Origin: Brachyhypopomus gauderio
Taxonomy: Eukaryota > Chordata > Actinopteri > Gymnotiformes > Hypopomidae
Direction: 5' to 3'
Assembly: GCF_052324685.1 (NCBI RefSeq)
Contig: NC_135212.1
Location: 2,071,001 to 2,135,000, forward strand
DNA: 64,000 nucleotides
Within the stretch, counting starts at the first letter, position 1. Each line of letters opens with the position of its first letter. The position numbers were made by a program, and so were the translations under genes. This document shows positions 1-64,000 of this stretch, piece after piece. The notes below the pieces were generated by a model. The model worked only from the letters and a program-made list of their open reading frames with translations. It ran no database searches and was not told the DNA's origin.

Positions 1-3000
1 TGTAGTATTGATATCCTAGTGCATATAGGCACTTCATGTGGCATATAGGCTGATATATCGCTGGTTATAAATGAGTTATAAATGACCTGTACAGTGAAGA
101 TAGCGGAGTGTCTGTGGGGTGGATGTTAATGCCTTCCTGCTGTTTGTGCATCCAGCGTCCTCGTTTCTGGCCACGTTCGTTCATTCCATCTCCGGACACG
201 TGCGTGTGCTCGTGCGTGTGCTCGTGCGTGTGGACAAAACCGCGAGACGTGGAAGACCATGAAAGCTGTACAGAAAACGTAGTTATAATTGCTTATTATT
301 CCAAAAAAAAAAATGGTGGATATTTTTTTCCAATTACAAAAAATCCTCACCCATAAAAAGTAATGCTGTTGTATCGCCTGAGTGAAATAATTATAAACCG
401 CATTAATGTGCAGTTTATTCTATGAGAAATGCATCGAATCACCAAGTTCAGATTATAGTTATAGTTAAGTTGATTATAGTTAAATAGCATTTTTACATTT
501 ATAGCTAAACTGTTTTTTTCATTTTAAACAACTTAAAAAAAACATCAATACCCACTAATCCCATAATGTTACAATCAACTCCAGGATTACTGGCACCCCT
601 GTTGAAAATGAGATAAAAACGAACATTACTGATTAAATGATCACAGATGTAAGTTGTGATATGTTGGGTTTATACAGCACTGAGCTGTTATGCCCCCCTG
701 GCAGAGGCAAACACAGCTTGGGCTGTAAACTCTAGCATGTCATAAAACTCATTATGCTTTTGACTTTCTAAAATGCTTTTTGACCACTAGAAGCACAACA
801 AGCCCAAAGCAGAAACGCTCCATCACCGTATCTGACTGAATTGCATTTTGTGGCGTGCACTTGGAGAACACTACTTTCACGGAGTTCTTCAACTCTAACT
901 AGAAGGAGGAACAGGGGCTGAATGGAGATGTGTGGAAGTTCACTGACATGAACGCTGTTCCAGTGGTGAACGCAGGACTGGTGGAGAAGTGACGTACACA
1001 CAGAGCCCAGGAATGACAACGTTGATCTGAGTCCAGAAATGCACAGTCCCAGGACTGCCAACAAGACCGGACCACACCCATACACAAAATATTTTATGTG
1101 AGTGTGAGTGTGTGTGCGCGTGTGTTTGAACAGGATGTTTGAGACAGAGGAGCGTCCTTCATCAACTGTGTCATTCAAAGCAATTCAGTGCCTCCATTAT
1201 ATTAAAATGATAAAAAATTGTATTTATCTTTGATTTGTGTACTTCACTACATTTTTAAATATCTCTACACATATATTTCAAAACCACTGTACATGTACAC
1301 TGTATATCAGCATGAAGACATAAACCCTACAAATGAAAGATTAATATTCTGCTTTATCGAGGCCCTTAAGAAGGGATGTAGTCTGTGGCATCCTGCAGTA
1401 TTTTGAACTGTTTAATCTCCTACAGGTTGAGATAAATGACCAGTCCAATAATAAATGAGGTACTGTAGTTTGCAACTGCTTCCTATGCAAATGTATTAAC
1501 ACAGCCATATAAAATTACTAGCAGCACAAATGGATAAATCGTTACTCATTCTTCCTCATGCACTCATTCAGTTGTCTTGTATTTCCTGTAAGAGGTGTAT
1601 TCAACTTTACGCCGGAGAAACCAAGAGACTTGCTGAGCCATCAGAATAAAGGACCTGTTGTTTCCAGTGGCAAGACATTTGAATGTTAGTGGACAATACA
1701 TGACATGGCAGATGTTGCTGTGGCAACTATAAACTCAAATAAACTCAAAGCAATTCAAAGAAAAATAAACTACAGCCCCAGAACTTTAGAACCCAAAGGA
1801 ATGAGTGGTATGATTCAAACATCTGGTTATTTCCAACATAAACTGGCTTGATTATCTAAAACGTCAGAAGCTATTTGCTTACACAGCTCATGAAGGACCT
1901 CTCCAAGCCTTATTTCATTATATTTCTGGATTACACCTTTAACTACAGTAAACTGAAGGAGCTCTCTAATCATCATCAGCTATATGTACATTGTGGGTAT
2001 ATTGGGAATGGTAACCACTGATCATGCAAATCAAACCTAGAGTTGATGAAAGCAACCTTTGGGAATACAAAACAGCCAGGAGATTCCTTTAACTTTATAG
2101 TGAGTTTAATTCCAAGTAGTTAATTCCATTTCGAAGTAGTCTGTTTTGAAGTTGTTCATTTGAAAGTCTTAACTGAAGATGGCTTCTTACTGAGGGTTAA
2201 GTGGCATATATTCGTACTATATAATTTCTATTGTAGAACCGTTGTATTTTACATCACACAGGACATGTAAAAAGTGCTGATACAGTATAATTTAAATTTG
2301 GTAGCACATGTTAGACCAATGTTGGCCACAGGATGGCACTATTGTCTGTTGGCGGGCTTCAGCTGCTACATTCACCCAAAAATCTATTTTCATATATACA
2401 TATATTACATTTTTTTTATGTTTATGTAGGATAAATACGTATACAACACTGCTTTTGGTGTTTGACTTTGGGTTTAGTGTTTGTTGTTTTTACATATGTT
2501 GTTTCACTACACAAGTCTGAAACTCCTTTGAATAAATTTAATACAACTTAACACTTCAAGAAAAAAACAAACAAACAATGAAATCAAAATCAAATCAAAA
2601 TGAGCGCAAACTTCTTCAAGTACAGTAGATGTGTCCCAGTGAACACCACTGCCACAACTGGCCCTCCTAACTATATGCAGGGTATATGCGGGGTATTTGC
2701 AGGGTATATGCAGGGTAATAATGCATATTAAAAAGACACCAAAGGGCCACCTAATATGTGCATGTGCATGTAGCATATTTGGCATGGCAATTATAGTATT
2801 TAATTAATACTGTAGTATTCATATATTCCACAATATATTGTGGAACTCATATAGTTTTATAGTATTTGTGAGTATCTGTGAGCACATCACGTTATGGCTT
2901 AAGTATGCCAGTGGAAAGTTGATGAGGTTAGTTTCTGGTTTGTGCTTTTATTGTTGCACATGTATGTACCATTACCTTGTGAGTTACTGATTTATTGAAC

Positions 3001-3539
3001 AGCATCACCATCATTGTTTATGTTTCAAATCAATTTAGCACAGAGTATATTCTCTGGTTAGTCTGTGTTTTTAACTTTTACTTGTCGGTGTATTCTGGAA
3101 TTATTTGGCAGCCTAGGAGCAGTGTGTCCACAGACATCAGGCTGTGTCTCGTCTCCAGCCCTGAGACAACTGTCTTCTACTCTACCTGGTTTCCCCTGTG
3201 CTTCATGAAAGGCTTCATGATTAGCTGTAAAGCTGAATCAGGTGTGTGGAGGGTTCAAACTGAGGCTGGAGTTGAGTGATTGGGGATTTGGAGAATTGAG
3301 TTGAGGAATTGACGTTTGAGTTCCATTGAGGAGTCAAGTTATTGAGGTGAGGAGCTCACCTGCAACAACACTGCTGCACTTCAGTCTAATAAAACAGAAC
3401 AGGAAGTGAACTATGCAGTGGAACCCTCCAGAACCCTTCAGAACCCTCCACTGCTTTGCGAAGTCTCATAGACATCTACATCACACAGTTCGAGTTTCTC
3501 GGACATGAATCTGCAAATAGTCATCCAGTAGGACACTCT
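1..3539. other. Intergenic DNA, AT-rich, no confident gene
   Basis: No gene could be assembled. Open frames here are short, lack splice context and resemble no family I recognise. There is a GT-rich stretch near 205-232 and a short GT tract near 1100-1125. A coding-looking segment at 903-992 is listed separately. Near 2683-2717 the sequence GGGTATATGC/GGGTATTTGC is repeated a few times in tandem. Nothing else stands out. Confidence 0.6.
903..992 (+). other. Candidate terminal coding exon, unassigned
   Basis: A pyrimidine-containing acceptor (TTCTTCAACTCTAACTAG, ending at 902) is followed by 29 codons and a TGA. The segment reads KEEQGLNGDVWKFTDM then NAVPVVNAGLVEK. Its codons are mostly G/C-ending and it reads like real protein, unlike its surroundings. 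It would be the last exon of a + strand gene whose other exons lie to the left or have decayed. I do not recognise the family and found no upstream partner exon in the preceding 900 bases. It could equally be a pseudogene relic or chance, because the upstream in-frame sequence is closed by the TAG of the proposed acceptor. Confidence 0.25.
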
Positions 3540-3822
3540 ATGTCAGGGATGTCAAAGTCAAATACATTGAGGGCCAAAAAACCAAATTTGCTACAAGCCG
3601 AGGGCCGGACTGGTTCAATGTTTATTAAAACATATTGAAATGATTGCACATAGCCTATTGAACCAAGACCTAACACAGTGTATATTATTTAATGCTTAAA
3701 TGAATAAAGCAATATTTTCTTATGGATCTGTCAGTAATTTCAAGTGAAAACATTTTTCAACAAGCAAACAGATAAAAACAAACTTCCTTCAAAGAAAACA
3801 TGTTATGTACATTAAATGAATA
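3540..3822. mobile_element. hAT-like transposon remnant
   Basis: The sequence opens with CAGGGATGTCAAAGTCAAAT and a GAGGGCC...GAGGGCCGG motif pair, typical of the ends of vertebrate hAT (Charlie-type) elements. It continues into AT-rich sequence of the kind found in fish hAT copies. No second terminal repeat or target duplication was found, because the right side runs into the region flanking the giant minisatellite. The family assignment comes from remembered terminal motifs and was not confirmed by a search. Confidence 0.5.
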
Positions 3823-3829
3823 AAGTAAT

Positions 3830-3970
3830 AAAGGTTTGAAAAGTGCTGAAATTTAGACTAAAGTACTTGAAAATGCTTGAAATTGTAACTTCGTTTCACA
3901 ACAAATATCTGTCTGACTGAACAGTTCTCTTGTATTATGTTAACAAATACGAGTCTCTTGTAATTCCAGG
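3830..3970 (+). repeat. Interspersed repeat flanking the giant array (copy 1)
   Basis: The segment begins AGGTTTGAAAAGTGCTG and includes AAAATGCTTG, CTGTCTGACTGAA and ACAAATACGAG. It aligns by eye over about 130 bases with 48349-48480, which sits in the same position next to an unrelated minisatellite. The two copies are diverged but colinear. This suggests a dispersed element whose 3' side is prone to tandem expansion. Confidence 0.6.
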
Positions 3971-6900
3971 ACGTGAGTGACCAGTGCCAGCATAACCAGT
4001 ATCTGTATAACCAGTGTCTACATAACCAGTGTCTGTATAACCAGTGTCTGTATAACCAGTGTCTACATAACCAGTGTCTGTATAACCAGTGTCTGTATAA
4101 CCAGTGTCTGCATAACCAGTGTCTGTATAACCAGTGTCTGTATAACCAGTGTCTGTATAACCAGTGTCTACATAACCAGTGTCTGTATAACCAGTGTCTG
4201 TATAACCAGTGTCTACATAACCAGTGTCTGTATAACCAGTGTCTGTATAACCAGTGTCTGCATAACCAGTGTCTGTATAACCAGTGTCTGTATAACCAGT
4301 GTCTGTATAACCAGTGTCTACATAACCAGTGTCTGTATAACCAGTGTCTGTATAACCAGTGTCTGTATAACCAGTGTCTACATAACCAGTGTCTGTATAA
4401 CCAGTGTCTACATAACCAGTGTCTGTATAACCAGTGTCTACATAACCAGTGTCTGTATAACCAGTGTCTGTATAACCAGTGTCTGTATAACCAGTGTCTG
4501 TATAACCAGTGTCTACATAACCAGTGTCTGTATAACCAGTGTCTGTATAACCAGTGTCTGCATAACCAGTGTCTGTATAACCAGTGTCTGTATAACCAGT
4601 GTCTGTATAACCAGTGTCTGTATAACCAGTGTCTACATAACCAGTGTCTGTATAACCAGTGTCTGTATAACCAGTGTCTACATAACCAGTGTCTGTATAA
4701 CCAGTGTCTACATAACCAGTGTCTGTATAACCAGTGTCTGTATAACCAGTGTGTGTATAACCAGTGTCTACATAACCAGTGTCTGTATAACCAGTGTCTG
4801 TATAACCAGTGTCTACATAACCAGTGTCTGTATAACCAGTGTCTGTATAACCAGTGTCTGTATAACCAGTGTCTACATAACCAGTGTCTGTATAACCAGT
4901 GTCTACATAACCAGTGTCTGTATAACCAGTGTCTGTATAACCAGTGTGTGTATAACCAGTGTCTACATAACCAGTGTCTGTATAACCAGTGCCAGCATAA
5001 CCAGTATCTGTATAACCAGTGTCTACATAACCAGTGTCTGTATAACCAGTGTCTGTATAACCAGTGTCTACATAACCAGTGTCTGTATAACCAGTGTCTG
5101 TATAACCAGTGTCTGCATAACCAGTGTCTGTATAACCAGTGTCTGTATAACCAGTGTCTGTATAACCAGTGTCTACATAACCAGTGTCTGTATAACCAGT
5201 GTCTGTATAACCAGTGTCTACATAACCAGTGTCTGTATAACCAGTGTCTGTATAACCAGTGTCTGCATAACCAGTGTCTGTATAACCAGTGTCTGTATAA
5301 CCAGTGTCTGTATAACCAGTGTCTGTATAACCAGTGTCTGTATAACCAGTGTCTACATAACCAGTGTCTGTATAACCAGTGTCTGTATAACCAGTGTCTA
5401 CATAACCAGTGTCTGTATAACCAGTGTCTGTATAACCAGTGTCTGTATAACCAGTGTCTACATAACCAGTGTCTGTATAACCAGTGTCTGTATAACCAGT
5501 GTCTACATAACCAGTGTCTGTATAACCAGTGTCTGTATAACCAGTGTCTGTATAACCAGTGTCTACATAACCAGTGTCTGTATAACCAGTGTCTACATAA
5601 CCAGTGTCTGTATAACCAGTGTCTGTATAACCAGTGTGTGTATAACCAGTGTCTACATAACCAGTGTCTGTATAACCAGTGCCAGCATAACCAGTATCTG
5701 TATAACCAGTGTCTACATAACCAGTGTCTGTATAACCAGTGTCTGTATAACCAGTGTCTACATAACCAGTGTCTGTATAACCAGTGTCTGTATAACCAGT
5801 GTCTGCATAACCAGTGTCTGTATAACCAGTGTCTGTATAACCAGTGTCTGTATAACCAGTGTCTACATAACCAGTGTCTGTATAACCAGTGTCTGTATAA
5901 CCAGTGTCTACATAACCAGTGTCTGTATAACCAGTGTCTGTATAACCAGTGTCTGCATAACCAGTGTCTGTATAACCAGTGTCTGTATAACCAGTGTCTG
6001 TATAACCAGTGTCTACATAACCAGTGTCTGTATAACCAGTGTCTGTATAACCAGTGTCTACATAACCAGTGTCTGTATAACCAGTGTCTGTATAACCAGT
6101 GTCTGTATAACCAGTGTCTACATAACCAGTGTCTGTATAACCAGTGTCTGTATAACCAGTGTCTACATAACCAGTGTCTGTATAACCAGTGTCTACATAA
6201 CCAGTGTCTGTATAACCAGTGTCTGTATAACCAGTGTCTGTATAACCAGTGTCTGTATAACCAGTGTCTACATAACCAGTGTCTGTATAACCAGTGTCTG
6301 TATAACCAGTGTCTGCATAACCAGTGTCTGTATAACCAGTGTCTGTATAACCAGTGTCTACATAACCAGTGTCTGTATAACCAGTGTCTGTATAACCAGT
6401 GTCTGTATAACCAGTGTCTACATAACCAGTGTCTGTATAACCAGTGTCTGTATAACCAGTGTCTACATAACCAGTGTCTGTATAACCAGTGTCTACATAA
6501 CCAGTGTCTGTATAACCAGTGTCTGTATAACCAGTGTGTGTATAACCAGTGTCTACATAACCAGTGTCTGTATAACCAGTGTCTGTATAACCAGTGTCTA
6601 CATAACCAGTGTCTGTATAACCAGTGTCTACATAACCAGTGTCTGTATAACCAGTGTCTACATAACCAGTGTCTGTATAACCAGTGTCTGTATAACCAGT
6701 GTCTACATAACCAGTGTCTGTATAACCAGTGTCTGTATAACCAGTGTCTACATAACCAGTGTCTGTATAACCAGTGTCTGCATAACCAGTGTTTGTATAA
6801 CCAGTGTCTGTATAACCAGTGTCTGCATAACCAGTGTCTGTATAACCAGTGTCTACATAACTAGTGTCTACATAATCAGTGTCTGTATAACCAGTGTCTG

Positions 6901-8430
6901 TATAACCAGTGTCTACATAACCAGTGTCTACATAACCAGTGTCTGTATAACCAGTGTCTGTATAACCAGTGTCTACATAACCAGTGTCTACATAACCAGT
7001 GTCTGTATAACCAGTGTCTACATAACCAGTGTCTGTATAACCAGTGTCTGTATAACCAGTGTCTACATAACCAGTGTCTGTATAACCAGTGTCTGTATAA
7101 CCAGTGTCTGCATAACCAGTGTCTGTATAACCAGTGTCTGTATAACCAGTGTCTGTATAACCAGTGTCTACATAACCAGTGTCTGTATAACCAGTGTCTG
7201 TATAACCAGTGTCTGTATAACCAGTGTCTACATAACCAGTGTCTGTATAACCAGTGTCTGTATAACCAGTGTCTGTATAACCAGTGTCTACATAACCAGT
7301 GTCTGTATAACCAGTGTCTGTATAACCAGTGTCTGTATAACCAGTGTCTACATAACCAGTGTCTGTATAACCAGTGTCTACATAACCAGTGTCTGTATAA
7401 CCAGTGTCTGTATAACCAGTGTCTGTATAACCAGTGTCTACATAACCAGTGTCTGTATAACCAGTGTCTGTATAACCAGTGTCTGCATAACCAGTGTCTG
7501 TATAACCAGTGTCTGCATAACCAGTGTCTGTATAACCAGTGTCTGCATAACCAGTGTCTGTATAACCAGTGTCTGTATAACCAGTGTCTACATAACCAGT
7601 GTCTGTATAACCAGTGTCTACATAACCAGTGTCTGTATAACCAGTGTCTGTATAACCAGTGTCTGTATAACCAGTGTCTACATAACCAGTGTCTGTATAA
7701 CCAGTGTCTGTATAACCAGTGTCTGCATAACCAGTGTCTGTATAACCAGTGTCTGCATAACCAGTGTCTGTATAACCAGTGTCTGCATAACCAGTGTCTG
7801 TATAACCAGTGTCTGTATAACCAGTGTCTACATAACCAGTGTCTGTATAACCAGTGTCTACATAACCAGTGTCTGTATAACCAGTGTCTGTATAACCAGT
7901 GTCTGTATAACCAGTGTCTGCATAACCAGTGTCTGTATAACCAGTGTCTGTATAACCAGTGTCTGTATAACCAGTGTCTACATAACCAGTGTCTGTATAA
8001 CCAGTGTCTGTATAACCAGTGTCTGTATAACCAGTGTCTACATAACCAGTGTCTGTATAACCAGTGTCTGTATAACCAGTGTCTGCATAACCAGTGTCTG
8101 TATAACCAGTGTCTGTATAACCAGTGTCTGTATAACCAGTGTCTACATAACCAGTGTCTGTATAACCAGTGTCTGTATAACCAGTGTCTACATAACCAGT
8201 GTCTGTATAACCAGTGTCTGTATAACCAGTGTCTGCATAACCAGTGTCTGTATAACCAGTGTCTGTATAACCAGTGTCTGTATAACCAGTGTCTACATAA
8301 CCAGTGTCTGTATAACCAGTGTCTGTATAACCAGTGTCTGTATAACCAGTGTCTGTATAACCAGTGTCTACATAACCAGTGTCTGTATAACCAGTGTCTG
8401 TATAACCAGTGTCTACATAACCAGTGTCTG

Positions 8431-11400
8431 TATAACCAGTGTCTGTATAACCAGTGTCTACATAACCAGTGTCTGTATAACCAGTGTCTGTATAACCAGT
8501 GTCTACATAACCAGTGTCTGTATAACCAGTGTCTGTATAACCAGTGTCTGTATAACCAGTGTCTACATAACCAGTGTCTGTATAACCAGTGTCTACATAA
8601 CCAGTGTCTGTATAACCAGTGTCTGTATAACCAGTGTGTGTATAACCAGTGTCTACATAACCAGTGTCTGTATAACCAGTGCCAGCATAACCAGTATCTG
8701 TATAACCAGTGTCTACATAACCAGTGTCTGTATAACCAGTGTCTGTATAACCAGTGTCTACATAACCAGTGTCTGTATAACCAGTGTCTGTATAACCAGT
8801 GTCTGCATAACCAGTGTCTGTATAACCAGTGTCTGTATAACCAGTGTCTGTATAACCAGTGTCTACATAACCAGTGTCTGTATAACCAGTGTCTGTATAA
8901 CCAGTGTCTACATAACCAGTGTCTGTATAACCAGTGTCTGTATAACCAGTGTCTGCATAACCAGTGTCTGTATAACCAGTGTCTGTATAACCAGTGTCTG
9001 TATAACCAGTGTCTACATAACCAGTGTCTGTATAACCAGTGTCTGTATAACCAGTGTCTACATAACCAGTGTCTGTATAACCAGTGTCTGTATAACCAGT
9101 GTCTGTATAATCAGTGTCTACATAACCAGTGTCTGTATAACCAGTGTCTGTATAACCAGTGTCTACATAACCAGTGTCTGTATAACCAGTGTCTACATAA
9201 CCAGTGTCTGTATAACCAGTGTCTGTATAACCAGTGTCTGTATAACCAGTGTCTGTATAACCAGTGTCTACATAACCAGTGTCTGTATAACCAGTGTCTG
9301 TATAACCAGTGTCTGCATAACCAGTGTCTGCATAACCAGTGTCTGTATAACCAGTGTCTGTATAACCAGTGTCTGTATAACCAGTGTCTGTATAACCAGT
9401 GTCTGTATAACCAGTGTCTACATAACCAGTGTCTGTATAACCAGTGTCTACATAACCAGTGTCTGTATAACCAGTGTCTACATAACCAGTGTCTGTATAA
9501 CCAGTGTCTGTATAACCAGTGTGTGTATAACCAGTGTCTACATAACCAGTGTCTGTATAACCAGTGTCTGTATAACCAGTGTCTACATAACCAGTGTCTG
9601 TATAACCAGTGTCTACATAACCAGTGTCTGTATAACCAGTGTCTACATAACCAGTGTCTGTATAACCAGTGTCTGTATAACCAGTGTCTACATAACCAGT
9701 GTCTGTATAACCAGTGTCTGTATAACCAGTGTCTACATAACCAGTGTCTGTATAACCAGTGTCTGCATAACCAGTGTTTGTATAACCAGTGTCTGTATAA
9801 CCAGTGTCTGCATAACCAGTGTCTGTATAACCAGTGTCTACATAACTAGTGTCTACATAATCAGTGTCTGTATAACCAGTGTCTGTATAACCAGTGTCTA
9901 CATAACCAGTGTCTACATAACCAGTGTCTGTATAACCAGTGTCTGTATAACCAGTGTCTACATAACCAGTGTCTACATAACCAGTGTCTGTATAACCAGT
10001 GTCTACATAACCAGTGTCTGTATAACCAGTGTCTGTATAACCAGTGTCTACATAACCAGTGTCTGTATAACCAGTGTCTGTATAACCAGTGTCTGCATAA
10101 CCAGTGTCTGTATAACCAGTGTCTGTATAACCAGTGTCTGTATAACCAGTGTCTACATAACCAGTGTCTGTATAACCAGTGTCTGTATAACCAGTGTCTG
10201 TATAACCAGTGTCTACATAACCAGTGTCTGTATAACCAGTGTCTGTATAACCAGTGTCTGTATAACCAGTGTCTACATAACCAGTGTCTGTATAACCAGT
10301 GTCTGTATAACCAGTGTCTGTATAACCAGTGTCTACATAACCAGTGTCTGTATAACCAGTGTCTACATAACCAGTGTCTGTATAACCAGTGTCTGTATAA
10401 CCAGTGTCTGTATAACCAGTGTCTACATAACCAGTGTCTGTATAACCAGTGTCTGTATAACCAGTGTCTGCATAACCAGTGTCTGTATAACCAGTGTCTG
10501 CATAACCAGTGTCTGTATAACCAGTGTCTGCATAACCAGTGTCTGTATAACCAGTGTCTGTATAACCAGTGTCTACATAACCAGTGTCTGTATAACCAGT
10601 GTCTACATAACCAGTGTCTGTATAACCAGTGTCTGTATAACCAGTGTCTGTATAACCAGTGTCTACATAACCAGTGTCTGTATAACCAGTGTCTGTATAA
10701 CCAGTGTCTGCATAACCAGTGTCTGTATAACCAGTGTCTGCATAACCAGTGTCTGTATAACCAGTGTCTGCATAACCAGTGTCTGTATAACCAGTGTCTG
10801 TATAACCAGTGTCTACATAACCAGTGTCTGTATAACCAGTGTCTACATAACCAGTGTCTGTATAACCAGTGTCTGTATAACCAGTGTCTGTATAACCAGT
10901 GTCTGCATAACCAGTGTCTGTATAACCAGTGTCTGTATAACCAGTGTCTGTATAACCAGTGTCTACATAACCAGTGTCTGTATAACCAGTGTCTGTATAA
11001 CCAGTGTCTGTATAACCAGTGTCTACATAACCAGTGTCTGTATAACCAGTGTCTGCATAACCAGTGTCTGTATAACCAGTGTCTGTATAACCAGTGTCTG
11101 TATAACCAGTGTCTACATAACCAGTGTCTGTATAACCAGTGTCTGTATAACCAGTGTCTACATAACCAGTGTCTGTATAACCAGTGTCTGTATAACCAGT
11201 GTCTGCATAACCAGTGTCTGTATAACCAGTGTCTGTATAACCAGTGTCTGTATAACCAGTGTCTACATAACCAGTGTCTGTATAACCAGTGTCTGTATAA
11301 CCAGTGTCTGTATAACCAGTGTCTGTATAACCAGTGTCTACATAACCAGTGTCTGTATAACCAGTGTCTGTATAACCAGTGTCTACATAACCAGTGTCTG

Positions 11401-14400
11401 TATAACCAGTGTCTGTATAACCAGTGTCTACATAACCAGTGTCTGTATAACCAGTGTCTGTATAACCAGTGTCTACATAACCAGTGTCTGTATAACCAGT
11501 GTCTGTATAACCAGTGTCTGTATAACCAGTGTCTACATAACCAGTGTCTGTATAACCAGTGTCTACATAACCAGTGTCTGTATAACCAGTGTCTGTATAA
11601 CCAGTGTGTGTATAACCAGTGTCTACATAACCAGTGTCTGTATAACCAGTGCCAGCATAACCAGTATCTGTATAACCAGTGTCTACATAACCAGTGTCTG
11701 TATAACCAGTGTCTGTATAACCAGTGTCTACATAACCAGTGTCTGTATAACCAGTGTCTGTATAACCAGTGTCTGCATAACCAGTGTCTGTATAACCAGT
11801 GTCTGTATAACCAGTGTCTGTATAACCAGTGTCTACATAACCAGTGTCTGTATAACCAGTGTCTGTATAACCAGTGTCTACATAACCAGTGTCTGTATAA
11901 CCAGTGTCTGTATAACCAGTGTCTGCATAACCAGTGTCTGTATAACCAGTGTCTGTATAACCAGTGTCTGTATAACCAGTGTCTACATAACCAGTGTCTG
12001 TATAACCAGTGTCTGTATAACCAGTGTCTACATAACCAGTGTCTGTATAACCAGTGTCTGTATAACCAGTGTCTGTATAACCAGTGTCTACATAACCAGT
12101 GTCTGTATAACCAGTGTCTGTATAACCAGTGTCTACATAACCAGTGTCTGTATAACCAGTGTCTACATAACCAGTGTCTGTATAACCAGTGTCTGTATAA
12201 CCAGTGTCTGTATAACCAGTGTCTACATAACCAGTGTCTGTATAACCAGTGTCTGTATAACCAGTGTCTGCATAACCAGTGTCTGTATAACCAGTGTCTG
12301 TATAACCAGTGTCTACATAACCAGTGTCTGTATAACCAGTGTCTGTATAACCAGTGTCTGTATAACCAGTGTCTACATAACCAGTGTCTGTATAACCAGT
12401 GTCTGTATAACCAGTGTCTACATAACCAGTGTCTGTATAACCAGTGTCTACATAACCAGTGTCTGTATAACCAGTGTCTGTATAACCAGTGTGTGTATAA
12501 CCAGTGTCTACATAACCAGTGTCTGTATAACCAGTGTCTGTATAACCAGTGTCTACATAACCAGTGTCTGTATAACCAGTGTCTACATAACCAGTGTCTG
12601 TATAACCAGTGTCTACATAACCAGTGTCTGTATAACCAGTGTCTGTATAACCAGTGTCTACATAACCAGTGTCTGTATAACCAGTGTCTGTATAACCAGT
12701 GTCTACATAACCAGTGTCTGTATAACCAGTGTCTGCATAACCAGTGTTTGTATAACCAGTGTCTGTATAACCAGTGTCTGCATAACCAGTGTCTGTATAA
12801 CCAGTGTCTACATAACTAGTGTCTACATAATCAGTGTCTGTATAACCAGTGTCTGTATAACCAGTGTCTACATAACCAGTGTCTACATAACCAGTGTCTG
12901 TATAACCAGTGTCTGTATAACCAGTGTCTACATAACCAGTGTCTACATAACCAGTGTCTGTATAACCAGTGTCTACATAACCAGTGTCTGTATAACCAGT
13001 GTCTGTATAACCAGTGTCTACATAACCAGTGTCTGTATAACCAGTGTCTGTATAACCAGTGTCTGCATAACCAGTGTCTGTATAACCAGTGTCTGTATAA
13101 CCAGTGTCTGTATAACCAGTGTCTACATAACCAGTGTCTGTATAACCAGTGTCTGTATAACCAGTGTCTGTATAACCAGTGTCTACATAACCAGTGTCTG
13201 TATAACCAGTGTCTGTATAACCAGTGTCTGTATAACCAGTGTCTACATAACCAGTGTCTGTATAACCAGTGTCTGTATAACCAGTGTCTGTATAACCAGT
13301 GTCTACATAACCAGTGTCTGTATAACCAGTGTCTACATAACCAGTGTCTGTATAACCAGTGTCTGTATAACCAGTGTCTGTATAACCAGTGTCTACATAA
13401 CCAGTGTCTGTATAACCAGTGTCTGTATAACCAGTGTCTGCATAACCAGTGTCTGTATAACCAGTGTCTGCATAACCAGTGTCTGTATAACCAGTGTCTG
13501 CATAACCAGTGTCTGTATAACCAGTGTCTGTATAACCAGTGTCTACATAACCAGTGTCTGTATAACCAGTGTCTACATAACCAGTGTCTGTATAACCAGT
13601 GTCTGTATAACCAGTGTCTGTATAACCAGTGTCTACATAACCAGTGTCTGTATAACCAGTGTCTGTATAACCAGTGTCTGCATAACCAGTGTCTGTATAA
13701 CCAGTGTCTGCATAACCAGTGTCTGTATAACCAGTGTCTGCATAACCAGTGTCTGTATAACCAGTGTCTGTATAACCAGTGTCTACATAACCAGTGTCTG
13801 TATAACCAGTGTCTACATAACCAGTGTCTGTATAACCAGTGTCTGCATAACCAGTGTCTGTATAACCAGTGTCTGCATAACCAGTGTCTGTATAACCAGT
13901 GTCTGCATAACCAGTGTCTGTATAACCAGTGTCTGCATAACCAGTGTCTGTATAACCAGTGTCTGTATAACCAGTGTCTACATAACCAGTGTCTGTATAA
14001 CCAGTGTCTGTATAACCAGTGTCTACATAACCAGTGTCTGTATAACCAGTGTCTGTATAACCAGTGTCTACATAACCAGTGTCTACATAACCAGTGTCTG
14101 TATAACCAGTGTCTACATAACCAGTGTCTGTATAACCAGTGTCTGTATAACCAGTGTCTGTATAACCAGTGTCTACATAACCAGTGTCTGTATAACCAGT
14201 GTCTGTATAACCAGTGTCTACATAACCAGTGTCTGTATAACCAGTGTCTGTATAACCAGTGTCTACATAACCAGTGTCTGTATAACCAGTGTCTGTATAA
14301 CCAGTGTTTGCATAACCAGTGTCTGTATAACCAGTGTCTGTATAACCAGTGTCTACATAACCAGTGTCTGTATAACCAGTGTCTGTATAACCAGTGTCTA

Positions 14401-15465
14401 CATAACCAGTGTCTGTATAACCAGTGTCTGTATAACCAGTGTCTACATAACCAGTGTCTGTATAACCAGTGTCTACATAACCAGTGTCTGTATAACCAGT
14501 GTGTGTATAACCAGTGTGTGTATAACCAGTGTCTACATAACCAGTGTCTGTATAACCAGTGTCTGTATAACCAGTGTCTGTATAACCAGTGTCTACATAA
14601 CCAGTGTCTGTATAACCAGTGTCTACATAACCAGTGTCTGTATAACCAGTGTCTACATAACCAGTGTCTGTATAACCAGTGTCTGTATAACCAGTGTCTA
14701 CATAACCAGTGTCTGTATAACCAGTGTCTGTATAACCAGTGTCTACATAACCAGTGTCTGTATAACCAGTGTCTGCATAACCAGTGTTTGTATAACCAGT
14801 GTCTGTATAACCAGTGTCTGCATAACCAGTGTCTGTATAACCAGTGTCTACATAACTAGTGTGTACATAATCAGTGTCTGTATAACCAGTGTCTGTATAA
14901 CCAGTGTCTACATAACCAGTGTCTACATAACCAGTGTCTGTATAACCAGTGTCTGTATAACCAGTGTCTACATAACCAGTGTCTACATAACCAGTGTCTG
15001 TATAACCAGTGTCTACATAACCAGTGTCTACATAACCAGTGTCTGTATAACCAGTGTCTGCATAACCAGTGTCTGTATAACCAGTGTCTGTATAACCAGT
15101 GTCTGCATAACTAGTGTCTGTATAACCAGTGTCTGTATAACCAGTGTCTGCATAACCAGTGTCTGTATAACCAGTGTCTGCATAACCAGTGTCTGTATAA
15201 CCAGTGTCTGTATAACCAGTGTCTACATAACCAGTGTCTGTATAACCAGTGTCTGTATAACCAGTGTCTACATAACCAGTGTCTGTATAGCCCGTGTCTG
15301 TATAACCAGTGTCTGTATAACCAGTGTCTACATAACCAGTGTCTGTATAACCAGTGTCTGTATAACCAGTGTCTGTATAGCCCATGTCTGTATAACCAGT
15401 GTCTGTATAACCAGTGTCTGTATAACCAGTGTCTACATAACCAGTGTCTGTATAACCAGTGTCTG
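8431..15465. repeat. Higher-order duplication inside the array, copy A
   Basis: Marker variants here recur 7,500 bases later. Examples are GCCAG at 8681/16181, CTAG at 9846/17346, GTTTGCATAA at 14308/21808, CTAGTGTGTACATAA at 14856/22356, and TAGCCCGTG and TAGCCCATG near 15290/22790 and 15380/22880. One internal pair is offset by 7,515 (12816/20331), which is one unit gained. Line-by-line comparison keeps agreeing leftward to about 8431 and breaks just after 15465. Confidence 0.8.
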
Positions 15466-15930
15466 TATAACCAGTGTGTGTATAACCAGTGTCTACATAA
15501 CCAGTGTCTGTATAACCAGTGCCAGCATAACCAGTATCTGTATAACCAGTGTCTACATAACCAGTGTCTGTATAACCAGTGTCTGTATAACCAGTGTCTA
15601 CATAACCAGTGTCTGTATAACCAGTGTCTGTATAACCAGTGTCTGCATAACCAGTGTCTGTATAACCAGTGTCTGTATAACCAGTGTCTGTATAACCAGT
15701 GTCTACATAACCAGTGTCTGTATAACCAGTGTCTGTATAACCAGTGTCTACATAACCAGTGTCTGTATAACCAGTGTCTGTATAACCAGTGTCTGCATAA
15801 CCAGTGTCTGTATAACCAGTGTCTGTATAACCAGTGTCTGTATAACCAGTGTCTACATAACCAGTGTCTGTATAACCAGTGTCTGTATAACCAGTGTCTA
15901 CATAACCAGTGTCTGTATAACCAGTGTCTG

Positions 15931-18900
15931 TATAACCAGTGTCTGTATAACCAGTGTCTACATAACCAGTGTCTGTATAACCAGTGTCTGTATAACCAGT
16001 GTCTACATAACCAGTGTCTGTATAACCAGTGTCTGTATAACCAGTGTCTGTATAACCAGTGTCTACATAACCAGTGTCTGTATAACCAGTGTCTACATAA
16101 CCAGTGTCTGTATAACCAGTGTCTGTATAACCAGTGTGTGTATAACCAGTGTCTACATAACCAGTGTCTGTATAACCAGTGCCAGCATAACCAGTATCTG
16201 TATAACCAGTGTCTACATAACCAGTGTCTGTATAACCAGTGTCTGTATAACCAGTGTCTACATAACCAGTGTCTGTATAACCAGTGTCTGTATAACCAGT
16301 GTCTGCATAACCAGTGTCTGTATAACCAGTGTCTGTATAACCAGTGTCTGTATAACCAGTGTCTACATAACCAGTGTCTGTATAACCAGTGTCTGTATAA
16401 CCAGTGTCTACATAACCAGTGTCTGTATAACCAGTGTCTGTATAACCAGTGTCTGCATAACCAGTGTCTGTATAACCAGTGTCTGTATAACCAGTGTCTG
16501 TATAACCAGTGTCTACATAACCAGTGTCTGTATAACCAGTGTCTGTATAACCAGTGTCTACATAACCAGTGTCTGTATAACCAGTGTCTGTATAACCAGT
16601 GTCTGTATAACCAGTGTCTACATAACCAGTGTCTGTATAACCAGTGTCTGTATAACCAGTGTCTACATAACCAGTGTCTGTATAACCAGTGTCTACATAA
16701 CCAGTGTCTGTATAACCAGTGTCTGTATAACCAGTGTCTGTATAACCAGTGTCTGTATAACCAGTGTCTACATAACCAGTGTCTGTATAACCAGTGTCTG
16801 TATAACCAGTGTCTGTATAACCAGTGTCTGTATAACCAGTGTCTACATAACCAGTGTCTGTATAACCAGTGTCTGTATAACCAGTGTCTGTATAACCAGT
16901 GTCTACATAACCAGTGTCTGTATAACCAGTGTCTGTATAACCAGTGTCTACATAACCAGTGTCTGTATAACCAGTGTCTACATAACCAGTGTCTGTATAA
17001 CCAGTGTCTGTATAACCAGTGTGTGTATAACCAGTGTCTACATAACCAGTGTCTGTATAACCAGTGTCTGTATAACCAGTGTCTACATAACCAGTGTCTG
17101 TATAACCAGTGTCTACATAACCAGTGTCTGTATAACCAGTGTCTACATAACCAGTGTCTGTATAACCAGTGTCTGTATAACCAGTGTCTACATAACCAGT
17201 GTCTGTATAACCAGTGTCTGTATAACCAGTGTCTACATAACCAGTGTCTGTATAACCAGTGTCTGCATAACCAGTGTTTGTATAACCAGTGTCTGTATAA
17301 CCAGTGTCTGCATAACCAGTGTCTGTATAACCAGTGTCTACATAACTAGTGTCTACATAATCAGTGTCTGTATAACCAGTGTCTGTATAACCAGTGTCTA
17401 CATAACCAGTGTCTACATAACCAGTGTCTGTATAACCAGTGTCTGTATAACCAGTGTCTACATAACCAGTGTCTACATAACCAGTGTCTGTATAACCAGT
17501 GTCTACATAACCAGTGTCTGTATAACCAGTGTCTGTATAACCAGTGTCTACATAACCAGTGTCTGTATAACCAGTGTCTGTATAACCAGTGTCTGCATAA
17601 CCAGTGTCTGTATAACCAGTGTCTGTATAACCAGTGTCTGTATAACCAGTGTCTACATAACCAGTGTCTGTATAACCAGTGTCTGTATAACCAGTGTCTG
17701 TATAACCAGTGTCTACATAACCAGTGTCTGTATAACCAGTGTCTGTATAACCAGTGTCTGTATAACCAGTGTCTACATAACCAGTGTCTGTATAACCAGT
17801 GTCTGTATAACCAGTGTCTGTATAACCAGTGTCTACATAACCAGTGTCTGTATAACCAGTGTCTACATAACCAGTGTCTGTATAACCAGTGTCTGTATAA
17901 CCAGTGTCTGTATAACCAGTGTCTACATAACCAGTGTCTGTATAACCAGTGTCTGTATAACCAGTGTCTGCATAACCAGTGTCTGTATAACCAGTGTCTG
18001 CATAACCAGTGTCTGTATAACCAGTGTCTGCATAACCAGTGTCTGTATAACCAGTGTCTGTATAACCAGTGTCTACATAACCAGTGTCTGTATAACCAGT
18101 GTCTACATAACCAGTGTCTGTATAACCAGTGTCTGTATAACCAGTGTCTGTATAACCAGTGTCTACATAACCAGTGTCTGTATAACCAGTGTCTGTATAA
18201 CCAGTGTCTGCATAACCAGTGTCTGTATAACCAGTGTCTGCATAACCAGTGTCTGTATAACCAGTGTCTGCATAACCAGTGTCTGTATAACCAGTGTCTG
18301 TATAACCAGTGTCTACATAACCAGTGTCTGTATAACCAGTGTCTACATAACCAGTGTCTGTATAACCAGTGTCTGTATAACCAGTGTCTGTATAACCAGT
18401 GTCTGCATAACCAGTGTCTGTATAACCAGTGTCTGTATAACCAGTGTCTGTATAACCAGTGTCTACATAACCAGTGTCTGTATAACCAGTGTCTGTATAA
18501 CCAGTGTCTACATAACCAGTGTCTGTATAACCAGTGTCTGTATAACCAGTGTCTGCATAACCAGTGTCTGTATAACCAGTGTCTGTATAACCAGTGTCTG
18601 TATAACCAGTGTCTACATAACCAGTGTCTGTATAACCAGTGTCTGTATAACCAGTGTCTACATAACCAGTGTCTGTATAACCAGTGTCTGTATAACCAGT
18701 GTCTGCATAACCAGTGTCTGTATAACCAGTGTCTGTATAACCAGTGTCTGTATAACCAGTGTCTACATAACCAGTGTCTGTATAACCAGTGTCTGTATAA
18801 CCAGTGTCTGTATAACCAGTGTCTGTATAACCAGTGTCTACATAACCAGTGTCTGTATAACCAGTGTCTGTATAACCAGTGTCTACATAACCAGTGTCTG

Positions 18901-21900
18901 TATAACCAGTGTCTGTATAACCAGTGTCTACATAACCAGTGTCTGTATAACCAGTGTCTGTATAACCAGTGTCTACATAACCAGTGTCTGTATAACCAGT
19001 GTCTGTATAACCAGTGTCTGTATAACCAGTGTCTACATAACCAGTGTCTGTATAACCAGTGTCTACATAACCAGTGTCTGTATAACCAGTGTCTGTATAA
19101 CCAGTGTGTGTATAACCAGTGTCTACATAACCAGTGTCTGTATAACCAGTGCCAGCATAACCAGTATCTGTATAACCAGTGTCTACATAACCAGTGTCTG
19201 TATAACCAGTGTCTGTATAACCAGTGTCTACATAACCAGTGTCTGTATAACCAGTGTCTGTATAACCAGTGTCTGCATAACCAGTGTCTGTATAACCAGT
19301 GTCTGTATAACCAGTGTCTGTATAACCAGTGTCTACATAACCAGTGTCTGTATAACCAGTGTCTGTATAACCAGTGTCTACATAACCAGTGTCTGTATAA
19401 CCAGTGTCTGTATAACCAGTGTCTGCATAACCAGTGTCTGTATAACCAGTGTCTGTATAACCAGTGTCTGTATAACCAGTGTCTACATAACCAGTGTCTG
19501 TATAACCAGTGTCTGTATAACCAGTGTCTACATAACCAGTGTCTGTATAACCAGTGTCTGTATAACCAGTGTCTGTATAACCAGTGTCTACATAACCAGT
19601 GTCTGTATAACCAGTGTCTGTATAACCAGTGTCTACATAACCAGTGTCTGTATAACCAGTGTCTACATAACCAGTGTCTGTATAACCAGTGTCTGTATAA
19701 CCAGTGTCTGTATAACCAGTGTCTGTATAACCAGTGTCTACATAACCAGTGTCTGTATAACCAGTGTCTGTATAACCAGTGTCTGCATAACCAGTGTCTG
19801 TATAACCAGTGTCTGTATAACCAGTGTCTACATAACCAGTGTCTGTATAACCAGTGTCTGTATAACCAGTGTCTGTATAACCAGTGTCTACATAACCAGT
19901 GTCTGTATAACCAGTGTCTGTATAACCAGTGTCTACATAACCAGTGTCTGTATAACCAGTGTCTACATAACCAGTGTCTGTATAACCAGTGTCTGTATAA
20001 CCAGTGTGTGTATAACCAGTGTCTACATAACCAGTGTCTGTATAACCAGTGTCTGTATAACCAGTGTCTACATAACCAGTGTCTGTATAACCAGTGTCTA
20101 CATAACCAGTGTCTGTATAACCAGTGTCTACATAACCAGTGTCTGTATAACCAGTGTCTGTATAACCAGTGTCTACATAACCAGTGTCTGTATAACCAGT
20201 GTCTGTATAACCAGTGTCTACATAACCAGTGTCTGTATAACCAGTGTCTGCATAACCAGTGTTTGTATAACCAGTGTCTGTATAACCAGTGTCTGCATAA
20301 CCAGTGTCTGTATAACCAGTGTCTACATAACTAGTGTCTACATAATCAGTGTCTGTATAACCAGTGTCTGTATAACCAGTGTCTACATAACCAGTGTCTA
20401 CATAACCAGTGTCTGTATAACCAGTGTCTGTATAACCAGTGTCTACATAACCAGTGTCTACATAACCAGTGTCTGTATAACCAGTGTCTACATAACCAGT
20501 GTCTGTATAACCAGTGTCTGTATAACCAGTGTCTACATAACCAGTGTCTGTATAACCAGTGTCTGTATAACCAGTGTCTGCATAACCAGTGTCTGTATAA
20601 CCAGTGTCTGTATAACCAGTGTCTGTATAACCAGTGTCTACATAACCAGTGTCTGTATAACCAGTGTCTGTATAACCAGTGTCTGTATAACCAGTGTCTA
20701 CATAACCAGTGTCTGTATAACCAGTGTCTGTATAACCAGTGTCTGTATAACCAGTGTCTACATAACCAGTGTCTGTATAACCAGTGTCTGTATAACCAGT
20801 GTCTACATAACCAGTGTCTGTATAACCAGTGTCTACATAACCAGTGTCTGTATAACCAGTGTCTGTATAACCAGTGTCTGTATAACCAGTGTCTACATAA
20901 CCAGTGTCTGTATAACCAGTGTCTGTATAACCAGTGTCTGCATAACCAGTGTCTGTATAACCAGTGTCTGCATAACCAGTGTCTGTATAACCAGTGTCTG
21001 CATAACCAGTGTCTGTATAACCAGTGTCTGTATAACCAGTGTCTACATAACCAGTGTCTGTATAACCAGTGTCTACATAACCAGTGTCTGTATAACCAGT
21101 GTCTGTATAACCAGTGTCTGTATAACCAGTGTCTACATAACCAGTGTCTGTATAACCAGTGTCTGTATAACCAGTGTCTGCATAACCAGTGTCTGTATAA
21201 CCAGTGTCTGCATAACCAGTGTCTGTATAACCAGTGTCTGCATAACCAGTGTCTGTATAACCAGTGTCTGTATAACCAGTGTCTACATAACCAGTGTCTG
21301 TATAACCAGTGTCTGTATAACCAGTGTCTGTATAACCAGTGTCTGCATAACCAGTGTCTGTATAACCAGTGTCTGCATAACCAGTGTCTGTATAACCAGT
21401 GTCTGCATAACCAGTGTCTGTATAACCAGTGTCTGCATAACCAGTGTCTGCATAACCAGTGTCTGTATAACCAGTGTCTACATAACCAGTGTCTGTATAA
21501 CCAGTGTCTGTATAACCAGTGTCTACATAACCAGTGTCTGTATAACCAGTGTCTGTATAACCAGTGTCTACATAACCAGTGTCTACATAACCAGTGTCTG
21601 TATAACCAGTGTCTACATAACCAGTGTCTGTATAACCAGTGTCTGTATAACCAGTGTCTGTATAACCAGTGTCTACATAACCAGTGTCTGTATAACCAGT
21701 GTCTGTATAACCAGTGTCTACATAACCAGTGTCTGTATAACCAGTGTCTGTATAACCAGTGTCTACATAACCAGTGTCTGTATAACCAGTGTCTGTATAA
21801 CCAGTGTTTGCATAACCAGTGTCTGTATAACCAGTGTCTGTATAACCAGTGTCTACATAACCAGTGTCTGTATAACCAGTGTCTGTATAACCAGTGTCTA

Positions 21901-22965
21901 CATAACCAGTGTCTGTATAACCAGTGTCTGTATAACCAGTGTCTACATAACCAGTGTCTGTATAACCAGTGTCTACATAACCAGTGTCTGTATAACCAGT
22001 GTGTGTATAACCAGTGTGTGTATAACCAGTGTCTACATAACCAGTGTCTGTATAACCAGTGTCTGTATAACCAGTGTCTGTATAACCAGTGTCTACATAA
22101 CCAGTGTCTGTATAACCAGTGTCTACATAACCAGTGTCTGTATAACCAGTGTCTACATAACCAGTGTCTGTATAACCAGTGTCTGTATAACCAGTGTCTA
22201 CATAACCAGTGTCTGTATAACCAGTGTCTGTATAACCAGTGTCTACATAACCAGTGTCTGTATAACCAGTGTCTGCATAACCAGTGTTTGTATAACCAGT
22301 GTCTGTATAACCAGTGTCTGCATAACCAGTGTCTGTATAACCAGTGTCTACATAACTAGTGTGTACATAATCAGTGTCTGTATAACCAGTGTCTGTATAA
22401 CCAGTGTCTACATAACCAGTGTCTACATAACCAGTGTCTGTATAACCAGTGTCTGTATAACCAGTGTCTACATAACCAGTGTCTACATAACCAGTGTCTG
22501 TATAACCAGTGTCTACATAACCAGTGTCTACATAACCAGTGTCTGTATAACCAGTGTCTGCATAACCAGTGTCTGTATAACCAGTGTCTGTATAACCAGT
22601 GTCTGCATAACTAGTGTCTGTATAACCAGTGTCTGTATAACCAGTGTCTGCATAACCAGTGTCTGTATAACCAGTGTCTGCATAACCAGTGTCTGTATAA
22701 CCAGTGTCTGTATAACCAGTGTCTACATAACCAGTGTCTGTATAACCAGTGTCTGTATAACCAGTGTCTACATAACCAGTGTCTGTATAGCCCGTGTCTG
22801 TATAACCAGTGTCTGTATAACCAGTGTCTACATAACCAGTGTCTGTATAACCAGTGTCTGTATAACCAGTGTCTGTATAGCCCATGTCTGTATAACCAGT
22901 GTCTGTATAACCAGTGTCTGTATAACCAGTGTCTACATAACCAGTGTCTGTATAACCAGTGTCTA
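15931..22965. repeat. Higher-order duplication inside the array, copy B
   Basis: This is the partner of the segment at 8431-15465, displaced by 7,500 bases (500 units). It carries the same order of rare variants. Within it, as within copy A, a shorter period of about 2,970-2,985 bases is visible (GCCAG at 16181 and 19151; CTAG at 17346 and 20331), giving a nested repeat structure. Confidence 0.8.
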
Positions 22966-25900
22966 CATAACCAGTGTCTACATAACCAGTGTCTGTATAA
23001 CCAGTGTCTGCATAACCAGTGTCTGTATAACCAGTGTCTGTATAACCAGTGTCTGCATAACCAGTGTCTGTATAACCAGTGTCTGTATAACCAGTGTCTG
23101 TATAGCCCGTGTCTGTATAACCAGTGTCTGTATAACCAGTGTCTACATAACCAGTGTCTGTATAACCAGTGTCTACATAACCAGTGTCTGTATAACCAGT
23201 GTCTACATAACCAGTGTCTGTATAACCAGTGTCTGTATAACCAGTGTCTACATAACCAGTGTCTGTATAACCAGTGTCTGTATAACCAGTGTCTACATAA
23301 CCAGTGTCTGTATAACCAGTGTCTGCATAACCAGTGTTTGTATAACCAGTGTCTGTATAACCAGTGTCTGCATAACCAGTGTCTGTATAACCAGTGTCTA
23401 CATAACTAGTGTCTACATAATCAGTGTCTGTATAACCAGTGTCTGTATAACCAGTGTCTACATAACCAGTGTCTACATAACCAGTGTCTGTATAACCAGT
23501 GTCTGTATAACCAGTGTCTACATAACCAGTGTCTACATAACCAGTGTCTGTATAACCAGTGTCTACATAACCAGTGTCTACATAACCAGTGTCTGTATAA
23601 CCAGTGTCTGCATAACCAGTGTCTGTATAACCAGTGTCTGTATAACCAGTGTCTGCATAACTAGTGTCTGTATAACCAGTGTCTGTATAACCAGTGTCTG
23701 CATAACCAGTGTCTGTATAACCAGTGTCTGCATAACCAGTGTCTGTATAACCAGTGTCTGTATAACCAGTGTCTACATAACCAGTGTCTGTATAACCAGT
23801 GTCTGTATAACCAGTGTCTACATAACCAGTGTCTGTATAGCCCGTGTCTGTATAACCAGTGTCTGTATAACCAGTGTCTGTATAACCAGTGTCTGTATAA
23901 CCAGTGTCTGTATAACCAGTGTCTACATAACCAGTGTCTGTATAACCAGTGTCTGTATAACCAGTGTCTGTATAACCAGTGTCTGTATAACCAGTGTCTA
24001 CATAACCAGTGTCTGTATAGCCCGTGTCTGTATAACCAGTGTCTGTATAACCAGTGTCTACATAACCAGTGTCTGTATAACCAGTGTCTGTATAACCAGT
24101 GTCTGTATAGCCCATGTCTGTATAACCAGTGTCTGTATAACCAGTGTCTGTATAACCAGTGTCTACATAACCAGTGTCTGTATAACCAGTGTCTACATAA
24201 CCAGTGTCTACATAACCAGTGTCTGTATAACCAGTGTCTGCATAACCAGTGTCTGTATAACCAGTGTCTGTATAACCAGTGTCTGTATAGCCCGTGTCTG
24301 TATAACCAGTGTCTGTATAACCAGTGTCTACATAACCAGTGTCTGTATAACCAGTGTCTGTATAACCAGTGTCTACATAACCAGTGTCTGTATAGCCCGT
24401 GTCTGTATAACCAGTGTCTGTATAACCAGTGTCTACATAACCAGTGTCTGTATAACCAGTGTCTGTATAACCAGTGTCTACATAACCAGTGTCTACATAA
24501 CCAGTGTCTGTATAACCAGTGTCTGTATAACCAGTGTCTACATAACCAGTGTCTACATAACCAGTGTCTGTATAACCAGTGTCTACATAACCAGTGTCTG
24601 TATAACCAGTGTCTGTATAACCAGTGTCTGCATAACCAGTGTCTGTACAACCAGTGTCTGCATAACCAGTGTCTGTATAACCAGTGTCTGTATAACCAGT
24701 GTCTACATAACCAGTGTCTGTATAACCAGTGTCTGTATAACCAGTGTCTGCATAACCAGTGTCTGTATAACCAGTGTCTGTATAACCAGTGTCTGTATAA
24801 CCAGTGTCTACATAACCAGTGTCTGTATAACCAGTGTCTGTATAACCAGTGTCTGTATAACCAGTGTCTGCATAACCAGTTTCTGTATAACCAGTGTCTA
24901 CATAACTAGTGTCTACATAATCAGTGTCTGTATAACCTGTGTCTGTATAACCAGTGTCTGCATAACCAGTTTCTGCATAACCAGTGTCTGTATAACCAGT
25001 GTCTGTATAACCAGTGTCTGCATAACTAGTGTCTGTATAACCAGTGTCTGTATAACCAGTGTCTGCATAACCAGTGTCTGTATAACCAGTGTCTGTATAA
25101 CCAGTGTCTACATAACCAGTGTCTACATAACCAGTGTCTGTATAACCAGTGTCTGTATAACCAGTGTCTACATAACCAGTGTCTGTATAACCAGTGTCTG
25201 TATAACCAGTGTCTGTATAACCAGTGTCTACATAACCAGTGTCTGCATAACCAGTGTCTGTATAACCAGTGTCTGTATAACCAGTGTCTACATAACCAGT
25301 GTCTGTATAGCCCGTGTCTGTATAACCAGTGTCTGTATAACCAGTGTCTACATAACCAGTGTCTGTATAACCAGTGTCTGTATAACCAGTGTCTGTATAA
25401 CCAGTGTCTACATAACCAGTGTCTACATAACCAGTGTCTGTATAACCAGTGTCTGTATAACCAGTGTCTACATAACCAGTGTCTACATAACCAGTTTCTA
25501 TGCATTTGACTCATAAAGGATGAGACTGCAGAATTAGCAGAAGACAGGACTGATTAATCAATGTTTAGTACATTTTTAGATTATTATTTATTTACACTAA
25601 AATGTATAATCTAAAAACTTTTGTACGTACATGGTACACGTATTGCCACTGGTTAAAACAAAAAATGCTATTGATACATTTCATGTGCACATCTACAACA
25701 ATTAATGGTTGTCAAGAAACTAATTTTATATGCACTGAATTGTGGAAGTGTCTGAATGTCATTGGCTCTAATGTTTGTTTGTTGACACATTTAAGTTAAC
25801 AAACAGAGTGGAGGTTATGATGTCAGTGCGAACCAACCATCAGCGTGGCTGTAATGAGCAGACGCAGCTACACGCAGCTGTTCTGTGCACATCCAGACCC

Positions 25901-26189
25901 AATTTAGCTGCATTTAGCTGGATTTTCCTTTATTGCTACTGTAACTCTGCTGTGATTTAGAGTTCAGTCTTCCCACCGTTCGAAAAACATCTGTTGTGTC
26001 TACTGAATATACAGGTATTGGCAGCTGGACACCACGTAGTCTTGTTTCTGGATTAGTCTGGTGTACTCTGGGACTGTTGAACTCTTCATGATAATACATG
26101 ACTTTAATAGGGTTGTTAGCGCTAGCCTAGGGGGCATAATTCCATGCCATTAATATTGACTTGAGATTGACCACAGGAGTTACCCTAGA

Positions 26190-26345
26190 TCACAGGTGAA
26201 AGATTCCAGTCCTGAAGGACCAAAGTCCAGTGCTTTGGTGAATTCCCTGCTGCGCTTGATGCAGTTCAGCAGTTAATTCTGGGTTTAGCAGAATTAAAGA
26301 GCAGAAATCACCAAGCTGTCCTGCACCGCAGCACTCTGGACCTGG
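26190..26345 (-). mobile_element. hAT-derived repeat remnant
   Basis: The segment holds ATCACAGGTGAAAGATTCCA, GTCCTGAAGGACC and GGACCTGGGCGGCCC, which resemble the ends of non-autonomous fish hAT elements. No clear second terminus or target duplication is visible. The classification rests on remembered motifs. Confidence 0.4.
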
Positions 26346-28825
26346 GCGGCCCACCACACACTCCACTGCAGAGCCCGACTGCTGGTGAAACTCTGACTGG
26401 GTGGTTGCCCAAATGCTCTGTCGATTAGTCCCTAAGAACAGCACAACAAGAATGGTGCAAGGACCCGTTCACCTTGAGATGTACGTGTGACACGAAGGGT
26501 TTCTCAGCTCCAGACTGCTTTTCACCTGCTTGGTGCCAGACGGCGTGACTTCGTCGGCCATCCTGAAGTCACGGACGATGAATTTGAAGTGGGTCTTTTA
26601 TTGGACGTGTGAGCCCGTTTACGCCTCTGCACGTAGACACCATCGTATCAGAGGGGACGCACACTACAACACACAAACTAAACTGCTTAATGGAAACTAC
26701 ACTTTCTTTTCTTTCCTCCCAGTGACTCTTAAGTTCTACGGCGTTAGCAGCGATGGACACATAAAAGGGACACTGTTTTCTAATGAAGTAATTGAGGTCC
26801 CTTTTTAAGGATTCAGGAGCCATACTGGATGGCCATGACAATTAGCCACACTTGCACCATAATGGATTTTAATGCATCTTAATAATTCAGAACCCCAAGG
26901 TTAATTCACTTGAATGACATAGGAACACTGCCATCATAATGAATATGCCACTATAGTGAAGATGCAAGGCACAGAAAAGGGATGTTTTTTTTTCATTCAT
27001 CCATATTTAATATATAATTATGTATGTACAGAGCTTCAAATATATAAGTTAGGGTCAGTTGACTTGGTAGAATAGTCTAACTCAGTTGCAGCTACATTTA
27101 TGTGTTATTCAGATGTATTTGGAAGTAATTCTGAGTTATGATGTACAGCATATAAAACTCAATTGACTAGCTTATCTTACTACCACCTACTTTGACTACC
27201 ATCCATCTGTGTGTACGAGTTAATGTTGACTATCGCGGTCGTCTTCTGTCACCAGGTTCATAATCTCTGGACCTGATTTTGACACCACTGGTTAGTGCTT
27301 ATGAGAATGTCCAACCAGGCCACAACCTGGACACGAGACAGGACAGCAGGATGAGGAAGACGAGGAGAGAGCATGTAAACAGCTTCTGTTCTTTATCTTC
27401 ATCACGCATGACACATACGAAACTCATTACACAATGTTGCACTGAACACAGTGGCGTACTGTATACTTTTTAATATGTGTGTTTGTTGTATCTCAGGGTG
27501 ATGAGATGGATGAACTATTGAAAAGCTCATGAAAGATGTTTCAATGGAGACGATAATTAGCTGATCATGTAGAGAGCAAGAAAAAAAACCAATAATTCAT
27601 TTTTAAAAATGTGCCTCACATTCTGAAGCTGTCACGTTTATCTTCATAGCAACAGTATCTGGTAGGAAAGAGGGCGGACAAATGTTTCTCCAACGCTCTC
27701 AGGATGTGTGCTGTCTTTGTGTCATCTGCTCGTTTACAGAGGTGGTGACTGTTCAATAGTCTAACCCCACCCCCATGGCAGGGTGATTAACAGCACCAGA
27801 TCGGTACCCTGGGAGCTGGACCACATGAGCTCGTTCAAAATGCCATTTGCTGAGTGGGGCGAGGTGTACCTGCCAGAGCTGCTGACGAGCTGAAAGATGG
27901 CCCATCTGTGCAGAATCTCACCAGGTGTCTGAGGATGCGGGAGGATGATGATGATGAGATCGTGGTGCGATGGACAGTCCTTCTGCGTGTCGGAGGGGCT
28001 TGGGACGACACCAATCGCGGAGATATGATAGAGAGTAAAAAGAGGACATTTGTAATTGAAACATCAGTCCTCAGCTCATTAGGTCACCCATCCTATATCT
28101 GTACCTAACAGACTGTTGTATATGTTGTTGTCAGATCTAAGTTGTTAACCACAAAGGTACCGGTGTTGTACTCAGTGACTGACTGCACTGGAGTGCTATA
28201 TACCTTGTTTCAGTCTTTTTAATGAGTTTACTCACAGGACATGAGCTGTCTGGTCTCATCTTCCTTCATACTGTGTATTCACATATACTGTAGATGCTCA
28301 TGAAAACAACATAAACTGCCCTAGATTAAAATCCACAAAGGGATGACTGGGAGCATGACACAGCAGTATCAGAGAGGATGAGTGACCGTCTGTCAGCTGA
28401 CTACTAAGCACACTGGCTTGAGCTGGAACCCAGAGGCTGAGAGTACCTCATGAAAGGACCACTCAGCATATACATGAATGATCAAATTCTTGATGCATGA
28501 TGAGAAAGACATTTGAGTTTTTGAAGATTAACTTTTTAATAAAAACTGAGTACTTCACCGAAACCTTTTATCAATAATTGAAAGACTCACAACATGAAAA
28601 GAAAAACATAAAATAAATCATAGTGGTAAATCATAGTGGTGTGTTCACATAACCACATATTTTGAACCTCAGATTGATTTAAATGCAATTATCACACTCC
28701 TCCAAATACGTGTAGGCCTGGAGCGTCATTCGAGCATCGGATAAAACCAGAGAACAGAAGGTGGTGATCCTAGAGATGGTCTCTATCTGTGGGCACCTTG
28801 CCCCAGATTCACACCTTTGGTGAGG

Positions 28826-28826
<1 letters not shown>

Positions 28827-28889
<63 letters not shown>
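28827..28889. repeat. (CA)n microsatellite
   Basis: An uninterrupted CA dinucleotide run of about 62 bases. Confidence 0.98.
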
Positions 28890-28895
<6 letters not shown>

Positions 28896-30199
28896 CTGTG
28901 CTGCTTAGACTCTGTGTGCACACGCAGTGACGCAATGCGCTGAAGTGAACTTATATAACTCGATTAGATGAAATGGGTACAAATAATGTATATTAGGATG
29001 TTAGTGTATGGATCGTAGGGCGGATCGCAGGGTTAGTGAACTGCTGAGGGAACTTCACTTGGGAGTGTTGGGTAAAGAGGGAAACTGGTGATCGTGCTGG
29101 GTTTGGGACCCAGTCACTCCGCCAGAGTGGGTTAGTGTGTTCCTAGTGAACGTCGGCACACATTCAGCATTCTTGTCCTCCGCAGTATACAGGTCTAGTT
29201 TAGGGATAAGGGATCAGGCCACGGCTCACTAGGTTAGACTGAAGCACTATGAGGAAGGACAGAAGTTACACCGCATGACAAAATAATACAAAGGTACGTC
29301 TTCATCAGTAAGGCTTTAGAAGACCACTGGCTCTTCACACAGAAGGATTTTGAACGCAGTTTTGTGCAGTTGCTTGGGAACCAACCACATTCTGCTAAAG
29401 ACACATCACAGCAGCCTTCCAGGACACACTGCTAGATAGGAAAGTGTCATGAAAGGACACAGGCCACCATAAATAAGACATGAACAAGAATTGTATTTGC
29501 AATCATTGTGCTTGAATTGCTAGAAGAAGCTTCAATTAAAAATGAAGATGACCGCAAAAATGGCACGTTTACATTACAACTTTAAAATTTTTAAACTAAA
29601 ATGGGTTCCCACAAAGAGAGACTGGCTTTTGTCTACCTCACATGCAAAAACCACTGTGAAAATGTTTATAGCTATTTGAATATATTGTAGCGAGCTGCAA
29701 TAAGCTATGTGAGACTCAAATCTTAATATCCGCTGGGAATGTGTGTTGCTGGTGATGGAGAAATGTTCAGCGCTGGAGATTGAAACTCACCCTGAACTCT
29801 TCCCTCTGACCCACTAGTGGCATTCTATCACCACCTCACCTGGAGAACACCACTTCTGAGAAGAATGATAGATGGCTTAAGGTTCTTGGCAAAGAGCTAT
29901 GAATGTGCTTGATTCTGCAAGAAACAATACTCGTACAATACTTGTTGATAATAAAACACTGGATTGCATTTTGATTGAAATGAAAATACATGTTCTGTTT
30001 AGAGCAGTGAAGCCATCACAATAGTGTGCGGAACGTAGTCGTACACAGTTAAAGGGAAAATACAAATCTGTCCATACATAGGCTAAATGTAATTATGACA
30101 GGAAACGAAACCCACATATAAGAACTTGTTCGCCACAGACGATGGTTGAAATTAATGGATTCTGTAGTTCGGATGGGAGGGGCACTGCAGGTATTGGTG

Positions 30200-30206
30200 T
30201 ATAAAT
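30200..30206 (+). promoter_or_regulatory. Probable TATA box of the tachykinin gene
   Basis: TATAAAT lies 127 bases upstream of the tac4-like start codon. A transcription start about 30 bases downstream would give a 5' UTR of roughly 95 bases. Position and sequence fit a classic core promoter. Confidence 0.5.
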
Positions 30207-30326
30207 GTCATCAGCTCTGTGGCATCAGTTAGAACTCGACACTTTTCTACCGTCCTACAAGACCATCTAGACTGGGTGAAATAACTGGATGAAATAAGTG
30301 ATCCAGTTTGCGTTTTTAATTACACA

Positions 30327-31213
30327 ATGGAGCTCTTAAAATTTTCTGTTTTAGCAGTGGCTCTTTACACGCACGTGTACACCGACGCCTCGCGCCTCAG
30401 TGAGGACAGGGACGCGTCCGTGGACACCTGGCAGGTAAGCGCCTGCTTTGACTTTCTTTAATTATATATCACAAGATATTGTCAAAACCAGCAGCATTTC
30501 TATTTCAGGACGATCCGGCAGAGAGTGGTTTAACACTGCGCTTCGCCGACCTTATGAAGCGCTCCAAATCACAGCAGTTTCACGGATTAATGGGTCGCAG
30601 CTCTGGTGATTCATTCATATTGATGCACACACGCCGTAATCTCATGATTACACTAGAATATATTAGGATTTAGTTCGACAAGGACAACTAACGTACTTTG
30701 AAGAAAAAAAGAGTTTCTTTCCGTCGGGTTTTTAAATGATGAAGAATCTCTTAAATTAACCAGTGAACAACTCATCAGATTAACTGAAATGTGAACATAA
30801 TCTAAACAAGATTTCGAAAATGAATATGTCTGATTCTTCTAGGAATCTCTCCTCCCATGCGACTGGGTCGAAAAAGTAAGAAAAATTATCTCATTTGTAT
30901 ATTTTAACACTTGCTCTGTGTTCAAAATCAGCACTTGTTTTTTTATTTTTAGGAAACAAAGGAGAGATGTTTGTTGGACTAATGGGAAGAAGATCTTCAA
31001 ATGGTGGTAAAATGAGTTCATTTGGTTATGTCTATTCTAAAGACAATCTGAATCTATGTGGATTTGCTTTTAAAAGTCTTAGATAAACGTCTTGGAAACT
31101 ATAGTCTTAACTAGTTCAGAATTTAAATGGTCTTGTGTTGGAATTTAAATTAAAGGCATTTTCCTTTGTTCACAGATTTTGAAAAGGAACTGGAAAAGCC
31201 ACAGTTATACTAA
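30327..31213 (+). CDS. tac4: Tachykinin precursor, tac4 (hemokinin/endokinin)-like
   Basis: Five coding exons (30327-30434, 30509-30605, 30843-30875, 30953-31006, 31176-31213) join in phase to give 109 aa. Residues 1 to about 20 (MELLKFSVLAVALYTHVYT) are a signal peptide. Two peptides are encoded. SKSQQFHGLM follows KR and is followed by GR. NKGEMFVGLM follows RKR and is followed by GRR. Each has the tachykinin C-terminus FXGLM plus a glycine amide donor and a basic cleavage site, as expected for secreted neuropeptides acting on neurokinin (NK) receptors. The peptides differ from substance P (FIGLM, FFGLM) and from fish tac3. The QFHGLM/EMFVGLM pair and the short precursor fit teleost tac4, a family assignment from memory. 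The region between the peptides (ISPPMRLG) is proline-rich. An AATAAA lies about 90 bases past the stop. Confidence 0.85.
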
Positions 31214-31305
31214 GCAAATTCCTGGAGAAAATTTTAACTCCTGTCAAGAAAGAAAGAAAGCAATTGCTCTGGCACATTCACACCAATTACAAGAGATGAG
31301 TTTTC

Positions 31306-31311
31306 AATAAA
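31306..31311 (+). terminator. tac4: Polyadenylation signal of the tachykinin gene
   Basis: AATAAA 92 bases after the tac4-like stop codon, followed by T-rich sequence, fits the end of a short 3' UTR. Confidence 0.7.
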
Positions 31312-31451
31312 TCTGCATTTTTGTAAACATTGTATATTAAGTGTTGCTCCAAGTTATTTATGCCTCGGAACAAAATGAAAGTCATCGTCTCCTGTAGATA
31401 TTCTTTAGAAATTCATTGTAGAATTAGCCTAATATTATATATAATATCAAA

Positions 31452-31465
31452 TAAATAAATAAATA

Positions 31466-31500
<35 letters not shown>
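31452..31500. repeat. (AATA)n/(TA)n microsatellite
   Basis: A run of AAATA units followed by about 28 bases of TA and a short T tract, between the tachykinin and THAP genes. Confidence 0.9.
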
Positions 31501-31855
31501 TTTGAGCATTTACATATTAAGGGACCAGCTATTTGTGGTAATCTGAAACTGAATCATTTAAGTCATTCTCCAATTAATTAATAATAACACATTAAAACAA
31601 ATTAGCATCTAATAACTTTTGTTGGGTAAACTCTAAACTGGCTCTAAACAAACTGACATAAACACACAGCTTTATCAATTTAGGAATAGATGGGAATGTG
31701 TTAGCTAGTGGAGTCTGTTTAACGAGACACGTTTAAAATGTCACATCACAGACGTTATAACAGGGGATTTTTCACTCTAAGTCTTCTTTACTCCGCAACA
31801 TTAAACAGCGTGATCAACGTCTGTCCGTTGGGTGTTGTGAGATGGAGCTGAACGC

Positions 31856-31990
31856 ACACACGTGACAGTCTCTGACACGTGGGTTCCTTCTGCGGCGTTC
31901 CCAGTCACGTGACACATTGGCTCGCGCGCTGCCCACGCGACGGTGACGTATATTATACGCGACTGTGTTGATCCCAGCAGGACGTTATTG
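31856..31990 (+). promoter_or_regulatory. CpG-rich promoter with three E-boxes, upstream of the THAP-integrase gene
   Basis: CACGTG occurs three times within 53 bases (31859-31864, 31876-31881, 31906-31911). It is followed by a CG-rich stretch with a CRE-like GTGACGTA and an ATTATACGCG element. The ATG of the THAP gene is about 150 bases downstream. CACGTG sites bind USF/TFE/MYC-type bHLH factors, so this looks like a housekeeping-type promoter. Another CACGTG at 35505 precedes nmrk1. Confidence 0.55.
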
Positions 31991-32137
31991 AATTCAAAAA
32001 CAAGAGTCTCCGTGTTGGTGAACTAAGTGATAAACATCACTATAAAATTACAGCTTCGCCGTGAAACAAGAGCGTGTGAACGAGTATGTACTTTACAATG
32101 TGTGTAGCTAGATAGTTAGCTTTGGAGGAGAGACATA

Positions 32138-35100
32138 ATGGTGTTTTACTGCTGTGTGTATAAGTTTAAAAACAACACAAAGGACAAGAGTTTGGCGTTT
32201 CACAGGTGGGGGTGGATGTGTGACGCCAGCACTGATGTTTACAGGGTTACATCTCAGTGTGGACCTTCACCCAAGGGTCCTGCTGGCCAGCTGTGTGCCA
32301 TGTCTTGAGTGTTTTAGACTTAGATTTGTTTAATTCTGTTGTCTGTCTATCAATCTGTCTGTCTGACTGTCTGTCTGTCTGTGTGTAGCTTCCCAACAAA
32401 AGATTCGGAGTTGCGTAACAAATGGCTGAAGAACATGAGATGGAAAAACTGGACACCGGCGCCACATAGTAGAATATGTTCTAGACACTTTGAGAAAAGA
32501 TGTTATAGTCTTGTTGATGGGCCAAGAAGAAGACTTCATTCCTGGGCAGTTCCCACCATTTTCTCTTTCCCTGCTCATCTGCAGAACAGGATGGTCCGTC
32601 ACTCACACTGTGTATTGTTTAATAAGAAAGTTATTAAATGCTCTATTGTCTTTTGCCAAAAGATGAGTAGTACTGTATGTGAATTAAATCCTTTTTTTTT
32701 TCAGAGAAATATTAATCCCAGAAGTAGAAGGGCATTGGTGAGTTGTGCTATAGTTGTGTTTGTCTATTGGTCACATGTGTATTGAATGATTGCTGTCATA
32801 TAATGAGCCTCTGGCTTAATGGAGATCAAATTTCCTGCTTCACTTTTGATGCACAAAAAGCAACCCATAGAAGAGTCAGTCCTGTCCCTTCCTCCGAGAA
32901 GATCATCACACTGCAAACCTGCACCTGTAGCTTGTGACAGACTGAAACCAGCCGCACACAGCACTGCACAGGGGTCAGAAGAGCTCGGCTGCCAAAGTGA
33001 CCCAGAGTTCAGTGTGGAGGACGGACCAGACCCGGTGGCCCACCAGACCCTGGTAAAACCTGAAAAGAGGTCTGTTCATTTACATACCTGTCATGTGTTT
33101 CGGCCCACTAAAGTGTGTACTGTATGTGTGTAGCCTCTACTATGTAATCTCTATGCATGCAGCATTGTTATAATTACACAGTTAAGCTCACAGTGCCAGA
33201 TCTTGGGTTACAGTTTACTTGATTTAGCAATCATGATGTTAATGTCAATTTCCTCTTTGAAACATTTACATTTTGTCTCAGTCTAATGTGTTATGCCATT
33301 GTTCAGTCAAATTGTTTTTATCCTTACTTCCTGAACAGGCCGTGTCCTCCGTGGACAATCCTAGGAGATGAGTCTCTCGAGAGAACCATGACCATACCGA
33401 GTTTCTTTCACAGTGCCTACTGTTTGCCCAGGGTAATGTAATGTGCATCAGCTGCGTGTAGTTATGTAATGTATGTTCAGTTGTGAGTGAAGACAGTAAT
33501 GCTTTGGGTCCGTTCTTCATTGTTATGTTTTCTACTGTTTCTTTACTCTTCTACATTTCAGAGTTTTCACTGGGATGGAGACGCTGAATTAAATACTGTA
33601 AGTCACTTTATGTGAGACATAATCTATTAAATGCTTTTTTACAAGTGTAATCTGTTTCATTACTAATCATTCTTTGTGTTATAGATGCCACATGTAGTGT
33701 ATGGAGTCTCAGGACAAACAGAACCCAATATTATTGAGGTAGGAATAATCATGTCAGTATTTTCTTTATTCCTTCAGCGTCTTCATCAATGTCCCTCTAA
33801 TAAAACGTGAACACACCCCTTTATCTCAGGTCAGGGAGAGGTGGGAGTGGCTTGGTCTGGATGTGCGGGGGCCGTTTCCCATGACGGTGGGCGGGCATGT
33901 CCACATCATGACCCTGACGGACTATCACTCCAGATGGGTAGAAGCTTTTCCGCTGACCAGTGACGTGACGAGAGACGCTGCTGTGTGTCTGGCCGGGGTC
34001 GTCCTCCAGCTGGGATACCCTCTGGCTGTCCTCTCCAGGTTTCCCACAAGGCTCCTCGTAGACGTACGAAACACCTAGCTTTGGTTTTTCAGGATTGATG
34101 TGCATGTTATGCGAGTGTCATTACATACTGCAGTGCTTTTGTTTGTCAGATTAATCGAGATCTGAAAAAACACCTGAACATAAACACAAGCTCCCTGGTC
34201 ATACACCACCGCCAAACTGGATACTTGGACCAGGTGACCGAGTCCCTCCTTAACAAGTAAGTAATGCCCACTGTGCTGCAGCACGTTTTGAGGAGAAAAA
34301 AAAGTGTCTGGTGGTTCCTGGAAGGCAGTATGGTCTATCTTTCAGTTAGTGTTCCTATCTCAGCAGCACACACAAGGGCAGGTCAAAGAAGGGCGGGGCT
34401 TCTGTGTCTTCTGTCTCACGGTCTTCAGTGTGTGTGTTTGTGTGGATGACAGGATGGCCACCGAGCTGGTGACGGAGTATCCGGACACCTGGCACATCCA
34501 CCTGCCCGCTGCCTCCCTGCGCCTGTGCTGTACAGAGCACCCCAGCACCGGGACCAAGCCCTTTACTGTCATGTACTCCTCTGGCCCGGCCGTCTTCACC
34601 TCCCCCAGGGACCTACCTGTGAGTGGGATCCAGCCGCTCTCACTAGTCTCACTAGTTTCAGACACGGGTGAACCAAACCCAGGGCAGCTGCTATTTTGTG
34701 TTCTGTTAGTCTGTTGTTATTTGCACAAATATGCAAGCTTTAAAAATGCAGAGAATAAATAACAATGCAGAAATAGAGGCCCTATTAGACACACGTGCCT
34801 TGCACCAACATTTACTGGTCACTTCATTAGATAGGATTAGTAACACAGTAACATTGCTGGGTCTCAGTAAAAAAACATAATTAAAAACACATAAACAATG
34901 ACTGCATAAGCAATAAAAGAAAGTGTTTTGCAGTTAAGCGACTGATAGCCTGATATGTTGTATATGAAGTTCATTTTGTTCAGTTTTTTTTTGCATGTGT
35001 TGGTTTAATTGAGAATGGGTTTGTATTTCCAGTACAGCAGCTCTGACATCAGCCTGAGTTCCTTCGTGATTGCATCCAGTGAAGGCAGCAAAGAACCACT

Positions 35101-35453
35101 GAGCCCAGCAGAAACTGAGCCCAGTACCTCCAGTAAGAGGCTCACTGCTGCGTCAAACACCATGTTTACCCCTGACACCATTTCACCATTCTGTTCAAGA
35201 TAAAAAAAATATTGTCTGCCTAAATAGTGTTTTAAGTTAAGTGTAGCAGTATTTCAGCTGACCTACAGCTTGTTTAAATCTGATTTAAAGATAAAGGTAA
35301 ACCTGACATGAGCATTACTTTAGCAGTTTACATGAACTGTTTATTACAGTATTATGTATTGGGTTTTATTGCAGTCTTATTACTGTCTTATGTGCTGGTT
35401 TTTAAATATATCTCTTAGGTGTCCGAAAAGTTGACTTAACAGAAGTTCCCTAA
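32138..35453 (+). CDS. THAP zinc-finger / domesticated integrase fusion protein (GIN-like)
   Basis: Twelve exons (32138-32205, 32389-32593, 32705-32737, 32861-33069, 33339-33432, 33562-33597, 33685-33738, 33830-34063, 34150-34256, 34453-34618, 35033-35132, 35419-35453) join in phase to 446 aa. Residues 1 to about 90 are a THAP domain: the CC pair in MVFYCCVYK, then FHSFP, W in RNKWLKNM, and CSRHFE. This gives the C2CH zinc ligands of this DNA-binding fold, itself related to P-element transposases. Residues from about 235 match a gypsy/GIN-type integrase core: WEWLGLDVRGPF, DYHSRWVEAFPL, then VLSRFP, HHRQTGYLDQVTESLLNK and a tail with PDTWHIHL. The first acidic catalytic residue is kept. The SDxG aspartate is replaced (SRFP) and the last glutamate position reads aspartate, so strand transfer is unlikely. 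Introns and intact frames across 12 exons point to a host gene, probably a DNA-binding regulator. It could be the vertebrate GIN2 lineage; I am not certain. The exon 2 donor (ATG|GTCCGT) is the weakest junction. Confidence 0.85.
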
Positions 35454-35489
35454 GCAAATGTGGCTCGCGACGTCTGAGTGTGGGGACCT

Positions 35490-35580
35490 CGTGCTCATTG
35501 CAGGCACGTGACCTACGCTTCCGGTTCGGATGACGTCCACGTCACGAACAAATCCACTTCAGATATGAGGGACCGGTTCA
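35490..35580 (+). promoter_or_regulatory. Candidate promoter between the THAP gene and nmrk1
   Basis: Just past the THAP-integrase stop lies a compact cluster: CACGTG (35505-35510), an Ets-type CTTCCGGTTC, a CRE-like TGACGTCC and CACGTCACG. Such clusters are typical of TATA-less promoters. It could drive nmrk1, whose ATG is about 900 bases downstream, through a non-coding first exon, or it could be conserved 3' sequence of the upstream gene. Confidence 0.35.
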
Positions 35581-35913
35581 GGTTCTGTCCTGTTGAGGGT
35601 GCACTGTACAGAATGTGTAAATATGTGAATTTCTTCTAAAAAAAATTTTTTATAGTTACTTTATTTGCTTTGATATAACTATTTTGATGCGTTAAGATAT
35701 CGATTAAAATGTTTCCCCTGGCGCTTTTTATGACCTGTTTTGTGATTTTAAAAAGCTGCATTTATGTTTTAATCGCAATTCCTTTAGTCACATTGCATGA
35801 AAGATGAAATCTTATAGATCACTCAAAAAGCATAACCGATATTTATTCTGATTAAATATTGTTTGGGAAATAGACTATAATGAGGTGGTCACTAGATTTT
35901 AGAATGAGTTCAG

Positions 35914-35919
35914 AATAAA
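35914..35919 (+). terminator. Possible polyadenylation signal of the THAP-integrase gene
   Basis: AATAAA 461 bases after the stop codon, in AT-rich sequence. It is the nearest canonical signal I noticed before nmrk1. Confidence 0.35.
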
Positions 35920-36446
35920 ATTATCAATATATATATTTTAAGATTCCACTTCCATACAAGTGATTCTTTGACTTTATATATAATATACATACTACATTTA
36001 ACGCTTAAAATGTTTGGCAAAAGAAACGGAAAACTGGTTACATCCTATCTTAAAACCTTACAAAACTTACATATAGGAAACTTTTTAAGCGCTATAACTC
36101 GCTAGCATGGAAACGTGACCCATCAGTCTGTACTGTTGGACTGGGTTTAAAACCAGAACCAACATGGCCAGATTGGTGAGTTTATAAAGACTTCGCCATC
36201 TGGCTGTTTAAAACGTTCTCCCTCCACCGCCACCAGATGGCGCCATAGCCTACACGGCACTGGACGGACCAGATAGAGACCGAACCTCCACGACCTTTCG
36301 GTTTGGTTACAACTACGAGCTGAGTCCTTAACCACGTGAAGTCTTCAAGGGAGATCAACAAACGCGTTAACTTTGCCTTCATTGCAAAAATTGATTCGTA
36401 ATTTAAACGCCTTCCGATGTCCTGATTTGTCGGTGGACGTCTGATC

Positions 36447-39400
36447 ATGAAGAGGTTCATAATTGGAATCGGGGGGTAAGTGTATTTTATGTTATGAAGA
36501 TTTGCTCCTCATTGTACCTGATCCATCTTAGATGTTCCTCAGGGTTGACTGTTGGTTTTGTTGTAGGGTGACCAATGGGGGCAAGAGCACGCTGAGCAGA
36601 AATCTCCATAAAGTTCTCCCCAACAGTTGTATTATTTCTCAAGATTCATTCTTCAAAGTAATCACCTTTTATCACCTTATTGATATTAGAAACTAAGTTA
36701 CTGGATGTCTCGCTGTTATTACTGCGAATCCTAAAAAACTCTCAACATTTTGACCAACTCTGTGCTCCATCCCAGGACGACTCCATGGTCCCAACCGACA
36801 GTCGTGGATTTAAGCAATACGACAGTAAGAACTTGTGTTTTGGCAACCTGAATTATGAGTAAGACATAAAAGTCCTTCTTAAAATCGCCCACCGAATGCA
36901 ATGTCTTAATTATGCTGTATGTTTACAGGTATACAGCCAAATGTTTTTGTTATTGGAATATTAAAGGGATACTTCAGCACAAGATTAAGTTTGCACTTTT
37001 CCACATACTCTAAACTAAATGTGGTTAATCAGCAAAGGTATGTTTGGTAACTCATCTGTCCTTTACTAGTTTGGCACTAGAACTCTGAGGCTGACTTAGC
37101 TAGCTAGCATTGTAATTCATTACATCTTTTCCATAAATCCATGCGCAAATCTTTACAAATTTACTGAATCTTGTTCCTAAAGAATTTCATGCAGGACTGC
37201 TTGTGTATTTTGAGATGCTGTAACACTGTAGTATAAATATAAGCACAATTCTGAACAAAACATATCTGAACACTAATGTGTTCAGAGTGCTATCTTGTGT
37301 GGCCAGACTATCTTTCTCTCAGCTCTTTCTGTGGTATCTGCAGTATGATAAGAGGTGGCGTCATGAATTCACAACATAGACGTATGGTAGACCACTGATA
37401 AGCTAAGTGAGTGTGATGTAGTCAAACCGCCCGAATGTCAGGTTGTCAGGTGGTAAGGAGTTCAACCTCAGACTTGTGGGCAAAATGTTCAGTTTCAGTT
37501 GGACCTCGATCATCAGACGTTCTGTCAGTTACCAAACATGCTGTGGCTGATGCACTACATTTGAGGTGAGGGAGAAAACGGCGTTTTTAGTGAACTGGTT
37601 TTCTGAATGACGGGTGTTGTTCACATTACAGCTCTGGATGCCCTGCAAATGGACAGGATGATGAGTGAAATCAGTTCTTGGCAGCAAGACCCTCAGAACT
37701 TCATGCTCTCCAAAGCCAAGAGCTTCATATCAGAAGGGACGAGAGTATTTTCTCTTATAGTGGAAGGTTTTCTCATCTTTAATTATAGGTAATTCACCCG
37801 GTCCCTCTGGTTCTCAACTTGTGGGTCTCAGTAGCAATTCAAAACATGGGCTTTGAAAAAAACTGCTTCAGTAGAACGCTACAGATGTGGGCTGGAGATG
37901 TGAGCTGGTATTTCCTGCGTCATAAGGGCCTCACTACCGTGATGTTCATCTTCAGCTCTAAGGGTTCACCTGCACTAGTGTAAATAGGAAGTTACCCATG
38001 ACCACCATTCTTCAATTAATGAGCCTATCAAACTACAGTGATCGGTTAATTCATGTCAATATGTTCTATTTCCAGTCCCTTGAACACGTTATTCGACAAG
38101 AGATACTTCCTGCAAATACCCTACGAGGCGTGTAAGCTGCGTAGAAGGTGAGGTTAACGTGAAGGTGGGGGGAAGGTGGGGGGGGGGGTGAGGAGAAGGT
38201 TGGGGGTAGATGGGGTAAAGGTGAGGGGTAGGTGAAGGTGAGGAAGGTGAAGGTGGGGGTAGATAAGGAGAAGGTGAAGGTGAGGAAGGTGAAGGTGGGG
38301 GGTAGATAAGGGGTAGGTGAAGGTGGGGGGTAGATAAGGAGAAGGTGAAGGTGAGGAAGGTGAAGGTGGGGGGTAGATAAGGAGAAGGTGAAGGTGGGGT
38401 AGGTGAAGGTGGGGGGTAGATAAGGAGAAGGTGAAGGTGAGGAAGGTGAAGGTGGGGGGTAGATAAGGAGAAGGTGAAGGTGGGGTAGGTGAAGGTGGGG
38501 GGTAGATAAGGAGAAGGTGAAGGTGAGGAAGGTGAAGGTGGGGGGTAGATAAGGGGTAGGTGAAGGTGGGGTAGGTGAAGGTGGGGGGTAGATAAGGGGT
38601 AGGTGAAGGTGGGGTAGGTGAAGGTGGGGGGTAGATAAGGGGTAGGTGAAGGTGGGGTAGGTGAAGGTGGGGGGTAGATAAGGAGAAGGTGAAGGTGAGG
38701 AAGGTGAAGGTGGGGGGTAGATAAGGAGAAGGTGAAGGTGAGGAAGGTGAAGGTGGGGGGTAGATGAGGAGAAGGTGAAGGTGGGGGGTAGATAAGGGGT
38801 AGGTGAAGGTGGGGTAGGTGAAGGTGGGGTAGGTGAAGGTGGGGGGTGAATAAGGGGTAGGTGAAGGTGAGGAAGGTGAAGGTGGGGGGTAGATAAGGAG
38901 AAGGTGAAGGTGAGGAAGGTGAAGGTGGGGGGTAGATAAGGAGAAGGTGAAGGTGAGGAAGGTGAAGGTGGGGGGTAGATAAGGAGAAGGTGAAGGTGAG
39001 GAAGGTGAAGGTGGGGGGTAGATGAGGAGAAGGTGAAGGTGGGGGGTAGATAAGGGGTAGGTGAAGGTGGGGTAGGTGAAGGTGGGGTAGGTGAAGGTGG
39101 GGGGTAAATAAGGGGTAGGTGAAGGTGGGGTAGGTGAAGGTGGGGGGTAAATAAGGGGTAGGTGAAGGTGGGGTAGGTGAAGGTGGGGGGTAGATAAGGG
39201 GTAGGTGAAGGTGAGGAAGGTGAAGGTGGGGGGTAGATAAGGGGTAGGTGAAGGTGAGGAAGGTGAAGGTGGGGGGAAGGTGAAGGTGCTGCAATGGTTC
39301 TGACCTCATATTGTTATGGGAAGCTATTGATCACTTGTCGTTCAATTAACAGCTCAAGGGTGTATGTGCCTCCGGACCCCATCGGTTACTTCGACGGGCA

Positions 39401-39775
39401 TGTTTGGCCCATGTATCTTAAAAATAGAAGAGAGATGGAGGACACAGTGCGAGACATTGGTCAGTATCACAGCACCTTGTGTTTCTGTCCTTTTAAGGAC
39501 GGATCTACAGTGAAGATGGATGATATTCTAGATCAGTGGTCACAAGGGCCTCACTAGCTAGTAATGTGAAGGTCATTGTAGAGGTTTTGTAAATCTGATG
39601 CAACCTTGAAATTGAAATAAATGGAAACATGAATACCAATTCAAAATGCAAAACTGTTCTCCAATGCATTTTTGCTCTTTATTCAGTGTTCTTAGATGGG
39701 ACTCAGAAGAAAGAGGTGTTGCTCACCAGTGTTTATAAAGACATCCAGCAGATTCTTCAAACTATTCAGAAATGA
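36447..39775 (+). CDS. nmrk1: Nicotinamide riboside kinase 1-like
   Basis: Seven exons (36447-36475, 36567-36657, 36776-36824, 37632-37788, 38076-38147, 39353-39459, 39687-39775) join in phase to 197 aa, close to the length of human NMRK1. The protein phosphorylates nicotinamide riboside to NMN in the cytosolic NAD+ salvage pathway. The N-terminus MKRFIIGIGGVTNGGKST holds the P-loop (GGVTNGGKS). CIISQDSFFK and GFKQYD are substrate-side motifs; the usual DDFFK reads DSFFK here. LIVEGFLIFNY is the Walker B-like strand. YFLQIPYEACKLRR is the lid, and PDPIGYFDGHVWPMYLK is the family signature near the C-terminus. The C-terminal half is nearer to NMRK1 (VYVPPDPIGYFDGHVWPMYL) than to NMRK2. Intron 5 is filled by a G-rich minisatellite. 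The D-to-S change in DDFFK deserves checking, as the first Asp is kept (QDSFFK). Confidence 0.93.
38148..39292 (+). repeat. G-rich minisatellite filling nmrk1 intron 5
   Basis: Tandem, irregular units are built from GGTGAAGGTG, GGTGAGGAA, GGTGGGGTA and GGGGGGTAGATAAGGA. Super-units of roughly 50-110 bases recur about 15-20 times. The array starts exactly at the exon 5 splice donor (GAAG|GTGAGG), and AAGGTGAGG recurs at least a dozen times inside. The RNA-like strand is G-rich with many runs of four to six G, so G-quadruplex or R-loop formation is plausible. A 406-codon open frame on the opposite strand (38089-39309) is a repeat artefact. Confidence 0.95.
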
Positions 39776-41820
39776 GGAGTTCTTACGTGAGTCGTTATCT
39801 TGATTCTCTTTAGCCTCTTTCTTGAGTAATTTAATCCAATTTATTCATCTTCTGCCTTTTTAGAAGTGATTTGTAAATAACTAGCTTTGTTCCTGTCATC
39901 AATGTATTTTATGTTTTATAATAAGTCTTGTGGTTTTTTGAGGGCCAGTTTTGTGTAAAAAAAAATATATATTAGTGTTTTTTTTTTCTTCTCAGTCAGT
40001 ATTCATTTCTGTTTGTTTCTATTGCTTCCTTGCCACAGTATTCCACTGCGTAACTTTGATGTATTAATGCCAAGCCACCTAGAGTAAATATGAATGGTAC
40101 TGAGGTAAACATGAGTTGTTCAGATGTATGTGCGACAGTTCTATAAAAGTCAGTGCTGCTTCCCTTTCCTGTTATACCTACTCAAAATCAGATCTTCAAC
40201 AGTGAAACCTCAAAGATTACATGCAATTATGAGTGTGCAAAATAACCATTGATGCCTAAATGAAATACAAATGCTTGCTGATATGAATGTCATCTTATAG
40301 TTTGACCTCTTAACATTGTTTATATCAGCTTTACGAAATAAACTCTCACTTGTTTAACTAACCGAGCATATTTTCATATGACCTTTCAAATGGATATCTG
40401 ATAACAAGATCTGCTATCTCGCTGCAACTCAAATCTGATAATTCCCCAGATACTAGGCAGCTTGCATACATTAATGACTGTAAAGCTTGTGTACCTGTTA
40501 TGTCGTATTTACTGTATTAAAGTTACAGTATGTGGTAGGACTGATTATCACTTCTGAGCATCATCAAGGGTGTCGATGATACAAAGACCTCGATTCCCTC
40601 AACATGCTGTTTGTTCTTCTAACATCTTCACTGGTTCATCAGCAGCTGATGCTGTTTTGACCCTTTTTCACATTGTTGACTTGATTGTTCAGCGTATGTT
40701 GTCAGGCTCTGTTCTCTTTGCAGCTCATGAATGCCCATGTTGGTTTGGGCCAACTATGGTAAAATACAAGTAAAACCACATATATATGCTGCATATATTT
40801 GTGGTACTATTGTGGTACCCAAACCATCAGTTTAAAAAAAGGCTGTTTACTCAGTGGTGCTTTGTACTCTGGTTGTTATTTCATAACCACTAAATCTACA
40901 GACCTTCCCACAAATATTGGGTTTGGGACATTATTGGCCTATTTTGACACCATGTGCAGTATGTGTTAACTGGGTCATATGAATAAGGTATATGAACTTG
41001 CAATATTGGGGAACTAGTGAATGCTGCATGGTGCCTGCGAGCATTTCAAAAGATGATTAAAGCACATAAAGATATTTGTGTTCATGCACTGCAACACTTA
41101 TTATACTTGCAGATGTACAGTGTGGTCATCACTGCCTAGAGAGAAAACGTGTTAAGTCCTGCAGCATAGGAACCACATTACTTCTTCTCAAGAGTTCTGC
41201 TGAGCATTTAGCAAAACAGCAACAACACAAATAATTAGAAGTGGCCGAGCAGGCCAGAAATTAAGGTACTTGTAATGAAGGGGAGCTAAGAGGCAGACAC
41301 AAGTGGTGAGGGGATCTGGATTTATTAGCTGGGGTGCTAAGACGCACGACCAGTAGCCCCCTCCAGCTACATACCTACACGGAGGGCATATTTCCTTGGT
41401 ATATATGCCAGGAAACTGACATGAACACGCACCGGAACTACATATACTAAACAATACAACTGATGACTTAAACCAACAGAATATAACTAACCCAGAGAGA
41501 TGTACAAATAACAACCTTACAGATATTACGAAAATTTAATTGGGGAACACGGAGAGGCAAAAAAAAACATAAAAGATAAATAGCCTAAAGGAACACAAAC
41601 CTATACTAAGACACTACATAGCAGCGTAGATAAACGATCATCATCATCAAAACAAATGAACAACCATATTGACCTACAAAGAGATCAGAAACATGGAATA
41701 TATACTCCAAACAAATCAAATCACTAATGAAACACCTGAAAGAAAATCAAGAGAGCCATGACAAATATGACATGACATTTTTTTTTTTATTTACAAAAGC
41801 CCTAAACAAATCATGTCAGA
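39776..41820. other. Intergenic DNA between nmrk1 and the first CD7-like gene
   Basis: AT-rich sequence. AATAAA at 40337-40342 is a candidate nmrk1 polyadenylation signal, with other AT-rich possibilities nearer the stop. No coding exon was supported. The stretch 41200-41420 looks like an old interspersed repeat, but I could not classify it. Confidence 0.5.
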
Positions 41821-41907
41821 AGCGTGGGGGAAGGGGCAGGCCTTTCATTTCCTGCTCATCAAGCCGACGTACGTGCCTGGAGCTGCAGTTGTGCAGATGC
41901 GGCCGAG

Positions 41908-44123
41908 ATGCGAGCGCTGCGTGCGAGCCTGTGCATCACTGCGGCCCTCCTGGGCGCCTGCAGAGCCTCGGCGTGGACGGGTGAGAACCGCCTCCTTCGT
42001 TAGCGACTCCTTTCTTAGCAGCTCTGCTTCACACAACAGTCGCTTTTCGTCAAAAGGAAAAAAGAGACGTGTGTTCAGATTTTACATTTACACATTCAGC
42101 CCTGAAGTCGGTTTCCTTTAGAGCTTGAGAGTTTGGATAATGCGACCTAAGTGTATATGCCTGCAAAACATATTCTTGTTACTAACTTCTGGTTCTTTGC
42201 ATCAAAAATATTTGAACCCATTTTCAGCTGTGCAGAAAACTCAGCTTAGTTAATTAATTTTAAAAAATCGTAGAATACCTTTAAACCTTTTAATTAATTT
42301 ATTGAGGAAGATTAAATTAGTTCTTGCATAATGAAATGCTTTACTCATTCTAGAATCATCTTTACTCTTAACTATGGCATATACTAAGACTGAAACTCTG
42401 TAAAGTTGACAGAGGAGGAGTCTCAAAAATGCAACTGATACCTATACATATAAACATCATAAATATGAATGTGTTGTCTATGCACTGTAGTAAGGATTAT
42501 AAATGGTTAATATATGCAATTATACCCATACAGGAGAGGGGTTTAGAATTTTGTACTGTCACTTTGACCTGTTTATATATTTAGAAAGTCCTTCCAACCT
42601 TGAGACAAACATTCAGTTTATTTATTTATTCTGTCTTAGATTAAAGCTACTGATCAGGTAAAGCAAGAGAATGTGGTCTTATATCTGTGGCTATTCGAGT
42701 AGGTGTATTTTTCTGTATGTGTTAAGCCACAATTAAGTCAATTGAGTAACATGCAGCCCACTAATGATGCTCATGTGTGCCAGGTCATTGGCCACCTGCA
42801 TGTATTGGTTAGTCATGTCAGTCATGTCAGTAATTGAGAGAGACAGTGTGGGGCACACGATGGTCAGTAGGCGGACAAGTTTCAATCATTTGAAGGCTAA
42901 ATCATCAGCAAGTGTAATCAAGCGTTCCAGATGAAGTGTAGCGCACCTCTGTCTCAGTTCTTCTATCGTTTCATAGATGACAGTGTTTGTCCTCAAAATG
43001 TTGACCATTTGATCTTCCTTTAACTTTAACTAATCTGAGTTGTTTATTGCCAACCTCGGCGGTAGCAGAATAGCAGTAAAAAATGTTTTGAACATTGCCA
43101 TGTATTTACACAGACTCTTCAGTGGACAGTGATCGTGTTATAAAGCCAGAAGGAGAGACTCTGACCATGGAATGCATTTGGAAGGAGAAACCGAGGGGTT
43201 TATATGTCTACGTCAGACGTCCAAAGAAACTTGAAGTGTTATACTATCATTTCAGTAATCAGAAGTTAACTGAAAATAAAGAGTACACAGGAAGACTGAA
43301 CATCAGTAATAACGTGAACAAAATCACCATAGCACTCACAGACCTGCAAATGAAGGATTCTGGTCTGTACTCATGTGTATTCAACAGAATGGATGAAAAT
43401 ATACAACTCGTGGAAGAGGTCGGAGGTCATGTTTTCCTCTTCGTGAGAGGTGAGTACCCCCCCCTTCCCCGATTGTGGCCTGATAGTATTCCCGTGTCAG
43501 TACGGACTCAGCCGTATATCATACCCTGCTTCTCTCAATGTAAATGACACACTGTCTAAAAATCATTGTGATAAAAACACAAACGATAGGTTTGAAGGCC
43601 TGCAAGTTCTGGATTAGTAGTGTGACGTAAGTGGTTTTCTGCAGAGAGTTCTGCAGAGAGATGTCCAGTGAGTGAATCTGCAGCTGTCCCCGAGTCACTG
43701 GTGCTGCTGTTAGTAGTGACGGCGTGTGCAGTCCTGCTGCTGTGTGCCGTGGCCGTGGTGGTGTGGATGGGGCCCAAGGTGAGCACAGCGCGAGTGAACT
43801 GTTGTGTTTTGGAGCTAAATGTGCATTTGCATATGGGGATGTTGAGTGTGTGAGAGAGCTTCTGCTTACATCTCGAGTTCACATGCTAGGTTCACACATC
43901 GATTGCACAAATGTGCATTTCCCGACAAGCAACCCACTTTGTGCTTTCCACTAGCGTGTGGTTTTGACTTTAAAATCTAGAATCTCTGACTCATGTGAAA
44001 TGTGACATTTGCTTTTGTGTTTAGGTGAAGGCCCTGTGTCTGAGTGGGGGAGAAAATGTGTCCAGGACAAATAACTCTGTCTATGAAGATATGCGTGTCC
44101 ACCGTGTGCAGCTAAAGGACTGA
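41908..44123 (+). CDS. CD7-like single-Ig transmembrane receptor, copy 1
   Basis: Four exons (41908-41980, 43114-43449, 43645-43778, 44025-44123), joining at phases 1, 1 and 0, encode 213 aa. MRALRASLCITAALLGACR is the signal peptide. Exon 2 is one V-type Ig domain with the disulphide cysteines in TMECIW and GLYSC and the DSGLYSC motif. Exon 3 holds a short stalk and a membrane helix (LVLLLVVTACAVLLLCAVAVVVW). Exon 4 is a short cytoplasmic tail with VKALC and NNSVYEDMRVHR. Human CD7 has the same order and a tail with IKKLC...VVYEDMSHSR; its YEDM is a YxxM docking site for PI3-kinase. A T/NK-cell costimulatory receptor role is inferred by homology. Exon 3 has two candidate acceptors (before 43645 or 43657), giving a 4-residue difference. 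A paralogue lies 8 kb downstream. Confidence 0.85.
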
Positions 44124-45716
44124 GCTCGCCTGGAGATTTTAAAGTAAAAGGTGGAACTTCTAGGAGAATGCTCAAAACAACCTCCCTGAAACGCATTTGG
44201 CAACGTCTGATAAAAAAGAGACTTCTTAAGGTCATGAAGCACTTAGTCAGAAGTAAATTTTTTTCTTCTCTTCTTCTTTTTTCTCTCTCATCTTTACTGT
44301 CTTTCTCTCTTCGTCAGAAAAGATCTGACATTGACACCACTGTGAGTCAAGTTTCAGCAGTAAAAACACAGCCCTGTTTACTATAAAATTATAAGAACCA
44401 CAAGGGACCCCTCTGAAAAAGCCAGCATGCAATACTATATGTCATATAGAATGTTGAATAGAAATCTGGATCATCTGGTGGTCTCTTGTACTTTTAGAGA
44501 TTTTTCTCAGTCAGAAAGTGATCATATTTATTTACTTTAATTAAATGTTTTTAAGGTTAATTGTAGCATTTTACTACTACAAATTGTACTATATTTACTA
44601 TGGATATATCATAAAAAAGAGTAGCAATGCTCACTTTCTTCCTACCACAGCTGTATAATGTTTCAAAACTAAATTGCATCACACTGTATTTCCAGTGCAG
44701 GTGGTTCTGTTGGGTCTCGTATGGCGTCCTGTTAAATGTTTAATGATGAAACCCAGACAAAGAAAAGGGGCCTCAGCCAAATATTGTATCTATAGTGATA
44801 ATATCCACAAATATTTTATCTGCATTCTACAAAAATGCAAATTATGGAAAAAAAAGATCAAAAGTGTCAATAGGTCAAGTGTCGGGGGCTTAGCATGTGC
44901 AGAAAACGCAGGTCTCCTGAAACATGAATGTAGTGACATTCAAAGTGCTCAAATACAAACCACGTGACATTTATACAATAATCAGCGATATGCTGGTTGA
45001 AACACACAACCTACAGTATGTACACAAGGACAAACGGCCCTCAGGCTGTGAACCCAGTAATGGGTAACAATCACCCGTGGAGCAGGGACACAACATAACA
45101 CAAACACTGTCGCTGTTGAAGGCGACGGCTAGCAGGGCCCTCCATATCGTGACATCCTTCATTGTAAATATCTAAACATTTCTATGTACATGTATAATGT
45201 TTTAACATAGGCCTACATTGTTTTGTAGAAATAAATATATACCTTTCACTATATGATGCGTAATGTATATGTAGAAAGTTTGTTACTGTAGTAAGTGTAA
45301 CAAGTATACTGTGCCTCAACACAAAATGCTATTTTGCAGTGTTACATTTAGAAGAAAATCACTGTTGTGACTAGACCGACTCAAAGACATCTTGACAGCA
45401 GTATAAACCCAGAGTCACTGGTACAGTCAAACAGTGCAAAACATGTCACCCAAATAGCAGCAGCTTCAGAATAATTTACCTCTGGCTTTTTCATACTGTT
45501 GAGTCATATCTTACACACATGTTGATGTCCCAGTGAAATGTCACCTCTCAACATAAACCACACTGGAGTTTCTGACGGAGAATCGTGTTCTTAGGTGAAA
45601 GAAAACAATGCGCCCCACTATCATAAAAAATACATGTCCCTTGCTTTACTTAGTGTATATTTACACAAATAAGAGCCGTCATTCTCCACCAGACAGACAT
45701 TTCTTGTTTTTGAAAT

Positions 45717-45718
<2 letters not shown>

Positions 45719-45758
<40 letters not shown>
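45719..45758. repeat. (AC)n microsatellite
   Basis: About 40 bases of uninterrupted AC repeats. Confidence 0.97.
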
Positions 45759-45760
<2 letters not shown>

Positions 45761-46504
45761 TACCATCACCACATATAAGAATGCTTTGACATCTAAAGAC
45801 GTCTCTAAGCCAGGGGTTATCAGGAAAACAGAGTGATCAAAACACTAACCGGACTACATACAATAACTTTAAAGGCTCATTAAAACATAACCAGTGCAAT
45901 AATATTTTAAACAGAGTGCAATAATTATGTGCAATACCTCTTTGGCTTGTATATTCTATTGTTTATTATTATTTATTATTATTAGTACTAGTTTTTTAAT
46001 CTCTTTAATCTGTATATATCCACTCTTTTTTCTCCTATTGTAATGATGCTATCAACCAATCAATCAATCAATCAATCAACAACCTGTACCCACATTTTCT
46101 CATTGTCATTAAGTCACGACCCACTTTTATACAATACAAATGTTATAACCAACTAAACAATTGGTTGTTACCAGGTAAACAAGATGGTTTGCATGCAGAG
46201 GTCCAGACAAAAATGACTCAAGATGACGGTGGGTCCTAAAATAAAAAAAAATCAGACGCCACTTCTAGGCGCCTTAATAATATACAAACTAATCAGGTCA
46301 CCTGTTATTTAGGATCTCTGCCGTCCAACGTGCCTGGTGTCTTTCTCTTCCTTGTAACTGCAGTAAAGTTGGTTTCACATTTGCTTATACACATATTCAG
46401 AATTAGACGTGTTGTTTTAAATGTATTACTGTCACCGTCTACAAATAACCGTCTACAAACGAAAGTGGCAATAATAAAGGGCCCGGAGCACTGTGCACTC
46501 GTTT

Positions 46505-46860
46505 TTCTGCAAATGTTTCAATACTTTTTCAATTATCCTTCATAAAACCATAAAACAAGTTGTTACATATTAAATGCATCCTAAACAACAACCTACAACT
46601 CTTGAATGGGTACCTCTTTGTGGTGGTCAATTGTTTGGTTAAACATTGCAATAGCTGTTAAACAGTCCATCATAAGACCATAAAACAGGGTGTAAGATAT
46701 TAAGATATGGGTATTTAAAACTCGGATATGAGTATTTATACCTTGCACCAATTTGTGCTGGTCAGTTTTTGTCAAATATTTCAATATCTTTTAAAATGCC
46801 CATCATAAGAACATGAAACAAGTTATATTTCTTTAAGTGCATCCTAATCAATATCCTTGT
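46505..46860. repeat. Threefold degenerate tandem repeat, about 130-140 bp
   Basis: Three imperfect copies each carry TTTCAATA.CTTTT, a CATCATAAGACCATAAAACA-like core, then TGCATCCTAA and a GTGGTGGTCA/GTGCTGGTCA tail. They lie near 46515, 46645 and 46775. The copies are well diverged, so the array is old. Confidence 0.6.
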
Positions 46861-47506
46861 TTTGTGGACTTATGATGGACTGTATTTTAGTTGCAGTCTG
46901 GAGTCCTGGCATGGCTGTGACTTTATGTCTTTTTTTCAAGATAAAAGAAGAGGGGTGTCTCAAGAAAGCCCCTACGCTAAGGCCGCTGTGTCCATTTCTA
47001 ATTAAGTGTGAAGTCATATTGGTGTTCTTCCATAAACACGTGTTACACCACATCTTCAGCTCACTCACCAAAAACATTTAGAAAGACAGTAATATGTGCA
47101 GTAACAAATATTAGGAATTAGAACTGTCAGTGATTTATAAAAGCTGTTTAAAAAATACAGGATGCTAACTTTAGATTAGGAACGCTAAGTTTTTAGATTA
47201 TTTTTCTGTGTCACAACAGTGGATCATTACATCGCCATGGCAACGTGTGCTGCATGCTTACCATGTTCTGTGGTAATGGTCTTACATGTGCTATGTTTAG
47301 CGCTACGTGCACAAATGAGATTCAGACACTTACACTAAGAAGAGGTTGCAGAATGTTCTGGCCAAAATTGACCTGTCTACTCTGTTAGAGTGGCTTCTAA
47401 TGGAAAGTAATGAAATTTCAGCCTTCAAACCAAACCATCCGAAAGGTGATGCATTATTGATGCAAAAGCTAGCATTAATTATTAACAATATGTTTATTAA
47501 CTATAT

Positions 47507-47683
47507 GAGTGGTTCCCAAAGTGGGGGTCGCACCCCCTAGGTGGGGCGCGGAGCTATTGCAGGGGGGGGCGCGGAGCTTGGAAGTAAAACGTGTGTCAAT
47601 ATGGGGGGGGGGGTGTGGGGGGGGCGCAAAAATATTCTCATCTACGAAAGGGGGGCACGGCAGAAAAAGTTTGGGAACCACTG
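47507..47683. mobile_element. hAT-type MITE with 8-bp target duplication
   Basis: The left end GAGTGGTTCCCAAA and the right end TTTGGGAACCACTG form terminal inverted repeats of the hAT CAGTGGTTCCCAA type; the first base is changed from C to G. AACTATAT flanks both sides (47499-47506 and 47684-47691) as an 8-bp target site duplication, as expected for hAT. The interior is very G-rich (GTGGGGCGCGGAG, then runs of G) and has no coding capacity. Confidence 0.88.
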
Positions 47684-47691
47684 AACTATAT

Positions 47692-48348
47692 GATGTAGAT
47701 AAATCTGTGCATTATCATAGGTTGAAATGTTTAGCCAGCAATAAGAACTGCATTTTGCCTCATGTATATTTTACTAAGTTATGGTTTATTTGTTCAAAAC
47801 AACATGCTGGATCCACTGGTCTCTTTTATTTGACCTGCACGCACTACATGTTCTACCTCTCCCACCTCCTCTGGGGGCTGATGGAAAAGGCTGCGTGTCA
47901 CGTCTCAGTTGGCACGCAGTCAAACACAAGTTAGTGTGGACACACACACCCCCGCACTAAGCTGCAGAGCACAACACACCCCCAGACATGTCTTCCGCTC
48001 CTTTTCACACATACCTGACATCGATTTTACCTCCAGAACACTTAAACCTGCAGTTACAAGAATCCAGTTGCGTGTGATGTATTTCCTTTTCAACTTTGCC
48101 CATCTTTCTTTTAGAAGAAACAGTCAATGTTTTCGTGTGACAGCTTTGATGGTCTGCTGTTTTTATGCTAACACAGGAAGACCACGCGTGCGTGGGTCTT
48201 CATCTTCATTCTGGAGGAGTTCTGACAAAAAGAAATCTGAAAGAATCGGCTTTTGGTTGTGTATATTGAAACCAGCACACATACTTCCTTCCTTCTGTTT
48301 GATTAGAAGGAACATTTACCTGACGAATTTTAATGTTGCATTGTGTTC
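47692..48348. other. Intergenic DNA, no gene seen
   Basis: Open frames of 140-156 codons overlap here but have no splice context or recognisable domain. Sequence complexity is ordinary. Confidence 0.5.
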
Positions 48349-48480
48349 CAGGTTTGAAAAGTGCTGGAATTTTGGCTAACGTACTTTAAAATGCTTGGAA
48401 TTGTAATTGTATTTTGTTTAACAACAAATTGCTGTCTGACTGAAAAATTCGCTGGTAGCCTATTACGTTTACAAATACAG
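48349..48480 (+). repeat. Interspersed repeat flanking a second minisatellite (copy 2)
   Basis: AGGTTTGAAAAGTGCTGG, AAAATGCTTGGAATTGTAA, CTGTCTGACTGAA and ACAAATAC occur in the same order and spacing as at 3830-3970. The GT-rich minisatellite starts immediately after it. Copy 1 is followed by the 15-bp giant array instead. Confidence 0.6.
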
Positions 48481-49525
48481 TAGTGATGTGTCGGTGGTGA
48501 TGTTGTGTCAGTAGTGATATGTCGGTAGTGATGTTGTGTCAGTAGTGTTGTGTCTATAGCGGTGTGTCATTAGTGATGTTGTGTCAGTAGTGTTGTGTCT
48601 ATAGTGGTGTGTCGGTAATGATGTTGTGTCAGTGGTGATGTGTCGGTAGTGATGTTGTGTCCATAGTGGCGTCTCGGTAGTGATGTTGTGTCAGTAGTGG
48701 TGTGTCGGTAGTGATGTTGTGTCAGTAGTGATGTTGTCTCCATAGTGATGTGTCGGTAGTGATGTTGTGTCAGTAGTGGTGTGTCGGTAGTGATGTTGTG
48801 TCGGTAGTGATGTTGTGTCAGTAGTGATGTTGTCTATAGTGGTGTGTCGGTAATGATGTTGTGTCAGTGGTGATGTGTCGGTAGTGATGTTGTGTCCATA
48901 GTGGCGTGTCGGTAGTGATGTTGTGTCAGTAGTGGTGTGTCGGTAGTGATGTTGTGTCAGTAGTGATGTTGTCTCCATAGTGATGTGTCGGTAGTGATGT
49001 TGTGTCAGTAGTGGTGTGTCGGTAGTGATGTTGTGTCGGTAGTGATGTTGTGTCAGTAGTGATGTTGTCTCCATAGTGATGTGTCGGTAGTGATGTTGTG
49101 TCAGTAGTGGTGTGTCTATAGTGATGTGTCGGTAGTGATGTTGTGTCCATAGTGGCGTGTCGGTGAGGATGTTTTGTCAGTGGTGATGTGTCAGTAGTGA
49201 TGTTGTGTCCATAGTGGCGTGTCAGTAATGATGTTGTGTTAGTGGTGATGTGTCATTAGTGATGTGTCAGTGGTGATGTGTCAGTTGTGTCAGTAGTGAT
49301 GTGTCGGTAGTGATGTTGTGTCCATAGTGGCGTGTCAGTAATGATGTTGTGTTAGTGGTGATGTGTCATTAGTGATGTGTCAGTGGTGATGTGTCAGTTG
49401 TGTCAGTAGTGATGTGTCGGTAGTGATGTTGTGTCCATAGTGGCGTGTCAGTAATGATGTTGTGTTAGTGGTGATGTGTCATTAGTGATGTGTCAGTGGT
49501 GATGTGTCAGTAGTGATGTGATATG
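48481..49525. repeat. GT-rich minisatellite, about 14-17-bp units
   Basis: Units of two kinds, AGTGATGTTGTGTC and AGTGGTGTGTCGGT, alternate irregularly, with markers CCATAGTGGCGT and TCATTAGTGATGT. At the right end a block of about 115 bases recurs three times (near 49210, 49325 and 49440). Long open frames on the - strand reading HHYRHT are artefacts of the repeat. Confidence 0.93.
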
Positions 49526-50003
49526 TCTTCTTTGGCTCCTTCTTCTTCCTCTCACCGTGATGCGCCCTTCAGCGGTCTGTATGTCTATTTCCATTGGGTA
49601 TTATCCTGTGCTAGTTTAATATAGAATAGGTATTTTATAGTATTTTGTTGGTTGTTGAATAAATCTGGTTAATTGTGTAACCACAGTCTCCCTTCGTTGT
49701 AGCTGAAGTGTGTAACGTATTTGGCGTAGAGAGTCCATGAGAGCAGTCCGACAAGGAAACAAAACCAATACATAGACACTTAGATGGCATAACCACAAAA
49801 CACAACACAGATTAAACGTTACCACAACAAAGAAACTGAATAACAGGAACAGAACTGTCAAAACCAACACACTACAAAAATACTCAGTTCAGAGAAACAG
49901 GCAGGTTAAGGTCCTCCTATCTACATTAGAGCTGTAGGAACTAGCAGCGGAACAACTGCTTCCTGCTCTGGTCATCTCAAGCTGCAGCTCTCTGCACCAG
50001 GCG
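49526..50003. other. Upstream region of CD7-like copy 2
   Basis: Probable promoter and 5' UTR. GCTTCCTGCTCTGGTCATC (about 49959-49977) resembles TTTCATTTCCTGCTCATC upstream of copy 1, so an Ets-like TTCCTG site may be conserved between the paralogues. No TATA box is evident. Confidence 0.4.
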
Positions 50004-51158
50004 ATGGTTGTCAGGATGTGGAGTCTGGGGGTAACGCTGGCTGTCCCCGCTCTCCTCCACCTGTCCTTGCTGAGAGCAGGTCAGAAATACAACATTTATT
50101 GGATGCATTTTGGTTCAATTTTGTGCAAGCGTCTACTTCAGGCACACTTGGCATTTGAATTGCACTCAATATCTCTGAATCTTAACATGTCTTTCCACAG
50201 CCTCTGCAAAGCAGAGCGGCGCCGTTATGAAGAAACGAGGAGATGTTTTGACCATGGAGTGCACAATGGAGAAAGACCAAGAGAGAGTTCATCTCACCGT
50301 GACACGCCCCAAAATGCACACCGTGCGGTTTCAATACGACGGCAACACAAAGCAGCTGGACTGCGGTGAGGAGTACAGACCGAGAGTGAGAAGCAGACGG
50401 GACCTGACAGGACTCACCGTCCGCATCTCTGACCTGCAGCCGGCCGACTCAGGGCTGTACACGTGCAACAGTACACGGAAGGACAATGGAGCGGAGGGAA
50501 ATGATGTATTTCTGATAGTGCAAGGTGAGTCTATACCTGCCTTTATATCTGAGTCACTCTCACAACATCAGCAGCAACCCAACAGTCTGTTAGTATGGTG
50601 AACGCTGATGCACACTATAAGTCCACATTTTAATCTATTTTTAGACTGCTCTAAATGTTGAATTAATAGTGACCGACCGAAGTGTTCTGCAGAGGGATGT
50701 TTTGAGAAGAAGGGTGCAGCTGTCTCCAAGTCACTGGTGCTGCTGTTAGTAGTGACGGCGTGTGCAGTCCTGCTACTGTGTGCCGTGGCCGTGGTGGTGT
50801 GGATGGGGCCCAAGGTGAGCACAGCACAAGTGAACTGTCATGGTGTTTTGGAGCTAAATGTGCATTTGCATATGGGGATGTTGAGTGTGTGAGAATGTGT
50901 CGGAGAGCTTCTGCTTTACATGTTCCTGTGTTACCTTCACACATTGAGAGCATATATATTTATTTCCTGACAACTGACTTTGTACTTTCTACTTACATGT
51001 GGTTTTGCCTTTACAAGCAAGAATCTCCCACTTATCTGAAATGTGACATTTGCTTTCGTGTTTAGGTGAAGGCCCTGTGTCGGGGAGAAAATGTGTCCAG
51101 AACAAATAACTCCGTCTATGAAGATATGCGCGTCCGTCGTGCGCAGCTAATGGACTGA
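50004..51158 (+). CDS. CD7-like single-Ig transmembrane receptor, copy 2
   Basis: Four exons (50004-50079, 50201-50524, 50693-50814, 51066-51158) at phases 1, 1 and 0 encode 204 aa. There is a signal peptide (MWSLGVTLAVPALLHLSLL within residues 5-23). The V-type Ig domain has its cysteines in TMECTM and GLYTC plus an additional cysteine in QLDCGEEY. The stalk begins EGCFEKKG. The membrane helix (LVLLLVVTACAVLLLCAVAVVVW) is identical to copy 1, and the tail again contains VKALC and NNSVYEDMRVRR. The near-identical exons 3-4 against divergent Ig exons indicate tandem duplication with diversification, or gene conversion, of the ligand-binding part. As with copy 1, the YEDM motif suggests PI3-kinase coupling as in mammalian CD7. 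The ATG at 50004 was chosen as the first in frame; an ATG at 50016 would also give a signal peptide. Confidence 0.85.
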
Positions 51159-52390
51159 GTTCGCCTGGAGATTTTTACTTTCATCAACGAAAAGTGAATT
51201 TTTTGAAAAATGTTCCCACCAAAAACCCTGAAACACATTCAGCAACGTCTGTTAAACAGGATATTTCAGGGGTGGTTAAGCACTTAAACAAAGCTGCTCT
51301 CTAAGCAGAACATTATAGCTTTGTCTCTTTTTTATGTCTCTTCTATTTTTTTATTAACTCTTTTCTCTGCCCGTGTCTCTCTTTCTCTATGGCATTACTT
51401 TGTGAAGACTATTGAAAAGAAACCTGGATAATCTGGTGGTCTCTTGTCGTGTACAAGGTTTTCAGAAAGTGCAGAAATGAAGCAAGCAGCCGTGTCAGCT
51501 CGGAGGTTTTTGGTTTGGGAGGAATGAGTGCAAGCAGCTCTGTATTTCCTGCAGAGTGCAGATGATTCTGCAAGTCATGTTTGGCATTCTGTGCAGCTAC
51601 CAGTTAATTTGATGAAACCCAGACAAGGAAAAGGTGTCTCAGCCAGAGATTCAGAACATATCCCGCAGTACTTTAGATTAGGAGAGCGTTTGAACAGAAG
51701 GTACAAACAACACATTTATAAACATCTTTCATTTTATGAGAGGAACGTTCCTGCATTCATACTTAATGTTTAATTTCTAACTAATTGTTACCGTCAAAGT
51801 AATTCTGGGTTTAGTGATATTAGGAATGCTGTGATGGTTGTGCTAGTGTACAACAAACTGCATCTGAGACTTTTAAAGCCTTGAAATGTAAATACTTCTC
51901 CAAGAATATTCAGTAACTTTTTGATTTTATAGGCCACCTTAAATAGTGATGTCATAACACAGTGTGTATATTGATGTAAAAACTGTCTGCATTCGTGAAT
52001 GTATATTTTTAAGTTTTTATATAATGTTCGTTTTGATATACATAGGAACTCAATTAATATAATGTGTAAATAACTTTTGACTGCTGTTATGTTTTATTTT
52101 TGACATGCCAAACCAATGAAAAAAACATGTTATTATGCTCAAATAAATAAATGTTGTCTCTGCTACCCAAGCACAAACTCCCAGTCGCTCTCAAACACAT
52201 ACAGCAAAACTCATCGCTCGCTAACACACATATACAACACACACACATACAATCGAACATTTACAACTCCCCCCAAACACCCCCACATCCCAGCCCATGG
52301 CACCTCACATACACACTGGCTTTCAAAATATGAGCCCCCCGCCCCACCACCCTATTTGATTTTCTGACACCCCCACCCCCGCCATTGCAG
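51159..52390. other. 3' flank of CD7-like copy 2
   Basis: The first 500 bases are homologous to the 3' flank of copy 1, so the duplication includes non-coding flank. Further on is AT-rich sequence with AATAAA near 52142, and a C/A-rich stretch (52200-52385). No additional CD7-type exon was found. Confidence 0.6.
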
Positions 52391-52490
52391 TCTAGAACGG
52401 GCCTACAGCTTCATGAAGAAGCTACCTGTGTTCTCCGTCAGTCCTGAAGACATTCTCACATATGCAGAACACTTGCAGAGTGAGGAGTAA
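52391..52490 (+). other. Candidate terminal coding exon, unassigned
   Basis: A strong C-rich acceptor (ACCCCCGCCATTGCAG, ending at 52390) is followed by one base and then 32 codons and TAA: LERAYSFMKKLPVFSV, then SPEDILTYAEHLQSEE. The sequence is amphipathic, of high complexity and looks like genuine protein. A phase-1 junction would fit a preceding exon ending in one base. I do not recognise the family and found no partner exon between CD7-like copy 2 and this point. Possibilities are the last exon of a small unrecognised gene, an alternative 3' exon, or a decayed pseudogene. Confidence 0.35.
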
Positions 52491-53102
52491 GGGTTCTGAT
52501 ATAAAACCAAGGTGTGAGTTTCACTTCCTATTTTTAAATGGCCAAATGTGAAAAACCTCACATAAACAAATTTTGAAAACCTACCAACCATCCTACCAAC
52601 CCTCTTGACTAATGAACTCTGAAGTCAGTGGTCATAGCTAAATGTGATGAGGGTATCCTCTGGGTGCTGCCCTACAAAGAATACACGGTCAGACTCTTGA
52701 GACCATAATTTCTCATGCCCCTGGCCATCACTGATTGGTTCATTATACCAAACACTAAACTTAGAAAGCTGTTTGTAGCTCACATGCAGCAACATTAAAA
52801 ACAAATATCGGACATACAACCATTTTCAGACTATAATTACTTTTAAAAGACACAAAGTGAACCACCATGATGAATCTCTTATCAGACAGAATCTTCTTGC
52901 TGGCATGGATCATGGCATCAAAATTCAAAATAACTTGATGTAATTAAATTAAAACCAGAGGACACCCGAGATTATTGCATTAGGCATTATGCTGGCATAT
53001 TCATGGCCACTTCATCACATGCATTGTGAATAATCCCCTCTCCAGAATTTCTTAAAGTAAAGGAAATGTTTTTTTTATTTTTATGCAGGAAAATATTTCA
53101 GT

Positions 53103-53103
<1 letters not shown>

Positions 53104-53150
<47 letters not shown>
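53104..53150. repeat. (GT)n microsatellite
   Basis: About 46 bases of GT repeats. Confidence 0.97.
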
Positions 53151-53151
<1 letters not shown>

Positions 53152-53252
53152 TATAGTTAGACAAAGGAAATGTACATGCCATCTTTGCACTTCAGCACAG
53201 TTCATAATTCAGCCTATTTCTGCAGATTTTCAGAATACATTACCCGCATGCT

Positions 53253-53369
53253 TTAAGGGACTCTGATTAACCAGGGGTTAGTACTAATGATTTAAGGGAC
53301 TCTGATTAACCAGGGTTAGTACTAATGATTTAAGGGACTCTGATTAACCAGGGGTTAGTACTAATGATT
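53253..53369. repeat. Threefold tandem repeat, 38-39 bp
   Basis: Three nearly identical units each contain GGGACTCTGATTAACCAGGG and GTTAGTACTAATGATT. The middle copy is one G shorter. Low divergence indicates recent duplication. Confidence 0.92.
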
Positions 53370-54213
53370 AAAAAAACTTGACAACCACAATGAAAGATCA
53401 ACATTTGACTATTTCACCATCCAGCTGTAGCTACATATCTTTATCATATTGATGTGTTTAGATGCGTGGAGACACACTACACATATTTTACTTTTTATAC
53501 AACATAACACTATTTTTCTGTCCTACATATTGTAGAAATGTAAATATATATTCACCCCTGAACCAAGAGAAATCGGGCATCTATTTGGCAAGTCTAGTTT
53601 CTGATTCTGAGTCGGCATGTTCCACTATTGAGGTAAATACTACTTTTTTCATATTTAAATACAACAGCACCGCCTATGGGCAAAGTACAATTCTATATCT
53701 CAGGACACAAGTGCACAATCCCACCCATAACAAACAAAAACAAGTTCATCAATAAAGTGTATTCAGTGTGTATTACATGTAAGGCAGAAAATACTATTAA
53801 CATAATATGATATAATGTAACAGGTCGTTGACATTTGCATGCGCATGCGTGGTGCTTCATTCCAGTCACTAAAGCAACCATAATGGTGGTTAAACTCCGA
53901 GGCAGATTCCTTGGGTTATATCTGCACACCTTTTCGTGTAGACGGGTTTTTGTAGTTCTAAAAACTACGATGGATATATATATAAACTACTAAAAATGGT
54001 TTATTTAAAACTATATATAAAACTATAACGCCACGGATTTGATTTGAAGAAAACATGAACATGTTAAAATAGCGCAAAATATTCGTTTTAAGAACATTAA
54101 AGTATTTTCAATGTGTAGTTTCTTTATTCTACCCATAATTGCACAGATCAGCTATAAATTATACAGTACAGTATGCCACTGGTACCGCCCTAAAGTTCGC
54201 CGTGCGGTAAGGT

Positions 54214-54293
54214 CAGGTGTGTACTGTAGGTCCACGGGGGCGGGGCCAGCCTTCAGGTGTGTACTGTAGGTCCACGGGGGCGGGGCCAGCCTT
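54214..54293 (+). promoter_or_regulatory. Tandem 40-bp duplication with GC boxes in the septin 9 promoter
   Basis: Two identical copies (54214-54253, 54254-54293) each contain TGTAGGTCCACGG and GGGGGCGGGGCC, an Sp1-type GC box. They lie about 290 bases upstream of the first septin 9 ATG, in the only CpG-rich stretch of this part. Duplicating a GC box in a core promoter can change its strength; that effect is inference. Confidence 0.7.
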
Positions 54294-54583
54294 CAGGTGT
54301 ACGCATGTCGGCCCAAGGCGACTGTATTTGGTCTTTGGGACGGACTGTGAAACTGTCAATTGAAAGTATCAGCGAGAAAATCGGATTTTGCAGTAATCCC
54401 ACTGTCCTCCGCAGCGGATCAGCCTCGTTTTGCGGAGGCGGTGCAAAAACTGACTGACGTGTCAACTAAATTTATTCTTAAAGAATATCTCTGCGGAATA
54501 TTGCGTTTTTAAACTTTACCTTCTCTATTAAAAAGTTGTAGGACTTGTGGAACCTTAAAATATTTCTGGCATTGTCGTGGAAA

Positions 54584-60904
<6,321 letters not shown>

Positions 60905-60927
60905 GTAAGTATAGTCCGAGACAGTGA

Positions 60928-60940
60928 CACACACACACAC

Positions 60941-60971
<31 letters not shown>
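60928..60971. repeat. (CA)n microsatellite just after septin 9 exon 2
   Basis: The run begins about 24 bases downstream of the exon 2 splice donor. Confidence 0.95.
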
Positions 60972-61212
60972 AACAAAGAAACACAGGATATCAGCAGTTG
61001 TCATTGGGTGATAAGCTACTTTTCACTGGAATGTGTGGGTGCATCTCAGTGTGAACGCATGATTGGTTGCGTGCAGGGTCACATGTCAGAAGGTGTCATC
61101 CTGTGTATGTACAGTATGTGCGTATGGGTCTGTTAGCAAGATGGTGCTGGCTAACCAAAGTCATTTTATTTTCATGGAAAAACCAAATGGCTCCTGTTCT
61201 TGTGCTGTACAC

Positions 61213-61351
61213 TGTGTGTGTGTGTGTGTGTGTGTCTTTGTGTGTGTGTGTGTGTCGGTGGGTGTGGATGTGTGTGTGTGTGTGTGTGTGTGTGTCGGTG
61301 GGTGTGTGTGTGTGGGTGGGTGTGTATGAGTGTGTGTGTGGGTGGGTGTGG

Positions 61352-61386
<35 letters not shown>
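61213..61386. repeat. Interrupted (GT)n microsatellite with GGTGGGTGTG inserts
   Basis: About 170 bases of GT repeats broken by CGGTGGGTGTGGATG and TGGGTGGGTGTG segments, in septin 9 intron 2. Confidence 0.96.
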
Positions 61387-61388
<2 letters not shown>

Positions 61389-62045
61389 ATGACTGTGGTG
61401 ATGGTTCACCACTCAGGCGTTCTCTCCCAGTGTGAAGAATAAACTGTTTCTGCAGAATCAGCATTTCTGGCTGTGGACCTTCAGCCTGCTGATTTGGATC
61501 CTGGTTTTGCAGTTGCAGCAGGAGCCCGTTAACACACGCACACACACACACTCGCAGAAACTGCCTGTTGCATAAGAAATCTGTGTATTTGTGTTTAAGG
61601 GAATCATACTGTGTTGCATGAATGAGATGACATATTGACATATTAGTTGCACGTCTAGCGTTAGCGTTACGGTGATACTGATAGATGTTTTGCACGTTCT
61701 TGGGCATGTCATCTTGGTGCATGTCTAAATGTCTGCTATCACACTGCTAAATGATATAAAATGATGCTATAGACAGTAAAACCAGAGAAAACCTCAATGT
61801 TACAATCACACGTTTGACAGGTTCTTTTCTTCCTGAACGTGCAAGTGTCAGATTACCCAAACCCGATTGTGTACGAAATACAGAGCTGGTGTCTCCCAGG
61901 CATGTGAGACCACCATGTGGAGAACCGAAGAGGAAGACATGTACTGTGTGAACAAACGGCCTCGATACCTGTCGGAGTAACTTAGGCAAATAAACATTTA
62001 AAAAGTGCAATAGCATGATTACTGGAGCAAGCGAGGAGATTATAT

Positions 62046-62390
62046 ATGGCGTCAAAATAGGACCTAATGTTTTGAGAATCAAAAAACAGAATCCATAACC
62101 AAGAAATTACGTTTTGTAATTGAGAAAACTGTCGTTAATATTGAGAGTTTAAAAAGCTGGTTTGTAAACACAATATTATGTTTTCAATGGTCTATTTTGA
62201 GTTTAATATTCTTGAAGAATCTGTTTTCGTTTTCGTTACGCCTTTTCTCGTTCGCGCTTCTCTCGGTCTCGCTCTCGCCTCCAGAAGTTTCTCAATATTA
62301 ACGACAGTTTTCTCAATTACAAAACGTAATTTCTTGGTTATAGATTCTGTTTTTTGATTCTCAAAACATTAGGTCCTATATTGACGCCAT
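62046..62390. mobile_element. Foldback MITE with about 101-bp inverted arms
   Basis: The left arm (62046-62146) begins ATGGCGTCAAAATAGGACC. The right arm (62290-62390) is its near-perfect reverse complement, ending GGTCCTATATTGACGCCAT. Only a few mismatches are visible. The roughly 140-base interior is non-coding. Flanks GATTATAT (62038-62045) and AATTATAT (62391-62398) differ at one base and may be an 8-bp target duplication. This would fit a non-autonomous DNA transposon, possibly hAT-like; the family is not certain. Confidence 0.85.
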
Positions 62391-63106
62391 AATTATATGT
62401 GTGTCTGCGCATTACCGAAGGCACACAAATGTCGCAGGGTCTTAGTACCCTGAGAGTTCATGTTCCATAGTTTCATAGAACCACAGATCCATAGAACAGT
62501 TTCACTGTAATTTTGGATGCTGTGTAGGGAAACATCAGCATGGAATGTTGCTGTAGTACATTTAAAAATGCCCAAAGTTTGATGAGAACCTGGCCAGCAT
62601 CTTTCATTAGGAGCGGTCCTAGAAGACTGTTTTAATGTGGTGCCATGGATCTGCGGTCTTAAATGATCTCTAAGAAGATTAGATGGTCCTGTAGAGCCAC
62701 TGGTGAAGTTCTCAGCAGTATGTAGGCGTCAGTGGAAATGGAGAGATCCAGTTTTTTTTGTGTTGTTTCTTTTTTCTTCCTGTCTTGTCTTTCAGGTGGT
62801 GAGTCTCCATTTAAGAAGAGATATCAGATAGCCTGATCCTCTTTTGAATGCTGGTTATCAGACTGTGCTTTTATTCTATAAGAACAATGAGAGTGTAGTT
62901 CACAACATCCCATGATTTCTGAAGTAATTAGAAGCTAATGGACAGGAGATGTTTTCTAGTTAGGTTCCCATCACATCCTATTTTGTTAGCTGTATATATC
63001 TTCCATTATTGCTTCAAAACTCACCATCCTTAATTGTCAGACAATAGTCTGGCATGCTCAATATGCATGTTGGTTACCCTTTCTCATCAGAGTGGCTGGT
63101 TCTTAA

Positions 63107-63175
63107 TCTTACATTTGCATTTAGGGCATTTAGCAGACGCTCTTATCCAGAGCGACATACAAAGTACTTTGCCAT
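63107..63175 (-). repeat. Fish interspersed repeat tail
   Basis: Read on the - strand it contains TCGCTCTGGATAAGAGCGTC followed by TGCTAAATGCCCTAAATGCA. This is a very common ray-finned-fish repeat end with a short hairpin (CTCTGGATAAGAG) and TAAATG-type tail, typical of LINE-tail or SINE 3' ends. The body to the right (to about 63420) may belong to it, but I could not define its limit. Confidence 0.65.
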
Positions 63176-64000
63176 ATACTTACAGAATGCATCCAAGATA
63201 GTTCAGTAGATATGTGAGAATTCAAAATACCAGAATACTACAAAACTATAGGAATCAAAGCCAATAACTAGAAGTGCAAATAAACACAGGCTCAATAATC
63301 TTGCTAAGAAACAGCACAGTCCAGACATTCTACTGATATTTGAAAGTCTGGCTTGTAAGACTATCTTGGGCAAGACCTAGGAACCTAAGAATGACAATGG
63401 TTGTATACATATAGCAAGAGTGGCCCAGCAACTGTACGGTTGTGCGGAAATGAAACCGACTTTCTCCAGACTACCTCGAGGCTGCTCCCCGTCAGGTTAT
63501 CTCCTTGAACGATCAGCTTTGAAGACAACACGAGAACCTAAAGTCAGCCCAGTTCCTGATGCCAGAGCTAGAGAGTATGAATATCTGATGATTCACATTT
63601 TAATAACAGATAAGAATGGTGCCTTAAGGCAAGGCAGACATCTCCCAGACTGCTGTGCTGAATGCCAGGAGAGGTGTTTCAGTGGAAAACCAGCCCCAAA
63701 CTAGTCGGGTCAGTGTCCACGCAGCTTCTCTCCTGCTAGACTCCAGTGTTGTTTGAGGTCAGTGGGTATATATATATATATATTAGAAGTACATGAGAAG
63801 GATTAAAATGTAATGTGTAAATGTAAAATGTAAAATGCAGATTCCTGTCCAGCAGATGGTGCCACCGAGCCTTCAAATCAATATATTGCTTAATGCAGTA
63901 GGTGTGATATTTACTTGGCAGTTTTATGTCATGATTCGCTACTTATAGTGCTATATGAAAGTTGGTTTCTGATTAATATATGCTATGAGACTGCCTCACA

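Follow-up and report, generated by a model that had tools for sequence, protein, structure and literature searches.

A candidate host gene of Brachyhypopomus gauderio joining THAP1-like exons to a catalytically dead Ginger1-type integrase core

Described genes with Ginger1, integrase or THAP parts

Two vertebrate exaptations of Ginger1, GIN1 and GIN2, are described in the accessible parts of PMC2836005 and PMC3424704. Fish GIN2 has OGFOD2 and ABCB9 as its neighbours on either side; it retains an HHCC finger and is without a full catalytic triad, the second D being absent, a D standing four residues on and aspartate replacing the glutamate (PMC3424704). A GPY/F module is ascribed to GIN proteins in the same source, and introns are common to Ginger1-5_HM, Gin-1 and Gin-2 (PMC2836005). 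Ginger1 itself was reported in 2010 from hydra, sea hare, lancelet and aphid (PMC2836005), and relics are recorded from alligator, turtle, coelacanth and frog (PMC9004415). In malacostracan crustaceans, Imagin likewise derives from a Ginger1 transposase by domestication, and its DDE core is defunct; the shrimp version carries YPYY and H2C2, and THAP is unmentioned in the accessible part of PMC12863088.

Further host genes carry one part or the other. KRBA2, SCAND3 and NYNRIN are mammalian host genes with an rve core, joined to other partners and listed as retroelement-derived, and THAP0/PRKRIR joins THAP to another transposase, listed under hAT (accessible parts of PMC3257199 and PMC3985635); all four were compared by description only. 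Hydra THAP genes carry P-element, DDE_Tnp_4 or retrotransposon parts, an rve signature occurs in CENPB and HTH-Psq genes of invertebrates, and no THAP joined to a Ginger1/GIN core is named among the invertebrate transposon-derived transcription factors in the accessible part of PMC10027918. A search of the open-access literature by title and abstract start found no THAP-integrase or THAP-GIN fusion.

The locus studied here lies at 32138-35453 on the forward strand of the window, by which we mean the whole 64,000-nucleotide stretch that was analysed. It is probably a single-locus host gene, independent of GIN2, in which THAP1-like 5′ exons run into three Ginger1-type core exons, as judged from the sequence. 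Like GIN2, it has a Ginger1-type core in an intron-rich host gene, has lost the second D and carries the intron between exons 8 and 9 (8/9) that is common to both (PMC3424704, PMC2836005). It differs in that GIN2 has H2C2, YPYY and D for the glutamate, with no THAP found at its locus, whereas in the window gene those modules were not found, the glutamate column reads Q and NMRK1 adjoins. Its core is 32-37% identical to that of Ginger1 transposons over 103-166 columns and three core introns match theirs, but the transposon copies keep YPYY, H2C2 and GPY/F, while none of these was found in the window gene, which has a THAP part. With THAP1 and THAP2 it shares the THAP domain, and its first intron has the position and phase of THAP1 c.71; unlike them, it has F for the second zinc cysteine and an integrase core downstream.

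The gene model and its two modules

The gene model comprises 12 exons in a single reading frame throughout, all with GT-AG borders, between a probable promoter and a poly(A) signal:

31750..31999, forward strand: CpG-rich stretch, probable promoter shortly before the THAP start codon; CpG observed/expected 1.32
32138..32205, forward strand: exon 1, THAP N-terminus MVFYCC...AFH; phase 2 at its end
32389..32593, forward strand: exon 2, remainder of the THAP domain; CSRHF, AVPTIF
32705..32737, forward strand: exon 3, basic stretch RNINPRSRRAL, C-terminal to THAP
32861..33069, forward strand: exon 4, linker; 5′ border uncertain (32861, 32972 or 33047)
33339..33432, forward strand: exon 5, linker; H2C2 not detected in it
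33562..33597, forward strand: exon 6, linker
33685..33738, forward strand: exon 7, linker; its 3′ border is the intron common to Ginger1 copies
33830..34063, forward strand: exon 8, first half of the integrase core; D kept, second D replaced by R
34150..34256, forward strand: exon 9, integrase core; catalytic E column is Q
34453..34618, forward strand: exon 10, final portion of the integrase core
35033..35132, forward strand: exon 11, tail rich in serine and glutamate; GPY/F not found in it
35419..35453, forward strand: exon 12, C-terminus and stop codon
35914..35919, forward strand: poly(A) signal AATAAA, downstream of exon 12

If exon 8 ends at 34063, the 12 exons total 1341 bases, or 446 aa plus the stop, laid out from N to C as THAP domain, linker, decayed Ginger1/GIN-type integrase core and short tail. 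An exon 8 end at 34057 (444 aa) was dropped, since 34063 fits the Ginger intron and yields 446 aa; the 444-aa model was the query in the Pfam, PDB and own-genome core and THAP searches. Splice sites were scored with textbook tables. Nine of the 11 acceptors fell in the top 14% of sites and nine of the 11 donors in the top 15%; the acceptor of exon 3 was within the top 0.1% and its donor within the top 4.6%. Exon 4 has a weak acceptor at 32861, with a score of -8.2 that was matched or beaten by 77% of AG sites at 28-48 kb. In-frame acceptors at 32972 and 33047 score better and either would shorten the linker, the intron between exons 3 and 4 being 123, 234 or 309 bases long according to the acceptor chosen. 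As 21,132 in-frame chains were enumerated from exon 2 to exon 5, matching phases do little by themselves to establish the fusion. The original prediction of 12 exons without phase conflict encoding 446 aa thus held for the frame, all exons having GT-AG borders, and proved weaker than claimed at the exon 4 acceptor.

The Pfam THAP model, whose cut-off is 23.9 bits, matched residues 5-81 (exons 1-3) with 61.4-65.2 bits (E 9.3e-18), bearing out the predicted N-terminal THAP domain, and the closest solved structures to this part in the PDB search were THAP2 (2d8r, E 2.1e-14) and THAP1. Alignment showed that the zinc ligands C5, C53 and H56 are present and that position 10 is F, so that the second cysteine is lost and the C2CH set is incomplete; this cysteine was kept in 9/9 comparison THAP loci, the best-scoring ones of the own genome. 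The motif [DE]HxY, which we take to be the HCF-1 binding motif, is absent from the 446-aa protein. The next THAP matches in the own genome reached 32-47% identity (best E 2e-12) among the best 150 candidates scored. Separately, contigs C9, C14 and C22 hold clusters of equal-scoring THAP-bearing open frames, many per contig, among the matches listed.

The first intron bears on where the THAP part came from. Exon 1 ends in phase 2 right behind the FH motif, and in the alignment human THAP1 carries one more residue ahead of the c.71 point than the window protein. Intron 1 of human THAP1 starts after c.71, as read from a variant name in PMC4049367; the intron of the window gene therefore coincides with it. 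The closest THAP copies elsewhere in the genome have an uninterrupted open frame across this site. From this one intron, duplication of a THAP1-like host gene would be favoured over fresh P-element capture as the source of the THAP exons. Where the original prediction saw a transposon-derived module, the THAP part, with an intron at THAP1 c.71, looks more like a host THAP1-like gene than a fresh transposon capture.

Exons 8-10 matched integrases, with Ty3 integrase as the best integrase of the PDB search (E 0.001); PDB chains named integrase at E 0.04-0.18 are presumably foamy virus. The Pfam rve score lay under threshold (12.4-13.4 versus a cut-off of 32.6 bits), so that a profile-based annotation might show THAP alone. 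Exon 8 was 46% identical to one Ginger1-type core exon over 65 residues and 32-41% identical to seven Ginger copies across the aligned exon, and three exon modules of one Ginger1-type copy matched the window core with z of 25.9, 5.5 and 10.9 over shuffled controls. Relatives of exon 8 were not found in the prokaryote-genome and viral-contig collections, and a fold prediction from exon 8 with the seven Ginger exons was uninformative (mean pLDDT 50.5).

Alignment with the own genome's Ginger1-type copies gave D-R-Q (D at 33860-33862, R at 34037-34039, Q at 34231-34233) in place of the D, D-35-E triad of an active DDE integrase. The retained first acidic residue and the lost SDxG aspartate had both been predicted correctly. 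The glutamate position had been said to read aspartate; this was mistaken, because LDQ aligns with LDE of the Ginger copies, so that the column is Q and the aspartate in question lies just ahead of it, where the Ginger copies have a D too. These copies carry the second D in 7/8 and the E in 6/6 legible exons. With this triad, the core would not be expected to catalyse strand transfer, in agreement with the earlier proposal of one locus in which a THAP module precedes a catalytically dead integrase core.

Other features were observed elsewhere in the window. A 21.5-kb array of the 15-base unit ACCAGTGTCTGTATA (94% matches) occupies 3980-25499. Exons like those of nicotinamide riboside kinase 1 (NMRK1) lie at 36532-39772, with a G-rich minisatellite among them at 38310-39283. 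Two V-set immunoglobulin exons at 43092-43544 and 50179-50598, about 7 kb apart, are perhaps a tandem receptor family.

Origin of the core and its relation to GIN2

We took 11 loci around Ginger matches in the own genome (L021-L031), among which L021, L022, L024, L025 and L027-L031 are intron-bearing Ginger1-type copies in this fish genome with YPYY, H2C2, DDE and GPY/F parts. A module survey of 10 Ginger-region loci found the core exon in 8/10, the YPYY exon in 7/10, the H2C2 exon in 7/10 and GPY/F in 6/10. In the window gene, intron 7/8 precedes the core, 8/9 follows the second-acid region and 9/10 follows the glutamate region; their codons and phases (0, 0 and 2) agree with those of Ginger1-type copies. 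Four copies were read for introns (L022, L025, L027 and L029) and each intron was legible in three of them: the first and second in L025, L027 and L029, the third in L022, L025 and L029. L022 has no AG ahead of the core exon, and L027 has no matching acceptor for the third intron.

A search of 31.5-36.5 kb for the YPYY, H2C2 and GPY/F modules found nothing with E under 10, and remnants of H2C2 or GPY/F in exons 5-7 or 11-12 scored no better than shuffles. Ginger-like terminal inverted repeats were not found in 29.5-38 kb, where just short, mostly AT-rich inverted repeats occur. Among the best 150 candidates scored in the own genome, no second close copy of the core or of the THAP part appeared, the next exon-sized core matches having 35-58% identity (best E 5e-12); the locus is thus without two hallmarks of a mobile Ginger1, terminal inverted repeats and more than a single close locus. 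A THAP-bearing Ginger transposon was rejected as the direct ancestor, as no THAP match at E 1e-3 occurred in the 11 loci.

We identified a canonical GIN gene in the same genome, at C68:255456-258447, flanked by ABCB9 and an OGFOD2-like gene. The ABCB9 matches span C68:243972-248850, with exons at 243972-246577 and an N-terminal exon at 248083-248850 that matched ABCB9 in the PDB (E 9e-29); the OGFOD2-like gene lies at about C68:259525-260522, some 11 kb upstream of ABCB9, with its Pfam domain at 65.2 bits. This GIN2 carries CxxC besides exons for YPYY and for H2C2 (44.6 bits to Pfam Integrase_H2C2), and its core reads CSQSADF and ALYD, fitting the published fish GIN2 pattern. THAP was not found nearby (C68:248001-262000, best match E 1.0). 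Its intron corresponding to 8/9 of the window gene reads GAAGAG/gtaaaa ... ccag/GTGACT in phase 0. Much of the intron before its last core exon is a minisatellite, with a short unit in all three frames (L048 ~1764-2900, C68).

These data were used to weigh the two other origins that the core might have. Derivation from a gypsy LTR retrotransposon, as put forward in the original prediction, would fit the 25-27% identity of the window core to gypsy integrases of the own genome and the top rank of Ty3 among integrases in the PDB search. Three introns at Ginger1 positions and the closer identity of the Ginger copies argue against it, as does the finding that many gypsy-type matches each occupy one uninterrupted frame 1,000-2,400 codons long (among the best 150 candidates scored); we disfavoured this source and regard it as very unlikely. 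The core tree gave the window core no firm placement (branch length 1.35), with 67.5/41 support for the split separating it from the Ginger/GIN group. By the shared introns, we judged that the core would be of the Ginger1 (DNA transposon) rather than the gypsy LTR type, so that the predicted gypsy/GIN-type core survives as a gypsy/Ginger-like integrase core, with a gypsy LTR origin disfavoured. Whether the gene belonged to the known GIN2 lineage had also been left open, and a GIN2 orthologue that relocated and gained a new THAP exon set would account for the common 8/9 intron and for a triad that is incomplete in fish GIN2 as well (accessible part of PMC3424704). This orthology was refuted by the ABCB9-GIN2-OGFOD2 locus, where canonical GIN2 resides with its H2C2 and YPYY, whereas the window gene is on contig C2, upstream of the NMRK1-like exons; we give it hardly any credence. 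Moreover, the window core is 25.5% identical to the own GIN2 core, no closer than to gypsy, versus 32-37% to Ginger copies, and the core introns differ, GIN2 sharing 8/9 alone and having two core introns of its own; an old GIN2 duplicate should have kept these private introns. Compared with the GIN2 pattern, the second D is absent as in GIN2, but there is no D at +4 and Q stands for E; neither the H2C2 zinc finger nor GPY/F, both GIN2 traits, was detected in the window gene. The comparison with GIN1 and GIN2 suggested with the original prediction gave core identities of 25.5% for GIN2 and 21% for a provisional human GIN1 sequence.

A probable single gene and its proposed function

The structure of the locus also leaves room for two adjacent genes or transcripts, with exons 1-3 forming a short THAP gene and the rest a Ginger1-derived gene starting from its own ATG. 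The poor acceptor (32861) of exon 4, the in-frame ATG that stands ahead of this exon at 32819 and ATTAAA variants at 32633 and 32683 (intron 2), 33588 and 33626 are consistent with such an arrangement, and the own GIN2 without nearby THAP indicates that a GIN-type gene needs no THAP. However, a second promoter finds no CpG-rich stretch in 32250-33749, where CpG observed/expected is 0.11-0.46 in six bins, and AATAAA is absent from the end of exon 3 to 33799. Exons 3 and 4 are tightly spaced, and the better in-frame acceptors at 32972 and 33047 offer a splice route that avoids the weak site. We consider two genes unlikely and infer from the sequence that the THAP and core exons would lie on one mRNA. 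A decaying relic, in which a Ginger1 copy inserted beside a THAP fragment and is by chance still stop-free, appears less probable still. The missing H2C2, YPYY and GPY/F, the lost zinc ligand and the long branch in the core tree would suit a relic. In a neutral drift simulation with substitutions only, 169 codons drifting to 45% identity stayed stop-free with probability 0.027; this too leaves the relic some room, and the open core alone is no proof of selection. A relic would hardly be expected to retain 12 exons in frame, splice sites of the ranks given above and a THAP domain of 61-65 bits, and terminal inverted repeats of an inserted copy were not found. Besides the open core, the THAP score and the joining of all 12 exons also count towards selection.

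Returning to a single host gene, we lean slightly towards a Ginger1 exaptation separate from those of GIN1 and GIN2, with the YPYY and H2C2 parts swapped for host THAP exons and their promoter and intron, giving a dead THAP-integrase regulator. Its protein would most likely be a catalytically dead nuclear adaptor. With H2C2, YPYY and GPY/F undetectable, THAP is the sole part recognised as binding nucleic acids, and one of its zinc ligands is replaced. This module, whose zinc binding is perhaps changed as a result, would position the protein on DNA or chromatin, taking over from the lost H2C2 finger. The dead RNase-H-like core might then provide a surface for interaction or pairing while no strand transfer takes place, and a protein-protein role would remain if THAP no longer binds zinc.

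If this is true, a third Ginger1 exaptation with a swapped DNA-binding end would mean that the core was recruited repeatedly. The canonical GIN2 in the same genome serves as an internal control, and since Ginger1-type relatives with matching introns occur in that genome as well, the path from transposon to gene should be traceable. The gene would also let the role of a dead integrase core without its own DNA-binding parts be asked.
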